Shown one piece after another: positions 1-64,000 of a stretch of 64,000 nucleotides of DNA. The stretch is taken from assembly GCA_947462535.1 (NCBI GenBank), contig CANHPN010000001.1, forward strand, positions 124,001 to 188,000, given 5' to 3'. The stretch's first letter is position 1, and each line of letters opens with the position of its first letter. A program made the translations under genes and the position numbers. The notes beneath the pieces were generated by a model. It saw only the letters and a program-made list of their open reading frames with translations, was not told where the DNA came from and searched no databases. The DNA comes from Akkermansiaceae bacterium. Lineage in GTDB: Bacteria; Verrucomicrobiota; Verrucomicrobiia; Verrucomicrobiales; Akkermansiaceae.

Positions 1-2
1 CC

Positions 3-911
3 ATCCCCGTCATCCCCGGCGAAAAAACCGAGAACGAACGCTTTCCCGGCGCTGAAATGACCTTCACCGTCGAGGCGATGGTCCAGGATTGCAAAGCCAT
101 CCAGGCCGGCACCTCCCACTACCTCGGCCAGAATTTCTCCAAGGCCCAGAACATCTCGTTCACCGGCCGTGACGGCACCATCCAACACGCGCACACCACT
201 TCGTGGGGCGTTTCCACCCGCCTTATCGGCACGCTCATCATGGCGCATTCCGACGACGACGGCCTGGTCCTACCGCCGCGCGTCGCCACCCAGCAGATCG
301 TCATTCTCCCGATCACCCCCAAGGAGGACAGCCGCCAAGCCGTGCTCGACGCCTGCCAGGCGCTTGCCGAAACCCTCCGCCACCAGACGTTCCATGGCGA
401 TCCGGTCCGCGTCCACGTCGATACCCGCGACCTCAGCGGCGGCGTGAAAAAGTGGGATTGGATCAAAAAAGGCGTGCCCATCCGCATCGAGATCGGCCCG
501 CGCGACATCGAGACCCGCAAGATTTGCGTTCAACGCCGCGACCAGCCGATTTCCGAAAAGGACTTCGCCGACAAGGAATCCTTCATCCAGCGCGCGCCGG
601 AGATTCTCGGCGAGATCCACCAGTCCCTGCTCGCCAGCGCCACCGCATTCCGCAACGCTAACATCACTTTCTGCACCCGCCTCGACGTGTTCCACGGCCA
701 CTGGGCCACGGACAACCCCGGCTGGCTCTATGCCCCGTGGGCCGGCACCCGCGAGCAGGAGGAAGAACTCTCCAAGCAGCATAAAATCACCATCCGCTGT
801 CTGCCCATTGCTGAAGCCCGGCTGCCGGACACTCTCCGCGCCACCAGCGGCAAGTGCATCCTCACCGGCGAGGAAACCACCACCTTCGCCATCTGGGGCC
901 GGAGTTACTGA
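3..911 (+). CDS. proS: prolyl-tRNA synthetase, 3' part (5' end outside window)
   Basis: Charges tRNA-Pro with proline in the cytoplasm. The frame is open from base 3 with no start codon, so the N-terminal part lies upstream of the window; about 302 codons are visible. The visible part carries the catalytic-core segment QAGTSHYLGQNF, then TSWGVSTRLIG and GLVLPPRVA, and an anticodon-binding domain with a KKWDWIKKGVPIRIEIGPRD segment. These are typical of the short archaeal/eukaryotic-type ProRS that many bacteria also use, not the longer form with an inserted editing domain. The C-terminus ends normally. It faces mutS tail to tail across 93 bases in which I see no clear terminator. Confidence 0.93.
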   Translation: MPVIPGEKTENERFPGAEMTFTVEAMVQDCKAIQAGTSHYLGQNFSKAQNISFTGRDGTIQHAHTTSWGVSTRLIGTLIMAHSDDDGLVLPPRVATQQIVILPITPKEDSRQAVLDACQALAETLRHQTFHGDPVRVHVDTRDLSGGVKKWDWIKKGVPIRIEIGPRDIETRKICVQRRDQPISEKDFADKESFIQRAPEILGEIHQSLLASATAFRNANITFCTRLDVFHGHWATDNPGWLYAPWAGTREQEEELSKQHKITIRCLPIAEARLPDTLRATSGKCILTGEETTTFAIWGRSY

Positions 912-1004
912 TCTCCGGAGGGTTCATGGACAAAGAGGAACATGTTTCCTGTTAGCCCCGCTTGGGAAATTTCCGGCCGCTTGTTGATATTGCCCGCAGT
1001 CCGT

Positions 1005-3485
1005 TCAGAAATCCGCGAAGAGGTCCATTTGCGGGGCGTTCGGACGGGGAAGGGCGTCCTGGACGGTGTTCTTCGCCTTCGGGCCTTGGGTCTTGGCCTC
1101 GGGTTTCACGGAGTGAAGTTCGAGGTGGCTCAAGATGGACTTGGCGCGCTCGACGACGACTTTGGGCAGACCTGCAAGGCGGGCGACCTGGATGCCGTAA
1201 CTCTTGTCGGCGGCTCCGGGGAGGATCTTGTGTAGGAAGATGATCTCCTCGTTCCACTCTCTAACGGCGACGTTGTAGTTGGCGACGGCGGACTTGGTGT
1301 TCGCGAGGTCGGTGAGCTCGTGGTAGTGGGTGGCGAAGAGGGTGCGGCAGCCGATGGTGTCGTGCAGGTGCTCGGCGACGGCCCAGGCGATGGAGAGGCC
1401 GTCGAAGGTGGCGGTGCCGCGGCCGATCTCGTCGAGGATGACCAGCGAGCGGTCGGTGGCGTGGTTGAGGATGAGGGCGGTCTCGCTCATCTCGACCATG
1501 AAGGTGGACTGGCCGCGCGAGAGGTCGTCGGACGCGCCGACGCGGCAGAAGATGCGATCTACCAACCCGAGGGTGGCGGATTCGGCCGGGACGAAGGCAC
1601 CGATCTGGGCCATCACGGCGATGAGCGCGATCTGGCGGATGTAGGTGGACTTACCGGCCATGTTGGGCCCGGTTAGAATTTGCAGGCGGGCGGTGTCGGG
1701 ATCGAGCTCGGTGTCGTTGGGGACGAACTTGACGTCGGTGAGCGTTTGTTCGAGGACGGGGTGGCGGCCGGTGGTGACGAAGAAGCCGTTGCCGGTGTTG
1801 AGGATCGGACGGCAGTGGCGGTGGTATTGGGCGACTTCGGATAGAGCGCAGAGCACGTCGATTTCGGCGACGGCTGCGGCGGTTTCCTGGAGCGCGGGCA
1901 GGTGGGTGACGACGCGGGCGCGGAGTTCGAGGAAAAGCTCGTTTTCCAGCTGTTTGGAGCGCTCCTCGGCACCGAGCACTTTGTTTTCCATCTCCTTGAG
2001 CGCGGGGGTGATGTAGCGCTCGGCGTTGGACATGGTTTGCTTGCGCGTGTAGTCGTCCGGGACTTTCGCCAGATGGCTGGTGGTGATCTCGATGAAGTAA
2101 CCGAAGACGTTGTTGAATTTGATTTTGAGCGAGTCGATGCCGGTGCGCTTGCGTTCGTCTTCCTGGAGGCGGGCGATCCAGTCCTTGCCGCCACGAGTGG
2201 CGTCGCGGAGCTCGTCGAGCGCGGGCGACCAGCCGTCGCGGATGACGCCGCCGTCGCGGAGGTGGGAGGGCGGCTCGTCGGTTAGGGCCTGGGAGAGCAT
2301 TCCCGTGAGTTCGTGGAACTCGTGGAGGCGGGTGATCCGTGAGCCGTGATCGGCGAGCAGGGAGGAATAGTCCTGTTTGAGCGCGGGGATGTGCGAGAGC
2401 GAGGTCGAGAGCGACTGGAGATCGCGGGCATTTCCCGAACCTTGGGAGAGGCGGGAGGTGGTGCGCTCGATGTCGCGGATGCCTTTCAAGGATTCGCGGC
2501 ATTTCGAGAGGAGGAAGGGTTCTGCGAGAAACGCGGCGATGATGTCCTGCCGAGCGGTGAGAGCGGTTAGATCACGCAGCGGGTGGAGAATCCAGTCGCG
2601 GAGGAGCCGCGCGCCCATCGGGGTGGCGGTGCGGTCGAGCACGCCTAGCAGGGTGTGGGCCTTGCCGGAGCGGGAATCGACGAGGTCGAGATTCCGCTGG
2701 GAGGCGGCGTCGATGAGGACGTGGTCGGCGCTTTCCCTAACGTGCGGCGGGTGCAGGTGGGTGCAGTTTCTCCGCAGCTGGTGGATGAGGTAGTGGAGGA
2801 CCGCGCCGCCGGCACCACTGGCGGCGTGGAGGTTCGCGCAGCCGAAGCCGTCGAGCGTGTGGACGTTAAAATGGTCCTTGAGCAGCTGGTTCGCGTGCTC
2901 GGGGAGGAAGGTGTAGCCTTCGTAAACGAGGCAGTTCGTGAGTTTTCCGAACTCGGTGGCCTGGTGGTCCGGGATCAGCAGCTCGGACGGGGCGATGCGG
3001 GCGAGCTCGTCTTCCAGCAGGCCGAGATCGGCGAATTCGGCGATGGTGAACTCGCCGGTGGTGTGGTCGATACAGGCGAGGCCGGCGGATTTCCCGTGGC
3101 GGCAGACGGCGGCGAGGTAGTTCGGGCGCTGGTCGTCGAGCAGGGCGTCGTCGTCGATGGAGCCGGGGGTGAGGATGCGGGCGATCTCGCGGGAGACGAG
3201 TTTGCCGGCGACGGGCTCGGACGTTTGCTCGGCGATGGCGACGCGTTTGCCGGCCTTGAGCAGGCGGGCGATGTAGCCTTGCGCGGCGTGATAGGGCACG
3301 CCGCACATCGGGGTGCCGCCACGCTTGGTGAGGGCGACGTTCATGATCGGCGAGGCGGCTTTCGCGTCGTCGAAGAACATTTCATAGAAGTCGCCGAGCC
3401 GGTAAAACAGGATAATGTCGGCGGGCAGGGACCGTCGCATGGCCTGGTATTGGGCCATCATCGGAGTCAACGCGGGTTCGGACAT
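1005..3485 (-). CDS. mutS: DNA mismatch repair protein MutS
   Basis: Recognises mismatches and small loops in DNA and starts methyl-independent or MutL-dependent repair. From the ATG at 3485 the protein is 826 aa. The mismatch-binding motif GDFYEMF is near the N-terminus, Walker A (GPNMAGKS) at about residues 606-613, Walker B (LVILDE) at about 681-686, followed by the FATHYHEL segment. The frame stays open 39 codons upstream to 3602, but MSEPALTPMMAQYQ matches the usual MutS N-terminus, so 3485 is chosen. The last residues contain QMDLF (about 819-823), which fits the beta-clamp-binding consensus. It is last in a minus-strand run after the sulfatase gene. Confidence 0.97.
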   Translation of the reverse strand: MSEPALTPMMAQYQAMRRSLPADIILFYRLGDFYEMFFDDAKAASPIMNVALTKRGGTPMCGVPYHAAQGYIARLLKAGKRVAIAEQTSEPVAGKLVSREIARILTPGSIDDDALLDDQRPNYLAAVCRHGKSAGLACIDHTTGEFTIAEFADLGLLEDELARIAPSELLIPDHQATEFGKLTNCLVYEGYTFLPEHANQLLKDHFNVHTLDGFGCANLHAASGAGGAVLHYLIHQLRRNCTHLHPPHVRESADHVLIDAASQRNLDLVDSRSGKAHTLLGVLDRTATPMGARLLRDWILHPLRDLTALTARQDIIAAFLAEPFLLSKCRESLKGIRDIERTTSRLSQGSGNARDLQSLSTSLSHIPALKQDYSSLLADHGSRITRLHEFHELTGMLSQALTDEPPSHLRDGGVIRDGWSPALDELRDATRGGKDWIARLQEDERKRTGIDSLKIKFNNVFGYFIEITTSHLAKVPDDYTRKQTMSNAERYITPALKEMENKVLGAEERSKQLENELFLELRARVVTHLPALQETAAAVAEIDVLCALSEVAQYHRHCRPILNTGNGFFVTTGRHPVLEQTLTDVKFVPNDTELDPDTARLQILTGPNMAGKSTYIRQIALIAVMAQIGAFVPAESATLGLVDRIFCRVGASDDLSRGQSTFMVEMSETALILNHATDRSLVILDEIGRGTATFDGLSIAWAVAEHLHDTIGCRTLFATHYHELTDLANTKSAVANYNVAVREWNEEIIFLHKILPGAADKSYGIQVARLAGLPKVVVERAKSILSHLELHSVKPEAKTQGPKAKNTVQDALPRPNAPQMDLFADF

Positions 3486-3635
3486 GGGCGAAGGGTGGCG
3501 GGGCGGTTTGGAAGAATCAAGAAGCGAGGGATGCACGGGAAGAGAAATGATCCCGGACTGCGGGGAATCATGGTCAATCCCGAGCCATCGCCGCAGCGCC
3601 ATCGGCAGCCGCCCGCCGCTTACAATTAGACCCGT

Positions 3636-3746
3636 TTATCTGGGGAGGGTGACCGCACGGGTCTTTTCCCGCTGCTTGGCCTTCTTCTTTTCCAATGCCT
3701 CTTTGTCGGCGAGGAGCTCTGGTTCCAAGCGCTCAACGGTGAGGAG
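3636..3746 (-). other. in-frame open stretch directly after the sulfatase stop codon
   Basis: After the sulfatase TGA the same frame continues for 36 sense codons to a TAA at 3636-3638. The encoded tail is charged and lysine-rich (core EALEKKKAKQREK) and most third positions are G or C, as in the neighbouring genes. It has no start codon of its own. It may be the remains of a longer C-terminus cut by a new stop, a fragment of another gene, or chance. The rest of the gap up to mutS (3486-3635) shows nothing recognisable. Confidence 0.35.
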
Positions 3747-5303
3747 TCATTGAGACTTGCCTCCGGAACGCGGGACGCTGCGGCCGGAGCGGCGGGATTG
3801 ATCTAGCAACAACTTGAGGGCAGCGGCGCGTTCCGGCATCTTCTCGACGAGATTGGTGGTTTCGCCCGGATCCTCGTCGAGGTTGTAGAGCTGGCCCGGG
3901 GTGTCGGGTGCCTGGTCGGGAATGTCGAACGCGCGCAGGGCCGGATAGGTTTTGAGGGAGTTTCCTCCCGAACCCTTGTGGTCGAGGTATTTCCACGGCC
4001 CTTGGCGGATGGCCAGGCTGAGATCCCATGTCTGGTGGAGGGTGAAGTCGCGCGTTTGCTTGTCGCGTCCTAGCAGAAGTGGCAGAATGCTCGCGCTGTC
4101 CTCGCCGGCGTTTTCGGGCAGCTCATGACCGGTGATTTCCGCAGCGGTGGCCAGGAAATCCGTGAGGCAGACGGCGCGCGCGGAAGTGCCGCCGGCAGGC
4201 GTGCGTCCGGGCCAGCGGGCGATCAGCGGGATGCGGTGGCCACCCTCCCAGTTGTCGCGCTTCATCCCGCGCCATGGCCGGGCTCCGTCGTGCTGATACT
4301 GCCCGCGCATGGCGAGGACGGTTTCCACTTCAGGGCCGTTGTCGCTGGTCACGAGGACGAGGGTGTTGTCCGCCAGCTTCAGGCGGTCGAGGGTGTCTAG
4401 CAGGGCGCCGACGGTGGCGTCGAACTGGTTGATGAAGTCGCCATGGGGTCCGGTTTTGGTTTTGCCGCGATACGCCCGTCCTGGAAACGACGGCAGGTGC
4501 ACGGCCTGGGTGGAGTGGAGCAGAAAGAACGGCTGTCCCGCGCGTTTCCCCGCGTGTTCTTCGAGGTAGGCGATGCTGCGTTTGAGAAACACCTCGTCCA
4601 CTTCCTCAAGGTCGAAATCCGGCGCGATCAGACCCTGGCGGCAATCGAAGGCCCATGGGTGATCAGGCAGCGCCTTACGATCTAGCAATTTCACCGGAGG
4701 CACCGGGATCCGGTCGCCCTCGATCCAGGCGTAGAGCAAGTCAGTGGCCGGGCAACACGCGGTACCAAAGAACTGGTCGAAACCGTGCGCCAGCGGACCG
4801 TCGGGAATCGGGCGGGAAAAATCCGCCTGCTTGACCGCCTCCATTCCAAGACCGCGCACCGGTTTCCCATCGTGGTCCAAGAAGGTGAGTCCGACGTGCC
4901 ACTTCCCGAACAACGCGGTGTGGTATCCGCGCCCGCGCAGCAGGCCAGGCAGGGTGAGGCGGCCCTTGTCAATCAGGCAGGGTCCCTCCACTCCGGTAAA
5001 AACGCTGCCGGTGTAGGGGGTGCGGAAAGCCATGCGCCCGGTGAGCAGGCTGTAGCGCGAGGGCGTGCAGACGGTGGCCGGGCTGTGTGCATCGGTGAAA
5101 CGCATTCCCTCGGCCGCGAGACGGTCCAGCCGCGGAGTGGGCACCTTCGCCTCGGAGTTATAACAGCCAACGTCGCCGTATCCGAGGTCGTCGGCGAAAA
5201 CGATGAGGATATTGGGCGTCGGTGGCCCGTCGGCCGCAGACGCTTCGGGATGAACCGGGGCAAACGGGATTAACAATGTCAGGAAAAGCCGGAGAGGACT
5301 CAT
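3747..5303 (-). CDS. secreted arylsulfatase (formylglycine-dependent sulfatase)
   Basis: Hydrolyses sulfate esters, in this phylum typically from sulfated polysaccharides. The 518-aa protein starts MSPLRLFLTLLIPF, a signal peptide cleaved near ASAADG, so export is expected. The metal-binding FADDLGYGD (Asp38/39) comes first, then CTPSR with Cys79, the residue converted to formylglycine, followed by LLTGR. Later signatures include GKWHVG and TSDNGPE. The frame is open upstream to 5426, but that would run into ribBA, so the ATG at 5303 is chosen. Activity needs an anaerobic-type or FGE-type maturase, which is not in this window. Substrate cannot be told from sequence. Confidence 0.93.
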   Translation of the reverse strand: MSPLRLFLTLLIPFAPVHPEASAADGPPTPNILIVFADDLGYGDVGCYNSEAKVPTPRLDRLAAEGMRFTDAHSPATVCTPSRYSLLTGRMAFRTPYTGSVFTGVEGPCLIDKGRLTLPGLLRGRGYHTALFGKWHVGLTFLDHDGKPVRGLGMEAVKQADFSRPIPDGPLAHGFDQFFGTACCPATDLLYAWIEGDRIPVPPVKLLDRKALPDHPWAFDCRQGLIAPDFDLEEVDEVFLKRSIAYLEEHAGKRAGQPFFLLHSTQAVHLPSFPGRAYRGKTKTGPHGDFINQFDATVGALLDTLDRLKLADNTLVLVTSDNGPEVETVLAMRGQYQHDGARPWRGMKRDNWEGGHRIPLIARWPGRTPAGGTSARAVCLTDFLATAAEITGHELPENAGEDSASILPLLLGRDKQTRDFTLHQTWDLSLAIRQGPWKYLDHKGSGGNSLKTYPALRAFDIPDQAPDTPGQLYNLDEDPGETTNLVEKMPERAAALKLLLDQSRRSGRSVPRSGGKSQ

Positions 5304-5388
5304 GCGGGTAGGATGTGGTTGGATTGAGAGAGGTGCGGCATCGGTTTCGGGCCCGTTTCCACCGTCGGAATGACCCACCGCGAACGGG

Positions 5389-6594
5389 TCAGAGCGTGTG
5401 GCCCATACGCGTCCGTTTGGTTTCAAGGTATTTCTCGTTGTGCGGATTCGACGGCAGGCTGATGGGAAGCTGCTCGACGATCTCCAGCCCGTAACCTTCC
5501 AGGCCGATGACTTTCTTCGGATTGTTCGTCAGCAGGCGCATCTTGCGGACGCCGAGGTCGTAGAGGATTTGCGCGCCCATGCCGTAGTCGCGGAGGTCCG
5601 AGCCGAAGCCGAGTTTTTCATTCGCCTCGATGGTGTCGAGCCCTTCTTCCTGGAGCTTGTAGGCGTGGATTTTCGCCGGCAGGCCGATTCCTCTGCCCTC
5701 CTGGCGGAGGTAGAGCAGCACGCCACCCTCCCTGGAAAGGTGCTCCAGCGCGGCCGCGAGCTGGCCGCCGCAATCGCAGCGCCGGGATTGGAAAACATCG
5801 CCTGTCAGACACTCGGAGTGGACCCGGACGAGCGTCGGCTTTTCCGGATCGATGACACCCCGGCTCATGGCGAGGTGGTGGCTGGCATCGGTGGAAATCC
5901 GATAGAGATGGCAGTCGAACTCGCCGAAATCCGTCGGCATCTTCACCGTCTGCTCGCGGACCACGAGTTTCTCGGAGCGCCTGCGGTATTCGATGAGCTG
6001 GGCGATGGTGCAGGCCTTGAGGCCGTGGCGTTTCTGATAGTCGCCGAGCTGGCCGACGCGGGCCATCGTGCCGTCGTCGTTCATGATCTCGCAAATCACC
6101 GCCGCCTTCGGAAGTCCGGCGAGCCCGGCGAGATCGAGCGCCGCCTCGGTGTGTCCGGTCCGGCGGAGCACTCCCTCCGCCACCGCTTGCAGCGGGAAGA
6201 CGTGGCCGGGGCGGACGAACGCATCCGCTCCCAGGCTCGGGTCGGCGAGCAGTCGGATGGTCAACGCCCGGTCGGCCGCGGAAATGCCGGTAGTGATCCC
6301 CTCGGCCGCATCGACGCTCACGGTGAACGCGGTTTTGTGGCCTTCCCGGTTGCGGCGGGTCATTTGCGGCAGTTCGAGCTCCTCCGCGCGCTCGGCGGTG
6401 ACCGGCGCGCAGATCAATCCGCGGGCATGGACCGCCATGAAATTGACCATTTCCGGGGTGCAGAGGGACGCGGCGCCGACCACGTCCGCTTCATTTTCGC
6501 GGGCCGGATCATCGGCGACGATCACCAACCGACCGGCGGCGATTTCCGCAATGATTTCAGGAACGGGGCTGAACGTTAGAGACGAGTCTGACAT
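5389..6594 (-). CDS. ribBA: bifunctional 3,4-dihydroxy-2-butanone-4-phosphate synthase / GTP cyclohydrolase II
   Basis: Supplies both branch precursors of riboflavin: the N-terminal half makes DHBP from ribulose-5-phosphate and the C-terminal half opens GTP. The 401-aa protein has the RibB acidic loop DDPARENEADVV (about residues 28-40; an Ala replaces the usual Gly of RENEGD) and the HTEAALDL motif, then a RibA domain with the zinc site CLTGDVFQSRRCDCG and the RQEGRGIGL loop. It lies 33 bases after yqgE and 85 bases before the sulfatase on the same strand. No FMN riboswitch fits in the short upstream gap. Confidence 0.96.
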   Translation of the reverse strand: MSDSSLTFSPVPEIIAEIAAGRLVIVADDPARENEADVVGAASLCTPEMVNFMAVHARGLICAPVTAERAEELELPQMTRRNREGHKTAFTVSVDAAEGITTGISAADRALTIRLLADPSLGADAFVRPGHVFPLQAVAEGVLRRTGHTEAALDLAGLAGLPKAAVICEIMNDDGTMARVGQLGDYQKRHGLKACTIAQLIEYRRRSEKLVVREQTVKMPTDFGEFDCHLYRISTDASHHLAMSRGVIDPEKPTLVRVHSECLTGDVFQSRRCDCGGQLAAALEHLSREGGVLLYLRQEGRGIGLPAKIHAYKLQEEGLDTIEANEKLGFGSDLRDYGMGAQILYDLGVRKMRLLTNNPKKVIGLEGYGLEIVEQLPISLPSNPHNEKYLETKRTRMGHTL

Positions 6595-6627
6595 GATGGA
6601 TTGGGAAAAATAGGCGGGCGGAAAATC

Positions 6628-7194
6628 TCAGTTGAGCGACGGATCATCCGGAGCCTCGGCGAGGATGCGGTGGAGCGGAGAAAGATGGCGCAGCAGCTCT
6701 GACCACAGGCCGAGGTCGTGCTCGTGGCCCAGCAAATCCGGCTGCGGGCGGGCGGCGATCCATGAACTGTGGCGCAGTTCGTTCTCCAGTTGCCCGGCCG
6801 ACCAGCCCGAGTAGCCGATGAAGGCCCGCACGATACGACCCGGCCGGTGGGAGTGCGTCACGGCCTCCTCGGCGGAGATTCGCAGCGCCCAGCGCAGGCC
6901 GAGTTTTTTGCTCCACCAGAACGAGGAAAACGTCAGTTGGTCCGACGCGACCGGCCCGCCCTCGTGGACCGCAAGCTGCCGTAGCGGCGTGAAATCCTCG
7001 CCGTGCAGGAGATCGCCGACGATTTTTCCCGTCGGATGATTCAGGATCAGGCCGAAAGCTCCCTGATCCGCGTTGTGCTCCGCGAGCAGGATCACCGAGC
7101 GGTGGAAAGTCCCGCTCCGCAACGACGGATCCGCCAAAAGCAGCTGCCCTTGGAGCTGGATCGGCTGGTTGGGATTGAATGGATCGTCGGCCAC
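6628..7194 (-). CDS. yqgE: YqgE/AlgH family protein (DUF179)
   Basis: Belongs to the widespread UPF0301/AlgH family, whose biochemical role is unsettled. The 188-aa length is typical. Family landmarks are present: GQLLLADPSLRSGTFHRSV near the N-terminus, then GAFGLILNHPTG, VHEGGPVASDQL and FIGYSGWSAGQLENEL. It is the first gene of the minus-strand run leading to ribBA and is divergent from the DUF1553 gene at 7314 across 119 bases. The frame offers a GTG/ATG choice only near 7194-7216; the ATG at 7194 gives the usual N-terminus. Confidence 0.93.
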   Translation of the reverse strand: MADDPFNPNQPIQLQGQLLLADPSLRSGTFHRSVILLAEHNADQGAFGLILNHPTGKIVGDLLHGEDFTPLRQLAVHEGGPVASDQLTFSSFWWSKKLGLRWALRISAEEAVTHSHRPGRIVRAFIGYSGWSAGQLENELRHSSWIAARPQPDLLGHEHDLGLWSELLRHLSPLHRILAEAPDDPSLN

Positions 7195-7313
7195 GGCGAA
7201 ATCGTAATACCAGCACCGGCGTTCGCCAACCGCGGATTGCGGAAGATTTTTACTCCGTGTCTGCGGTTTGGTGATAGCAATCCGGCCCTGCCGACGTATT
7301 TTTCAGCCCAACG

Positions 7314-10123
7314 ATGTTCCGCCCACACCGACTTTGCCCAATCTTTATGCTCGCCTCCCTCGCGGGAGCGGCTGAGCGCGTGGAGTTCAACCGCGACATC
7401 CGGCCCATCCTCACCAAGCATTGCACCGCCTGCCACGGCGGAGTGAAGGAGGCGGGGGGGATTTCATTCATCTATCGGGAAAAGGCGCTGCTCAAAGGAA
7501 AGTCCGGTGAGCACCCCATCGTCCCCGGCAAGCCCGCAGAGTCCGAGATGCTGCGCCGTATCCGCAGCAGCGATCCGGACGAAGTCATGCCGCAGCCGAA
7601 GCACGGGCCGCCGTTAGCCGCCGCCGAAATCGCCCTCATTGAACGTTGGATTTCCGAAGGAGCGGAATGGCAAAACCACTGGGCGTTCGTCCCGCCCAAG
7701 CAAACGCCGGTGGCGAAAGTTTCCGATGAAAAATGGCCGACCGCGCCGCTCGACCGTTTCATCCTGCAACGCCTCGACCGGGAAAACCTCAAGCCGTCGC
7801 CCGAAGCCAGCCCTGCCGAATGGCTGCGCCGGGTGAGCTTCGACCTCACCGGCCTGCCACCGGCGGAGGAAGATTTGGCGCACTTGGGAAATGACCGGGC
7901 CGCAGCGGTGGATCGCTTGTTAGCATCCCCGCGCTTTGGCGAGCGCTGGGCGGCGGTGTGGCTCGACCTCGCCCGCTACTCGGACACCTACGGATTTGAA
8001 AAAGACCCGCACCGCGACGTCTGGCCCTTCCGCGACTGGGTGATCCGCGCGTTCAACGCGGACATGCCGTATGACCAGTTCACCATCGAGCAACTCGCCG
8101 GCGACCTGCTGCCTAACGCCACTCCCGACCAGCGCTTGGCGACTGCGTTCCACCGCAACACCCAGACCAACACCGAGGGCGGCACCGATGACGAGGAGTT
8201 CCGCATGGCTGCCGTGATCGACCGCGTCAGCACCACCTGGACCACCTGGCAGGCGACGACCTTCGGCTGCGTGCAATGCCACTCGCATCCTTACGACCCC
8301 ATCGGGCACGACGAGTTTTACAAGTTCACCGCCTTCTTCAACAGCACCGAGGATTTCGACCAGGACGACGATTTCCCGCGCATGAAAGTGCCGACGGATC
8401 CCGCCAAGTCCGCCGAGGCCTCGGCTTTGGAAATCGACATCCGAATCCTCCGCGAGCAGCTCAACCGGGCTGGCCACGACCTGGCGGAATCCATCGCCGA
8501 CTGGAAACCCTTCACGCCCGACACCCTCGCTCCAAGTCATGGAAAACTGGCGATTTCTGACGACGGCACGATCCGCAGCGAAGGCACCTTGCCGAAGGGA
8601 AATATCCACAAGGTGTCCGGTCCGGCACCGGCGTTCAGCGCCTTGCGCCTGAAAATCCTGCCGGAAAAAGACGACCCGAAAAAATGGCCCGAGCGCGGCT
8701 CGCTGGTCACGAAGTTCGAGGTGAACCTGATCGATCCAGCCGGAGCGGTCACGCCCGTCGCGATGAAGGAGGTTTTTGTCGATCACCTGGGCGATCCCGT
8801 CGAGCCCGAACCCGGCGGCAATGTCGGCGGTTTCCCGAAACTCGAAGGCCCGCGCTGGTTCGTCTTCGTTCCCGAAAAGGCGGTTAGTCCCGCCCCCGGC
8901 GCGCGCCTGGAAATCGCGATGACCCAGAAAGGCGAAACCACGGGAGATCAAGCCACCCCGGTCCGGCGCTTCGCCCTCGAAGTTTCCAACCACGCCGAAT
9001 GGTCGGCGCTCATCGAAAACCCGCAGCGCGTTGCCATCTGGAAATCCCGCGACGAGATGGCCAAGCGCTACAAGGCGATCGAAGGCAAGATGGTCCCGGT
9101 CATGGCAGAGCGCCGCCCCCGCGAAACCCGCGTCTTCGCCCGCGGCAACCGCTTGTCGAAAGAAAACCTGGTAACGACCGGCGTGCCGGAATTGTTAGCG
9201 ACCCGCAACACCAAGGACGGCATGAGCCGTCTCGACATGGCGCGCTGGATCGCCAGCCCGGAGAATCCGCTCACCGCCCGCGTCATGGTGAACCGCCTGT
9301 GGGGCGAGCTCTTCGGCACCGGCATCGTCCAGACGGCGGAGGATTTCGGCACCTCCGGCACGCCGCCGAGCCATCCGGAACTGTTGGACCATCTTGCACT
9401 TCGCTTTCAAGGCGATTTCAAATGGTCGGTGAAATCCATGCTCCGTGAAATCGTGCTTTCATCGACCTATCGCCAGACCCACCGCGCGTCGAAAGAACTC
9501 GTGGAGAACGACCCCGCCAACCGCCTGCTCGCCCGTGGCCCTCGCAACCGGCTTGCCGCCGAGATGGTGCGCGACCAGGCGCTCGCCGTCGCCGGCCTGC
9601 TCTCGCCGAAAATGCACGGTCCGCCCGTCTATCCGCCGCAACCCGACGGAGTGTGGAACTCGGTTTACAGCGGCGCGACTTGGAAGGAATCGACCGGCGA
9701 GGACCGCTACCGCCGGGGGCTTTACACCTACTCCAAGCGAACCAGCGGATTTCCCGGATTTCTCACTTTCGACGCGCCGAGCCGCGACCTGTGCAGCGCC
9801 CGCCGCCTGGCGAGCAACACGCCGTTGCAGGCGCTCGTCACCCTCAACGATCCCGCGCACATCGAGGCCGCCCAGGGATTCGCCAAACGCATGACCGCGC
9901 ACTCGGCGGACCTTCCGGGCCAGCTCGCGTTCGGCATCCTGCTCGCCACCCAGCAAGCCGCCTCGCCCGCGATGCTCGACGAACTCGCCGCCCTCCACGC
10001 CGACTGTGTTTCCGACTATCAGAAAGATCCCGCCGGATCCGCCAAGCTCGCGGAAACACCGGCAGCGGCCGCACTCGTGCTCGTGGCCAACACCATCCTC
10101 AACCTGGACTCCGCCCTCACCCG

Positions 10124-10127
<4 letters not shown>
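7314..10127 (+). CDS. planctomycete-type cytochrome c / DUF1549 / DUF1553 protein
   Basis: Large exported protein of the family common in Planctomycetota and Verrucomicrobiota, usually next to a DUF1501 gene; thought to act in polysaccharide or glycan breakdown but without an established reaction. The 937-aa protein has a short signal peptide (to about AGAA), a PSCyt1 domain with haem-c motif CTACH at residues 37-41, a DUF1549 (PSCyt2) domain from about 130 to 340 with a second CVQCH motif, a central beta-rich stretch, and DUF1553 (PSD1) from about 640 to 900 (ARVMVNRLWGELFG, SNTPLQALVTLNDP). Its TGA overlaps the ATG of the next gene, so the two are translationally coupled. Confidence 0.94.
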
Positions 10128-11614
<1,487 letters not shown>

Positions 11615-11718
11615 GCCAGACCACCGGGGCACGGACCCTAACGGAGCAGCGCGCGGGCATGCTTTAAGTTTGACCCGGACGCGCATTTCAGGAATATGGC
11701 ATACGTGGAAAAGCGCGT

Positions 11719-12696
11719 ATGAAAGGTCCGACGCCAGCTTGGGAACCCGCGAAAGAATGGCGGGACGACCGGATTGTCGAGCAACTGGAGCAGTCCGCGT
11801 TGTATCAGGATTACGAGCGGGCATTCGGCGGGGCCACCGGGTTGCCCCTGAGTCTTGCGTCGGCGGGAGACGGGCGGTTCGCCTGCCGCGGCAAGCAGCA
11901 TCGAAATCCGTTTCGCGAATTGCTGGCCCGCCATCATCAGACTTGCGCCACCTGCCTGCGCTCGCAGCAGGAAACTGCGGGTGACGTGCTGGCCGGGACG
12001 CACACTTTCATGTGTTTCGCGGGCCTGTGCGAAAGCAGCGTGGCCATCCGCTGCGGCGAGAAGACCATCGCCTTTCTCCGGACCGGGGAGGTCGCGACGC
12101 TCAAACCGTCGCGACCGCGCTTTGAAAGGATCGCCCGGCACTTGAAGGAATCGGGGGTAGATTTCGACGAGGAGGAACTCAGCCAAGCGTATTTCGCCAC
12201 CCCGGTCATGGGCCCTGCCAAATACCGCTCAATCCTCGATTTACTGGAAATTTTCGCCGGGCATCTGTCATTGGTCGCCGGCCGGATCCTGCTGTGCAAC
12301 GGAAACCCGGAAACTCCTAACATCACCTGTGCCCGCCAGTTCATTCACGAGCACCAGGGCGAGCCGCTGGAGTTGAAACAGGTCGCCGGGCAGGCCCGCA
12401 TGAGCAGTTGTTATTTCTGCAAGAAGTTCAAGGAGTCCACCGGCTTCACCTTCACCGAATACGTGGCGCGGACCCGCGTCGAGACCGCCAAGAACCTCCT
12501 GCTCAACCCCCAGGTCCGGATTTCCGAGGTGGCCTTCGAGGTCGGTTTCCAGTCGATCACCCACTTCAACCGCACCTTCAAGGAAATCACGGGACAGTGC
12601 CCGTCGAAGTACCGCGAGGCACTGCCCGGCTTGCTGGCGGGCGTAAAAGATGTGCGGTCTTCGACAAAAACCGGGGAGCAATCCGCGGTCATATAG
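11719..12696 (+). CDS. AraC-family regulator with N-terminal PocR-like sensor domain
   Basis: Predicted ligand-responsive DNA-binding regulator. Residues about 20-170 look like a PocR sensor domain, with paired cysteines (TCATC and CFAGLC) that in this fold bind a ligand or metal. The C-terminal 100 residues carry two AraC helix-turn-helix units: LKQVAGQARMSSCYFCKKFK, then ISEVAFEVGFQSITHFNRTF and the closing GQCPSKYR. It lies 104 bases after the DUF1501 gene and 128 bases before an Hsp20 gene, all on the same strand. Either neighbour could be a target; no operator could be assigned. Confidence 0.88.
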   Translation: MKGPTPAWEPAKEWRDDRIVEQLEQSALYQDYERAFGGATGLPLSLASAGDGRFACRGKQHRNPFRELLARHHQTCATCLRSQQETAGDVLAGTHTFMCFAGLCESSVAIRCGEKTIAFLRTGEVATLKPSRPRFERIARHLKESGVDFDEEELSQAYFATPVMGPAKYRSILDLLEIFAGHLSLVAGRILLCNGNPETPNITCARQFIHEHQGEPLELKQVAGQARMSSCYFCKKFKESTGFTFTEYVARTRVETAKNLLLNPQVRISEVAFEVGFQSITHFNRTFKEITGQCPSKYREALPGLLAGVKDVRSSTKTGEQSAVI

Positions 12697-12824
12697 GACA
12701 AGATGTGCACAGAAGGAGGAGATGCTTTCCACACAGGGAAGCCTCCCGTCCCTCTTGCCGAGGGTTCCGTCAATCCGGCGAACGACCTCGGCAGACAATC
12801 ACCCGCCGGATCAAATAAACTACC

Positions 12825-13274
12825 ATGAACACACTCGCAAAATGGAATCCGTTCAGTGAGCTGAACGAAATGCAAAACAGACTGACAACCCTGTTCGGAC
12901 GCCCGGCCATGCGCACCGAAGGCGAAGGAGGCTTCGGCTTTGCCGAATGGGCTCCGCCGGTGGATGTGACCGAGGACGACAAGGAATTCATCATCAAAGC
13001 GGAACTGCCGGACGTCAAAAAAGACGACGTCAAGGTCCTCATTGAAAACGGAATCCTGCAAATCAGCGGCGAACGCAAGTTCGAGAAGGAGGAGAAGGAC
13101 AAGAAGTATCACCGCATCGAACGATCCTACGGCTCGTTCGAACGGAGCTTCACCCTGCCGGAAACCTCCAAACCCGAAGGGATGACCGCGAAATACGAGA
13201 ACGGCCTGCTCACGGTCCACGTCCCCAAAGACACCGAAACCAAGACCAAGGCCATCGAGGTGAAAGTCCGCTAA
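12825..13274 (+). CDS. small heat-shock protein, Hsp20/alpha-crystallin family
   Basis: ATP-independent holdase that binds unfolding proteins under stress. The 149-aa length is typical. The N-terminus has WNPFSELNEMQNRLTTLFGR, followed by the alpha-crystallin domain (WAPPVDVTEDDKEFIIKAEL through ENGLLTVHVPK), including the LPDVKKDDVKV strand; the C-terminal I/V-x-I/V anchor appears as AIEVKVR. A perfect 12-base-pair hairpin follows within 16 bases. No CIRCE (TTAGCACTC inverted repeat) is present upstream, so control is not by a classic HrcA site. Confidence 0.94.
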   Translation: MNTLAKWNPFSELNEMQNRLTTLFGRPAMRTEGEGGFGFAEWAPPVDVTEDDKEFIIKAELPDVKKDDVKVLIENGILQISGERKFEKEEKDKKYHRIERSYGSFERSFTLPETSKPEGMTAKYENGLLTVHVPKDTETKTKAIEVKVR

Positions 13275-13289
13275 ACCAACCAACGATCC

Positions 13290-13321
13290 AACCGGCGGCC
13301 GGTATCAATCGGCCGCCGGTT
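13290..13321. terminator. hairpin between convergent hsp20 and M42 peptidase genes
   Basis: AACCGGCGGCCG and CGGCCGCCGGTT form a perfect 12-base-pair stem around an 8-base loop. It begins 15 bases after the hsp20 stop and ends just before the peptidase stop on the other strand, so it can serve both genes. The T-run on either side is weak. Confidence 0.7.
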
Positions 13322-13322
13322 G

Positions 13323-14420
13323 CTATTTCAACACCTGGCGGAACTGGTCTCTCTCGTTGAGGGAGAGCACGAACTCCGTGAGCAGGCCGATGCTGTGCTC
13401 GATGTCGTCGAGATGCGCGGTTTCCACCACCGAGTGCATGCAGCGCAGCGGCAGCGAAACGAGCGCGCTTGGAACTCCTTCGCGGGAGTGGAAAATCTTG
13501 TCGGTATCCGTGCCGGTGAAGCGGCTGCTGGCTTCATGCTGGATCGGCACCTTGATCCTGGTCGCAGCATCTAGCAGGCGCTGGACGACGATGGGGTGGT
13601 TCGCGGTGCCGTGGGTGAGTGTCGGCCCGCCGCCGAGTTTCACGCTGCCGTGCTTGGCGGCGTCGAGTCCCGGAGTGTCGGTGGCGTGGGTAACGTCGAG
13701 GCAGACGCAGACGTCGGGCTTGAGGCGATAGGTCGCCATCATCGCGCCGTGGCCGCCGATTTCCTCCTGCACGGCATTCAGGCAGACGAGGGTGAACGCG
13801 GGTTTCTTCTTGCCGGCGGCGATGCGCTTCATCACCTGGGCGATGATGTAGCCGCCGATGCGGTTATCGAGCGCGCGACCGATGAGGCGCTTGTGGGAAA
13901 GTTCCAGCGGACCATCCTGATAGACCGACGGGTGGCCCACGCGGATGCCAAGCGCGGCGACTTCGGCGGCGGTCGAGGCACCGACATCGACCCACAGGTC
14001 ATGCACGTGGGGCGCTTTTTCGTGGCCGGCTTCGTCGCGGCGGAGGTGGATGGCGGTGTTGCCGATGATGCCGGAGACCGGCCCCTTGTCGCCGAGGATG
14101 GTCAGGCGGCGGCCCCGCGCGGTGGCGGCGTCCGAACCGCCGACGCGGTCTATGCGGAGAAATCCGCGCTCGTCGATGTGCTTGATCATGTAGCCGATCT
14201 CGTCGGCGTGGGCTTCCAGCATGACGATGCGCTTGGATTTCCCGGGAAGGGTCGCCCAGGTCGAGCCGTAGGCGTCGCAGGTGACCTCGGGCGCGTGGCT
14301 TTTGATCCAATCCGCCCAGACTTGTTGGCCGCGCATTTCGAAGCCCGTGGGGCTCGGGGTCTCCAACAGGTGGAACAGGAACTCGCGATCTTCTTTTTTC
14401 ATATCGGGAAATTCAAACAT
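13323..14420 (-). CDS. M42 family metallopeptidase (glutamyl aminopeptidase/endoglucanase-M type)
   Basis: Cytoplasmic dinuclear-metal aminopeptidase of the M42 (tetrahedral aminopeptidase-like) family, probably trimming peptides. From the ATG at 14420 it is 365 aa. Metal and catalytic landmarks appear in order: HADEIG, RALDNR, QEEIGGHGA, CLDVTHA and the late RCMHS. The frame stays open another 69 codons upstream, but that stretch has no family similarity; MFEFPDMKKEDREFLF is the natural N-terminus, with MKKEDREF at 14402 as an alternative. It is convergent with hsp20 and divergent from gltX. Confidence 0.9.
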   Translation of the reverse strand: MFEFPDMKKEDREFLFHLLETPSPTGFEMRGQQVWADWIKSHAPEVTCDAYGSTWATLPGKSKRIVMLEAHADEIGYMIKHIDERGFLRIDRVGGSDAATARGRRLTILGDKGPVSGIIGNTAIHLRRDEAGHEKAPHVHDLWVDVGASTAAEVAALGIRVGHPSVYQDGPLELSHKRLIGRALDNRIGGYIIAQVMKRIAAGKKKPAFTLVCLNAVQEEIGGHGAMMATYRLKPDVCVCLDVTHATDTPGLDAAKHGSVKLGGGPTLTHGTANHPIVVQRLLDAATRIKVPIQHEASSRFTGTDTDKIFHSREGVPSALVSLPLRCMHSVVETAHLDDIEHSIGLLTEFVLSLNERDQFRQVLK

Positions 14421-14718
14421 CCCCGCGAACCCTGGCAAGGGAATACCCGCTACAGGGAATACCTCGCGCGTCAACAGCTTCAACAGGCACCCCGATGGGA
14501 TTGATAGGTTCTTCGGGTTGTGCCGACTCTGCATGCGGGTCAGGGCCACAAGCTTAGAGTGGGCGTCGATCCATCCGGAGAAATCCCAGCGAGAGGCTGC
14601 CGAGAAGGGATACGACGACGGCATCACAGACGGTCAGGGGCAGTTAATTACGTGATGTCGTAGTTTTTCGCGATCTGCGGGACTGGACGCGGGCGGTTCG
14701 GGTGATTACAGCTCGCGC
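14421..14718. other. divergent intergenic region between M42 peptidase and gltX
   Basis: Just under 300 bases separating two divergent genes. It must hold both promoters, but I could not assign -35/-10 boxes with confidence. Open frames here have no family similarity. Nothing else seen. Confidence 0.5.
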
Positions 14719-16029
14719 ATGACCGTTCGCACCCGTTTCGCCCCTTCGCCCACCGGATATCTGCACGTCGGCGGGGCCCGCACCGCTTTGTTCAACTGGC
14801 TGTTCGCCCGCAAACACGGCGGGGTGTTCGTGCTGCGGGTGGAGGACACCGACGAGGCGCGCAACACCGAGGAGGCCCGGCAGGCGATTTTCGACGGAAT
14901 GCACTGGCTCGGTCTCGACTGGGACGAAGGGCCGGAAAAAGGCGGGGATTTCGGGCCCTACTATCAGAGCCAGCGGAAGGAGATTTACGACGCGTGGTTC
15001 GCGAAGCTGGTGGTAGCGGGGCGCGTCTATGAAGACGGCGGCGCGTGGCGCTTCCGCTTCGAGCGCAAGCCGGTGACGATGCACGACCTGGTTTGCGGCG
15101 AGGTGACCATCGACTACCGCGACGAGTCGAACACGCCGGACATGGTGGTGAAGCGCTCGGACGGCTCCTATGTTTTCCACTTCGTGAACGTGGTGGACGA
15201 CCTGGAAATGGAAATCACCCACGTCATCCGCGGCGAGGACCACCTGATGAACACGCCCAAGCACTTGCAGTTGATAGAAGCCTTCGGCGGCAAGGCTCCG
15301 CAATACGCGCACATCCCGTTGATCCTGAATCCGGACGGCTCGAAGATGTCGAAGCGCGACGCCGGCGCGGCGGTGGGCGACTATCCGCGGCAGGGATTCC
15401 TGCCGGCGGCGGTGGTGAATTTCATCGCGCTGCTAGGCTGGAACCCGAAGACCGAGCAGGAGATTTTCACCCTCGCCGAGCTGGTCGAAAAATTCTCGCT
15501 GGAAAACGTCAACCGCTCGCCGGGGCGCTTCGACTTGGAGAAATGCAAGTGGGTGAACCAGCAGCATCTTCTCACGGTGAGCGTGGAGGATTTCGCGGCG
15601 GCGGCGCGGCCGTTTGTGGAGGCGGCGGGCCTGCCGGTTCCGGCAAACTATCTGGCGGTGATCGCGGCGGTGAAGGACAAGGTCCGTTTGTTCGGCGACG
15701 TGCCGGCGGCGGTGGATTTCCTGCTGAAGGAGGATTTTGAATACGACGAGGAAGCGGTGGCGAAGGTGCGCGGAAACGCGGCGGCGGGCGGGCTTTTGAG
15801 CGCGCTGGCAACGGCGTTCGAGGCGATTCCCGAGTGGTCGGCGGACGCGGCGAAGGCGGCGCTCAATGAAATCGTGACGGCGGCGGGCGCGAAGCCGGGG
15901 CAGATGATGTTCCCGCTGCGGGTCGCGCTATCAGGCCGCGCCCACGGGCCGGATCTCGGGGATGTTTTGAATTTACTGGGGCGGGATCGCTGTGTGGCGC
16001 GCGTCCGTCATTTCGCGGGGATGTGCTAA
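14719..16029 (+). CDS. gltX: glutamyl-tRNA synthetase
   Basis: Class I synthetase that charges tRNA-Glu (and possibly tRNA-Gln if an amidotransferase is used). The HIGH-type motif is FAPSPTGYLHVGGART at the very N-terminus and the KMSKS-type motif is KMSKRDAG near residue 214. HVIRGEDHLMNTPKHLQL and the C-terminal anticodon-binding helices are present. At 436 aa it is shorter than the usual 460-510, mainly in the C-terminal domain, but the C-terminal PLRVALSGRAHGPDLGDVL segment is intact, so it is complete. aroE follows after 10 bases on the same strand. Confidence 0.95.
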   Translation: MTVRTRFAPSPTGYLHVGGARTALFNWLFARKHGGVFVLRVEDTDEARNTEEARQAIFDGMHWLGLDWDEGPEKGGDFGPYYQSQRKEIYDAWFAKLVVAGRVYEDGGAWRFRFERKPVTMHDLVCGEVTIDYRDESNTPDMVVKRSDGSYVFHFVNVVDDLEMEITHVIRGEDHLMNTPKHLQLIEAFGGKAPQYAHIPLILNPDGSKMSKRDAGAAVGDYPRQGFLPAAVVNFIALLGWNPKTEQEIFTLAELVEKFSLENVNRSPGRFDLEKCKWVNQQHLLTVSVEDFAAAARPFVEAAGLPVPANYLAVIAAVKDKVRLFGDVPAAVDFLLKEDFEYDEEAVAKVRGNAAAGGLLSALATAFEAIPEWSADAAKAALNEIVTAAGAKPGQMMFPLRVALSGRAHGPDLGDVLNLLGRDRCVARVRHFAGMC

Positions 16030-16039
16030 ATTTCGACCG

Positions 16040-16939
16040 ATGAAACAGGTTTACACGCTGGAGGATTTGGTATCGCGCGAGCTGTTGGACGCGGGCGCCG
16101 ACAAGCCGGCGCGACTGGCGGTGATCGGCCACCCGATCGCGCACTCGGCCTCGCCGCAGATGCACCAGCCGGCGCTCGACGCGGCGGGGATTGATGCGCG
16201 TTACGTCCGTCTCGACATCGAGCCGGGGCGGGTGGGCGAGGCGTTTTCGCGGATGCGGGCGCTGGGATTCACCGGCTGCAACGTGACGGTGCCGCACAAG
16301 CTGGAGGCGATGGAGCATTGCGAGGTGCATCCGGACGCCAAAGCGTTAGGCGCGGTGAACACGATCCGTTTCGACGCGGATGCGACGCGCGGTTTCAACA
16401 CCGACGGGCCGGGATTCGCGCGGGCGGTTGAGGATGATTTCAAGCGGCCGTTAGCATCGCTCAAGGTTGTCATCGCGGGCGCGGGAGGCGGCGCGGGGCA
16501 GGCGATCGCGACGCAGTGCTGCCTGGTCGGAGTGGAAAAGCTGGTCGTCGCGAACCGCACGGTGGAGAAGCTCGGGCCGCTGGTCGAGCGCTTGCGTTTG
16601 CTCAGTCCGCAGACGGAAATCATCGCGCTGGCCTTGGATGATCCGGCGCTGGCGGAGCAGTGTTTGAGCTGCGATTTGATAGTGAACACCTCGTCGGTCG
16701 GTTTGAAGAGCGGCGATCCTTCGATCCTGCCGGCGGGCTTTTTGAAAAAGGAGCACCTCGTTTACGACGCGATTTACCAGCCTCCGGTGACGCCGTTGTT
16801 AGCGATGGCGGACGCTTTGGGCTGTCGCACGGCCAACGGCCTTTCGATGCTCATTCAGCAGGGGGCGCTGGCGTTTCAGCATTGGTTTCCGGGCAGCGAG
16901 CCGTTGGCGGTGATGCGGGTGGCGCTGAGTCGGATGTGA
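16040..16939 (+). CDS. aroE: shikimate dehydrogenase
   Basis: NADPH-dependent reduction of 3-dehydroshikimate to shikimate in aromatic amino-acid synthesis. The 299-aa protein has the substrate site GHPIAHSASPQMHQPAL, the NVTVPHK catalytic-lysine motif, GAVNTI, and a Rossmann nucleotide loop GAGGGAGQA. The ATG at 16040, 10 bases after gltX, gives the usual N-terminus; upstream in-frame codons lie inside gltX. Its last 89 bases overlap, in antisense, the 3' end of the zinc-ribbon protein gene on the minus strand, an unusually large overlap. Confidence 0.94.
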   Translation: MKQVYTLEDLVSRELLDAGADKPARLAVIGHPIAHSASPQMHQPALDAAGIDARYVRLDIEPGRVGEAFSRMRALGFTGCNVTVPHKLEAMEHCEVHPDAKALGAVNTIRFDADATRGFNTDGPGFARAVEDDFKRPLASLKVVIAGAGGGAGQAIATQCCLVGVEKLVVANRTVEKLGPLVERLRLLSPQTEIIALALDDPALAEQCLSCDLIVNTSSVGLKSGDPSILPAGFLKKEHLVYDAIYQPPVTPLLAMADALGCRTANGLSMLIQQGALAFQHWFPGSEPLAVMRVALSRM

Positions 16940-18044
16940 GTGGCTGCTCCGGGACCTCCACGCCGGGCGCGTCGTGGGAATACCAGTGGCAGGCGAGGAC
17001 ATCTTCGAGTTCGAAGCGACGTTCCCCGGCCTCCTCGACGCGGCGGACTTTCACGCGGACGCGGATGAATCCCTCGGGAGTGGCGCTGGGAAGGTTCACG
17101 CCGAAGACGCGTTTGCCGGCTTTTTCAAGTTTGAAGGCGGCATCTAGCAGTCGGCCGTTCTTGCTGTCGCGCTTGACCAGGAACTCGGGCGACTTGGCTC
17201 CCATTTCCGTGTTGGAGCCGAAGTGGGGAGCGTAGAACACGATGCTGATGGTGTCGGCGTTTTTCCGCTCGTCGGCGAGGCGCTCGCGGGTGAGCAGGCG
17301 GAATTCGCCTTGCTCCGGTCCGCTGCCTGCCAGGAAAAGCGGCCAGGGATACTCGCTGAAGCGGACGTAATGGCCCCAGTCTAACCGCCACTCGCCGTTT
17401 TCCTCCATGAAGACCGCGTCCAGCTGGCGACCGTCGGCGGAGTTCCAATGAGTTTCGATCCCCCGGCGGCCGGGTAGGTGGAGGACCGCGTGCTTCGATA
17501 GGGCGAGTTTTCGCGGGTCGATGATGACTAGCGGATTCAAGCTGAAGAAGCGCGCCATGCGGGCGGCGGTGGTGACGGGAGAAAGGACGAACTGGTTTTG
17601 CTGCTCGGGGGTCCCGGCGGCGAGGAAGCCGTAAAAGGTCTGGCCGTACAGGGGCGATGCCTGATCCAACAGGATGATGTCTTCTTCCGGGACGACGATT
17701 TTGGTCGATGCGTGGCTCACGGAACTTTTAGAATCATCCGGTTTTTCGCCCCACTTCCAGCGGGCTCCGTAGATGATGGCGATAAGGAGCACCGACCAGC
17801 CTAGGATGAGCTGCAGCATCAAATAACTGCGTTTCCGTTTCTTGACCGGGCGTTTTTCCCGTTCGCTAGAATTTCCTGTTGGGGCTGGCGCGGAGGATGC
17901 TTCAGTCACGGGCTGCGGCTCGATGCCAAGCGACGGGTTGCGTCCGCACGACGTGCAAAGGCGGCCATCCGCAGCTCCGGGGCTGGATTGGAAAAGCGAA
18001 CCGCATTGTCCGCAGTGAAACCAAGAAGTGTTTTTTTCGCTCAC
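16851..18044 (-). CDS. zinc-ribbon, single-pass membrane protein of unknown function
   Basis: I do not recognise a named family for the whole 397-aa protein. The N-terminus has a treble-clef-like zinc ribbon with Cys11, Cys14, Cys30 and Cys33, then a basic linker (PVKKRKRS), one membrane segment at about residues 74-94, and a large soluble domain likely outside the cytoplasm. The C-terminal 35 residues are Pro/Ala-rich and are the part that overlaps aroE. It starts 44 bases after the Hsp70 gene on the same strand, so the two are probably co-transcribed. The N-terminal ribbon could sense or tether something inside the cell, while the bulk lies across the membrane. Confidence 0.75.
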   Translation of the reverse strand: MSEKNTSWFHCGQCGSLFQSSPGAADGRLCTSCGRNPSLGIEPQPVTEASSAPAPTGNSSEREKRPVKKRKRSYLMLQLILGWSVLLIAIIYGARWKWGEKPDDSKSSVSHASTKIVVPEEDIILLDQASPLYGQTFYGFLAAGTPEQQNQFVLSPVTTAARMARFFSLNPLVIIDPRKLALSKHAVLHLPGRRGIETHWNSADGRQLDAVFMEENGEWRLDWGHYVRFSEYPWPLFLAGSGPEQGEFRLLTRERLADERKNADTISIVFYAPHFGSNTEMGAKSPEFLVKRDSKNGRLLDAAFKLEKAGKRVFGVNLPSATPEGFIRVRVKVRRVEEAGERRFELEDVLACHWYSHDAPGVEVPEQPLTSDSAPPASPPTARCPETNAETPAPPAE

Positions 18045-18088
18045 GGGTAAAGTTTAGGGTGCGGCGGGGCCATTGTCTTTCAGAAATC

Positions 18089-19876
18089 TCATGCGCCGGC
18101 GAGTTGGCGGTCCAGCGCGGCGTCCATCGCCTGCTCGACGAGGCGGGCGGCGAGCGCTTCGGTGGCGGCGTCGAGGCGTTGGACTGCGGCTTTGAGCGGA
18201 TTGGCCGCGCCTCCCGCGAGCGCGGCGCGAACGGCTGCGGCGGCGGATTCGATTTCCCCGCGCTCGTCGTCCATCGCGAGGCCCAGACTCAAGACTGACT
18301 CCACGGCAGGCAGCAGTTCCTCGGCTTTCATTCTCGCCTCGGTGAAAACCCGCTCGGCCATGTCGGTGAAGGCGTGCTCGACCGACTCGCTGACCATCGC
18401 CTCGACTGCCGCGTCATCGACATTCACGGCCGCGCTTTCGATCTGGATCACCGTGTCGATGCCGGTGGAAACGTCGCGGGCGAGCGCTTCGAGGATGCCG
18501 TTCTCGTCGATCTTGAACTGCACGCCGACCCGCGCGTGGCCTTTCGGCGACGGGGAAAACGGCACGTCGAAATTGCCCAGCTCCCAGTTGTCCTTGGCCA
18601 TCTCGCGCTCGCCTTGGAGCACCCGCACGCGCATCGCTGCCTGATAGTCGGCGGCGTTGGTGAACATCTCACCCGCCTTGCACGGGATGGTCGTGTTGCG
18701 AGGGATGAGCACGTTCATCAAGCCGCCAAAGGTCTCGATGCCGAGGCTCAGCGGCGTCACATCGAGCAAAATCATCTGCCGCAGCGCGCCGCTCAGCACG
18801 CCGCCCTGGATCGTCGCGCCGAGGGCGATCGCCTCATCCGGGTGCTGCGAAATGTCCGGCTCGCGGCCGAAAAGCTCGGCCACCGCGCTGCGGACGGCAG
18901 GCATTCGCGTGCTGCCACCGACGACCACCACGGCGCTCAAATCCTCCGGCTTGAGCGCGGCGTCGGCGAGCGCCTTGCGGCAGAGGTGCAGGGTTTTCGC
19001 GATCCACGGCGCGGCGAGTTTTTCCAAGTCCTCGCGCGTGACCGTCTCTTCCAAACTCCGACTGCCATCATAAAATGGCACTCGGAAAACTGCCTGCGTG
19101 TCATCGGATAGAGCGAGTTTCACCCGCTCCGCTTCGGCCATCAGGCGGACGCGCGCGGCGATGTCGATCTCGCCGATGCCGGATTTCTCCATCACCCGGT
19201 CGAGAATGAGCGCGTCCAGATCGTCGCCGCCGAGGCGGGTGTCGCCGTGGGTCGCGAGCACTTGGAAGACTCCGTCCTGCATTTCCAAAATGGATAGATC
19301 GAAGGTCCCGCCGCCGAGATCATAGACGGCGACGCGGGCTTTTTCGCCGAGCTTGTCGAGGCCGTAGGCCAGCGCGGCGGCGGTCGGCTCGTTGAGGATG
19401 CGGACCACTTCGAGTCCGGCGAGTGCGCCCGCGCGCTTGGTCGCGGCGCGCTGGGCGTCGTGGAAATACGCAGGCACGGTGATGACCGCCTTGGTGATTT
19501 CCGCGCCCATCCGCCACTCGGCGATGCGCTTCATCTCGCGTAGGATTTCCGCGCTGATTTGTTCGGGCGATTTCCCCAAAACCCGCGGTAAGCCATCCGA
19601 TCCGGCAGTGACGGACACCGGGAAATTTTCCTCAACCTCGCTCGTCCGGCGGCCTATCAGCCGCTTGATGCTGGTGACCACGCGATCCGGTTCGAGCACC
19701 CTGCGGCGCAGCGCCTTCGCGCCGACTTCGACGCTGCCGTCCGTGCCGATCCACACCGCGCTCGGCGTGATCCGGCGGCCTTCCTCATTGGCCAGCAGGA
19801 TTGGAAATCCTGAGTCCACCACGCCCACGGCGGAGTTGGTCGTCCCCAAATCGATTCCCAGGATCATTTCGCTCAT
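18089..19876 (-). CDS. Hsp70-family chaperone (DnaK-like)
   Basis: ATP-driven chaperone. The 595-aa protein has the actin-like ATPase signatures [30 protein letters not shown] and [14 protein letters not shown], the linker/start of the peptide-binding domain [14 protein letters not shown], and a shortened helical lid ending in QLAGA without the EEVD-like tail of classical DnaK. That and the lack of dnaJ or grpE nearby point to a paralogue rather than the main DnaK; HscA-like is another possibility but no iron-sulfur genes are adjacent. The ATG at 19876 (MSEMILGID) is chosen over 19918 because family members begin there. It leads a probable two-gene operon with the zinc-ribbon gene. Confidence 0.9.
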
Positions 19877-20074
19877 CGCGGCGAGCTTCGTGGCGCTAGC
19901 CGTTCCCGTCAACGCCACCGACTCGTGTGCGGGTAATTTTCATGAAGTCAACAGGCGGGCTTCCAATCAATCAAAGGCCCTGGGGTTTTCCTGCAAACGG
20001 CGCAGGGCCGCCGCGCTCTTGGTTTTCTTGGCTTGCGGGTCTCGATCATGGTCGGAAATACGGGTTGTAAGTCC

Positions 20075-20102
20075 CGAGGCGGCGGATCTACGCTCCGCCT
20101 CG
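20075..20102. repeat. intergenic hairpin upstream of the small membrane protein gene
   Basis: CGAGGCGG and CCGCCTCG form a perfect 8-base-pair stem around a 12-base loop, 25 bases before the start of the small gene at 20127. It has no T-run, so it is not a standard terminator. It may be an interspersed palindrome or a leader structure. Confidence 0.45.
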
Positions 20103-20126
20103 TCGCCACGAAGCCGACAATTTCTC

Positions 20127-20336
20127 ATGATCATCCTCATTAAAATCTCCCTCGCGCTCTTCCTCATCGGCTGGTCCGGGCTCGGGCTGTGGATGCTGGT
20201 GAAATACGATTCACTCTTCGGTTATCACCCGGATGATCCGGCCGAGTCATCGGGCGCGCGGGCGCTGAACGTGACTCAGGTTTCCTCGGTCTGGTTCGGC
20301 TTTTTCGCGGTGGCGTTTTATTTCCTGATCAGTTGA
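20127..20336 (+). CDS. small two-pass membrane protein, unknown function
   Basis: A 69-aa protein starting MIILIKISLALFLIGWSG. It has two hydrophobic segments, about residues 3-26 and 52-68, joined by a short polar loop (YHPDDPAESSGARA). The frame is open far upstream but only as the antisense of the Hsp70 gene, so the ATG at 20127 is the natural start. No family was recognised. It is convergent with terC, whose stop lies 10 bases beyond. Membrane location is inferred from hydrophobicity only. Confidence 0.6.
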   Translation: MIILIKISLALFLIGWSGLGLWMLVKYDSLFGYHPDDPAESSGARALNVTQVSSVWFGFFAVAFYFLIS

Positions 20337-20346
20337 GGACGGCCGC

Positions 20347-21186
20347 TCAGGCGGGCGATTTGCCGTTTTTCAAGCGGTGGAGCGCCACCGGCACGATGAA
20401 GATCAACAGGGTGAGCGCGGAGGTCCCCATGTCGAAATAGTGGCTGGCGAGGAAGCTGTGGATGGCGTCTCCCACGGAGGACAGCGCTTGCGATTTAGAG
20501 GCGAGGTAGCCGTGGAATTCGTGGCTCTTCTCGAGGAAATGACGGGGCACGCTGAGGACCAGTTTCACGCCGAGCACCGCGATGACGATGAACGCGCAGG
20601 TCTCCAGGAAATGATAGCGCTGCATGAGTTTCACGAAGCCCTGGGCCGCGAACCGCATGGCGAGGATGCCGAGGAAAACACCGGTGCAGACGAGCACCAG
20701 CTTCGAGGGCATTGGATAGTTTTTCACGTAGGCGACGGCCGCCACGACGTTGTCGATCGAGAACGCGAGGTCCATGACTTCCACGGCGGCGACGGTGGCC
20801 CAGAACGGTCCTAGCAGTCCGATGGTGCGGCGGTAGAGGAAATTGCCCTCCGTTTCCACGGCCTCGACCCCCTCCTCGATGACGGATTCATGTCGCGAGA
20901 AATGGCCCCACGCCAGCCACAGCAGATAGAGTCCGCCGAGCGGCTCCAGCCACCAGATGGTGATGAGCCACGCGGCAAGCGCGAGGCAAAGTCCGCGGAA
21001 CGCGTATGCGCCGATGATGCCGTATTTCAGTGCCTTGCCGCGCTGGTCTTCCGGAAGGCGCATTACCATCGTCGCGAGCACTGCGGCGTTGTCCACGGAC
21101 AACACGCCCTCGATGATGATGAGAATGAGCACCACCATCAGGCCGGCGGCGGGGTCGGGTCCGAGAATGTTGTAGGTCCAATCCAT
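20347..21186 (-). CDS. TerC family integral membrane protein
   Basis: Belongs to the TerC/YkoY-type membrane family linked to metal-ion export (often manganese) and tellurium resistance. The 279-aa protein has about seven hydrophobic segments and the two family signature acidic stretches: [15 protein letters not shown] in the first half and [18 protein letters not shown] in the second. The ATG at 21186 gives [16 protein letters not shown], the expected N-terminus; the upstream extension to 21330 is not similar to the family. It is divergent from parE across 142 bases. No yybP-ykoY manganese riboswitch was recognised in that gap, but I cannot exclude one. Confidence 0.88.
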
Positions 21187-21328
21187 GAAAGTCTGCCGGC
21201 AAGCTGGGGGAGCCATCCGCGGCTGGCAACGGGAATTTGCGCCGGTTTCACGGCGATTGATTTCGGGCGCATCGCCGCCCTTGCACCCGGTTCGGCAACC
21301 GTTTAGGAATCCCGAAACAAATTTCCCC

Positions 21329-23188
21329 ATGGCAGCCGATTACACCGAAGACGACATCAAATCACTCGATTGGCGCGAACACATCCGCATGCGCCCCGGC
21401 ATGTACATCGGCAAGCTCGGCGACGGCTCCTCGCCCGACGACGGCCTCTACATCCTGCTCAAGGAAGCGGTGGATAACTCCATCGACGAGCACATCATGG
21501 GCCACGGCAAGGAAGTCCGCGTGGACATCGACGAGCAGGGCCGGGTGGAGGTGCGCGACTTCGGACGGGGGATTCCGCTAGGGAAACTTTTTGACTGCGC
21601 CGCCCAGATCAACACCGGCGCGAAGTACGACAGCGAGGCGTTCAAGAAATCCGTCGGCCTCAACGGCGTCGGCATCAAGGCGGTCAACGCGCTCTCCGAC
21701 TTTTTCGAAATCCAGTCGTGGCGGGACAGCCAGACGAAGGCGCTGGAGTTCTCCAAGGGCCAGCTCACCGTGGACATGAAAAACCCGCGCCGCGACGAGG
21801 CTCCTAACGGCACGCGTCTCGCCTTCGAGCTCGACCGCACGATTTTCCCCGCCAAGGCGAAATACAAGGAGCAGTTCGTCGAGAAGATGTGCCGCTACTA
21901 TTCCTACCTGAACCCGGCGCTCACCATCAATTTCAACGGCAAGAAGTTCCGATCGAAGGACGGCCTGCTGGACCTGCTGCGCGAGGAAATGGAAAACGAG
22001 GCGCTCTATCCGCCGATTCATCTCGTCGGCAAGGACATCGAAATTGCCTTCACCCACACGCCGGAAAGCGGCGAGGAATACTATACTTTCGTCAACGGCC
22101 AGAACACCTCGCAAGGCGGCACCCACCTCGCCGCGTTCCGCGAGGCGCTGGTCCAGGTGATCCGTGGATTCTATAAGAAACAATACGAGCCGTCCGACAT
22201 CCGCGCCGGCATCGAGGCTGCGGTTTGCGTGCGGATCATCGAGCCGGTGTTCGAGTCGCAGACCAAGACCAAGCTCGGCTCCGCCACCATCGAGCCGGGC
22301 GGCGAGTCGCTGCGCACGTTCATCGGAAATTTCCTCAAGACCAACCTCGACAACTACCTCCACAAGCACCCGCAGGTCGCCGAGGCGATCCACAAGCGCA
22401 TCCTCTCCGCCGAGCGCGAGCGCAAGGATTTGAAAGGCATCCAGAAGTTAGCCCGCGAGCGCTCCAAGCAGGCGAAGGTCCATAACAAAAAACTCCGCGA
22501 CTGCCGCGTCCGCTACGACAGCAAGCACAAGCGCCGCGAGGAATCCACGCTCTTCATCACCGAGGGCGACTCCGCCTCCGGCTCCATCACCAAGAGCCGC
22601 GACGTGGAAACGCAGGCGGTCTTCTCGCTCCGTGGCAAGCCGCTCAACACCTACAGCCTGCCGCGCAAGATCGTTTATGAAAACGAGGAGTTCGCCCTGC
22701 TCCAGGCCGCGCTCAACATCGAGGACGGCATCGAATACCTCCGCTATAATAAAGTCGTCATCGCCACCGACGCCGACGTGGACGGCATGCACATCCGTTT
22801 GTTACTGCTCACTTTCTTCCTCCAGTTCTTCCCGGAAATGATCCGCGACGGGCATCTTTACATCCTCCAAACTCCGCTGTTCCGCGTCCGCAACAAGAAG
22901 GAAACCATCTATTGTTACGACGACGACGAGCGCCAGAAAGCCCTGGCCAAGCTCGGCAAAGCCGCCGAGATCACCCGCTTTAAGGGGCTGGGAGAAATCT
23001 CGCCCGACGAGTTCAGCTTCATGATCGGCCCGGACATGCGCCTCGACCACGTCGAGTATGAGGAGGGCAAAGGCGTGAAGGAACTGCTCGCCTTCTACAT
23101 GGGCAAGAACACCCCCGACCGCCAGGACTTCATCATCGAGAACCTGCGCGAAGACGTGGATAAGCAGGTCGAAGTGGCGGTGGTTTGA
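21329..23188 (+). CDS. parE: DNA topoisomerase IV subunit B (GyrB/ParE type)
   Basis: ATPase subunit of a type IIA topoisomerase. The 619-aa protein has the GHKL ATP-binding motifs ([36 protein letters not shown]), the transducer domain ([10 protein letters not shown]) and the Toprim domain ([24 protein letters not shown]), with the C-terminal [11 protein letters not shown] favour ParE over GyrB from the length and the [11 protein letters not shown] form, but a GyrB-like paralogue is possible; its ParC/GyrA partner is not in the window. Its TGA is immediately followed by the trpB stop on the other strand. Confidence 0.87.
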
Positions 23189-24397
23189 TCAGTCCAGCAG
23201 ATACTTCGACGCCTGCTCCACGTCCTTGTCGCCTCTGCCGGAGAGGTTGGCGATGAGGATGCAGTCCTTGGGCAGGCTGCCGGCAATTTTCGAGATGTAG
23301 GCCATGGCGTGGGCGCTTTCGAGAGCGGGGATGATGCCTTCGCAATGCGCGAGCTCCTTGAAGGCGGCGAGCGCTTCGTTGTCGGTGGCGTAGGTGTATT
23401 CGACGCGGCCGATGTCCTGCAGATAGGCGTGCTCGGGGCCGACGGCGGCGTAGTCAAGACCGGCGGAAACGGAGTGGGTGAGCTCGATCTGGCCGTCGTT
23501 GTTGGCGAGCAGCCAGGTTTTGGTGCCCTGGAGCACGCCGAGTTTTCCGCCTTGGAAGCGGGCGGCGTGGCGCTCGGGGATGATGCCGTCGCCTCCGGCT
23601 TCGACGCCGACCATGCGGACGTTTTCGTCTTCGAGAAACGGATGGAACAGGCCGATGGCGTTCGATCCGCCGCCGACGCAGGCGACTAGCAGATCCGGCA
23701 GGCGGCCTTCTTTTTCGAGAATCTGCCTGCGCGCTTCCACGCCGATGACGCGGTGGAAGTCGCGGACGATCATCGGGAACGGATGCGAGCCCAGCGCGGA
23801 GCCGAGGATGTAGTGGGTGTGATCGACCGTGGCGACCCAGTCGCGCATGGCTTCGTTGACTGCTTCCTTGAGGGTCGCCTGGCCGGCGGTGACGGCGCGG
23901 ACTTCCGCTCCCATCAGGCGCATCCGGGCAACGTTGAGGGCCTGGCGCTCCATGTCCACTTTTCCCATGTAAACGACGCATTCCATGCCGAAGCGGGCGC
24001 AGACGGTGGCGGTGGCGACGCCGTGCTGGCCGGCTCCGGTTTCCGCAATGATGCGTTTTTTGCCGAGGCGTTTCGCCAGCAGGATCTGGCCGATGGCGTT
24101 GTTGATCTTGTGGGCTCCGGTGTGAAGCAGGTCCTCGCGCTTCAGATAGATCTTCGCGCCGCCGAGGACTTCGGTCCAGCGCTCGGCGAAATAGAGCGGA
24201 GTCGGGCGGCCGCAGTAGTTGTGGAGAAGGTCGCCGAGCTCGGCTTGGAACGCCGGGTCGGCCTTGGCGGCGGCGTAGGCGGTTGAGAGCTCCTGGAGCG
24301 GAGCCATCAGGGTTTCCGGAACGAACATCCCGCCGAATTGGCCGAAGTGGCCGGTGGCGTCGGGAAAGGCGGAAGTGGGAGAAGTTGCGGTGGCCAT
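23189..24397 (-). CDS. trpB: tryptophan synthase beta chain
   Basis: PLP enzyme that joins indole and serine to make tryptophan, normally as an alpha2-beta2 complex. The 402-aa protein has the PLP-lysine motif [12 protein letters not shown], the catalytic-glutamate segment [11 protein letters not shown] and the glycine-rich [10 protein letters not shown]. From the ATG at 24397 the N-terminus ([20 protein letters not shown]) fits; longer in-frame extensions do not. trpA is not adjacent, so the trp genes are dispersed here. It is convergent with parE with no bases between the two stop codons (the junction reads TGATCA). Confidence 0.96.
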
Positions 24398-24447
24398 GGA
24401 CGGCGGCAGTGTTTGGCGGGATGCTGCGTGATTCAAGGGGAGATTTC

Positions 24448-25173
24448 TCACGGCAGTTTCCAGGCGGCGCGGCGTTTCTGGTATTCCGCTTGCGGCAGGA
24501 GGACGTAGAGCGGGCGGCGGGCCGGGTCGATTTGGGAAATCAGCCACTGGAGTTTCGACTTTTCCATGGTGGTGCAGCCGGCGGTGGGGGAGGCTCCGTC
24601 GCGCCGCCAGATATGGAAGAAGATCGATGAGCCGGCGTGGGGCGTGACGTCCGGCGGGGCGTTGTGGGCGACGAAGAGTTTGAGCGAATGGACCGGGTCG
24701 GTTTGCTTCATCTGCTGCTTTTTCTCCCACTCGGTGGCGGGCTCGTGGTCGAGGACGACGTTCCTGTTATATTGGGGCGAGGCCGGGTCTTCCACCCAGA
24801 GATCGCGGGAGGTCACCTGGCGGTAGGGCAGGGCGGGGTGCTTGGCGATGGCGGGCGAGTAGCCCCAGGCTCCGCCGATCAAGAAGACTCCGGCGGGCGA
24901 GCGGTTGTCGCCTTCCTTTTTGGTGACAACTTCGGAGGGAACCGGATGGAGGCCTTTTCCCCAGACGAGACCGCTTTTCCCGAGGCGACCTTTCCACGGC
25001 TCGCTGACAGGTTTCCAGGTGCCGCCGGCTTTTTGATAGAGACGGAGGGTGACGTGGGAGCTGCCCCAGCCATCGGCGGTGCCGACGAGGCATTGGGCGG
25101 AATTCGCCGGGAGCTCGAAGGCGGCGGCGGGGAGGAATGTGATGAGGGCGAGGAGGAGGACTTTGAAATTCAT
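24448..25173 (-). CDS. exported L,D-transpeptidase-like (YkuD) protein
   Basis: Predicted periplasmic enzyme of the YkuD fold, which cross-links or modifies peptidoglycan through a catalytic cysteine. The 241-aa protein begins [20 protein letters not shown], a signal peptide. The active-site arrangement is His187 (IFFHIWRR) and Cys200 in AGCTTM, which matches the His-x(12-17)-Gly-Cys pattern although the usual HGChN is degenerate. This variant is seen in the subgroup of YkuD proteins with [10 protein letters not shown] upstream. It is 51 bases downstream of the trpB start on the same strand and is preceded by the DUF3108 gene, so the two may be one unit. Confidence 0.83.
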
Positions 25174-25194
25174 GGCATGATGGGAAAATGATGA

Positions 25195-25229
25195 GGGAGC
25201 AGAATGCTCCCGGCACGGTCTGGAGCTGG
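25195..25229. repeat. pair of adjacent hairpins, REP-like, between DUF3108 and L,D-transpeptidase genes
   Basis: Two perfect hairpins with 3-base loops stand side by side: GGGAGCA-gaa-TGCTCCC at 25195-25211 and CTGGAGCT-gga-AGCTCCAG at 25211-25229. The layout (two stems, tiny loops, intergenic) resembles paired REP units, but the sequence differs from the REP-like family at 32.9, 55.5 and 58.9 kb. No second copy was seen in this window. Confidence 0.55.
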
Positions 25230-25254
25230 AAGCTCCAGCCACCTGGGCCTTGGG

Positions 25255-26100
25255 TCAAGGCTTGGTGTGGGCGGCGAGCGTGGCGCGGACGTCGCCGATG
25301 AAGGCGGTGGCGCGGAGCTCGACGGGGATGCGGTCGGCGTCGTCGCTGAGCCAGAGGGTGGCGTCCTTTTTGAGCTTCTTGTAAGGCAGGAGTGCGAGGG
25401 TTTTGCGGTCGATTTTATGCATGCCCAGGGTGAGGCGGATGGCGTTGCGGCCGGCGTGGATCTCGCGGCCGTGGACTTTCACGCGGAGCAGATAGGGATT
25501 GTCGAACGGATGGATGACCAAGGTGATGTGATCCCCGGCATCGAGCCTCTGGCTGCGGACGTGCAGCATGGCCGAGAAAATATCGAAGACCGGAGTGAAG
25601 CGGAAAACGCGGTCGGTCTGCCTGGTGATTCCGGTCTTGGAAATTCTAGTGATTTCCTGGCTTTCCACCTTGGCGGGGAAATACCGGACGGTGGTGGTTG
25701 CCGTTTCCTTCTTGTCGGTCTCCACCGAATGAAAATGGCGCGGGCGCAGGCTGGCGGGGTCGAGCTCGGACCAGAAGTTGCTATGATAGGGAAAAAGCAA
25801 GGCGGCGGCTCCGTGGCTGGATGAGGTGGAGCGGATGACGTAGGCTCCGGGTTTTTTGCCGGCGGGCGGAGCGAATTCCATCCGGATCGAGCCGGCGTTG
25901 ATCATGCCGTTCCAGCTCACCTGGAGGTCGAGCACGGTGGGCGCGAGCTTGGGAAACGCGCCGGGCGCGGGCGATGTGAGTTCGGCTTGCCAAGCGGGTG
26001 CGGCTTTGGCGGAAAAAACCAGGAGCAGCGAAAGGAGGATCAGGCGGCGGCAAGCGGACATGCAGTCTGAAACGATCATCCGCAGGAAATTATTCATCAC
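25255..26100 (-). CDS. exported DUF3108 family protein
   Basis: DUF3108 proteins are periplasmic beta-rich proteins of unknown role. The 281-aa protein has a signal peptide (RRLILLSLLLVFSAKAAPAW) and the family's YFPAKVESQEITR, RVFRFTPVFDIFSAMLHVRS and LWLSDDADRIPVEL segments. Two starts are plausible: 26100 (as given) or 26061 (MSACRRLILL), which places the signal peptide at the very N-terminus and is perhaps better. It precedes the L,D-transpeptidase gene by 81 bases, so both may act in the envelope. A hexanucleotide repeat lies directly upstream. Confidence 0.8.
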   Translation of the reverse strand: MMNNFLRMIVSDCMSACRRLILLSLLLVFSAKAAPAWQAELTSPAPGAFPKLAPTVLDLQVSWNGMINAGSIRMEFAPPAGKKPGAYVIRSTSSSHGAAALLFPYHSNFWSELDPASLRPRHFHSVETDKKETATTTVRYFPAKVESQEITRISKTGITRQTDRVFRFTPVFDIFSAMLHVRSQRLDAGDHITLVIHPFDNPYLLRVKVHGREIHAGRNAIRLTLGMHKIDRKTLALLPYKKLKKDATLWLSDDADRIPVELRATAFIGDVRATLAAHTKP

Positions 26101-26110
26101 GTCGCGATTG

Positions 26111-26158
26111 CGAACCCGAACCCGAAACCGAACCCGAAACCGAAACCGAAACCGAAGT
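26111..26158. repeat. imperfect hexanucleotide tandem repeat upstream of the DUF3108 gene
   Basis: Seven uninterrupted 6-base units of the form CGAACC or CGAAAC (order: CC, CC, AC, CC, AC, AC, AC), then a degenerate eighth (CGAAGT). It sits 10-60 bases upstream of the first DUF3108 start codon, in the promoter/leader zone. Six is a multiple of three, so a change in copy number would alter spacing, not frame. Confidence 0.85.
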
Positions 26159-26237
26159 TACAAGGTATTCTATCCGCCTCCTTGCATAAATCCTCCTCCG
26201 CCCCCCAAACCCGGAACCAAGAGGTTTCCACCGCCAA

Positions 26238-26336
26238 GATTGAAATCCGGTAGAGTGCGTCCGCCCACTTTTCAGACCTTCGACAACTCTTCTTCTCCAC
26301 TTTCCGACGCCGCCCGCGCAGCGGAACCGAAACACC
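26238..26336 (+). repeat. direct repeat, upstream copy, flanking the toxin-antitoxin pair
   Basis: About 99 bases that match 26950-27064 nearly throughout (the downstream copy has one extra C and a 15-base duplication). The copy begins with the last codons and stop of a DUF5615-type gene (encoding K-I-E-I-R-stop, against L-I-E-I-R-stop in the intact toxin), then a shared non-coding tail ending GCGGAACCGAAACACC. So this copy looks like the relic 3' end of an earlier toxin gene plus its trailer. The remainder of 26101-26413 holds the hexanucleotide repeat and nothing else recognisable. Confidence 0.8.
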
Positions 26337-26413
26337 TCTTTCTCTTCCCTTCGACCGCATCGCCGCGCAATGTCTCCTTTACCCCGCCCTGTCCATCGAC
26401 TAAACTCGCCCAC

Positions 26414-26632
26414 ATGATCGACCGCATCACCTTCAATCCCGCCCAGTGTGGAGGCCGTCCCTGCATTCGCGGCATGCGCATTCGCGTCAAGGACGTGCTT
26501 GACCTCCTCGCCGCCGGCCTGACGCCGGCTGAGATCATCGAGGATTATCCCTACCTCGAGCCACAGGACATTCAGGCCTGCCTCGACTACGCCGCCGCCC
26601 AGGCCGACCACCCGGTGCTTATTGCCCACTGA
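26414..26632 (+). CDS. DUF433 family antitoxin
   Basis: A 72-aa protein with the DUF433 pattern: ITFNPAQCGGRPCIRGMRI, then VKDVLDLLAAGLTPAEIIEDY and the closing YPYLEPQDIQACLDYAA. DUF433 proteins carry a helix-turn-helix and act as the antitoxin and autorepressor of a DUF5615 (PIN-like) toxin, the arrangement seen here. The toxin ATG is only 3 bases after this stop. The start at 26414 is fixed by the family N-terminus. Promoter is in the upstream direct repeat or just after it, not resolved. Confidence 0.9.
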   Translation: MIDRITFNPAQCGGRPCIRGMRIRVKDVLDLLAAGLTPAEIIEDYPYLEPQDIQACLDYAAAQADHPVLIAH

Positions 26633-26635
26633 ACC

Positions 26636-26965
26636 ATGCGGTTTCTCATCGACGCCCAATTGCCGCCCGCGCTCGCGCGTTTACTCTCCGGGCATGGCCA
26701 CACGGCCGAGCACGTCGCCGATATCGGTCTGCGCGATGCCGAGGATTCCCCCATCTGGGCCTATGCTCTCGCCCACCATGCCATCATCATCACCAAGGAC
26801 GAGGATTTCCCGCAACGCATGCGCCAAGCCAAATCCAGTCCTGTCATCGTCTGGCTACGCATCGGCAACACCAGCCGCCGCGCCCTGCTTCAATGGTTTG
26901 AACCGCTGCTCCCGCAACTGGAGACCCTCATCGCCCAGGGTGACCGCCTGATTGAAATCCGGTAG
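26636..26965 (+). CDS. DUF5615 family PIN-like toxin
   Basis: A 109-aa protein of the DUF5615 (Mut7-C/PIN-like) family, predicted ribonuclease toxin of a type II toxin-antitoxin system. It starts MRFLIDAQLPPALARLL with the first acidic residue Asp6, followed by DIGLRDAEDSPIWAYA and ITKDEDFPQR, which supply the other PIN-type acidic residues. It is coupled to the DUF433 gene (3-base gap). Its last 15 bases and downstream tail are duplicated upstream of the operon at 26238. Confidence 0.9.
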   Translation: MRFLIDAQLPPALARLLSGHGHTAEHVADIGLRDAEDSPIWAYALAHHAIIITKDEDFPQRMRQAKSSPVIVWLRIGNTSRRALLQWFEPLLPQLETLIAQGDRLIEIR

Positions 26966-27064
26966 AGTGCGTCCCGCCCACTTTTCAGACCCCCGACTTT
27001 CAGACCTTCGACAACTCTTCCTCTCCACTTTCCGACGCCGCCCGCGCAGCGGAACTGAAACACC
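26950..27064 (+). repeat. direct repeat, downstream copy, starting inside the toxin gene's 3' end
   Basis: Begins with GATTGAAATCCGGTAG, the last codons and stop of the toxin gene, and continues into a non-coding tail that matches 26251-26336. It differs from the upstream copy by one added C and a 15-base internal duplication (of the CTTTTCAGAC segment). Together with the upstream copy it brackets the operon. Confidence 0.8.
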
Positions 27065-27592
27065 AAAACCCCAGCCTCCGTTTCATCGTCCCAGCTCCGC
27101 GTCCCTCCGCGCCTCCGCGGTAAACTCTTCCTCTTCCCTTCGACGTTCAAAGTTAGAAGTTGGAAGTTCGAAGTTCCCCGCCTCCCGTCCCCCAAACATG
27201 GGACACCCGTTTTGTCACACCTCCCGCGCCTCACCGCCCCCGAAATCCCCGAAATCGCTCTATTATTTCACCAAATTTGACTGTTAATCGACCTCCCAAC
27301 CCACCCGCATCTCCTCCCGATGGCCGTCATTTTTATTCCACAAACCATTGAATTCAAACGTATTGAATTTCATCAAAATTCAAAATCCAAAATTCCGAAT
27401 CAACCTCCCCTCTAATTTTCCCCGCCCCCGCAATTTTTTCTTGCCCTGCCGCCCCTTCCGCTGTTCTCTGTTCACGAAACCTACGAATGCGAAGAGGAAA
27501 TCTGTCCGGCAATCCGCACTCACGTCCATCCTCCTCAAGTTCGCTCGACACCGCATACCAGAAACACCTAAAACCAAAAAACTAACACTGTC
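27065..27592. other. repeat-rich non-coding region upstream of the TIGR02597 gene
   Basis: Over 500 bases without a credible gene. It contains short-word repeats: a CCTCCGCG-rich patch near 27105-27120, an AGAAGTTGGAAGTTCGAAGTT-like patch near 27149-27172 (10-base units), and an AT-rich run of ATTCAAAAT / CCAAAATTC words near 27366-27400. The last part is pyrimidine-rich and leads to the TIGR02597 ATG. Small open frames here are translations of the repeats. The promoter of the TIGR02597 gene must lie in this region. Confidence 0.6.
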
Positions 27593-28681
27593 ATGAAAAC
27601 CACAATTTACTCACTCCTAGCCGCCGCTGCCTGCGGCATGGCCTTCGGCCAGACGGCTTATACGACCCCGGTGGGGTATGTGACGCAGACACTGCCTGCT
27701 AATTCCGATTCCATTTTATCCCTGCCTGTTCGCAAGTCCGCAGTAGCTGCTAGCGCGGTTTCCGGTGCTCCCGACACTACTACCATTCCTGGTTCCGCCA
27801 TTCTCACTATGAGTGGAACTCCGGGGTATACGGTGAATGCATTTCAAAACACCCACTATGCCAAATTCACTTCCGGAACGGACCTTGGTAAGTACTTCGT
27901 GATTACTGCCAACGCGGCGGACACTCTCACCGTCAACTTAAATGGTGCCATCCTAAATGCGGTCAGCACAGATACCTTAGAAGTGATCAAGTTCTGGACG
28001 CTCAATGAACTTTTCAGCCCGACTGCATCCACGACGGATCCGCTCACCACGGGGAATGCGATTGTGGCATCAACCAGCACGCTGGCCGCCGGACGTAGGA
28101 CTAGTCTTTTTGTTCCTGACTTGACATCGCCAGGAAGTAACTTGGCTCCATCGGCTACCTATTATGTCCACGGTGGTTTGTGGAAAAAGCAAGGTCAGGG
28201 CAATACCGACTTTGGTGCCACTCAATTATGGCCGGACATTTACTTCATCATTCGGCACCCATCAACAGTGACCGCGGCAACTACTTATACCGCTTCGGGT
28301 GAAGTTGAAACGAAACAATTCGATATAGCACTTCGCACCCAAGCTGCTATTGCGCAAGATAATTTCATCGGTCTACCAAGACCTGTGGATATCACCCTAA
28401 ACGCCTTGAATCTTGCAAACACCTCGGCTTTCCTCACGTCGACAAGCACCTTGGCTGCTGGTCGTAGAGATCAAATCTTCGTATATGATAATGCCGTGAT
28501 CTCGCAGAACAAATCGCCAGCAGCTACGTATTACTATCATGCTGGTCTTTGGAAGAAGCAGGGTCAGGGTAATACCGATTTTGGCACTGATGTCATAAAG
28601 GCTGGCGCAGGGGTAATTATCCGCAAATATCAGTCTGGAACCGGTGCGACTGCCAACTGGGATAACAATCCAACGTATTGA
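27593..28681 (+). CDS. TIGR02597 family exported protein
   Basis: Member of a family known almost only from Verrucomicrobiota, often in many copies and near PEP-CTERM proteins; function unknown, probably envelope or matrix. The 362-aa protein has a signal peptide (MKTTIYSLLAAAACGMAFGQ) and the opening TTPVGYVTQTL. It holds an internal duplication of about 90 residues: TSTLAAGRR ... ATYYVHGGLWKKQGQGNTDF recurs as TSTLAAGRR ... ATYYYHAGLWKKQGQGNTDF. Base composition is visibly lower in GC than in neighbouring housekeeping genes. The PEP-CTERM gene follows after 47 bases. Confidence 0.9.
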   Translation: MKTTIYSLLAAAACGMAFGQTAYTTPVGYVTQTLPANSDSILSLPVRKSAVAASAVSGAPDTTTIPGSAILTMSGTPGYTVNAFQNTHYAKFTSGTDLGKYFVITANAADTLTVNLNGAILNAVSTDTLEVIKFWTLNELFSPTASTTDPLTTGNAIVASTSTLAAGRRTSLFVPDLTSPGSNLAPSATYYVHGGLWKKQGQGNTDFGATQLWPDIYFIIRHPSTVTAATTYTASGEVETKQFDIALRTQAAIAQDNFIGLPRPVDITLNALNLANTSAFLTSTSTLAAGRRDQIFVYDNAVISQNKSPAATYYYHAGLWKKQGQGNTDFGTDVIKAGAGVIIRKYQSGTGATANWDNNPTY

Positions 28682-28728
28682 TCTCGCCTAATCCGATCAC
28701 CAAGTATCATAATTAAACTGTCTCACAT

Positions 28729-29400
28729 ATGAAAACAAAACTAGCACTACTAATATTGGTTACAGCAACTCTGCCAGCCGGAGCTACTGTTTTATTGAAC
28801 ACCCAGTTCGGAGCCGCATTTACCTCAGCCAACACCACCGTTGCTGATGGGACGCTGTGGGTCTTAATCGGCAATACTAATGCAGACGCCAGCATTGCCG
28901 GTACTGCGATCAACAGCACGCTTATAGCGGCTACTGCCAATACACTGTTTACGGCGGGTCAAAGCATCAACTTGGGCTCCGTCATTGGCGGTGATACGGT
29001 ATTCGCCATGGGCGGATTCAATGGTGCGGCGCCGGGTATTGACGCGAGTGCTTTGACCTTGACCTATGGTGTCAATGGGACGGCGGCCAATCAGGCCTTT
29101 GCGTTCTTCTGGTTCCCAGGTGCCACATTTGCAGGAGATCCAATTACCAGCGGGAGTTCGGCGAAAACCATTGGAAGCCAAGTGGGTGGACTCAATACTA
29201 CCAGCGCAGACGGAGTCTTCGATATTGGTATGACTCTCCCAGCCGATGGCTGGATCGGTTCATCTGGTGCTGCTAACGTCGATGGCGGCGGCACGCTTGC
29301 CGATTCGAGGTTTACCGCAGTGAATCTCATCCCAGAACCATCCGCCGCTCTTCTTGGAGCGATTGGTGCTCTCGGTCTCCTTCGCCGCCGCCGGAATTGA
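28729..29400 (+). CDS. PEP-CTERM sorting domain protein
   Basis: A 223-aa secreted protein with signal peptide MKTKLALLILVTATLPAGA and a C-terminal sorting tag: the PEP motif in IPEPSAALLGA, a hydrophobic helix (IGALGLL) and a basic end RRRRN. In the PEP-CTERM/exosortase system this tag directs cleavage and surface anchoring, often in exopolysaccharide matrix. No exosortase gene is in the window. The middle is Gly/Ala/Thr-rich beta-type sequence without a recognised domain. It is downstream of the TIGR02597 gene and ends before a strong terminator. Confidence 0.9.
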   Translation: MKTKLALLILVTATLPAGATVLLNTQFGAAFTSANTTVADGTLWVLIGNTNADASIAGTAINSTLIAATANTLFTAGQSINLGSVIGGDTVFAMGGFNGAAPGIDASALTLTYGVNGTAANQAFAFFWFPGATFAGDPITSGSSAKTIGSQVGGLNTTSADGVFDIGMTLPADGWIGSSGAANVDGGGTLADSRFTAVNLIPEPSAALLGAIGALGLLRRRRN

Positions 29401-29434
29401 TTTGGAACGGTCTTTAAGACACACTTGATTCATG

Positions 29435-29464
29435 AAGAGGCGGGCGCAAGCCCGCCTCTTTTTC
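29435..29464 (+). terminator. intrinsic terminator after the PEP-CTERM gene
   Basis: AAGAGGCGGGC and GCCCGCCTCTT form a perfect 11-base-pair stem around the tetraloop GCAA, followed by TTTTTC. It begins 34 bases after the stop codon. Confidence 0.95.
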
Positions 29465-29570
29465 GTGGTTGCGCGAGATACTCCAGCCATTTCAGCGCCT
29501 GAGTGATTCCACACCGCATGCTCAAAAAACATTGGCATTCGCCCGCAATTCGTGGAATGGAATCCACGTG

Positions 29571-30479
29571 ATGCAAAAATCCGCCCTATCACTCGCATGC
29601 CTTCTCGTTCTTGTCTCTTGCGAAAAAAAGCAGGATCAAGCGGACCGTGATTTCACGCCGGAGCCTCGTCCCAGGACAACGCGCGCCGATCATCCCTCCC
29701 GCAACGTCCCGAGCACCCGTGACAAACTCCGCACCGCGTTTGAAGCGGCAAAGGCCATCGAGCCAGGCGCGGAGCGCGACCAGGCGCTTGCCGAACTCGC
29801 TTCCAGAGCCCTCGAATCCGCCCCGGACATCGCCTCCAAGGTGATCCGCGAACTGCCCGCCGGAACCGAGCAAAAACAAGCATGGATCGAAGCCTACCTC
29901 GCCACCTTGATGGCCGATGAAAAGATCGAAGAAGCCGTGGCATGGGCGGATTCCTTGGGCGACGAGCGGGACATCGCCTTCGCCCGCGGAAAAGTCGTGC
30001 TCCTGCTCGCCGAGAAAAATCCCCAACAAGCCGCCGCGCTTCTGCCGCCCTCCGGATTCACCGCTGCCGGAGTCGATCCAGCCGCCGAGCATGTCCTCCA
30101 AAACTGGGTCGCCCAAAAGCCTGCCGACGCCGTTGCGTGGGCCACGCGCCTTCCGGCCGGAGACGCCCGCACCGCAGGTTTCAAAGTCATCTTCACCCAG
30201 TGGGTCATTACCGACTCCTCTGCCGCTCTCACATGGGCCGCTTCCCAAACGAACTCCCAGCTTCGCCAGGAAACCCTCCATGCCATCACCGAAGCCTTCC
30301 TCCAGCAACCCGATCCCATCCGCGCTATCCTCCTCGAGCCCGCCGACCCAAGCATCCGGGCCGAGATCGAAAACGGAATCTCCGAGATCGTCCGCCAAGC
30401 CCAGGAAGCCGAGCCCCCACCCGAACCCGATTCCCAACCGGAAACCGGACAACCGCCAGAAACCGCCCCGGAACCATGA
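29571..30479 (+). CDS. predicted lipoprotein, alpha-helical repeat protein of unknown function
   Basis: From the ATG at 29571 the 302-aa product begins MQKSALSLACLLVLVSC, a lipoprotein signal with lipidated Cys17. After a Pro/Arg linker it contains repeated helical pairs of about 33 residues (for example QAWIEAYLATLMADEKIEEA, then AVAWATRLPAGDARTAGFKV), reminiscent of TPR/HAT-like repeats found in other Verrucomicrobiota lipoproteins. The C-terminus is Pro/Glu-rich. The frame is open upstream to 29469, but that would not place the lipobox near the start. It stands alone between the terminator and the RAYT region. Confidence 0.75.
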   Translation: MQKSALSLACLLVLVSCEKKQDQADRDFTPEPRPRTTRADHPSRNVPSTRDKLRTAFEAAKAIEPGAERDQALAELASRALESAPDIASKVIRELPAGTEQKQAWIEAYLATLMADEKIEEAVAWADSLGDERDIAFARGKVVLLLAEKNPQQAAALLPPSGFTAAGVDPAAEHVLQNWVAQKPADAVAWATRLPAGDARTAGFKVIFTQWVITDSSAALTWAASQTNSQLRQETLHAITEAFLQQPDPIRAILLEPADPSIRAEIENGISEIVRQAQEAEPPPEPDSQPETGQPPETAPEP

Positions 30480-30616
30480 TGTATTTCGATTTCCGATGGA
30501 TGATTGCTGAATTTTGAATGCTGATTGGATGCCGGTCGCCGTTCCGGCACATTAAGGGGAGCGCCCGCGCCCCCGCGTGCTCCCTTTCGCGCCCTCGCGG
30601 AAGGGCCCGCCGCCCA

Positions 30617-30662
30617 CATTCAAGGTGACAGATCATTCAAGGTGACATTCAAGGTGACAGAT
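30617..30662 (+). repeat. three tandem copies of a CATTCAAGGTGACA word
   Basis: CATTCAAGGTGACA occurs at 30617, 30634 and 30646, the first and third extended by GATa. It lies about 55-100 bases upstream of the RAYT gene. A related word (CATTCAAGGGA) is repeated on the opposite strand at 53067-53098. Confidence 0.85.
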
Positions 30663-30714
30663 AAATAATAGAGAATCCGCTTGGGATCTGTGTTTGCGGT
30701 GATAGGATTGCGTC

Positions 30715-31824
30715 ATGCGCAAGGCGAGGTGGTTGGCGAGTGGAGAGGGGGCCGGGACGAAACCGGCGATTTACCATTGCATCTCGCGGGTGGTGGATCG
30801 CCGTTTCGTGTTTGCGGAACGTGAATGTGAGGCGTTCCGGATGTACCTGCGGATGTACGAGAACTTTTCCGGCTGTCGGGTTTTGTCTTACTGTATCATG
30901 TCCAATCACTTCCATTTGTTGCTGGAGGTGCCGCCGATGGCGGAGGGCAGACTCAGCGATGAGGCACTGCTGCAACGCCTCTCGGCGCTTTATTCCGAGG
31001 CGTTTGTGGCCGGTGTGGCGGCGGAATTGACGGAAGCGAGAAAGGCCGGAGCCGATGGCAGTTTTCACGAGAACCACGAGAACCACGAGACGCGTGTGGC
31101 GGAGATTCACGCCCGATTCACCTACCGGATGCAGGATTTGAGCCAGTTCATGAAGGGGTTGTTGATCCGGTTCACGCGGTGGTTCAACCGGACCCACTCG
31201 CGCACAGGGACGCTGTGGGAGGAGCGCTTCAAGAGCGTGATCGTGGAAAGCGGCGTGGCGGCGCGGACGATGGCGGCTTACATCGATCTCAATCCGTTGC
31301 GGGCGGGCATTGTGAAGGATCTGGCGGATTATCGCTGGAGCAGCTACGGCGAGGCGATTGGAGGTGGAACGAAGGGGAACGGGAAGAAGGCGCGGGAGGG
31401 CCTGGTGCGAGCGTATTTTTGCGATCAGGGAGTGGGTTTCGATGCGGAGCGGTGGGCGGATGCTTCGCGTTTGCATCGGCGTTTGATGGGCCTTTCCTTG
31501 GGCCGGAAGCCGGGACGGGCGGACCTGGCCGGAACGGGAAGCCACCTTGGCCAAAGCAACATGAACACGGCCGAGATGCTGGAAAGTGAGGATAACGGCA
31601 CGGTGTTGAAGGATCTGCGAATGGCGAAGATGTTACGATGCCGGGTGAGATATTTCACAGATGGCGCGGTGATCGGCAGCAAGGAGTTTGTGAACGAGGC
31701 GTTTGCGAATGCGCGGGAGCGATTCGGCCCCAAGCGCAAGGACGGTGCGCGGGCGATGCGAGGGAGCGGCAGCGAGGCGAAAGGGCAGTTGTGGAGCATG
31801 AGGGATCTGAGGTTAAGGGTTTAA
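30715..31824 (+). CDS. REP-associated tyrosine transposase (RAYT, Y1/HUH family)
   Basis: Single-strand transposase of the IS200/RAYT type. The 369-aa protein has the HUH motif His65-Phe66-His67 in MSNHFHLLLEVP, and the predicted catalytic tyrosine Tyr189 in AAYIDLNPLRAGIV. LWEERFKSVIVE and the C-terminal YFTDGAVIGSKEFV match the larger subgroup found in Verrucomicrobiota and Planctomycetota. No IS-type terminal hairpins clearly flank it, as expected for RAYTs, which act on separate REP palindromes. The window holds three loci of such palindromes (32933, 55499, 58929). A short in-frame repeat, HENHENHE (31066-31090), is inserted in a variable loop. Confidence 0.88.
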   Translation: MRKARWLASGEGAGTKPAIYHCISRVVDRRFVFAERECEAFRMYLRMYENFSGCRVLSYCIMSNHFHLLLEVPPMAEGRLSDEALLQRLSALYSEAFVAGVAAELTEARKAGADGSFHENHENHETRVAEIHARFTYRMQDLSQFMKGLLIRFTRWFNRTHSRTGTLWEERFKSVIVESGVAARTMAAYIDLNPLRAGIVKDLADYRWSSYGEAIGGGTKGNGKKAREGLVRAYFCDQGVGFDAERWADASRLHRRLMGLSLGRKPGRADLAGTGSHLGQSNMNTAEMLESEDNGTVLKDLRMAKMLRCRVRYFTDGAVIGSKEFVNEAFANARERFGPKRKDGARAMRGSGSEAKGQLWSMRDLRLRV

Positions 31825-31893
31825 AATCCAGTCGGAAGGTTTCCACGCCAAAAGCGGACCGTCTTCACTGACGCTTCAAAATAGTTCCTGAGC

Positions 31894-32037
31894 ATGGCAG
31901 CCCGGGCTCTTGGCGCAGCCTTTACGGATGACGAAGTGGAATACTCCGAAGCGAATCTGCTGCGATGAGAATCGGTGCCGTGGCACTGGCGCAGAATTTT
32001 GCAGGCAAGAAACGTGACAAAAAGCGAGCGCATCTAA
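31894..32037 (+). pseudogene. decayed coding fragment downstream of the RAYT gene, unknown family
   Basis: One frame reads 24 codons ending in an in-frame TGA, and continues after it for 22 codons to a TAA. Both halves look protein-like: FTDDEVEYSEANLLR before the stop and ESVPWHWRRILQARNV after it. Restoring Trp (TGG) at the TGA would give a single 47-residue reading frame. I do not recognise the family. The gap 31825-31893 shows nothing, and 32039-32059 holds a hairpin. Confidence 0.4.
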
Positions 32038-32038
32038 A

Positions 32039-32059
32039 TTCCCGGCGTAAGGCCGGGAA
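32039..32059. promoter_or_regulatory. hairpin in the leader of the ABC-2 permease gene
   Basis: TTCCCGGC and GCCGGGAA pair perfectly (8 base pairs) around GTAAG, ending 15 bases before the permease ATG. There is no T-run, so a leader structure or interspersed palindrome is more likely than a terminator. Confidence 0.5.
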
Positions 32060-32074
32060 CACACTGAAACTGAC

Positions 32075-32923
32075 ATGCTCTTCCTCCAACAACTCCGCGG
32101 CGAGCTCCGCAAACTCTTCGCCCGGCCGCGCACCTGGATGGGCTACGGCGCGTTCCTCGTCATGGAGGCCGTCATCCTGTTCGTTTACAAACTGCCGCGC
32201 AGCCAGAACTACATGCAGGGCATGCTCGAGCGCAACGGGCTGGAATTCGGCACCTACTACAGCTCGCTGACCATTACCTTCACCATCATGCTGCTGAGCA
32301 TGTTTCTGCTAGGCTCGATCTATTTCGCGCTTGTCGCCGGCGACATCGTGGCCAAGGAAAACGAGGACGGCAACCTGCGGTTGGTCTTCGCCCGGCCCAT
32401 CAGCCGCCTGCGCCTGCTGTTGGTGAAATACACCGCCGTCTCGCTCTACACGTTTTCTTTTGTCTTCTTCGTCGGCATTTCCGGCTATGCCATGGCCGTC
32501 GTCGCCGTCGGCTGGGAAGGCGGACTGTTCGTGATGGAGCCGAAAATGAAAATCTTCGCCGCCTATCCCGACTGGTGGCAAGGCGCGAGCCGACTTGCCC
32601 TGTCCGCCGCTGGGATCGGGGTGAGCATGATCACGCTCTCGTCGATCGCGTTCATGTTTTCCTGTTTCAAAATCAAGCCCGCCGCCGCGACCATCATCAC
32701 GCTGACGATCCTGTTCGTGGACATGATCCTGCAGGGCTTCCCGTTCTTCAAGCCCTACGAAAGCTACTTCATCACCTGGCGGATGAGCGCCTGGGTCTTC
32801 ATGATGGAGCAGCAGCTCTCGTGGCCGAAAATCATCGAGTCCTATGCGTCCCTGTTCGGGCTGAACGTTACCTTGTTCACCCTCGGCTGGCTCTCGTTCC
32901 AGACCCGCGATTTCAAGACATGA
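32075..32923 (+). CDS. ABC-2 type transporter permease
   Basis: Membrane subunit of an ABC exporter. The 282-aa protein has about six hydrophobic segments (about residues 20-40, 67-92, 115-140, 180-205, 212-230, 262-276). The soluble stretch GDIVAKENEDGNLRLVFARP after the second segment is typical of ABC-2 permeases next to the ATPase contact. No ABC ATPase gene is adjacent on either side: upstream is the RAYT region, downstream a small unknown gene. It may have been separated from its partner, or use one encoded elsewhere. The ATG at 32075 is preceded by the leader hairpin. Confidence 0.83.
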   Translation: MLFLQQLRGELRKLFARPRTWMGYGAFLVMEAVILFVYKLPRSQNYMQGMLERNGLEFGTYYSSLTITFTIMLLSMFLLGSIYFALVAGDIVAKENEDGNLRLVFARPISRLRLLLVKYTAVSLYTFSFVFFVGISGYAMAVVAVGWEGGLFVMEPKMKIFAAYPDWWQGASRLALSAAGIGVSMITLSSIAFMFSCFKIKPAAATIITLTILFVDMILQGFPFFKPYESYFITWRMSAWVFMMEQQLSWPKIIESYASLFGLNVTLFTLGWLSFQTRDFKT

Positions 32924-32932
32924 CGGGCTGGC

Positions 32933-32999
32933 AATGTGTTCCGACTGTCTCAGTCGGAAGCGGAACCCCGGTGCCCGGCTGAGACAGCCGGGACACATT
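32933..32999. repeat. REP-like paired palindrome, locus 1
   Basis: Two inverted hairpins: CCGACTG-tct-CAGTCGG and CCCGGCTG-aga-CAGCCGGG, within outer arms ATGTGTTCC / GGGACACAT. The first hairpin has G-to-A and C-to-T changes at paired positions relative to the family stem CCGGCTG/CAGCCGG, so the pairing is kept. It lies between the permease stop and the 89-aa gene. Confidence 0.85.
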
Positions 33000-33053
33000 T
33001 GCGGCGGCAGATTCGCCGCTTGTCTTGGGTTTCCCGCCCCGCCAGTCTCCGGC

Positions 33054-33323
33054 ATGGAAAGTCACGAGTGGTTCGAAAATACCGACGACGGAAAAGTCTT
33101 CTACCGGGCGAATTACCTCGGCACGCGGTGGACGATCATGACGACGCGGGAAAAGCGCAACCCGACGTGGACCGACCTGAAACCGCCGTCGGAGGCGGTG
33201 TGGCGCGAACTGCGCGACGTGGTGTGGAAGAAATACCAACGCAAGCGCTGCCCGTGGGAGCGGGTGGCGGATCTGGATAAAATCCTCGGCGACGAGCCGC
33301 TGCCGAAGCCCGGGCCGCACTAA
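33054..33323 (+). CDS. small conserved-looking protein, unknown function
   Basis: An 89-aa, charged, tryptophan-containing soluble protein (MESHEWFENTDDGKVFYRAN ... WREELRD-type middle, PWERVADLDKILGDEPLPKP end). I recognise no family. The ATG at 33054 is the first after the REP-like element. It ends 43 bases before the next gene on the same strand, with which it may be co-transcribed. Codon use is like that of the neighbouring genes, which supports it being a real gene. Confidence 0.65.
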   Translation: MESHEWFENTDDGKVFYRANYLGTRWTIMTTREKRNPTWTDLKPPSEAVWRELRDVVWKKYQRKRCPWERVADLDKILGDEPLPKPGPH

Positions 33324-33366
33324 AGCGGCGCTCGCCATCGGGCCGGAGCGTGCTTACTTTCCCACC

Positions 33367-34416
33367 GTGATCGCGCGACAGAAGACGAAATATCCGGTTT
33401 CCCAATCGTTGCGGCAGTATCTCTATCACTTCGACCGCTACCGGGAGATTCCACGTGTTTATGAGGAGCTCTGCCGCTTCAGCGGGGCGGTTCCTTACGA
33501 GGATCCCAAGGGAAGGGAAACCTTGTGGCTCACCGTGATGTATCCGCCGGAGGTCCTTGAGGAACTCCGGCCGCGGCTGACGAGCATCTACACCGAACTC
33601 AAACTCGGCCGCGATGTGGAGCAGCACGAGCACCTGATGGTGGACCGCATCGACTTCGGGGATTTCGGGAATTCGAAACCTTTCCGCATCCGCGTCACCA
33701 ACCTCTTCAACGACAACTCGGACTATTTCTACGTCAAGCAAGCGGACTCCTCGCGCATCTACGGCCTGGAGCTGGAGCACATCCTCTCGCCGAACCGGAT
33801 CAACTATCTGGTCAACGGCAACACGCTGATCGAGGAGCACATCGCGGGGGTTCCGGGCGATGTGTTCATCCGCGACTACCTTTCCCAGCCCGGCCTCAAC
33901 AAGGTGCGGATCGCCAAGGAGTTCACGAAATTCACCGAGCGCAGCTTCATTCGCCTGCTGGGCGACATGCGCAGCGTGAACTACGTGGTGGACATCACGC
34001 CGGACTTCGAGGAGGTGCAATACCGCGTGCGGGCGATCGATTTCGACCAGCAGTCGTACGAGGGCAACGGCAACATCTATCTGGCGTTCCGCTTCAACTC
34101 GAACCGCCAGGTCACCCGCCTCGCGTTCGACGTGCTCAACCGCAAGAGCATCGACCAATACGTGGCCGAGGAACACGCGCAGATGGCCCGCCGCGCAAAG
34201 GTCGAGAGCGGCCGGCTGCGCGCGCTGCTCGGGATCATGCGGCGCGAGGACATCGCGCCGCGCGAGCACGTCGTCACGCTGGCCCGCGAGCTCGACCGGA
34301 TGCATGCCACCAGCGGCTTCGGCGATTGCACCTCGATGGGCGAGCTTACCGCCATGCACATTTCCCTGATGCTCGACATCAAGCCGACCAACGTGACTTG
34401 GGAAACACGGGCTTAG
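33367..34416 (+). CDS. conserved protein of unknown function (349 aa)
   Basis: Not a family I can name. The sequence is compact and clearly coding, 349 aa, without signal peptide or membrane segment. Striking segments are HLMVDRIDFGDFGNSKPFRI, VNGNTLIEEHIAGVPGDVFI, NKVRIAKEFTKFTERSFIRL and RAIDFDQQSYEG. The paired AKEF...ERSF and IDFDQQ motifs suggest an enzyme-like active site, perhaps distantly kinase-like (a nucleotide-binding fold with catalytic Asp), but this is inference. The ATG (MIARQKTK) could be a GTG a few codons earlier. It precedes polA by 50 bases on the same strand. Confidence 0.78.
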   Translation: MIARQKTKYPVSQSLRQYLYHFDRYREIPRVYEELCRFSGAVPYEDPKGRETLWLTVMYPPEVLEELRPRLTSIYTELKLGRDVEQHEHLMVDRIDFGDFGNSKPFRIRVTNLFNDNSDYFYVKQADSSRIYGLELEHILSPNRINYLVNGNTLIEEHIAGVPGDVFIRDYLSQPGLNKVRIAKEFTKFTERSFIRLLGDMRSVNYVVDITPDFEEVQYRVRAIDFDQQSYEGNGNIYLAFRFNSNRQVTRLAFDVLNRKSIDQYVAEEHAQMARRAKVESGRLRALLGIMRREDIAPREHVVTLARELDRMHATSGFGDCTSMGELTAMHISLMLDIKPTNVTWETRA

Positions 34417-34466
34417 AGCAGCGCACTCTTCTGGACTCGCCGGGAAAGTCAGCCCAAGCTGCGGCC

Positions 34467-37250
34467 ATGAAACGCCTTTTCCTGCTCGACGGCATGGCCC
34501 TGATCTATCGGGCCCATTTCGCCTTCATCCAGAATCCCATCCGCAACTCCAAGGGAACTAACACCTCCGCGCTTTACGGCTTCATCAACACGCTGCTGTC
34601 GATTCTCGAAAAGGAAAACCCCACCCACATCGGCGTCGCCTTTGACACCTCCGCGCCCACCCCGCGGCACATTCTTTTTCCCGCCTACAAGGCGCAGCGC
34701 GACGAGATGCCGGAGGAGCTCGCCGCCTCGATTCCGCATGTGAAATCGCTCTGCCGGGCGTTCGGGATTCCCGTGCTGGAGGTCGATGGCTTCGAGGCGG
34801 ACGACATCATCGGCACGCTGGTGAAGCGCGCGGAGCTGGACGAGTTTGAGTCGTTCATGGTCACGCCGGACAAGGATTTCGCGCAGCTCATTTCGGAAAG
34901 CACCTGCATGTGGAAGCCGGGCCGCAAGGGCTCCGACCATGAAATCATCGACCTGCCGACGATGCTCAACAACTGGGAGATCGAGCGGCCGGCGCAGGTC
35001 ATCGACATCCTCGGCCTGTGGGGCGACGCCGCGGACAATATCCCCGGCATCCCCGGAGTGGGCGAGAAGACCGCGAAGAAACTTATTGCGGAGTTCGGCT
35101 CTATCGAAAACCTCATCGCCAATGCCGCGAAGCTCAAAGGCAAGCAGCGGGAAAACGTCGAGACCCACGCCGACCAGGCGCTGCTCTCCAAGGAGCTCGC
35201 TACCATCATCCTCGACGTCCCGGTGGACGTCACCTGGGACGATCTCGTCCTTTCCGAGCGCGACGACGAGGCATTGAAAACGCTCTTCAACGAGTTCGAA
35301 TTCCGCACGCTCACCAAGCGCCTTTTCCCGGACGTGGCGGCGGTTTCCAACCGCCAGCCCTCCGATGAAATCTCCGCGCCCACGATCTTCGAAACCTTCA
35401 AGACCATCCGCGACGTCGAGCACTCCTATCACCTTGCCGACACCCCCGAGCTCCAGGCCCGGCTCTTCACCGAGCTCGCCCAACAGAAATCCTTCTGCTT
35501 CGACATCGAGACCACCGGCCTCGACCGCTTCAGCTCGAAGCTGCTGGGCGTCGCGTTCTCTTGGAAAGCCCACGAAGGCTGGTATCTGCCGATCACTGAT
35601 CTCAAATCTCAAATTTCAGATCTCAAATCCATCCTTTCCTCCCCTGCGGAAAAAATCGGCCACAATCTCAAGTTCGACCTCTCCATTCTCCATCATCACG
35701 GCATCGAAGTCGCCGGGCCTTTTTTCGACACCATGCTCGCCGACACCCTGATTTCCCCCGAGCGCCGGCACTCGATGGACTACCTTTCGGAAATCCTGCT
35801 AGGCTACACTCCGGTCAAACTCGCGGATATCTCCAAGCCCGCCGCCGAGCCCGAGACCCTCCTCGACCTCTTCGCCCACGCCGAAAAAGCCAAGGCTTCC
35901 AGGGACCTCGACATCAGCGCCATCCCGCTCGCGGCCCTCGCGGAATACGCCGCCGAGGATGCCGACGTCACCTTCCAACTCGCGCAGAAAATCCGCCCGT
36001 TGCTCGCCGATTCCGGCCAGGAATCCATCCTCCACGACATCGAAGGCCCGTTGCTGCCGGTGCTTGTCGGTATGGAAATGGAGGGCATCGCCATCGATCC
36101 CGCGGCGCTCGGCGTCATCGGCGACGAGCTGCAAATCCAGATCGACGAGCTCGCGAAATCGATCCACGTCCATGCCGACCGCTCGTTCAACATCGCCTCG
36201 CCCAAGCAGTTGGGAGAGATCCTCTTCGACCAGCTCGGCCTGGCCGACAAGGCGAAGAAAACCAAGACCGGCCAATACAAGACCGACGAGCAAACGCTTG
36301 CCACGCTCGAAGGCAAGCACCCGATCATCACTGACATTCTCTCCTGGCGCGAGTCCACCAAACTCAAGGGCACCTACCTCGACGCGCTGCCTAACCACAT
36401 CGTCGCGGAGACCGGGCGCATCCACACCCACTTCCATCAGCTCGTCGCCGCCACCGGCCGGCTCGCCTCGTCCGATCCCAATTTGCAGAACATCCCGGTC
36501 CGATCCGAGGCCGGCCGCAAGATCCGCAAGGCCTTCGTCCCGCGCAAGGGCTTCACCCTGCTTTCCTGCGATTACTCGCAGATCGAGCTCCGCGTGATGG
36601 CGGCGCTCTCTCAGGACGCGACCATGATCGAGGCCTTTCAGAATGACGCGGACATCCACACCATCACCGCCGCCAAGGTCTTCGTCGTCGAGCCGGAAAA
36701 CGTCACTTCCGACATGCGCCGCACCGCGAAGATGGTGAACTTCGGCATCATCTACGGCATTTCCGCCTTCGGCCTCAGCCAGCGCCTCGCCATCCCACGC
36801 ACCGATGCGGCTAACATCATCGAAGCCTATTTCCGCGAATACCCGGCGATCCGCCAGTTCATGGACCGCACCGTGAACGAAGCCCGCGAGGCCGGTTATG
36901 TCGAAACCATCAGCGGCCGCCGCCGCTATTTCCCCGACCTCAACTCCGGTAACCAGAACCTCCGCGGCATCGCCGAGCGCGCAGCCATCAACACGCCGAT
37001 TCAAGGCACCGCCGCCGACATGATCAAGCTCGCGATGATCCGCATCGCCACGCTGCTGCGGGAGAAATCCTATCAGTCCAAGATGCTGCTGCAGGTGCAC
37101 GACGAACTCGTCTTCGACCTCGCGCTCGACGAACAAGAGGAGCTGGTCCCGCAAATCCTCACCGCGATGAAGACTGCGCTGCCGCTGCCTAACGGCGTTC
37201 CCATCGAGGTCAGCTCCGGCACCGGCCCTAACTGGCTCGCGGCTCACTGA
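34467..37250 (+). CDS. polA: DNA polymerase I
   Basis: Repair and Okazaki-fragment polymerase. The 927-aa protein has the three expected parts: 5'-3' exonuclease (MKRLFLLDGMALIYRAHFAF, FEADDIIGTL, TPDKDFAQL), 3'-5' exonuclease with intact CFDIETTGLD (about residue 345), and the family A polymerase (YSQIELRVMAALSQD, RRTAKMVNFGIIYGISAFG, QVHDELVFDL). The ATG at 34467 is set by MKRLFLLDG. Within the exonuclease domain, residues about 376-388 (ITDLKSQISDLKS) are encoded by an AT-rich word also found in leuS, see the repeat entry. The linker between domains is otherwise normal. Confidence 0.97.
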   Translation: MKRLFLLDGMALIYRAHFAFIQNPIRNSKGTNTSALYGFINTLLSILEKENPTHIGVAFDTSAPTPRHILFPAYKAQRDEMPEELAASIPHVKSLCRAFGIPVLEVDGFEADDIIGTLVKRAELDEFESFMVTPDKDFAQLISESTCMWKPGRKGSDHEIIDLPTMLNNWEIERPAQVIDILGLWGDAADNIPGIPGVGEKTAKKLIAEFGSIENLIANAAKLKGKQRENVETHADQALLSKELATIILDVPVDVTWDDLVLSERDDEALKTLFNEFEFRTLTKRLFPDVAAVSNRQPSDEISAPTIFETFKTIRDVEHSYHLADTPELQARLFTELAQQKSFCFDIETTGLDRFSSKLLGVAFSWKAHEGWYLPITDLKSQISDLKSILSSPAEKIGHNLKFDLSILHHHGIEVAGPFFDTMLADTLISPERRHSMDYLSEILLGYTPVKLADISKPAAEPETLLDLFAHAEKAKASRDLDISAIPLAALAEYAAEDADVTFQLAQKIRPLLADSGQESILHDIEGPLLPVLVGMEMEGIAIDPAALGVIGDELQIQIDELAKSIHVHADRSFNIASPKQLGEILFDQLGLADKAKKTKTGQYKTDEQTLATLEGKHPIITDILSWRESTKLKGTYLDALPNHIVAETGRIHTHFHQLVAATGRLASSDPNLQNIPVRSEAGRKIRKAFVPRKGFTLLSCDYSQIELRVMAALSQDATMIEAFQNDADIHTITAAKVFVVEPENVTSDMRRTAKMVNFGIIYGISAFGLSQRLAIPRTDAANIIEAYFREYPAIRQFMDRTVNEAREAGYVETISGRRRYFPDLNSGNQNLRGIAERAAINTPIQGTAADMIKLAMIRIATLLREKSYQSKMLLQVHDELVFDLALDEQEELVPQILTAMKTALPLPNGVPIEVSSGTGPNWLAAH
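35598..35630 (+). repeat. AT-rich repeat word translated within polA
   Basis: CTCAAATCTC precedes AAATTTCAGATCTCAAAT (35611-35628), an 18-base word found again, on the coding strand, in leuS. GATCT(C/G)AAAT and its complement overlap, so the word is an imperfect palindrome. It falls in the least conserved loop of the 3'-5' exonuclease domain, between the PI strand and EKIGHNLKFD. Confidence 0.75.
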
Positions 37251-37388
37251 ATCTTGGGCACCACCAGACCTCCAGTCGTCATGTTTTGGGCAATTTTTTC
37301 GTGGAAGATCAGGGTGTATTCCCAAGATTGATGCCGCAACAAGCTTGATACTTTCACCCGGTGATGGAAAAACACATTCACGCCCGCC

Positions 37389-38258
37389 ATGGACCCCATC
37401 GAAAAAGCCAACACCCTCATCGAAGCCCTGCCTTATCTGCAAGCTTTCCGCGGCACGACCTTCCTCATCAAAATGGGTGGCTCCGCGATGGAGGACCCGG
37501 ATCTGGTCGCCCGCGTCATGCGCGACATCGTTTTTCTCGAAGTCGCCGGCATCAATCCGATCGTCGTCCACGGCGGCGGCAAGGCGATCTCCGCAGCCAT
37601 GGAAGCGGCCGGACTTGAGGCGAAATTCGTCGGCGGCTTCCGCGTCACGACCGACGAGGCGATCGACATCGTCGCCCGCGTCTTGTCGGAGGAAATCAAT
37701 CCCGGCCTCGTCCGCATGATCCGTGATTTCGGCGGTAAGGCGGTCGGCATTCCGGGCAACGATGTTTTCCTTGGCGAAAAAATCAAAGGCACCGACGCCG
37801 ATGGAAACCGTATCGACATCGGCCGCGTTGGCGAAGTCGTCGGCTGCCAACTCGCGCACATGGACGCCGCGCACCAGGCCGGAATCGTCCCGGTGATTTC
37901 CCCGCTCGCCGCCGAGCTCGCCACCGGCAAGCCACTCAACATCAACGCAGACCTCGCCGCCGCGGCGCTCGCGAAGGAGCTCCGCGTCGCGAAACTGGTT
38001 TATCTATCGGATGTCCCCGGCCTGCTCTCCGACCCCAAGGACCCGTCCTCGCTGGTCAAATCCGTCACCCGCAAGGAGGCCGATGCGATGATCGCGGACG
38101 GCACGATTTCCGGCGGCATGATCCCGAAAATCCGCAGCGCCGTGGACGCCCTCAACGCCGGAGTCCGCAAGGTTCACTTCGTCGATGGCCGCCTGCCCCA
38201 CGCGCTGCTGTTGGAGATTTTTACTGACGGCGGCATCGGCACCGAAGTCGTGCGCTAA
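37389..38258 (+). CDS. argB: acetylglutamate kinase
   Basis: Phosphorylates N-acetylglutamate in arginine synthesis. The 289-aa protein has FLIKMGGSAMED, VHGGGKAIS, GGFRVTTDEAIDIV (the segment also used in arginine feedback), the NINADLAAAALAKELRV loop and GGMIPKI at the end. An N-terminal helix of about 20 residues before the kinase core suggests the hexameric, arginine-inhibited form. It starts 138 bases after polA on the same strand; I see nothing else in that gap. Its TAA overlaps the menA stop on the other strand by 3 bases. Confidence 0.96.
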   Translation: MDPIEKANTLIEALPYLQAFRGTTFLIKMGGSAMEDPDLVARVMRDIVFLEVAGINPIVVHGGGKAISAAMEAAGLEAKFVGGFRVTTDEAIDIVARVLSEEINPGLVRMIRDFGGKAVGIPGNDVFLGEKIKGTDADGNRIDIGRVGEVVGCQLAHMDAAHQAGIVPVISPLAAELATGKPLNINADLAAAALAKELRVAKLVYLSDVPGLLSDPKDPSSLVKSVTRKEADAMIADGTISGGMIPKIRSAVDALNAGVRKVHFVDGRLPHALLLEIFTDGGIGTEVVR

Positions 38259-39190
38259 CCGATTCGCGCCGCGATGTGGAATGCGGCGGCGAAGAAGATC
38301 AGCTGCACGCCGCCGAGCGCGAGCAGGCGGTTAAACGCCGGACCCGGAGGAAACGTCAGCACGCCCCAGATGATCCGCAGGCCGATTAGAAATACCGGAG
38401 CTCCCGCGATCGCCAGCGTAGGCTGGCCGAACGCGATCCAGCCGAGGCCGGCGAACACCGCGATTTTCACCTCCAGCCAGATCACCGCCACCGCGACTTT
38501 AGGCCCGCAGCGCACGGCCAGCGTGCGCTTGCCGGTGGTCGCGTCTTCCTCGCGGTCGCGCAGGTTGTTGATGGAAATGAGGACCGAGGAAAGCATGCCG
38601 ACTTGCAGTCCTAGCAGCAACGCCTCGCGTGGCCATTCGCCGGTCTGGATGAACACCGTGCCCGTCACCGCCACCAGCCCGAAGAAGCCGATCACGAACA
38701 GCTCGCCCATCCCGCGGTAGGCCAGCGGAAACGGCCCGCCGGTGTATCCGTAGGCGAGAAACAGCGAGGGAATCCCGATAGCGACGATGGGCCAGCCAAG
38801 AGCCTGATAGAGCAGCCCGCCGCACAGCACCGCGATCCCGAGAAACAGCGTCGCCAGCCGCATCACCGTCCGCGGTTGCATCATTCCCGAGGCGGTGACG
38901 CGCGTCGGGCCGCGCCGGCGCTCGGTATCCGCGCCTTTGCGGGCGTCGATCGCGTCATTGAAGAAATTCGTCGCGATCTGGATCGCCACCGCGCCGCCCA
39001 ACGTGCAAAGCGCGAGCAGGAAATCGAAAGCACCGCTGAGTTTCCATGCCAGCACGCAGCCCGCCCACACCGGGACGACGGCGGCGGGCAAGGTCTTCGG
39101 ACGAGCTGCGAGGACGCAGGCTTTGAGAGTGGAAGCGGTCACGGGCGGAGTGAAACCCGGAGAGCGCGCCGAATCGACATCATTTCCCAA
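38255..39190 (-). CDS. menA: 1,4-dihydroxy-2-naphthoate polyprenyltransferase
   Basis: Membrane UbiA-family prenyltransferase that attaches the isoprenoid tail in menaquinone synthesis. The 311-aa protein has eight to nine hydrophobic segments. The first prenyl-diphosphate motif is NDAIDARKGADTERRRGP and the second is INNLRDREEDATTGKRTL, both typical of MenA rather than UbiA. It is convergent with argB. The 252 bases between its start and the accD stop contain no recognisable gene. Confidence 0.92.
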   Translation of the reverse strand: MGNDVDSARSPGFTPPVTASTLKACVLAARPKTLPAAVVPVWAGCVLAWKLSGAFDFLLALCTLGGAVAIQIATNFFNDAIDARKGADTERRRGPTRVTASGMMQPRTVMRLATLFLGIAVLCGGLLYQALGWPIVAIGIPSLFLAYGYTGGPFPLAYRGMGELFVIGFFGLVAVTGTVFIQTGEWPREALLLGLQVGMLSSVLISINNLRDREEDATTGKRTLAVRCGPKVAVAVIWLEVKIAVFAGLGWIAFGQPTLAIAGAPVFLIGLRIIWGVLTFPPGPAFNRLLALGGVQLIFFAAAFHIAARIG

Positions 39191-39442
39191 TTTACGCTCT
39201 CAAGCTTCACGCGCCTGGATGGCGATGGCATAGACGATGCCCCCCGCCGGCGCGCATCGGGACAAGTCATTGACCGGGCGCTTCAGTCCCTGGACCACGG
39301 GGCAGATGCCGATGACGAGCGCCTCGGTCTGTGAGTGGGGCAAACGGGAGCGCATGGCAGGTCAACGACACTGCAGTGCTATGGAGATTCCCGATGGGCT
39401 TGCAACGCATTATCCGCCATTCAGGTGGCGGGACCGACCACC

Positions 39443-40273
39443 TTACTGCGGCATCATGTAGGCCAGCAGGGTGCCGAGGCGCTCGCGTAGTTTGGAGCGC
39501 GGGACGATGGCGTCGATCAGGCCATGCTCGAGCATGAACTCGGCGGTCTGGAAGCCGGGCGGCAGGTTCTGGTGAGTCGTTTCCTTGACTACGCGCGGGC
39601 CGGCGAAGCCGATCATGCACTTGGGCTCGGCGAGGTTGATGTCGCCGATCGTGGCGAAGGAGGCGGTGACGCCGCCGGTCGTGGGATGCGTCAGCAAGGA
39701 AATGTAAGGCAGTTTCGCCTCGGAAAGCCGGGCGAGGGCACCACAGGTTTTGGCCATTTGCATCAGCGAGAGCATGCCTTCCTGCATCCGCGCGCCGGAG
39801 GACGCGGAGACGATGACCATGCCGCGTTTTTCGGCGATCGCCATCTCGATGGCGCGGGTGATTTTCTCTCCGACCACCGAGCCCATCGAGCCGGCGAAGA
39901 ATTTGAAATCCATCACCGCGATCATCGCGCGCTGGCCCTTGATGGAGAGGCGGCCGGAAATCACGGCGTCGTCGAGGCCGGTCTTTTCGCGGAGAGCGGC
40001 GGTTTTCTCGTCATAGCCGGCGAAACCGAGCGGGTTGGCGGAGATCAGGCCGATTTCCGTTTCCTCGAATGAATCCGGGTCGGCGAGCATGGTGATGCGT
40101 TCGCGGGAATCGATCAGGAAGTGGTGGCTGCAATGCTGGCAGACGTGGAGGTTTTGTTTGAGTTCCAGCGTGTGGATCATGGCACCGCAATCCGGACACT
40201 TGACCCAGAGGCCCTCCGACATGTCTTCACGGCGATCAAGGCTGCGCAGGCGGGGTTTGCTGAAAATGCCCAT
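39443..40273 (-). CDS. accD: acetyl-CoA carboxylase carboxyltransferase subunit beta
   Basis: Beta subunit of the carboxyltransferase that makes malonyl-CoA. The 276-aa protein has the N-terminal zinc finger with Cys26, Cys29, Cys45 and Cys48 (CPDCG, CQHCS), the DRSFEE-type segment, and the crotonase-fold motifs MDFKFFAGSMGSVVGEK and SASSGARMQEGMLSL with THPTTGGVTASFA. accA is not adjacent. The last residues run through RLGTLLAYMMPQ, the usual end. A 190-base gap, containing a short GCTCGTGG tandem repeat near 40310, separates it from the next divergent gene. Confidence 0.96.
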   Translation of the reverse strand: MGIFSKPRLRSLDRREDMSEGLWVKCPDCGAMIHTLELKQNLHVCQHCSHHFLIDSRERITMLADPDSFEETEIGLISANPLGFAGYDEKTAALREKTGLDDAVISGRLSIKGQRAMIAVMDFKFFAGSMGSVVGEKITRAIEMAIAEKRGMVIVSASSGARMQEGMLSLMQMAKTCGALARLSEAKLPYISLLTHPTTGGVTASFATIGDINLAEPKCMIGFAGPRVVKETTHQNLPPGFQTAEFMLEHGLIDAIVPRSKLRERLGTLLAYMMPQ

Positions 40274-40463
40274 GGGATTGGAAAATTGCTAGATGGCACG
40301 AGCTGCCGCGGCGGTGGGCTCGTGGGCTCGTGGGCGCGACGTTAGCGGCGGGGACGGCTGGCGACAATCCCCTTTTGAAAGATCTGCGCTTTCCCGCTTG
40401 CAAGCCGTCGCTCGACTCTTGGAGAATTCCGGGTAGCTTCGCGTTTTCAAAACTACCTCCAGC

Positions 40464-41627
40464 GTGCGAACCCTCCCCTATTCATTTTTTTTCCTGGCCC
40501 TCGCCCATGCGGCGGACGTCCGCTCATGGACCGATATCCAGAATCGGAAGATCGAGGCGGCCCTCCTGCGGGTTGAAGACAAAACCGTCATTCTCAAACT
40601 CAAGGATGGCCGCGAGGTCTCCTACCCGCTCGCGAAGCTCTCGTTGGCCGACTGCAAATACGTCGAGGAATTCCGCCGCCTGCCCGGCGCCGAGAGGCCC
40701 GGCGAGGAGCTGAATTTCAACCTCCCGTGGCCCGAGCGCGTCAAGCTCGGCGATGATCCGGAGGTCAACACGGTGGAGGAGGACGCGGAGAAAAAACGCT
40801 TCATTTACGAGAGCGCCAATTACCGCTACGTCTGCGATGTCCGGCTTTCCAAATCCGTGGTCAAGGGTTTCGCGGTCATGTTCGAGGCCACTCACCTCTA
40901 CTGCCGGTCTCTGCCTCTGGGGATCAACGGCGGCAAAGCCGTGGACAACAAACACCAGATCCTCCTTTTCGAGGAGTTCGGTGATTACGTGAAAGCCGGC
41001 GGCCCGCCTTCCAGTGCCGGCGTTTTCATCGGCGGAAATGGCGTGGTGATGGTTCCTTTGACCAGCCTTGGAGTGAGGCCCGTCGGCAGCGGTTACATGC
41101 TCGACCGGGATAAAAGCAGCAAGACCCTGCCCCACGAACTCGCCCACCAGCTGACACCCGAGAATTATTTCGCAAAGGGCGCGATAGGTTGGTTTACGGA
41201 GGGCCTCGCCGAATATGTCGCGGTGACTCCCTACCGCTCGGGAGCGTTCAGCGTACGCGGAAATCAGAAAGACATCTTCGACTACGTAACCGGCTTCGGC
41301 TCCAAGGATATGGGAGGCCGGGCGCTCGGCACCAAAATCGGTCTGCCCGCCCTCAAAACCTTCATGTTCCAGGACTACGGGGAGTTTCTCGAACAGCCCC
41401 AGATCAACTACGGCTGCGGCCTGCTCATCACCACTTACTTCTTCCATATGGATGGCGAGGGCGACGGGAAGCGGATCAAGGCCTTCCTCAAGGCCCTGCA
41501 TGAGGACGTGACCGGGGAGAAAGCGGTCAATCTGTTATTGGACGGCCGCAGCTTCGACCAGCTCGAGGAAGACATCGTGAAGGCCTGGAGCCGCAAGGGT
41601 GTGGATTTCACCTTCGCGAAGCAATAG
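40464..41627 (+). CDS. exported SHD1/gluzincin-like protease, unknown substrate
   Basis: The 387-aa protein has a short signal peptide (ends about ALAHAADV), then an SLA1-homology-1-like domain (SWTDIQNRKIEAALLRVED through LAKLSLADCKYVEEF). The rest contains the zinc-protease motif HELAHQ (His224, Glu225, His228) and, 18 residues on, GWFTEGLAEY with Glu246, which fits the third metal ligand of a gluzincin. SHD1 domains are frequent in Planctomycetota and Verrucomicrobiota secreted proteins. It may belong to DUF1570, but I cannot be sure. Extracytoplasmic peptidase is inferred, not shown. It stands alone on this strand between accD and the YXWQ gene. Confidence 0.75.
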   Translation: MRTLPYSFFFLALAHAADVRSWTDIQNRKIEAALLRVEDKTVILKLKDGREVSYPLAKLSLADCKYVEEFRRLPGAERPGEELNFNLPWPERVKLGDDPEVNTVEEDAEKKRFIYESANYRYVCDVRLSKSVVKGFAVMFEATHLYCRSLPLGINGGKAVDNKHQILLFEEFGDYVKAGGPPSSAGVFIGGNGVVMVPLTSLGVRPVGSGYMLDRDKSSKTLPHELAHQLTPENYFAKGAIGWFTEGLAEYVAVTPYRSGAFSVRGNQKDIFDYVTGFGSKDMGGRALGTKIGLPALKTFMFQDYGEFLEQPQINYGCGLLITTYFFHMDGEGDGKRIKAFLKALHEDVTGEKAVNLLLDGRSFDQLEEDIVKAWSRKGVDFTFAKQ

Positions 41628-41767
41628 GCGCGCAAGGTTTAATTTGCAATTTCGCCGTTCCGCAGGAAGGTTTACGATTGCAATAGTTTCGACGGATGGT
41701 GTGGGGAAACATTGTTCGAATCAATTCCACACCGGCGGCGTCTCTTGTCGTGGAAAGTAAAAACAAC

Positions 41768-43867
41768 ATGATGAAAAATTTAAAAACACATAGGCTTCTC
41801 GGAGCCTTCACCGCGATTCTATTAAGCGGCACGTTGGCGGGAACTGGCACCTCCACCGGACAAAACAGTGATGGCACGGGTGGAGAGGTGCTGACGCGAG
41901 GGCCGGTCCACGAAGCGTTCGCCGCGACGGTTCCCTTCGATCCGGAGCCGGGGATTCTGGTGGATGTGCCGCCGCCGGCCGTCATCGATGAAATACCGCC
42001 GGACCAACGATTGGAAGGTGAGAATGTCACTTGGATTCCGGGTTATTGGGCTTGGGACGGGGACAGCAACGACTTTCTATGGGTTAGTGGAATCTGGCGG
42101 AATTTGCCGCCAGGAAGGCAGTGGGTGCCCGGTTATTGGGCGCAAACCGACGGTCGCTATCAGTGGACCTCCGGGTATTGGGAAGACGCGGAGACCACCG
42201 AGGTCGCCTACCTTCCTAAACCTCCGCGCAGTTTGGAAGTCGGGCCGAATATCGCTGCTCCCTCTCGCGACGTGAGCTGGATGCCGGGCAGCTGGGCGTG
42301 GCAAGACGACCGTTACGCCTGGCGGGCCGGTTACTGGGCCCCGGTGCGGGAATCCTGGATCTGGGTTCCTAGCTACTACCGTTGGACGCCCCGCGGTTAT
42401 GTATATGTCGATGGCTATTGGGACTATGTGGTGGCGCGGCGCGGAGTGTTGTTCGCGCCGGTTCGCTTCGGGCGGAATGTTTACTCACGGCCGGGATTCT
42501 ATTACTCGCCGACCACGGTGATCAGCCTTTCCATATTTTTGAACCATTTGTTCCTGCGGCCTAACTACGGGCACTATTATTTCGGAGATTACTACGCTTC
42601 GAACTATCGTGACTACGGCTACTACCCATCGTATTCCTATGGTGCCGGATACCGTGGTTTTGATCCAATCTACAGCCACTATCGCTGGGAAAACCGGAAT
42701 GACCGCAACTGGGACAGGCAGCGCCGCGAATATTTCGAATATCGCCGCGACAATGAAAGCGCTCGTCCGCCACGCACTTGGGCAGCGTTAAGCTCGATCC
42801 CGGAAGCGGATCGCCGCGCGGAAAACGTCGCCCTGGCAGAGCCGCTGGATCGCCTAGCGAGCAGTGGTGATGGCGGGCGGCAACGCTTTCAGGCCGTGGA
42901 CAAGAAGGACCGCGAGCGCTTCGTTTCGCAACGTCAGGAGATCGGAAAATACGCTCGGGAACGCCAGCAGCTCGAAACCCGCGAGGTAGAAACGTCTGCG
43001 GACGGATCATCTGATCGTGCGACGGCCGCCCTCGTGAAAGTCAGCCGCTCGCCGGTCGTCGCCAAGCAATCCGATCGTCCGGGCAAGGGAGAAGCTCCTC
43101 CGGAAAGACTGACTCCCCGTGCCTCGGAGCAGGCGAAGCAGAGGGGAAGAGACAGGGAAAAGACTGACAAGGTCGAGCCCGCGAAACTTCCCGAGGGAGA
43201 AACCAAGGTCGAGCCCGGTCGCGAGAAAGGCCGCCCAACGCCCCGCGAGGAAGATGGTGCATCCAAATCCAGGGAGGAGGATCCGTCGTCCAAGCGCAAG
43301 GAGGAGTCTCGCCCGGAACGCCGGAGCGAGCGTGAACCCTCGACGAAAATGAAACCCGAGCCCAAGCGCGAGGTGACTCCAGAGCCAAGTCAGAAGACCG
43401 ATTCCGGAAGAGGCCGCAAAGAGGAACCCCGTCCGGCGGAGGTGCGTGAGCCGGAGTCGAAGCCCGCACCACGCGAGGTGGAATCCGTCCCGCCACGCGA
43501 GGCCGAACCGAAGACTCCGAGGAAGGCCGAACCAACGACTCCGAAAAAGGTAGAACCAAGTCGGCCCGCGCCGGAGCCGCGGGAACGCATCGAGAAAAAA
43601 CAGGCACCTCAAGTCCAGCAGCCATCTCGCCGAGTAGAGCTGGCCCCAGTCGAGCGGCAGCAAATCGAACGGCCGCAGCAGCCGACCCGCCGGGCGGAGC
43701 CGACCCCGGTTGAGAGGCAACAGACCCAACGTCCGCAACGTGAACCGCAACAGGTAAGACCCGAACGTATCGCTCCCAAACAGCCTCAAGTGGAGCGAGC
43801 GGCCCGTCCCGAGACGTCCAAAGGGAAGGAAGAGGAGCGAGCCAAAAGGGGCAAGAATGCCGAATAG
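41768..43867 (+). CDS. YXWQ-repeat protein with long charged C-terminal tail
   Basis: A 699-aa exported protein from a double ATG (41768/41771) with signal-like N-terminus (LLGAFTAILLSGTLAGTG). Residues about 80-250 hold at least six tandem aromatic repeats of the type W-x-P-G-Y-W (WIPGYWAW, WVPGYWAQTDGRYQW, WRAGYWAP, YVDGYWDYV), followed by a hydrophobic and Tyr-rich patch. From residue 330 on, the sequence is low-complexity and charged (Glu/Lys/Arg/Pro). It ends with two 21-residue repeats containing PVERQQ. It may coat the envelope or bind other molecules; no enzyme domain was recognised. Confidence 0.75.
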   Translation: MMKNLKTHRLLGAFTAILLSGTLAGTGTSTGQNSDGTGGEVLTRGPVHEAFAATVPFDPEPGILVDVPPPAVIDEIPPDQRLEGENVTWIPGYWAWDGDSNDFLWVSGIWRNLPPGRQWVPGYWAQTDGRYQWTSGYWEDAETTEVAYLPKPPRSLEVGPNIAAPSRDVSWMPGSWAWQDDRYAWRAGYWAPVRESWIWVPSYYRWTPRGYVYVDGYWDYVVARRGVLFAPVRFGRNVYSRPGFYYSPTTVISLSIFLNHLFLRPNYGHYYFGDYYASNYRDYGYYPSYSYGAGYRGFDPIYSHYRWENRNDRNWDRQRREYFEYRRDNESARPPRTWAALSSIPEADRRAENVALAEPLDRLASSGDGGRQRFQAVDKKDRERFVSQRQEIGKYARERQQLETREVETSADGSSDRATAALVKVSRSPVVAKQSDRPGKGEAPPERLTPRASEQAKQRGRDREKTDKVEPAKLPEGETKVEPGREKGRPTPREEDGASKSREEDPSSKRKEESRPERRSEREPSTKMKPEPKREVTPEPSQKTDSGRGRKEEPRPAEVREPESKPAPREVESVPPREAEPKTPRKAEPTTPKKVEPSRPAPEPRERIEKKQAPQVQQPSRRVELAPVERQQIERPQQPTRRAEPTPVERQQTQRPQREPQQVRPERIAPKQPQVERAARPETSKGKEEERAKRGKNAE

Positions 43868-43993
43868 ACCGGCTTGGCGCGCTTGCTGGAATTCCTTGAT
43901 CCGCCGTCTAATGCGTGAATTGCCGACTTTTCATTTTCACGACAGTTGCAACGCCTCGGCCGATGCACTGCAACAGCCAGAACCTGCCGGTTC

Positions 43994-45091
43994 TCAGTTC
44001 GTCACGCGCATCGGCATGAGCACGTAGAGGAACGAGCCTTCGATGCGCAGGACGCCGGGGCTCATTTCGTCGATGAGGTCGAGATAAACGTCGTTGGTGT
44101 CCAAGGCGCGCAGCGGGGCTTGGAGAAACTCGGGGTTGAAGGCGATCTGCATCGGCGGACCTTGATAGATCACGTCCATCGATTCCTGGGCTTCGCCGAC
44201 ATCCGGCGAGTTCGCGGTGACCTCGATGTGGTTCTCGCTGAAGACGAGTTTCACCGAGTTCGACTTGTCGGAGGAGAGCAGGGAAACGCGGCGGACGGTT
44301 TCGAGCAGCGCCTCGCGGCCGATGACGACGCGCTCGTTGCTGTCGCCGGGGATGACCTGGCGGTAGTTCGGATAGTTGCCCTCGATGAGCTTGCTGGCCA
44401 GCAGGCTATCACCGATGGTGAAGGAAATCTGGCTATCGCTGAGCTTCACGATGACCTCGCCGGCATCGCCGAGGAGGCGTTGGAGTTCCTGCACGGCCTT
44501 GGTCGGGATGATGACGTCGGTCTCGTGGGAAGCGGGGAATTCGAGGTCGGCATCGACCATCGCGAGGCGGCGTCCGTCGGTGGCGACGAGGGTCATTTTC
44601 CCATCGCGGAATGAGGCGAAAATGCCGTTGAGGACGTAGCGGGTCTCGTCGGTGGAGATGGCGTAGGAAGTTTTCTTGAGGCCGTCGCGGAGGGTGGCTT
44701 GCGGGATTTTGAAAACCTTGGCCCCCTCGAAATCAGGCAGTGGCGGGAACTCCGCTTCGCCGAGGCCGATGATTTTGAAGAACGACGGGCCGCTGCGGAT
44801 GGACGCGTGGTTTTTCGCATCGACGGAGACTTCCACCTCGCTGGAGGGAAGCTCGCGGATGATGCTCACCAGGCGCTTGGCCGGAAGAGTGGTGGCCCCT
44901 TCTTTCTCGATTTGGGCTTCCACGGAGCCGGTGATTCCGACGTCGAGGTCAGTCGTGGTGAACTGGATGCGGCCGTCCTTGGCCACCAGAAGCACGTTGG
45001 AAAGAATCGGCAAAGTGGTGCGTGAGCTGACCACGTGCTGCACTTTTTGCAGGCCGTCGAGAAAGGCTTCCTTGGAGATGCGGAACTTCAT
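43994..45091 (-). CDS. dnaN: DNA polymerase III subunit beta (sliding clamp)
   Basis: Ring-shaped processivity factor for the replicative polymerase. The 365-aa protein has the three-domain clamp organisation; family landmarks include LPILSNVLLVAKDGRIQFT in the first domain, FATDGRRLAMVD-like ATDGRRLAMVDAD in the second, and the C-terminal VYVLMPMRV. It is 90 bases downstream of dnaA on the same strand, the classical dnaA-dnaN order at bacterial origins. MutS in this window ends in a clamp-binding-like motif. Confidence 0.96.
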   Translation of the reverse strand: MKFRISKEAFLDGLQKVQHVVSSRTTLPILSNVLLVAKDGRIQFTTTDLDVGITGSVEAQIEKEGATTLPAKRLVSIIRELPSSEVEVSVDAKNHASIRSGPSFFKIIGLGEAEFPPLPDFEGAKVFKIPQATLRDGLKKTSYAISTDETRYVLNGIFASFRDGKMTLVATDGRRLAMVDADLEFPASHETDVIIPTKAVQELQRLLGDAGEVIVKLSDSQISFTIGDSLLASKLIEGNYPNYRQVIPGDSNERVVIGREALLETVRRVSLLSSDKSNSVKLVFSENHIEVTANSPDVGEAQESMDVIYQGPPMQIAFNPEFLQAPLRALDTNDVYLDLIDEMSPGVLRIEGSFLYVLMPMRVTN

Positions 45092-45181
45092 AAATTGGAG
45101 ACTGGGGAGTTGTTGGCACGCAGTTTCCGTTTTAGCCGCCCCTTGGCAAGACTTCTGTGAATAATCCCGGAAGTCGAAGGT

Positions 45182-46615
45182 TTACCGGCGGAGTTGGGAC
45201 TCGATGCGGGCGATGCTTTCCTTCAATCCCGGCTCGCCATTGACCAGGCCGGCGACTTTTTTACAGGCATGGATGACGGTTCCGTGGTCGCGGCCGCCGA
45301 AGGCCTCGCCGATTTCCATCAGCGAGCCCTTGGTCAGCGAGCGGCTCAAATACATGGCCACTTGGCGGGGAAACGCGATGCTCGCAGGGCGGCGGCGACT
45401 GGTCATGTCGGCCAGGCGGACGTCGAAATGCTCGGCCACGGCCTTTTGGATGGCGTCGATGCTCACCTGGCGGCTGGCTTCCTCGCGGATGAGGTCGCGC
45501 AGCAGGTGCTCGACTTTTTCCACGGTCACGCTTTCGCCGGCGAGCGAGGCGTAGGTGGCCACGCGCATCAGCGCGCCTTCGAGGCGGCGGACGTTGGTGC
45601 GGATTTTCTCGGCCAGGAAACGCAGGACGGACTCGTCCACGCGGACTTTCCAGTCGATGGATTTTTTCTTGAGGATGGCCATCCGCGTCTCCATTTGCGG
45701 CGGCTGCATCTCGACGGTGAGGCCGCACTCGAAGCGGGAAATCAGGCGCGGCTCGAGGCTCTTGATCTCGCAGGCCGGGCGGTCGCTGGTGAGGACGACC
45801 TGGTTGCGGCCGTCGAGCAGGGTGTTGAAGGTGTGGAAAAACTCCTCCTGCGAGCGCTCCTTGCCGGCGAGAAACTGGACGTCGTCGATGAGCAAAACAT
45901 CCGAGCTGCGGTAGCGGCGGCGGAATTTCTCGATGTCGCCGCGGCGGATGGCGTCGATGAACTCGTTGGTGAATTTCTCGCAGGTCAGATAGATCACCCG
46001 CGAGCCGGGCTGGCGGCGGAGCAGTTCCTGGCCGATGGCCTGCATGAGGTGGGTTTTGCCGAGGCCGGGGCCGCCGTAAATGAAGAGCGGATTGTAACCG
46101 ACGCCGGATTTTTTCGCGACCGCCTCGCAGGCCGCGTGGGCGAACTGGCTGTTCGCGCCGACGACGAAACTGTCGAAGGTGTGGGCGGGGTTGAGCCCGG
46201 CCGCCTTGATGCGCTTGTCGAGCGCCTCGCCTTCGAGAGCAGCCGCCCTGGTCGGGCGGGCGGGTGTTGGCGAGTGCTTCGGATGGCCGGCTTCGAAATC
46301 GTTAGGGCTGGCGATTTCCTCGCCCACGACGACCCGGACTTCCCGGACCTCGTCGAAAATCCCGGTCACCGCCATCGTGAGCTCGGGCAGGTAATTCGTC
46401 TCGATCCAGACCTGATGGATTTCCCCGGGCACGGCGATCGAGGCGACGTCGTCCTCCACGCCTAACCAACGCGCGGCGCGGAACCAGCGTTGGAAGGCGT
46501 CGTGGCTGACCATCACCCGCAGGGCTTCGCAGACTCCATCCCATCCCCCGTTTTTTGAAGAAACTTCTTCCAAGCTCGTCACCACTTCCTCGATTGCAGC
46601 TTCCACAGGTTCCAT
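45182..46615 (-). CDS. dnaA: chromosomal replication initiator DnaA
   Basis: Replication initiator. The 477-aa protein from the ATG at 46615 has an N-terminal oligomerisation domain, a linker, the AAA+ module with Walker A (GGPGLGKTHLMQA) and Walker B (VLLIDDVQFLAGK), and the C-terminal DNA-binding domain with the signature GRDHGTVIHACKKV. The frame is open upstream to 46786, but those codons lie in the AT-rich leader and have no similarity. dnaN follows. The leader region is the candidate origin. Confidence 0.97.
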   Translation of the reverse strand: MEPVEAAIEEVVTSLEEVSSKNGGWDGVCEALRVMVSHDAFQRWFRAARWLGVEDDVASIAVPGEIHQVWIETNYLPELTMAVTGIFDEVREVRVVVGEEIASPNDFEAGHPKHSPTPARPTRAAALEGEALDKRIKAAGLNPAHTFDSFVVGANSQFAHAACEAVAKKSGVGYNPLFIYGGPGLGKTHLMQAIGQELLRRQPGSRVIYLTCEKFTNEFIDAIRRGDIEKFRRRYRSSDVLLIDDVQFLAGKERSQEEFFHTFNTLLDGRNQVVLTSDRPACEIKSLEPRLISRFECGLTVEMQPPQMETRMAILKKKSIDWKVRVDESVLRFLAEKIRTNVRRLEGALMRVATYASLAGESVTVEKVEHLLRDLIREEASRQVSIDAIQKAVAEHFDVRLADMTSRRRPASIAFPRQVAMYLSRSLTKGSLMEIGEAFGGRDHGTVIHACKKVAGLVNGEPGLKESIARIESQLRR

Positions 46616-46958
46616 TATTAACGAGTATTTTAAAATTTTTAAGGTGGGGGGTTCGGGATGCACGGCCCGGAGTGGCGCGGCGACGGGGGCAAGATGAGCA
46701 GCTTCGATTGTTGCTGTGAAAGTTTTTTTTGACCGTCTAACCAATGCTCGCGGCGAGCGGTATTCCACAAGGGTTCCACAGACCATTTTTTTAAAAACTT
46801 AACCCCGGCTTTGCTTAGGATTCCCGAAGCATCCAGCCCGGCATTTCTGGCAGATCGGCACATCCGCTTGAAATCAAAGCATTCGTGGCGCTATGGTTCT
46901 GTTACAATTTCGTCACGTCCGGTGCCGGTCGATCCGGCGGATTTCAGGGCCGCCAAAA
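46616..46958. other. candidate replication origin region (dnaA leader)
   Basis: The 343 bases between dnaA and the symporter gene include two AT-rich stretches (46618-46642, and 46783-46802 with T7 and A5 runs), and a pair of TTCCACA words at 46763 and 46775, plus one at 46601 inside dnaA. TTCCACA matches the 3' half of the DnaA box TTATNCACA, but full boxes have two mismatches. With dnaA-dnaN beside it, this is the natural place for oriC, though the box evidence is weak. Small open frames here are not credible genes. Confidence 0.4.
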
Positions 46959-48611
46959 TCAAAGACATCCGCCGGCAGGAGCCTTGCGACTCTTGAAGCA
47001 GAGGGCCACGGCGACAGTCACCAAGGTCCCGGCCATGATGCGCCAGGGAAATTCAATCACCGGCATCCATGCGAAATTTTTGTAGAGCGGGCCCCCGGAG
47101 ACCATTTTCCAGACGTCGTTGGGGAGATTGCTGAGAATGGCGACGACGATGATCCCCGCGAGCATCGCGATCAGGTTGCCGGTTTCGCTGCCGCGCGATT
47201 TCGTGAACAACGCGACCATGAAGATTCCTAGCAGCGAGCCGTAGGTGTAGCCGAAGCTTCCCAGGATGATCCCGATGATGCTGAGGCCGGGGTTGTGCGC
47301 CTTGACGAAGGCGGTCGCCAGTCCCACGAAAATGAGCACCAGCGCGAAGCCCACGGTGCTGAGCTTGATGATGCGCACCCGCGCGTGGTCGTCGTCCGGC
47401 GTCTTGAACCAGCGGAAATGGAAGTCGCGCGAGTAGCTGGTCGCCAGCGAATTCATCGCCGTGCCGAGCGAGCCCATGGTGGTCGCCAAGACTCCGGCGA
47501 TCACCAGGCCACGGAGGCCACCGGGCATCACATCGACCACGAAATACGGGAAAATCCGCGTGTTGTCCGGCTTGCCCGCCGCCATCGGCAGCGCCGGATC
47601 GCTCACCACGTGGCCGTAATAAACGGAGAGCAGGATACCGATCGTTAGAACGGCGTAAGTCACCGGAATGTCGGCCAGTCCGGATAAAATCGTGGCCACC
47701 GCGCTCTGCCGTTTGTTCTTAGCGGTGAGCATGCGCTGCACCATGTCCTGGTCGGTGCCGTGGGTCGCCAGCGTCACGAAGAGCGATCCGAAGAGCGCGG
47801 CCCAGACGGTGAACTCGCTTTCCAGCACACTCTTGATGCCCCCCCAGCTAGCGCCGTATTTTTTCACGAATTCCGGGTCCGCCGGGACATCGCCTTTCCA
47901 TTCCCAGAGTTTCAAATCGTGCGGGCCGGTGAGAAAACTTTTCGCGCCCTCCCAGCCGCCGGGGATGTGGCCGAGCAGATACCAGACCGAGAAACCGAGC
48001 GCGCCAAACAGCACCGCGATTTGCAAAACGTCCGTCCAGATCACCGCCTTGATCCCGCCCACCGCGGTGTATGCGGCGGTTAGGACGGTGATCAGAACCA
48101 GCGCCCCGCCGGTGGCCCAGAATTGCTCCCAGGTGCCCAGCGGCCGCTCGGGATTGAGCTGGTTCCAGATCACGATCATCAGCAGCGTCGGAACCCACAG
48201 GCGCGAGCCGCTGGCCAGCGAGCGCGTCACCAGGAAAATCACGCTCGCCACGCTGCGGGTGCGCGGGCCGAAGCGGATTTCAAGGAACTCGTAAATGCTC
48301 ACCACGTTGTGTTTGTAAAACGCCGGGATGAACACCGCGCTCACCACCAACCTGGCGAGCAAATAGCCAACCATGAGCTGCGCGTAAGTGTAGTTCCGCA
48401 GCCGGAATCCCTCGCCCGGCGTGCCGAAAAACGTCCCCGCGCTGATCTCGGACGCGAGAATCGACGCCAGCACCGCCCACCACGGGATCGACCGGCCGCC
48501 AAGCGCGAAATCCGAGACGTTTCCGCTCCGGCGGCTGAAATGCCAACCGATACCGATGATGATGGCGAAATAAATTCCAACGATGACGAGATCCAACCAT
48601 ACAGCAGACAT
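46959..48611 (-). CDS. sodium:solute symporter family protein
   Basis: Secondary transporter of the SSS family (LeuT fold), moving a sugar, amino acid or organic anion with sodium. The 550-aa protein from the ATG at 48611 has about 13 hydrophobic segments. Signature pieces include FALGGRSIPWWAVLASILASE, GTPGEGFRLRNYTYAQL, SVASVIFLVTRSLASGS, THGTDQDMVQRML and MGSLGTAMNSLATSYSRDF. An upstream ATG at 48620 is also possible. The substrate is not clear. It is divergent from the tRNA-His gene; the 130-base gap holds both promoters. Confidence 0.93.
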   Translation of the reverse strand: MSAVWLDLVIVGIYFAIIIGIGWHFSRRSGNVSDFALGGRSIPWWAVLASILASEISAGTFFGTPGEGFRLRNYTYAQLMVGYLLARLVVSAVFIPAFYKHNVVSIYEFLEIRFGPRTRSVASVIFLVTRSLASGSRLWVPTLLMIVIWNQLNPERPLGTWEQFWATGGALVLITVLTAAYTAVGGIKAVIWTDVLQIAVLFGALGFSVWYLLGHIPGGWEGAKSFLTGPHDLKLWEWKGDVPADPEFVKKYGASWGGIKSVLESEFTVWAALFGSLFVTLATHGTDQDMVQRMLTAKNKRQSAVATILSGLADIPVTYAVLTIGILLSVYYGHVVSDPALPMAAGKPDNTRIFPYFVVDVMPGGLRGLVIAGVLATTMGSLGTAMNSLATSYSRDFHFRWFKTPDDDHARVRIIKLSTVGFALVLIFVGLATAFVKAHNPGLSIIGIILGSFGYTYGSLLGIFMVALFTKSRGSETGNLIAMLAGIIVVAILSNLPNDVWKMVSGGPLYKNFAWMPVIEFPWRIMAGTLVTVAVALCFKSRKAPAGGCL

Positions 48612-48749
48612 GCGGCGCATGCTAGGGGGGCGGTCCGGCGATCCAAGTCCCAAGTTTCCGCCGGCATTTCGCGACGCTCGCGGCAGCGGGTGATTTTTCC
48701 CTTCCCAAACCGGAAGTCATGGATTACCCCTTCCGCCCCGCCTGAAATG

Positions 48750-48825
48750 GTGGTCGTAGCTCAGTTGGTAGAGCCCCGGATTGTGATTCCGGTTGTCGCG
48801 GGTTCGAGTCCCGTCGATCACCCCA
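48750..48825 (+). tRNA. tRNA-His (anticodon GTG)
   Basis: A full cloverleaf: acceptor GTGGTCG pairs with CGATCAC, D-arm GCTC...GAGC, anticodon stem CCGGA/TCCGG with loop TTGTGAT (anticodon GTG, His), T-arm CGCGGG-type with TTCGAGTC loop. C73 and CCA are encoded. The base before the acceptor stem, at 48749, is G, so the G-1 needed for His identity is encoded too. Confidence 0.97.
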
Positions 48826-48889
48826 TCTTTCCCATCGGAATTTCAAGTGAGGTTCGGAAGGGAAGGGAGGAAACGTAGGAAAACGACTG

Positions 48890-49573
48890 ATGCAGCCGCT
48901 GGAGAGCCGGATTCATTACAAATTTCGCAATTCGCTGTTACTGGCGGAGGCGCTGACCCATCCCAGCCTGGCCTACGAGTCGCAGAAGCCGCACTTCGAC
49001 AACCAGCGTATGGAATTCCTCGGCGACGCGGTCTTGCAGCTGGTCATCACCGAAGAGCTTTTCAAAATGTTTCCGGATTTCACGGAAGGCCGGCTGACCA
49101 AGCTGCGCTCGCGGGTGGTTTCCCGCAGGGCGCTGGCCCGCTTCGCGATGGCGATCCATCTCGGCGACTACGTCTTGCTCGGCAAGGGTGAGGAAGCGAC
49201 CGGCGGGCGGCGGCGCTTGTCCACGCTGGCGGACGCGTTCGAGTCGCTGATCGGCGCGGTCTATCTGGACACCGGGTTGATCCCGGCGCGGGACCTGATC
49301 CTGCGCCTGTTCGAAGCGGAGATCGGCAACATGGTCACCAGTCCGGAAGAGCGAAACCCGAAGGGCGAGCTCCAGGAATTTTTGCAGTCCATCCATCCGC
49401 AGGCACCGGTTTACCGGGTGATCAGCGAGAGCGGCCCCGACCACCGGCGGGTTTTCCAATCCGAGGTTTCCTGGCAGGAAAAGATCCTCGCGACCGGGAA
49501 AGGGAAGAGCAAAAAGGAAGCCGAGGCACGCGCCGCCGCGGAAGCCTTGCGCGCGCGGCTGTGGGAGAAGTAG
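48890..49573 (+). CDS. rnc: ribonuclease III
   Basis: Double-strand RNA endonuclease, processing rRNA and regulating mRNAs. The 227-aa protein has the signature NQRMEFLGDAVL with the metal-binding Glu and Asp, the LADAFESLIGAVYLD motif, and a C-terminal double-strand RNA-binding domain (NPKGELQEFLQS to KKEAEARAAAEAL). It starts 64 bases after the tRNA-His gene. Note the 21-base gap to the folD stop on the opposite strand. Confidence 0.97.
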   Translation: MQPLESRIHYKFRNSLLLAEALTHPSLAYESQKPHFDNQRMEFLGDAVLQLVITEELFKMFPDFTEGRLTKLRSRVVSRRALARFAMAIHLGDYVLLGKGEEATGGRRRLSTLADAFESLIGAVYLDTGLIPARDLILRLFEAEIGNMVTSPEERNPKGELQEFLQSIHPQAPVYRVISESGPDHRRVFQSEVSWQEKILATGKGKSKKEAEARAAAEALRARLWEK

Positions 49574-49594
49574 CGGTGGCAAGCGGGCTATCTA

Positions 49595-50473
49595 TCAAGA
49601 AAGCTGCCGCGCGGCTTGCAGCGTGTTTTTCATCAGCATCGCGATGGTCATCGGGCCAACGCCGCCGGGGACGGGGGTGATGGCGGAACAGAGCGGGGCG
49701 ACTTCCTGATAGGCGACGTCGCCGGTGAGGCGGTAGCCGGATTTTTTCGAGGGGTCCGGGACGCGGTTGATGCCCACATCGATGACGACGGCGCCGGGCT
49801 TCACCCAGTCGGCCTTGACCATTTCCGGGCGGCCGACGGCGGCGACGAGGATGTCGGCGCGGCGGCAGATGGCGGGCAGGTCCTTGGAACGCGAGTGGGC
49901 GATGGTCACCGTGGCGTTGGAAATTTTCGAGACTAACAAAAGCGCCATCGGTTTGCCGACGATCATGCTGCGGCCAATGACGACGGCTTCCGCGCCGTTC
50001 GTGTTGATGCCGGAAACTTCGAGCAGTTTCATGCAGCCGGCGGGCGTGCAGGGGACGAAACCGCTCGGGTCTTCGAGCACGAGCTTGGCGACGTTTTCCG
50101 GGTGGAAGCCATCGACGTCCTTGCGCGGGTCGATCTCGCGGATGACGGCTTCCTCATCGATGTGCTTGGGCGGCGGCGACTGGACGAGGATGCCGTGGAT
50201 GGCGGGGTCGGCATTGAGATCGCGGACAACCTGGAGCAGCTCCTCCTGCGTCGTTTCCGCCGGGAGTTCGATTTTGAGCGAGTGGAATCCGAGCTCGGCG
50301 CAGGTGCGGGCTTTCGAGCCGACATAGACTTGCGAGGCGGGATCGCTGCCGATGAGCACCACGGCGAGGCCGGGCTGGATGCCTTTTGTTAGCAATTCGG
50401 CGGTTTCCGCGCGGCACTCGTCGAGCACGGCGGCGGCTACGGATTTTCCATCGAGGATTTTCGGGGAGTTCAT
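49595..50473 (-). CDS. folD: methylenetetrahydrofolate dehydrogenase / cyclohydrolase
   Basis: Interconverts 5,10-methylene-, methenyl- and 10-formyl-tetrahydrofolate for one-carbon metabolism. The 292-aa protein has the catalytic [15 protein letters not shown] (Lys of Y-x3-K), [24 protein letters not shown] and the closing [19 protein letters not shown]. It lies downstream of the DUF374 acyltransferase gene on the same strand (12-base gap), so it is likely last in a short operon. Confidence 0.96.
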
Positions 50474-50485
50474 GGGAGAAAGTTT

Positions 50486-51157
50486 TCAGGCGTCGTCGGT
50501 GCCCGCTAGCAGGATCGCCTGGACCCGCTCGCGGTAAGTTTCGAAGGCAGCTTCATCGAGCTTGGGCGGAACGACAAGCATCTCGTCGAAAATGACGGTG
50601 ACGCGGCTGAACGGCTTGGGGATCACCAGGCGGTCCCAGGTTTTCAAGCGCCACGCGGAGGAATACACCGCATGAATCGGAATGATCGGCGCGCCGGAGG
50701 ATTCTGCTAGCTTGATGACACCGGCATGAAATCCATATCGCGGGCCGCGCGGCCCGTCGGGCGTGATGCAGACGTCGAGCCCGTCCTTGAGCGCGCGCTT
50801 CATGCCGATCAAGGCCGCGACCGCCCGCCGCGAGGACGAGCCGCGCACCGCGCCGATGCCGAACACGGCCATCGCCCGGGCCAGGATCGCCCCGTCCTTG
50901 CTCGCGCTGGTTAGGACGACCGATTGCCGGAAGTTCCCGCCGGTCCGCCACCAGATCGGCGGGATGGTGAAAATCCGGTTGTGCCAGAGTGCGAAAATGA
51001 CCGGGCCGAGCGGATCTTCCGGGCTGGTGACGCCGCAGCGGTCATGGACTTCGAAGCGCAGGGTCTTGGCCCAGCAGCGCATGAACCAGCCCGTGAGCGA
51101 GCCGAGGATTTCCGCCTTGCGGTCTCCACGGATCTCGGTGTTTTTGGTTCCGCTCAT
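50486..51157 (-). CDS. lysophospholipid acyltransferase-like protein (DUF374)
   Basis: Predicted acyltransferase of the DUF374 family, related to LPLAT enzymes that acylate lipid A or phospholipids. The 223-aa protein has the short motif ALWHNRIFTIPP, SASKDGAILARAM, then RGSSSRRAVAAL and TPDGPRGPRYGFHAGVIKLA. No clear membrane helix except weak segments. The ATG (51155-51157) overlaps the TGA of the upstream truncated FGGY-like gene, so translation is coupled. folD follows. Confidence 0.88.
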   Translation of the reverse strand: MSGTKNTEIRGDRKAEILGSLTGWFMRCWAKTLRFEVHDRCGVTSPEDPLGPVIFALWHNRIFTIPPIWWRTGGNFRQSVVLTSASKDGAILARAMAVFGIGAVRGSSSRRAVAALIGMKRALKDGLDVCITPDGPRGPRYGFHAGVIKLAESSGAPIIPIHAVYSSAWRLKTWDRLVIPKPFSRVTVIFDEMLVVPPKLDEAAFETYRERVQAILLAGTDDA

Positions 51158-51417
51158 CAGTTAGATTGAAGGAAAGCCGCCGAGTGAAGGGTGTCCACGA
51201 GGTATTGCTGGCGGGACATCAGCTCCTGATACATCTGCCGCACCGCGCGGGCCACCGAGTCGATCCATTGCGCCGGGTTTTGCTCGCGGTAGCCGGCCGG
51301 CAGGCCTTCGATCGAGTCATGCGGGACCAAGGCCTCGGCTCGAATGACCGCGGATTCCAGATCCAAGACCACGGCGCGGTTGCCGCCGTGACCGATTTCA
51401 ATCCCCAGGAAGTGCAT
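51157..51417 (-). CDS. short FGGY-kinase-like N-terminal protein, likely truncated
   Basis: An 86-aa product with the N-terminal features of FGGY carbohydrate kinases (xylulokinase type): FLGIEIGHGGNRAVVLDLES (phosphate-loop region, although His replaces the usual Thr/Ser) and GLPAGYREQNPAQWIDSVARA. The remaining 400 residues of the family, including ATP-binding and catalytic Asp, are missing. The stop codon overlaps the acyltransferase ATG. It may be a remnant kept because it drives translation of the next gene, or a small functional protein. The start (MHFLGIEIG) is set by the family. Confidence 0.65.
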   Translation of the reverse strand: MHFLGIEIGHGGNRAVVLDLESAVIRAEALVPHDSIEGLPAGYREQNPAQWIDSVARAVRQMYQELMSRQQYLVDTLHSAAFLQSN

Positions 51418-51531
51418 GATCGTTGTTGGCGTCCGCCGGGCGAACGGCGTGAGTTTCGCCACGCCAAGCTCTTTGACAAGTCCCGCCGTGTGGCGTTTGA
51501 CACGTTTTGCGGATTCGGATAGTTCACCTTC

Positions 51532-52290
51532 ATGAACGACACGCTGCAGGACGTCTGGTTTTACACACGCGAAGGAGGGCGGATCGGGCCGGTCACCTTC
51601 GCCGAGCTGCGGGTCAAAGTCGCCGAAGCCGCCCTCAACCCGCGCCTCGACATGGTCTGGACCCACGGCATGGCCGAGTGGAAACCGGCGGGCGAAATCG
51701 AAGGCTTGTTCGAGCGGCGCACGCCGGTCGAGCCTTCGCCAAGCCTCGCCGGCGCGGCCGATCCCTACACCCCGCCGCAACAGGAATCGCCGGAAAATTT
51801 CATGGCCAAGGAAGGCGGTTGGCCCGGCGCGCGGCGGCGCAGTTTCATCATCGCCACCCTGGTTTTCCCGTTCTTGTGGGCCCTGGCATTCGCTGCGGCG
51901 ACTCCTTTTCTAACGTCGGAGTTCGGTCCGGACATCATGAAAATCGCTGCGATCGGAGCGAATTTGATCCCTTTCATCGTGGGCCTCTATTTCGGACTCC
52001 AGCGCCTCGTGAACCTCGGAATGAGCCGTTGGTGGTATCTTGGAAATTTCGTGCCCTTCTTGAATTTCTGGGTCGGCTACCGTTGTTTCACCTGCCCCGC
52101 CGGATACGCCCATCACAGGAAACTCGACGGTCCCGGCGTCTTCCTCGCCATCGTTTACTGGCTGCTGATCGCCATCGCCCTGCTGGCCGTCGCCGCGGTG
52201 GTCGCCCTGATGCTCGGAGCCATTGGGTCGCCTGAAATCCAGCAACAAATCCGTGACGCCGTCCGCGCGGCGTCCGCGCCCAAAGCGTGA
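51532..52290 (+). CDS. GYF-domain membrane protein
   Basis: A 252-aa protein with an N-terminal GYF_2-type domain (VWFYTREGGRIGPVTFAEL through WTHGMAEWKPAGEI), a Pro/Ala linker, and four hydrophobic segments in the second half (about 102-125, 140-160, 165-185, 205-235). GYF_2 domains are common N-terminal peptide-binding modules in this phylum. Function unknown. The promoter lies in the 114-base gap to the divergent truncated gene. The TGA overlaps the GTG start of the MenH-like gene. Confidence 0.82.
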   Translation: MNDTLQDVWFYTREGGRIGPVTFAELRVKVAEAALNPRLDMVWTHGMAEWKPAGEIEGLFERRTPVEPSPSLAGAADPYTPPQQESPENFMAKEGGWPGARRRSFIIATLVFPFLWALAFAAATPFLTSEFGPDIMKIAAIGANLIPFIVGLYFGLQRLVNLGMSRWWYLGNFVPFLNFWVGYRCFTCPAGYAHHRKLDGPGVFLAIVYWLLIAIALLAVAAVVALMLGAIGSPEIQQQIRDAVRAASAPKA

Positions 52291-53069
52291 TCCAGTATTC
52301 CAAACAAGCCGACGAGCGCCGCGAGGCCGGGCCGATGGAATGCTGGTGCCTGCACGGCGCCGTCGGCATGGCGGCGGACTGGCGCGGCTTCGCGAAAAAC
52401 CTGGCCGCCGCCGCGATCGGCTCGCGGGCGGTGGACTTGTGGCGCTTTCTCGAATGCTGCCCGCTGCCGCTCCCCGACTTCGCCAAGGCGCTCAACGCCG
52501 AGGCCGGCGGCGAGGTTTTCCGGGGCAGCGGCCGCGCCCTGCTAGGCTACTCGATGGGCGGTCGGCTCGCCTTGCACGCGCTGTTGGAAAAAGACCACCC
52601 GTGGCAGGCCGCCGTCATCATTTCCGCCCACCCCGGCCTGGAAACAGAGCCGGAACGAGCTGCCAGACGAGCCGGCGACACCGAGTGGGCGACCCAGGCG
52701 CTTGCCGGAAACTGGCAGGCATTTCTCGACGCGTGGAACGCCCAGGCCATCCTCGGCAACACTCCGCCGCGCGACCCGCAAGCCTCTGGCAGCCTCGTCG
52801 CGCGCCGCCGCGAGATCGCCCGCAGCTTTGTCGATTGGTCGCTCGGCACCCAGCAACAGCTGTGGGAGCGGCTTCATGAAATTAACGTCCCGGTGCTGTG
52901 GATCGCCGGGGAAAACGACCCGAAATTTCTCGCTCTGGCAGAACGTGCGGTCGCGCAAATTCCCCAAGTCACGCTGGCCGTCGCCCCCGGCTCCGGCCAC
53001 CGCGTGCCGTGGGAAGCCGGAAATTGGCTCGCGCAACGAGTCGCCCATTTCCTCAAGTCCGGCCGCTGA
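52287..53069 (+). CDS. menH: alpha/beta hydrolase, MenH-like
   Basis: Likely 2-succinyl-6-hydroxy-2,4-cyclohexadiene-1-carboxylate synthase, an early menaquinone step. The 260-aa protein has an oxyanion-hole CLHGAVGMAADW, the nucleophile elbow GYSMGGRLALHAL (Ser), an acidic segment GENDPKF and the catalytic His in GSGHRVPWE. MenH is assigned from the GYSMGGR form and the late GSGHRVPWE; other alpha/beta hydrolases are possible. The given start is GTG; the ATG at 52335 (MECWCLHG) would give 244 aa and is also credible. Coupled to the GYF gene. menA is at 38.3 kb. Confidence 0.75.
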   Translation: MIQYSKQADERREAGPMECWCLHGAVGMAADWRGFAKNLAAAAIGSRAVDLWRFLECCPLPLPDFAKALNAEAGGEVFRGSGRALLGYSMGGRLALHALLEKDHPWQAAVIISAHPGLETEPERAARRAGDTEWATQALAGNWQAFLDAWNAQAILGNTPPRDPQASGSLVARRREIARSFVDWSLGTQQQLWERLHEINVPVLWIAGENDPKFLALAERAVAQIPQVTLAVAPGSGHRVPWEAGNWLAQRVAHFLKSGR

Positions 53070-53098
53070 ATGTCCCTTGAATGTCCCTTGAATGTTTC
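53067..53098 (+). repeat. tandem 11-base repeat at the MenH-like stop
   Basis: TGAATGTCCCT occurs twice in a row, followed by TGAATGTTTCC. It begins with the stop codon of the MenH-like gene. On the opposite strand it reads CATTCAAGGGA, close to the CATTCAAGGTGACA word at 30617. Confidence 0.8.
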
Positions 53099-53123
53099 CC
53101 GGCCAATTCCCAGTATCCGCGCG

Positions 53124-53855
53124 ATGCAGGTGCGGCCGTCGAATCTTCCGATCCTCCTCGTGCTCGCCGCGCTGGCGGGAGCGGTTGGATTTCTAATCAA
53201 ACATCAGGCGGCGGAGATCGATGCGGACTCGCCCCTGGCGATGCCCGCGAGTGGCGAGCCGGACCATCGCTTCCATTTTCTATCCGCCTGGCAGACGGCG
53301 GAAATCCCGCGGGCAACGCGGTTTGATCCGCCGATGGGGTCGGACCACGGCGGGCTGGTTTACAACGCGCAGAAGTTTTGGGAAATGAACGAGCGGCGCG
53401 GCGGTCATCACACCGGCGACGATTTGAACGGCATCGGCGGGATGAACACCGATCTGGGAGATCCGCTGTTCTGCGCGGCGGACGGGCTGGTCGTTTACGC
53501 CGGAGAGCCGTCGCCCGGATGGGGGAAACTGGTAGTCATCGCGCACACCGCGGCGGACGGGCGGCCGTTGCATTCGATGTACGCGCACTTGCACCGCATC
53601 GATGTCGCGCCCGGCGCGCTCGTCCCGCGCGGCGGGAAAGTGGGGACCGTAGGCACGGCGAACGGTTACTATCCGGCGCACCTGCATTTCGAAATGCGGA
53701 CCAGCGACGGCGTGGACATCGGCGCGGGTTACGCGTTGTTTCCGCTCAACCGGCTCGATCCGGCGGCGACGATCGCGGGCTTGCGGAATGCCGGCACCGA
53801 CGAACTCTCGCCCGCTCCGCTGGCCCGCATGCTCGCCGCCGACGGCGTGCGGTAA
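53124..53855 (+). CDS. M23 family metallopeptidase, exported or membrane-anchored
   Basis: Peptidoglycan-type endopeptidase of the LytM fold. The 243-aa protein starts with an N-terminal hydrophobic segment (residues 9-25), so it is exported or anchored. The zinc ligands follow the M23 plan: H96-x3-D100 in HHTGDDLNG, and the late pairing YAHLHR and HLHFEMRT. The frame is open from 53070 but the upstream codons are the tandem repeat, so the ATG at 53124 is preferred. It follows the MenH-like gene by 54 bases. Confidence 0.88.
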   Translation: MQVRPSNLPILLVLAALAGAVGFLIKHQAAEIDADSPLAMPASGEPDHRFHFLSAWQTAEIPRATRFDPPMGSDHGGLVYNAQKFWEMNERRGGHHTGDDLNGIGGMNTDLGDPLFCAADGLVVYAGEPSPGWGKLVVIAHTAADGRPLHSMYAHLHRIDVAPGALVPRGGKVGTVGTANGYYPAHLHFEMRTSDGVDIGAGYALFPLNRLDPAATIAGLRNAGTDELSPAPLARMLAADGVR

Positions 53856-53898
53856 GCTTGCTTTGCACGCCGGCAGAGGCTACCACGGCCGCGGACTC

Positions 53899-54318
53899 AT
53901 GAAAACCGCACCGCTCTCCGCCTATCAGGAAACCCTCGGCATGATTTATTTCGCCCGGATGCTCGACAAGATCCGGCTGCAGGCGGCGGGCATGCTGCGG
54001 GAGGATTTTTGTGACAACCTCGGCTCGGGGTTCGACGGCCGCTGCGCGGATTTCCTGCGGGTGAAATACGACGATCTCGCGGCGCGCGTGCGGCAAGGCG
54101 GCGGCGACGAGGAGATTCTGAAATGGTGTTTCAAAACCGGCCGCGAGCTCAACGAGGGTGACATTTTCATATGGAACAACTGCCTGAAAAAAGTCGGCTG
54201 GAAAGACGGCGTCAGCGAGATCCTGGCCCGCCGGAAAAAGGAGAGCGGTCTCGAAGGGCGCGATGAAATCGAGACGATGCTCGATTATTTCGAATACGAC
54301 GAGGGCCGGAAATCCTGA
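53899..54318 (+). CDS. DUF5069 family protein
   Basis: A 139-aa soluble protein of the DUF5069 family, of unknown function and common in Verrucomicrobiota and other bacteria. Landmarks: LGMIYFARMLDKIRLQAAG near the N-terminus and ILKWCFKTGRELNEGDIFIW in the middle. The frame is open upstream to 53788 but that would run into the M23 gene; the ATG at 53899 gives the natural start. It ends 80 bases before the sugar kinase gene on the same strand. Confidence 0.85.
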   Translation: MKTAPLSAYQETLGMIYFARMLDKIRLQAAGMLREDFCDNLGSGFDGRCADFLRVKYDDLAARVRQGGGDEEILKWCFKTGRELNEGDIFIWNNCLKKVGWKDGVSEILARRKKESGLEGRDEIETMLDYFEYDEGRKS

Positions 54319-54398
54319 TGGCCCGGCTCACGGAGTCCAAACGCTTTACACCACAGGGTCTGGACCTTTGAATTCTCAGGCGACCCACGAAGAAAACC

Positions 54399-55496
54399 AT
54401 GTCACTTACGATCAAACCGAAATCCGAATGCGCCTTCGACCAACTCTCGATGGGCGAAGTCATGCTGCGTCTCGATCCCGGCGAAGGCCGCATCCGCACC
54501 GCCCGTCATTTCCAGGCCTGGGAGGGCGGCGGCGAATATAACACCTCGCGCGGCCTGCGGAAATGCTTCGGTTACAAGACTGGGGTGGTCACCGCTTTCG
54601 TCGATAACGAGGTCGGCCACCTGATCGAGGATTTCATCATGCAGGGCGGCGTGGCCACGGATTTCATCCAATGGCGCGAGGACGACGGCATCGGCCGCAA
54701 CGTGCGCAACGGGCTGAATTTCACCGAGCGTGGCTTCGGCATCCGCGGTGCTGTTGGAAATCCCGACCGCGGCAACACCGCAGCCTCCCAGCTCAAGCCG
54801 GGCGACGTCGATTGGGACCACATCTTCGGCAAACTCGGCGTCCGCTGGTTCCACACCGGCGGGATTTACGCCGCGCTCTCGGAATCCACCGCCGCGCTAA
54901 CCGTGGAAGCCGTGAAGGCCGCTAACAAATACGGGACCGTCGTCTCCTACGATCTCAACTACCGCCCGTCGCTCTGGAAAACCATCGGCGGCCTCGCGAA
55001 AGCGCAGGAAGTGAACCGCGAGATCGCGAAATACGTCGATGTCATGATCGGCAACGAGGAGGATTTCACCGCCTCTCTCGGCTTCGAGGTCGAGGGCGTG
55101 GACCACAATATTTCCGCCATCGAGCTCGACGCTTTCAAGGCGATGATCGAAACTGCAGTGAAGACCTTCCCGAACTTCAAGGTTGCTGCCACCACCCTGC
55201 GCGGCGTGATTTCCGCGACCGTCAACGACTGGTCCGCGATCCTCTGGCACGACGGGAAATTCCACGAAAGCCGGAAATATCCGGGTCTGGAAATCATGGA
55301 CCGCGTCGGCGGCGGCGACAGTTTCGCAAGCGGCCTGCAGTTCGGATTTCTCGAGTTCAACGACGCCCAGAAAGCCGTCGAATACGGAGCCGCCCACGGT
55401 GCGCTCGCTTCGACCACGCCCGGCGACACCTCGATGGTCACCCGCAAGGAAGTCGAAAAACAAATCGGCGGCGGTGGCGCGCGCGTCGTCCGCTAA
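54399..55496 (+). CDS. kdgK: PfkB-family sugar kinase, KdgK-like
   Basis: Ribokinase-fold kinase, most likely for 2-keto-3-deoxygluconate in the catabolism of uronic acids. The 365-aa protein has the early GEGRIRTARHFQAWEGGGE stretch, GNTAASQLKPGDVDW, and the PfkB signature 2 DRVGGGDSFASGL (301-313) with catalytic Asp307. The VVSYDLNYRPSLW segment fits KdgK. The substrate is inferred from similarity and could be another sugar acid. A REP-like palindrome follows 3 bases after the stop. Confidence 0.82.
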   Translation: MSLTIKPKSECAFDQLSMGEVMLRLDPGEGRIRTARHFQAWEGGGEYNTSRGLRKCFGYKTGVVTAFVDNEVGHLIEDFIMQGGVATDFIQWREDDGIGRNVRNGLNFTERGFGIRGAVGNPDRGNTAASQLKPGDVDWDHIFGKLGVRWFHTGGIYAALSESTAALTVEAVKAANKYGTVVSYDLNYRPSLWKTIGGLAKAQEVNREIAKYVDVMIGNEEDFTASLGFEVEGVDHNISAIELDAFKAMIETAVKTFPNFKVAATTLRGVISATVNDWSAILWHDGKFHESRKYPGLEIMDRVGGGDSFASGLQFGFLEFNDAQKAVEYGAAHGALASTTPGDTSMVTRKEVEKQIGGGGARVVR

Positions 55497-55498
55497 AA

Positions 55499-55563
55499 AT
55501 GTGTTCCGGCTGTCTCAGCCGGTTCTTCGAGGTCCGCTTCCGGCTGAGACAGCCGGGACACGT
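55499..55563. repeat. REP-like paired palindrome, locus 2
   Basis: CCGGCTG-tct-CAGCCGG followed by the inverted unit CCGGCTG-aga-CAGCCGG, with outer arms ATGTGTTCC / GGGACACGT and a 17-base middle. It fills the gap between the convergent stops of the kinase (55496) and the ABC-F gene (55569), so it can act as a bidirectional terminator. Confidence 0.88.
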
Positions 55564-55568
55564 TTCTA

Positions 55569-57572
55569 TCAGGCTTCGATGCCGTGCTTGGTACGGAGAC
55601 GCTCGATTTCCTCGGACAGCGCGCCCCAGCGGGTGTAGCTCACTTCCAGAGATTTCGCGAGCTTGTCCACGGCGTTGGTGACCTCGCGGAGTTTGCCGGG
55701 GTTGTTGCTCGTTTCCTCGCTGGAGAGTTGCTGGGTGAGGGTCGCTTGCGCGGCTTCCAGCTCGGCGATCTTGGCTTCGAGCGCGGTGAATTCGATTTCC
55801 AGCGGCTTGAGGACTTTCGAGCGGATTTCGCGCTGCTCGGCTTCGATGCGGCGCTGTTCCTTGCGGTTAATGCCGGGGACGGACTGGCGGGATGAGCCGT
55901 TGGCCGGTGCGGTGGTGCCGAGCGTGGCGAGGCGCGGGGCGATGCCTTTTTTCGCGGCCTCGTCCTCGGCGGATTTTTCCAGGTAATAGGTGATGTTCCC
56001 GGCGTAGAGCGTCGGTTGCTCGCCGGGGCGGAATTCGAGGGTCTTGGTGACGAGTGCGTCGAGGAAGTTCCGGTTGTGGGAGACGATCATCACGCTGCCG
56101 GGGTAGTCGATGAGCGCGCGCTGGAGCACGTCCTGCGATTGCATGTCGAGGTGGTTCGTGGGCTCGTCGAGGATGAGAAAATTCGCGGGGCGCAGCAGCA
56201 TGCAGACGAGGGCGACGCGCGACCGCTCGCCGCCGGATAGAACGCCGATTTTCTTGAAGACGTCGTCGCCGCGGAACAGGAAGCAGCCGAGCAGGTTCCG
56301 GGCGTGCGGCATCGACTCGCGGGAAGCGGCGGCCTCGACGGTTTCGAGGACCGATAGATTCGGGTCGAGCTCGTCGGCGTGGTTCTGGGAGAAGAACGAG
56401 GTTGCGACCTTGTGGCCGAAGGTGTGGGTGCCGGCGTCGGGCTCCTCCTGCGCGGTGATCATCCGGCAGAAGGTGGATTTGCCCGCGCCGTTAGGGCCGA
56501 CAATGGCGAATTTCTCGCCCTTGTTGATTTCGAAATCAAAGCCGCTGAAGATGTTGAGCGGGCCGTAGCTTTTCGATACGCCTTCGAGTTTCGCGACGGT
56601 GTGGCCGGAGTTTGGCGGTGGCGGGAATTTGAAATTCATCACCGCGTCGTCCTGCTCGGGAGCGGGGATGCGCTCGACCTTGGCGAGCAGCTTGATGCGC
56701 GACTGAACGAGCGTCGCCTTGTTAGCCGACGCGCGGAAACGGTCGATGAAGCGCTGGGTTTCCGCGATTTCCCGCTGCTGGGCGCTGTATTGTTTGACGC
56801 GGATTTCCTTCCGCAGCACCGACTCGCGCTCGAAGTAGGAGAAATTCCCAGCATACTCCTCGGCGCGGCCGTGGGAGAAGGCGATGGTGCGGGTGCAGAG
56901 CGTGTCGAGCAGCGCGCGGTCGTGGGAAATGAGCAGGATTGCGCCGGGGTAGTTGATCAAGTATTGCTCGACCCAGATCTGGGTGCCGATGTCCAGGTGG
57001 TTCGTCGGCTCGTCGAGGAGCAGGACTTCCGGCTCTTGGAGGAACAGCTTCGCCATGGCGATCCGCATCTGCCAGCCGCCGGAAAACTCCGAGCAGTCGC
57101 GGGTGAAATCTTTCTGTTGGAAACCGAGACCTTTGAGCACCGACTCGATCCGCGGCTTCATGCGCGCCGGGTCGGTGGCGTCTAACAACAACTCCAGTTC
57201 ACCGATTTCCTCAAGCAAATCACCGTACGGCGACGAGCGCGGGTCGAGCTTCACCAGCTCGTTGGACAGGCGGTCGATTTTCTCGCTCAGCGCCATCGTT
57301 TCGCCGAAGGCGGACTCCGTTTCCTGCCAGAGCGTGCGGCCTTTGACGTGAATCCCCTCCTGCGGCAGGTAGCCGATCCGCGTGCCCTTGGGTGCGTGGA
57401 TCTGGCCAGCGGTGGGCCTGATGATTCCCGCCACGCACTTCATCAGCGTGGACTTTCCCGCCCCGTTGTGACCTGCGAAGGCGATGCGCTCGCGCGGCTG
57501 GACGGAAAATGCAAGATCGTTGAAAAGGACGCGGGCGCCAAACTCAACGCGAAGGGACTGAACGGAAATCAT
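55569..57572 (-). CDS. ABC-F family ATP-binding protein
   Basis: Cytoplasmic duplicated ABC ATPase of the type that acts on ribosomes (Uup/EttA/Ybit-like). From the ATG at 57572 it is 667 aa. Both Walker A motifs (GHNGAGKSTLMK and GPNGAGKSTFCR) and both signature motifs (FSGGWQMRIAMA, LSGGERSRVALV) are present, and no membrane segments. The linker has the DDEAIVKQL-like helical region. The C-terminus carries a coiled coil (AKIAELEAAQATLTQQL to VSYTRWGALSEEIE). It starts 93 bases after the unknown gene beside nrdR. ABC-F subclass is not resolved. Confidence 0.92.
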   Translation of the reverse strand: MISVQSLRVEFGARVLFNDLAFSVQPRERIAFAGHNGAGKSTLMKCVAGIIRPTAGQIHAPKGTRIGYLPQEGIHVKGRTLWQETESAFGETMALSEKIDRLSNELVKLDPRSSPYGDLLEEIGELELLLDATDPARMKPRIESVLKGLGFQQKDFTRDCSEFSGGWQMRIAMAKLFLQEPEVLLLDEPTNHLDIGTQIWVEQYLINYPGAILLISHDRALLDTLCTRTIAFSHGRAEEYAGNFSYFERESVLRKEIRVKQYSAQQREIAETQRFIDRFRASANKATLVQSRIKLLAKVERIPAPEQDDAVMNFKFPPPPNSGHTVAKLEGVSKSYGPLNIFSGFDFEINKGEKFAIVGPNGAGKSTFCRMITAQEEPDAGTHTFGHKVATSFFSQNHADELDPNLSVLETVEAAASRESMPHARNLLGCFLFRGDDVFKKIGVLSGGERSRVALVCMLLRPANFLILDEPTNHLDMQSQDVLQRALIDYPGSVMIVSHNRNFLDALVTKTLEFRPGEQPTLYAGNITYYLEKSAEDEAAKKGIAPRLATLGTTAPANGSSRQSVPGINRKEQRRIEAEQREIRSKVLKPLEIEFTALEAKIAELEAAQATLTQQLSSEETSNNPGKLREVTNAVDKLAKSLEVSYTRWGALSEEIERLRTKHGIEA

Positions 57573-57664
57573 TGGGCGCGCAAGATGCACGGCAGATCGT
57601 CCGGGTCAAGCCCGGGGACCGTATGGCCCGCGGCCATCATCCGCGCCTGCCCGTTGCCGCAGCC

Positions 57665-58237
57665 TCAATACTCGCCTTCCAGGCAGAGCCGCAGTTGGCG
57701 ATCGCTTTTCAACTGGTCGCGGTCCCAAGCACCGAGGAAGGCGCGGATTTCAGCATGGAGCGCCTCGCAGTGCTTGTTCCACTTGGCCGAGCCGCGCAGG
57801 ACCATCGAGCTCTCGCGCAGGCCGATGAAGTGGATTTCCTCGGCACCGGCGGCGCGGAGGTCGCCGAGCTCGAAGCGGAGGGTTTCGAAGAACGCCAGCT
57901 CGAAACCGTTTCCCGCCTCCATCGCCGCGCGGACGAGCGAGACGGTGACCGGCGGCGCGAGCGGCTCGAGTTTTTCCGCGATGCGCTCGCAACCAATCTT
58001 CACCAGCATTTTCCGCATCCGCTCGAAGAGGTCCTCGAGGTTGAGCAGCTTAAGCGGGCACTTGGTTTCCAGATATTTCACGATGCCGCGACGGATGTCG
58101 GCGACGAAGGGAAAGTCCTCGTGATCCGCCGCCAGCGCCGCGCGCTCCAAGGCGACATCCAGCCACGCGGTATCATAATCGATCACTTGATAGCGTCCGA
58201 TTTGAAGGGCAGGTCGATTGCCGATGAGGGAGATCAC
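57665..58237 (-). CDS. unknown protein located between nrdR and an ABC-F gene
   Basis: A 190-aa soluble protein I do not recognise. Characteristic segments are ADIRRGIVKYLETKCPLKLL, ERMRKMLVKIGCERIAEKLE, VTVSLVRAAMEAGNGFELAF and EIHFIGLRESSMVLRGSAKW. The I-R-R-G-I-x-x-Y-L pattern looks somewhat like an ATP-cone helix but is not conclusive. It starts 74 bases after nrdR on the same strand, so the two may be co-transcribed. Codon use is normal for the window. Confidence 0.75.
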   Translation of the reverse strand: MISLIGNRPALQIGRYQVIDYDTAWLDVALERAALAADHEDFPFVADIRRGIVKYLETKCPLKLLNLEDLFERMRKMLVKIGCERIAEKLEPLAPPVTVSLVRAAMEAGNGFELAFFETLRFELGDLRAAGAEEIHFIGLRESSMVLRGSAKWNKHCEALHAEIRAFLGAWDRDQLKSDRQLRLCLEGEY

Positions 58238-58310
58238 TGGGGAACTTTTTTAGGAGGGGCGGGGAGTGGGGGAATGGTCGAAACTGCCGGGGTGGGTGAA
58301 TGGAAATGGA

Positions 58311-58802
58311 TCAGTCCTTAAACAAACGCCGCTGGAACGGATCGCGGGCGGCACGGCGGGAGAGCGACTGGATCTCCTGGATGAACTCGTTGACGTCCTC
58401 GAACTGCCGGTAAACCGAAACGTAGCGGACGTAGGCGACCGGATCGATCTGATGGAGCTTGTCCATCACCTTGCCGCCGATGATTGCGGACGGCACCTCG
58501 CTGACGTGGTCCTTGTGCAGGTCGGTTAGAATCTCTTCCACCGCGCGATCCAGGCGGTCCATCGGCACGGGGCGCTTCTCGCAGGCCTTGATCAACCCGC
58601 TCATCAGCTTCTCGCGGTTGAGCGCCTCGCGGGTGCCGTCGCGCTTGACCACCCGCAGCTCGGTGCGCTCGATCTGCTCGTAGGTCGTGTAGCGATACGC
58701 GCACTTCAGGCACTCGCGGCGACGACGAATCGAGGTCCCGTCCTTCGCCGATCGGGAATCGAGGACTTTGTCTTTGAGAGAACCACATTGGACGCAACGC
58801 AT
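58311..58802 (-). CDS. nrdR: transcriptional repressor NrdR
   Basis: Zinc-ATP-dependent regulator of ribonucleotide reductase genes. The 163-aa protein has the zinc ribbon Cys3, Cys6, Cys31, Cys34 (MRCVQCGS, ECLKCAYRYTTYE) and an ATP-cone (about residues 49-139; VVKRDGTREALNREKL to VAYVRYVSVYRQFEDV). Its targets are not in this window; the 8-base NrdR box pairs were not seen here. It is divergent from the CvfB-like gene. Confidence 0.96.
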   Translation of the reverse strand: MRCVQCGSLKDKVLDSRSAKDGTSIRRRRECLKCAYRYTTYEQIERTELRVVKRDGTREALNREKLMSGLIKACEKRPVPMDRLDRAVEEILTDLHKDHVSEVPSAIIGGKVMDKLHQIDPVAYVRYVSVYRQFEDVNEFIQEIQSLSRRAARDPFQRRLFKD

Positions 58803-58928
58803 GGAAAATTGTGAGGAGCAACGTCACGAATCCTAGGCATGCATGTGGTAGCGTCAATCCGAAAACTATGGTGTATTTAGTAGTTGGCGGCGGATGATCG
58901 GGAGATCCGAAGGGAAGATTTTTGAAAA

Positions 58929-58953
58929 ACGTGTCCCGGCTGTCTCAGCCGGG
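58929..58953. repeat. REP-like palindrome, locus 3 (single unit)
   Basis: A single unit ACGTGTCCCGGCTG-tct-CAGCCGGG. It matches the half-units of loci 1 and 2. It lies upstream of the CvfB-like gene and has no T-run. Confidence 0.85.
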
Positions 58954-59006
58954 AAGACTTTCAGATCGCCATCGACTCGCCACCTCCGCGAGTGCATCGT
59001 CCCGCC

Positions 59007-59837
59007 ATGGCAACCATCGGCGAACGCGCATCCCTTCCCATCCTCCACGAGAAAAGCTTCGGGCTGTTTCTCGACGGCGGCGAGCTGGGCGAAATCCTCC
59101 TGCCTCACCGGGAAATTCCCCGGGGTTGCAGCATCGGCGAGCCGCTCGACGTCTTCCTCTACACCGATTCCGAGGACCGCCCGGTGGCCACCGTCAAGTC
59201 GCCCAAGGTCATGCCCGGCCAGTTCGGACGGCTGAAATGCGTGGCGGTCACCGGCGTCGGCGCGTTCCTCGACTGGGGCCTGCCGAAGGATTTGCTCGTC
59301 CCCTTCCGCGAGCAAAAAATCCGCATGGACGTCGGGAAAAACTACATCGTCCACGTCCACCTCGACGAGCAGACCGGCCGGATCATCGCCTCCAGCCGCA
59401 TCGCGCGGCACATGGACCTGACGCCGCCCGACTTCCGGTTGGAGCAGGAAGTCGATCTCATCGTCTTCGGGAAAACCGACCTCGGCTACAAGGCGATCAT
59501 CAACGGCACTCACAGCGGCCTGATTTTCGCCAACGAGGTTTACCAACCGCTCCAGCCCGGCGAGGCCCTCAAAGGTTACATCACCGCCATCCGTCCCGAC
59601 GGGAAAATCAACGTCAGCCTGCACCCCGCCGGCCGCGCCAAGGTCGATGATTTGGAAACCCGGATCCTCGCCGAACTCGGAGCCCGCGGTGGTTTCTGGT
59701 CCATCGGCGACCACAGCCCCGCAGCGGAAATCAACGAGGAGTTAGGCGTCAGCAAGCGCACGTTCAAACAAGCCACCGGCGCGCTCTTCAAAAAGGGCAG
59801 GATCACCATCGAGAAGAACGGCATCCGGGCTCGGTGA
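59007..59837 (+). CDS. cvfB: S1-domain RNA-binding protein, CvfB-like
   Basis: CvfB-type protein: RNA-binding S1 domains plus a C-terminal winged helix, implicated in virulence and rRNA or mRNA metabolism in other bacteria. The 276-aa protein has tandem S1-like parts (for example GVGAFLDWGLPKDLLVPFRE) and LEQEVDLIVFGKTDLGYKAI, ending with the winged-helix region INEELGVSKRTFKQATGAL. The ATG at 59007 is preferred to the upstream one at 58992. Assignment to CvfB is by overall layout. Confidence 0.82.
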   Translation: MATIGERASLPILHEKSFGLFLDGGELGEILLPHREIPRGCSIGEPLDVFLYTDSEDRPVATVKSPKVMPGQFGRLKCVAVTGVGAFLDWGLPKDLLVPFREQKIRMDVGKNYIVHVHLDEQTGRIIASSRIARHMDLTPPDFRLEQEVDLIVFGKTDLGYKAIINGTHSGLIFANEVYQPLQPGEALKGYITAIRPDGKINVSLHPAGRAKVDDLETRILAELGARGGFWSIGDHSPAAEINEELGVSKRTFKQATGALFKKGRITIEKNGIRAR

Positions 59838-59885
59838 ATCGCACGACGGCAAGCGTTTGATCCGCCGGCCAGAAGCATCCGTTCG

Positions 59886-62441
59886 TTAGTTCGCGACGAT
59901 GTTGAAGATCTTGCCGGGGATGAAGACGATCTTACGGATGGTTTTTCCTTCGAGGTGCTCGGTGACCTTGGAGCTAGCGAAGGCGGCGGCTTTGGCGGCT
60001 TCCTCGTCGGCGTCCTTGGAGATCATGAAACGGTCGCGGAGCTTGCCGTTCACCTGGACGACGAGTTCGATTTCGTTGCGGACAAGCGCTTCGGGATCGT
60101 AGGTTGGCCAGGAAGATTCGGATAGAAGAGAGACTTGGCGGTTGGAAACCGCCGCCACGCGGGCGTGGATTTCCTCGGTGACGTGGGGCGCGAAGGGGTT
60201 GAGGACGATGAGGAGTTGGGTGAATTCCTTCAAGGGCACGACCTCGGCTTGGGTGAAGGCGTTAGTGCAAATCATCATCTGGGAGATCGCAGTGTTGAAA
60301 CTGAGTTTCTCGATGTCCTCGCCGACTTTTTTGATCGTTTCGTGGACGATGCGGAGGAGCGTTTTGTCGGTGCAGGGGACGTCCTGGATTTTCGTGGAGA
60401 GGTTCCATTGGCCGTCCTGCTCTTCGAAAGCGACGCGCCAGACGCGGGCGAGGAAGCGGGAAACGCCTTCGACGCCTTTCATTTGCCAGGGCTTCACTTG
60501 TTCGAGCGGGCCCATGAACATTTCATAGAGGCGCAGCGCGTCGGCTCCATATTCGGAAACGACGTCGTCCGGGTTCACCACGTTGCCGCGCGATTTGGAC
60601 ATTTTCTGACCGTCTTCTCCGAGGATCAGTCCTTGGTTGACGAGTTTTTGGAATGGCTCGGGGGTGGTGAGGTGGCCGAGATCAAAGAGAACTTTGTGCC
60701 AGAATCGCGCGTAGAGCAGGTGGAGCACGGCGTGCTCGGTGCCGCCGACGTAGAGATCGACCATGCCCGGCTTGTCGCTGGTCCAGTAATTTTCCGCCTC
60801 GCGGGAAAGGAAGCGTCCGGTGTTCTTCGGGTCGCAGTAGCGGAGGTAATACCAGCACGAGCCGGCCCATTGCGGCATGGTGTTGGTTTCGCGGAGAGAG
60901 CCGTCCGGGAGGTGAACCCAATCGGTGGCTTTGGTGAGGATGGGCTCGGGGGTTCCGCTGGGTTTGTAGTCGTCGAGCGGTGGAGCGAGCAGTGGGAGTT
61001 CGCTTTCGGAAATCGCGTGGTGCTTGCCGTCCTTCCAAATGATCGGGAATGGCTCGCCCCAGTAGCGCTGGCGGGAGAACAGCCAGTCGCGGAGCTTGAA
61101 CTGGATACGGCGCTGGCCGATGGATTTCTCCTCCAGCCAGTCGATCATTTTCGCTTTCGCTTCGGCGGTGGGAAGGCCGTCGAGGAAGCCAGAATTCACG
61201 GCGGTGCCGTAGGCGGTGTAGCCTTGCCAATCCGAGTTGTCGTTCGGCTGGACGACTTGCTTGATTGATAAACTGAATCGAAGCGCGAATTCGTGGTCCC
61301 GCTCGTCGTGCGCGGGCACGGCCATGATCGCGCCAGTGCCGTAGCCCATCATGACGTAGTCGGCGATCCAGATAGGGAGTTGCTCGCCGTTGACCGGATT
61401 GATCGCGAAGGCCCCGGTGAAGACGCCGGACTTGTCCTTGTTGAGGTCGCCGCGGTCCATGTCGGACTTGGAGGAACAGGCTTTTTGATAGGCTTCGACG
61501 GCGGCCTTTTGATCAGCGGTGGTGATTTGCGGGACGAACGGATGCTCGGGTGCGAGCACCATGTAGGTGGCACCGAAAAGGGTGTCGGGCCTGGTAGTGA
61601 ATACTTCAATTTGAAATTTGAAATTTGAGATCTGAAATTTAACAGACGCGCCTTCGCTGCGGCCGATCCAGTTTTTCTGGAGCAGCTTGATGCCTTCCGG
61701 CCAGTCGAGGGTGTCGAGTTCGTCGATCAGGCGCTGCGAGTATTTCGTGATCCGCAGCATCCACTGGCGCAGCGGGCGGCGCTCGACGGTGTGGCCTTTG
61801 GATTTCCATTCTTCGACCTCCTCGTTGGCGAGCACCGTGCCGAGATCGGGCGACCACCAGACGGGCGTGTCGGCGACGAAGGCGAGGCGGACCTCGTCGA
61901 TTTGATCGCGGTTCCAGCCCTTGGCCTCGAGTTTGCTAACAGGCTGGGCTTTGTTTGTTTCCTCGCAGAAATACGAGTTATAGATTTGCAGGAAAATCCA
62001 CTGCGTCCAGCGCACGTATTCGGGATCGGTGGTGGCGATTTCACGGTCCCAGTCGTAGGCGAAACCGAGCGATTTCAGCTGGCGGCGGAAGGTTTCGATA
62101 TTGGCGGCGGTGGTGATCGCCGGGTGTTGGCCGGTTTTGATCGCGTATTGTTCGGCGGGTAGGCCGAACGAATCGTAGCCCATCGGGTGGAGCACGTTGT
62201 GGCCGGTCATGCGTTTGTAGCGGCCGACGATGTCGGTGGCGGTGTAGCCTTCCGGATGGCCGACGTGGAGGCCCGCGCCGCTCGGGTAGGGGAACATGTC
62301 GAGCACGTAGAATTTCGGCTTGGTGGGATCGAAGTTCTCATCGCCCGGGCCGGGGGTGCGGAAGGTTTTTTCGGACTCCCAGCGTTGTTGCCATTGGGGC
62401 TCGAACTCGCGGAAGGGGAATGGTTTGCGGGCGTCAGACAT
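59886..62441 (-). CDS. leuS: leucyl-tRNA synthetase
   Basis: Class Ia synthetase that charges tRNA-Leu. From the ATG at 62441 it is 851 aa. The HIGH-type motif is [21 protein letters not shown], the KMSKS motif is KMSKSRGN, the CP1 editing domain has [20 protein letters not shown], and the C-terminal anticodon and [13 protein letters not shown] segments are present. At residues about 267-279 the sequence [15 protein letters not shown] at the entry to the editing domain is encoded by an AT-rich word shared with polA. No T-box leader was seen. The start at 62474 is in the same frame but adds residues without similarity. Confidence 0.97.
61604..61641 (-). repeat. AT-rich repeat word translated within leuS
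   Basis: On the coding strand the insert contains AAATTTCAGATCTCAAAT (61640-61623) followed by TTCAAATTTCAAATTG. The 18-base word is identical to 35611-35628 in polA, and both are read in a frame giving K/S-Q-I-S. It sits at the beta-strand before TTRPDTLFG, at an end of the editing domain that varies between species. Confidence 0.75.
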
Positions 62442-62483
62442 GATCGGGAAAGGGCGCGGAACGTGATCGATCACGCTGACAAT

Positions 62484-62522
62484 GAAAAGAAAAACCCCGC
62501 TGCGGCACGAGCCGGGCGGGGT
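62484..62522 (-). terminator. intrinsic terminator of the first thioredoxin gene
   Basis: On the minus strand ACCCCGC pairs with GCGGGGT around an inner CGGC-tetraloop-GCCG stem, followed by TTTTTCTTTTC. It ends 23-61 bases after the stop of the upstream thioredoxin gene (62545). The inner part CGGC(AC)GAGCCGGGCGGG is repeated, with two changes, in the next terminator. Confidence 0.88.
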
Positions 62523-62544
62523 GGTGGAAATGATGGATGGGCGT

Positions 62545-62997
62545 TTAATTCTTATTTTTTGCGATCAACTCGGTGATGGTCCTGATGTATTCAGGGGTGC
62601 CGCCTTTGAGTTCGCCGATGTCGTTGGAGAGTTTTTTACCCTCGGCATCGAGCAGGTAAACGGTGGGGTAGCCACCGGCGAGGTATTTTTTTTCGAGAAC
62701 CTCGTTCTGCGCCTTCAATTCCGGGGGGACCGTCTTTTTCTTCGGGAAATCCGCTTCGAAAAGCACCAAGTTCGCGGCGGCGAATTCTTGGAACTCCCTG
62801 CTGGAGAAGACTTCCTTCTCAAGCTTGATGCACCAACCGCACCAGTCGGAGCCGGTAAGGTTGATGAGAATCGGCTTGTTCTCGGCCTTGGATCTTGCCT
62901 TGGCGGCCTCCCAATTGGTCTCCCAACCTTTACCTGCCGCAAGGGCGAGGGATGAGGAGGCGATCACGATGGCGAGGGATTTGAGCAGTGTCTTCAT
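62545..62997 (-). CDS. exported thioredoxin-like protein (copy 1)
   Basis: A 150-aa protein with signal peptide [20 protein letters not shown]. The thioredoxin fold has the redox pair Cys53-Gly-Trp-Cys56 in [16 protein letters not shown], and [14 protein letters not shown]. The layout resembles DUF255/thioredoxin-7-like or DsbE-like proteins; a periplasmic dithiol role is inferred. A near paralogue follows upstream at 63070. It starts at 62997, six codons after an in-frame ATG at 63015 whose upstream sequence is the preceding terminator. Confidence 0.85.
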
Positions 62998-63012
62998 GAG
63001 GTGTGTGGGATT

Positions 63013-63048
63013 CAAAAAATCCCCGTCACGGCGTGAGCCGGGCGGGAT
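63013..63048 (-). terminator. intrinsic terminator of the second thioredoxin gene
   Basis: On the minus strand a GC-rich stem with inner CGGC-tetraloop-GCCG ends in ATTTTTT. It lies 22-57 bases after the stop codon at 63070. 16 of 18 bases of CGGCGTGAGCCGGGCGGG match the terminator at 62503-62520. Confidence 0.85.
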
Positions 63049-63069
63049 GATGGTGTGGAGAGTTGAAAA

Positions 63070-63525
63070 TCAATCGAGATTCTTTTTCTCAAGCGCTTTG
63101 TCGAGATGGTCGAGGAAATCTGCGGTTTTAGGAAATTCGGAGGCGAAAAAACGGGTGAATTCCTTCCCTTCCGGCGTGAAAAGGATCACCGTCGGGAAGC
63201 CTTCGATTTTGTATTTCTCAGCAAACGGCTGGTTTTTCTCCGCCACTGCCGGATCGCCTTTAGGGAAATCCAGCTCGACGAGGATGTATTTTTTCGAAGC
63301 CGCAGTGACGAACTCCTTGGTGGAGAAAACATTCTTGCGCATCGCGATGCACGGTGGGCACCAATCGGAACCGGTGAACTCGACGAGCACGGATTTCTTT
63401 TCGGCCTTGGCCTTTTCAAAGGCCTTGTCGAGATCAGTGGTCCAGCCTTCAGGGGTGGAAGCGAAGGCGGTGGCGGTGAGGGCGGCACCGCACGTGACGG
63501 AAGCGAGCCAAGTGATTGGTTTCAT
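63070..63525 (-). CDS. exported thioredoxin-like protein (copy 2)
   Basis: A 151-aa protein with signal peptide MKPITWLASVTCGAALTATAF and redox pair Cys56-Pro-Pro-Cys59 in GSDWCPPCIAMRKNVF. It is related to the neighbouring copy over the whole length (W-x-TDLDKA/W-x-TNWEAAK, [20 protein letters not shown]). The CPPC active site against CGWC suggests the two have diverged in redox potential. Each copy has its own terminator, so they can be expressed separately. It is divergent from rdgB. Confidence 0.85.
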   Translation of the reverse strand: MKPITWLASVTCGAALTATAFASTPEGWTTDLDKAFEKAKAEKKSVLVEFTGSDWCPPCIAMRKNVFSTKEFVTAASKKYILVELDFPKGDPAVAEKNQPFAEKYKIEGFPTVILFTPEGKEFTRFFASEFPKTADFLDHLDKALEKKNLD

Positions 63526-63598
63526 GTCCCTCTTAAGTGCCACCAAACGCCGGATTATTCAAAATTTTTTCGTCAGATCATCTCATTCGGTTTAGCGA

Positions 63599-64000
63599 AT
63601 GGCCATGCAAGCACCGCCGCGCCTGATTATCGCCACCCGCAACGCCCACAAAACCGCGGAGATCCGGGCGATGATCGGGGATCGCTTCGAAGTCCTGGAT
63701 GCGACGGATTTTCCGGATTTGCCGGAGATCGAGGAAACCGGGACGACATTTCTGGAGAACGCGCGCTTGAAGGCCGGGGGCATCAGCGACCGCGTGGAGG
63801 GCTGGGTTTTGTCCGACGACTCCGGGCTCGAAGTGGACGCGCTCGGCGGCGCTCCCGGCGTGTGGTCGTCCAGCTATGGCGGCGAGGAGGGAAATCACGC
63901 GAAAAACAACGCCCGCTTGTTGGCGGAAATGGCTGGCAAGACGGATCGCGGTGCCCGTTTCCGCTGCACCATGGTTTTGGCGTCCAGTGGCGTGGAGCGG
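63599..64000 (+). CDS. rdgB: non-canonical purine NTP pyrophosphatase, 5' part (3' end outside window)
   Basis: House-cleaning nucleotidase that removes ITP and XTP. The start MAMQAPPRLIIATRNAHKTAE (or MQAPP at 63605) fits; 134 codons are visible before the window ends. Family motifs present: IATRNAHKTAEI, FLENARLKA, VLSDDSGLEVDALGGAPGVWSS and the beginning of the RCTMVLA strand. The window cuts it before the C-terminal part. Confidence 0.93.
   Translation, partial: MAMQAPPRLIIATRNAHKTAEIRAMIGDRFEVLDATDFPDLPEIEETGTTFLENARLKAGGISDRVEGWVLSDDSGLEVDALGGAPGVWSSSYGGEEGNHAKNNARLLAEMAGKTDRGARFRCTMVLASSGVER

Follow-up and report, generated by a model that had tools for sequence, protein, structure and literature searches.

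The locus considered here raises the question of what a reading frame of 86 codons, which resembles the start of a sugar kinase, represents directly in front of an intact acyltransferase gene. The frame lies in the window, by which we mean the whole stretch of 64,000 nucleotides analyzed (positions 124001-188000 of contig C1 in genome G000, an assembly of 2.82 Mb in 104 contigs that is 95.43% complete), and is internal to a contig of 195,714 bases, away from the contig end (Table 1). An earlier note, made from the sequence, had described it as all that is left of a sugar kinase, its first 86 residues, with an altered phosphate loop (IGHGG), and had considered a pseudogene that survives as a translation leader or a small protein with a role of its own. 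The frame itself is real: it begins with ATG, and its product matches the FGGY_N domain over residues 3-71 (E 2.6e-6), with a score of 27.7 bits that just misses the Pfam cut-off of 28.8. Its stop also overlaps the start of the DUF374 gene as TGATG, just as the note had stated. The product has this partial FGGY_N domain alone, as against the two FGGY domains and approximately 500 residues of a competent FGGY kinase; it carries a glutamate (E7) and a histidine (H10) at the first loop, and the third kinase region with the catalytic aspartate is absent.

Table 1. Features at and around the short reading frame, in window coordinates
Feature	Coordinates	Strand	Basis
folD-type gene, downstream of DUF374 (used for trees)	49595..50473	-	domain match
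DUF374 / LpxJ-type acyltransferase gene, intact	50486..51157	-	PF04028, 88.9 bits against a cut-off of 26.8
86-codon frame, probable relic of a 499-codon xylulokinase-derived pseudokinase gene	51157..51417	-	FGGY_N match; internal deletion relative to sister G001
Readthrough tail: TAA -> CAA, then TCT AAC TGA	51157..51168	-	TAA in G061 and G001
C-terminal remainder, ancestral codons 478-499, MYQELMSRQQYLVDTLH...	51169..51234	-	protein matches and DNA alignment to G001
N-terminal remainder, ancestral codons 1-61	51235..51417	-	DNA alignment to G001
GYF_2 domain protein, divergent neighbor	51532..52290	+	domain match

Searching 59 genomes, G000 among them, with this frame recovered matches in 44 at E <= 1, and in many members of the genus (g1, 73 genomes), including the sister genome G001, it matched the same long gene twice, once at its start and once at its end, about 1.3 kb apart. 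Residues 59-86 correspond to the C terminus that the complete gene encodes in relatives, which rules out that the frame is simply a kinase cut off after residue 86. Alignment of the DNA with the 499-codon gene of G001 showed codons 1-61 joined to codons 478-499, with 1248 bp (416 codons) missing in frame. The last three codons of the frame (QSN) lie beyond the native stop: in both G061 and G001 the final codon is succeeded directly by TAA and then (C/T)CTAACTGATG, but in the window this TAA reads CAA (stop region TAATCTAACTGATG in G061 versus CAATCTAACTGATG in the window). Reading thus continues three codons further as a result of the stop loss, and this is what brings about the overlap with the DUF374 start. 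No second, full-length copy of the gene was found in G000 (95.43% complete). The best explanation of the whole, to which we assign a probability of about 0.85, is that the frame is the relic, left by deletion and stop loss, of a 499-codon xylulokinase-derived pseudokinase gene next to an lpxJ-type gene. The suspicion of a pseudogene has accordingly held up, relatives having a full gene where this copy has lost 416 codons and its stop and shows relaxed substitutions. The earlier note had set a full-length kinase in relatives, indicating recent decay, against the same short form in them; the full gene is present, in large agreement with decay, and the same short form was not seen in other genomes in a search of the genus.

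The deletion can be traced to short direct repeats, given that the G001 gene contains two copies of GCGGCA spaced by 1053 bp and two of AGATG spaced by 195 bp, the two spacings adding up to precisely the missing 1248 bp. Possibly, then, a two-step deletion at these repeats produced the window sequence, a single event being possible as well. Starting from an ancestral site with the 499-codon gene directly upstream of the lpxJ-type gene, 416 codons would have been lost in frame, perhaps first between the GCGGCA copies and then between the AGATG copies, after which TAA would have changed to CAA and reading would have ended three codons later, at a TGA shared in part with the acyltransferase start codon. 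A product without most of the fold could have neither kinase nor pseudokinase activity, and its translation might at most still deliver ribosomes to the DUF374 start. A second genome, G011, displays the 1053-bp step together with a further loss of 56 bp and a gain of 1 bp, and there the frame is broken. A single deletion surely inherited by G000 and G011 can nevertheless only be called possible, since a parallel deletion at the same repeats and recombination give the same picture. When window positions 49595-53069 were compared with the same region in G001, G061, G011 and G091, the trees of DUF374, folD and the flanking genes and the sequence identities were in conflict: in the DUF374 tree G091 is nearest to G000 and G001, and G061 groups with G011 (support 75), while folD groups differently. 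Recombination between close species around the locus is therefore likely, and it clouds both the assignment of changes to branches and the possibly shared 1053-bp step.

The substitutions in the relic fit relaxed evolution. Over 81 codons comparable with six relatives, changes unique to G000 comprise seven non-synonymous and four to six synonymous ones (the latter tallied by hand). The amino acid changes are T13N, W30L, W35S, A54S and D56A in the N-terminal part and P495S and G497A in the tail (full-gene numbering), and all seven fall on residues that are identical in all six relatives. Between the intact genes of G001 and G061, by comparison, the same codons show no non-synonymous and eight synonymous changes (Fisher p 0.013-0.018 against the relic). 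The relic counts fit an omega of 1 (P 0.27, 11 changes) and do not fit 0.05 (P 1.6e-4 to 6.6e-4), with the genus median of 0.17 weakly disfavored (P 0.05-0.12). A hint of constraint might be seen in the first 53 nucleotides of its C-terminal part, which do not differ from those of G001, although the DUF374 gene next to them also shows 96% identity. Few as they are (seven to four to six), the substitutions suggest a relic evolving near-neutrally, under relaxed constraint. A deletion in frame that leaves an open frame has about a one-in-three chance of arising at random, and a functional reading would predict the same.

To place this copy among its relatives we surveyed the genus with a profile of the intact gene, which gave full-span matches in 30 of the 73 genomes, with 29 of these open and one (G073) carrying a stop after 17 codons. 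Relics are present in G000 and G011, the frameshifted one in G011 (L047:4628-5024) retaining an open frame of 131 codons whose TAA lies 3 nt before the DUF374 ATG. Inspection of the sequence upstream of DUF374 in 12 genus genomes without the full gene recovered fragments matching residues 367-418 and 485-498 in G002; other relics may exist. The gene is thus decaying separately in members of the genus (G011, G073 and G002). Two genomes, G030 and G033, have a different, motif-intact xylulokinase, and in the remaining 38 no copy was detected at E <= 1e-20, some of them having other FGGY kinases and several being incomplete. At the site of the pseudokinase, G014 (L072) and G016 (L075) contain frames of 489 and 487 codons, respectively; these were assigned by eye as rhamnulokinase-like, which removes them as candidates for a diverged pseudokinase that had been missed upstream of DUF374.

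These copies bear directly on the proposal that the short frame has been kept because its translation is needed for termination and reinitiation at the TGATG, a role as leader that we consider possible and somewhat doubtful. Such coupling would account for the overlap of the relic stop with the DUF374 start, for the frame in G011 that stays open to 3 nt before the ATG, and for the position of the intact family genes close upstream of DUF374; moreover, in 18 of 20 kinase-bearing loci examined the DUF374 ATG is not preceded by a Shine-Dalgarno-like motif. However, the motif is likewise absent in all six loci without the full gene (one of them not anchored on the ATG), and since it is missing with and without the kinase, its absence is not diagnostic and we set it aside as a test. 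The upstream frame is open in G000 and G011 but not in G073, where it stops after 17 codons, or in G002, where only fragments precede DUF374. Furthermore, a single stop-loss change produced the overlap, and an open frame is expected by chance given so few substitutions.

Far less probable is a functional mini-protein formed by the 86-residue fusion, the conserved tail at its C terminus, RQQYLVDTLH, serving for instance in an interaction. This tail is unaltered in G000, QYLVDTL occurs in 28 of the 29 open genus copies, and a related form is found in g23, g27 and g29; against this, two of the seven changes at otherwise invariant residues lie in the tail and five in the N-terminal part, the native stop is lost, the frame is lost in G011 and the short form is seen nowhere else in the genus search. 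We found no positive evidence for the small protein with its own role that the earlier note had allowed for. Least of all do we favor an artefact of draft assembly: a genome in 104 contigs and a junction explicable by short direct repeats would permit it, but repeats of 5-6 bp are, in our judgement, shorter than those an assembler is expected to collapse, the stop loss and the amino acid changes at conserved sites suggest a gene that was already non-functional, and an overlapping deletion is present in G011.

The relic thus leads to the intact gene, and here the altered phosphate loop takes on a different meaning. The change noted in IGHGG is genuine, but it is no damage peculiar to this copy, since many genus members share the altered state in their intact gene; its attribution to decay of this copy is thereby ruled out. 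In each of the 17 full-length genus sequences looked at first, GIE[IL]xxxx replaces the loop GIDSGTQS, G[SG]xxx replaces GGGDN, P[QLS]RG replaces QQHG and [AQT]GD replaces WCD. In contrast, 18 comparison sequences (16 from outside the family and the G030 and G033 paralogues) keep GxD-GTQS, GGGDN, QQHG and WCD. Across the family (f1, 195 genomes in 16 genera), GGGDN is missing from the sequences examined from g1, g23, g24, g25, g27, g28 and g32, whereas g29 keeps the motifs. The sample comprised 16 of 17 matches from g23, 5 of 9 from g25, 6 of 7 from g29 (one partial) and all those from g24, g27, g28 and g32. Among 58 pseudokinases from seven family genera, counted without the broken G073 and the partial G149, Asp7 is kept in six, Thr10 in two and Asp243 in one, as opposed to 22 of 22 motif-intact homologues for each. 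A single sequence, g27_G104, keeps two of these three residues, and the one keeper of Asp243 appears to be g23_G200, in which the preceding glycines are gone. In a profile alignment to E. coli XylB (PDB: 2itm) the aspartate of GGGDN stands opposite a non-acidic residue; we take this aspartate to be D233 of 2itm, the catalytic base. The residues equivalent to Asp7, Thr10 and Asp243 in SePSK are D8, T11 and D221, and the D8A, T11A and D221A mutants were described as having much lower activity; the corresponding mutations in the xylulose and glycerol kinases of E. coli greatly reduced activity according to the same authors (PMC4880283). With few exceptions, then, the first-loop aspartate and threonine and the catalytic aspartate of a competent kinase are gone, and, judged by these residues, the intact relatives are a group of pseudokinases.

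Of 174 columns that are invariant or nearly so in the motif-intact sequences, 67 persist in the pseudokinases (in at least 90% of sequences) and 32 are lost from them (retained by no more than 10%), the latter including T10, Q11, K14, H83, W101, C102, D243, N244 and T265. Conversely, ten residues have become conserved in the pseudokinases (at least 85% of the 58) that few motif-intact sequences and none of the five from g29 carry: E7, H33, S135, A138, H150, R281, R312, T360, A378 and F453. Q152 is present in one of the five g29 sequences. Several of these residues (E7, H33, H150, R281 and R312) might belong to another active site, so that the intact family would catalyze a different reaction or act on a different substrate; in the region of the old active site, D103 is still retained in 57 of the 58 pseudokinases. 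We regard this as rather unlikely, because residues vary widely at the former active-site positions (11 types at D243 and 12 at T265), as fits relaxation, and most pseudokinases by far have neither phosphate loop intact. The C-terminal residues Q487, Y488, T492 and F498 are common to the pseudokinases and all five g29 sequences, so that the tail seems to be older than the loss of catalysis. With its kinase motifs kept and its tail residues shared with the pseudokinases, g29 offers a natural active control.

Returning to the pseudokinase reading, the intact genes are still under selection. Omega, computed by the simple Nei-Gojobori method over usable pairs of equal length and uncorrected for recombination, had a median of 0.170 in g1 (0.040-0.283, 122 pairs) and 0.275 in g23 (0.032-0.511, 71 pairs) and was 0.169 in g27 (one pair), against 0.042 in g29 (three pairs) and 0.055 in g8 (one pair) among motif-intact sequences; no pairs came from g25, g28 or G030/G033. 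A hand-picked set of 14 pairs had given 0.040-0.096, and the all-pairs values are the ones to quote. By these estimates purifying selection on the pseudokinases is weaker than on their motif-intact relatives but far from absent, and with 29 of 30 full-span copies open and omega below 1 the gene behaves as a pseudoenzyme kept after catalytic loss. In phylogenetic trees g29 is sister to the pseudokinases with a support of 0.755 (FastTree) and 75 (ultrafast bootstrap, 39 sequences), and the family clade as a whole is well supported (0.997 and 100, respectively). Since the support for g29 as sister is moderate, two losses of catalysis are possible and a single loss is not firm.

A predicted structure of the intact pseudokinase was of moderate quality (pLDDT 68.6, pTM 0.70); its input comprised 24 of the 25 loci recovered for the gene and left out L115, in which the frame stops after 17 codons and which is probably the same contig as that of G073. 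The best PDB matches of the model in Foldseek searches were xylulose kinases, the top one being 2itm (E 4.7e-32, TM 0.72, rmsd 7.2), so that on this moderate-confidence model the parent fold appears to be kept. Like E. coli XylB, the pseudokinases have the same length, both FGGY domains (in the two members scanned), the fold and a profile match of E 7.9e-49; unlike it, they lack the catalytic aspartate, the first-loop threonine and aspartate and other substrate-site residues. Two intact genus members score 351.5 and 315.9 bits against the XylB model TIGR01312, below its cut-off of 380.25, while two motif-intact homologues score 554.6 and 537.7 bits, above it. A parallel in logic is yeast Gal3p, a galactokinase paralogue that acts as a co-inducer and belongs to a kinase superfamily other than FGGY; the fold of a sugar kinase persists there in a role without catalysis, which has passed to another protein. 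Gal3p, however, is part of a eukaryotic transcription switch, whereas the pseudokinase is known here from its sequence and its gene adjacency. In that system an ancestral bifunctional galactokinase and co-inducer was split into GAL1 and GAL3 (PMC3048525).

The neighbor itself is informative in this regard. DUF374 is the LpxJ family of late acyltransferases of lipid A, and in LpxJ of R. typhi each of the residues W60, H61, D86, D132, W172 and D173 is described as needed (PMC6148475). The window protein combines the DUF374 domain match with all six residue types, namely W58, H59, D88, D134, W174 and D175 (located by motif rather than by full alignment), and its gene is probably a lipid A acyltransferase gene. 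It differs from the R. typhi enzyme in being known by sequence alone, and in that no kinase-like partner is mentioned for LpxJ in the available portions of PMC6148475. DUF374 lies directly downstream in 62 of the 63 testable family loci, including those of the motif-intact g29 and the broken G073, two further loci ending at a contig edge and standing outside the 63; the family loci share ancestry, so that these adjacencies are not independent evidence. The sole exception is G072 (L198, G072:C81:13000-20000), in which the pseudokinase is intact and no DUF374 is found within 1500 bases downstream. Among 18 motif-intact comparison sequences, eight have DUF374 within about 260 bp downstream, and the pairing is hence probably older than the loss of catalysis. 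Taken together, adjacency and constraint suggest that the intact pseudokinase may be a non-catalytic partner of, or sensor for, the LpxJ-type enzyme, the partner role being the most economical reading.

How the kinase could have become free for such a role is suggested by the distribution of other sugar-metabolic genes. Xylose isomerase is present in 60 of the 73 genus genomes (55 over the cut-off), G000 included, and XylB over its cut-off in four of the 73. Outside the window, G000 codes for a second FGGY kinase (L197:3276-4826; G000:C2:47275-48825) whose best PDB match is 4bc2 (E 6.2e-108), the human xylulose kinase, with 4bc3 being the same sequence (human D-xylulokinase). Relatives of this human-type kinase occur in 135 of the 195 family genomes and 12 of the 16 genera (E <= 1e-80), and with g29 among them its presence alone does not predict catalytic loss. 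This enzyme could have replaced the old xylulokinase and made its catalysis dispensable. As a tentative extension we propose that the FGGY pseudokinase is a dedicated partner or sugar sensor of the downstream LpxJ-type enzyme, which would tie lipid A acylation to carbon status, that it may have shed catalysis once the human-type xylulose kinase covered the need, and that the window species would be one in which the partner has been discarded.

The short gene itself is a case of ordinary decay, and the interest lies in the intact family behind it: full-length, xylulokinase-like FGGY proteins found family-wide that have lost their catalytic residues and yet remain open and constrained beside a probable lipid A acyltransferase gene. 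A search of titles and abstract beginnings, mostly of open-access papers, found no report of an FGGY pseudokinase or inactive xylulokinase, and the words 'inactive', 'non-enzymatic' and 'degenerat' are absent from the accessible part of the FGGY family survey (PMC3245297). If confirmed, these proteins would add to a large kinase family a branch of pseudokinases whose suggested partner can be tested, and they would warn against counting such genes as XylB in metabolic reconstructions.

The intact gene was recovered at 25 loci, 24 of them from metagenome-assembled genomes (MAGs), assigned to Luteolibacter, Akkermansia, Prosthecobacter and unclassified Akkermansiaceae, Verrucomicrobiaceae and Verrucomicrobia. 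The only non-MAG source is Luteolibacter pohnpeiensis (strain KCTC 22041, locus L113), whose intact gene encodes a protein of 498 residues and which comes from a genus that is placed in Verrucomicrobiaceae by the NCBI taxonomy and in Akkermansiaceae by GTDB.
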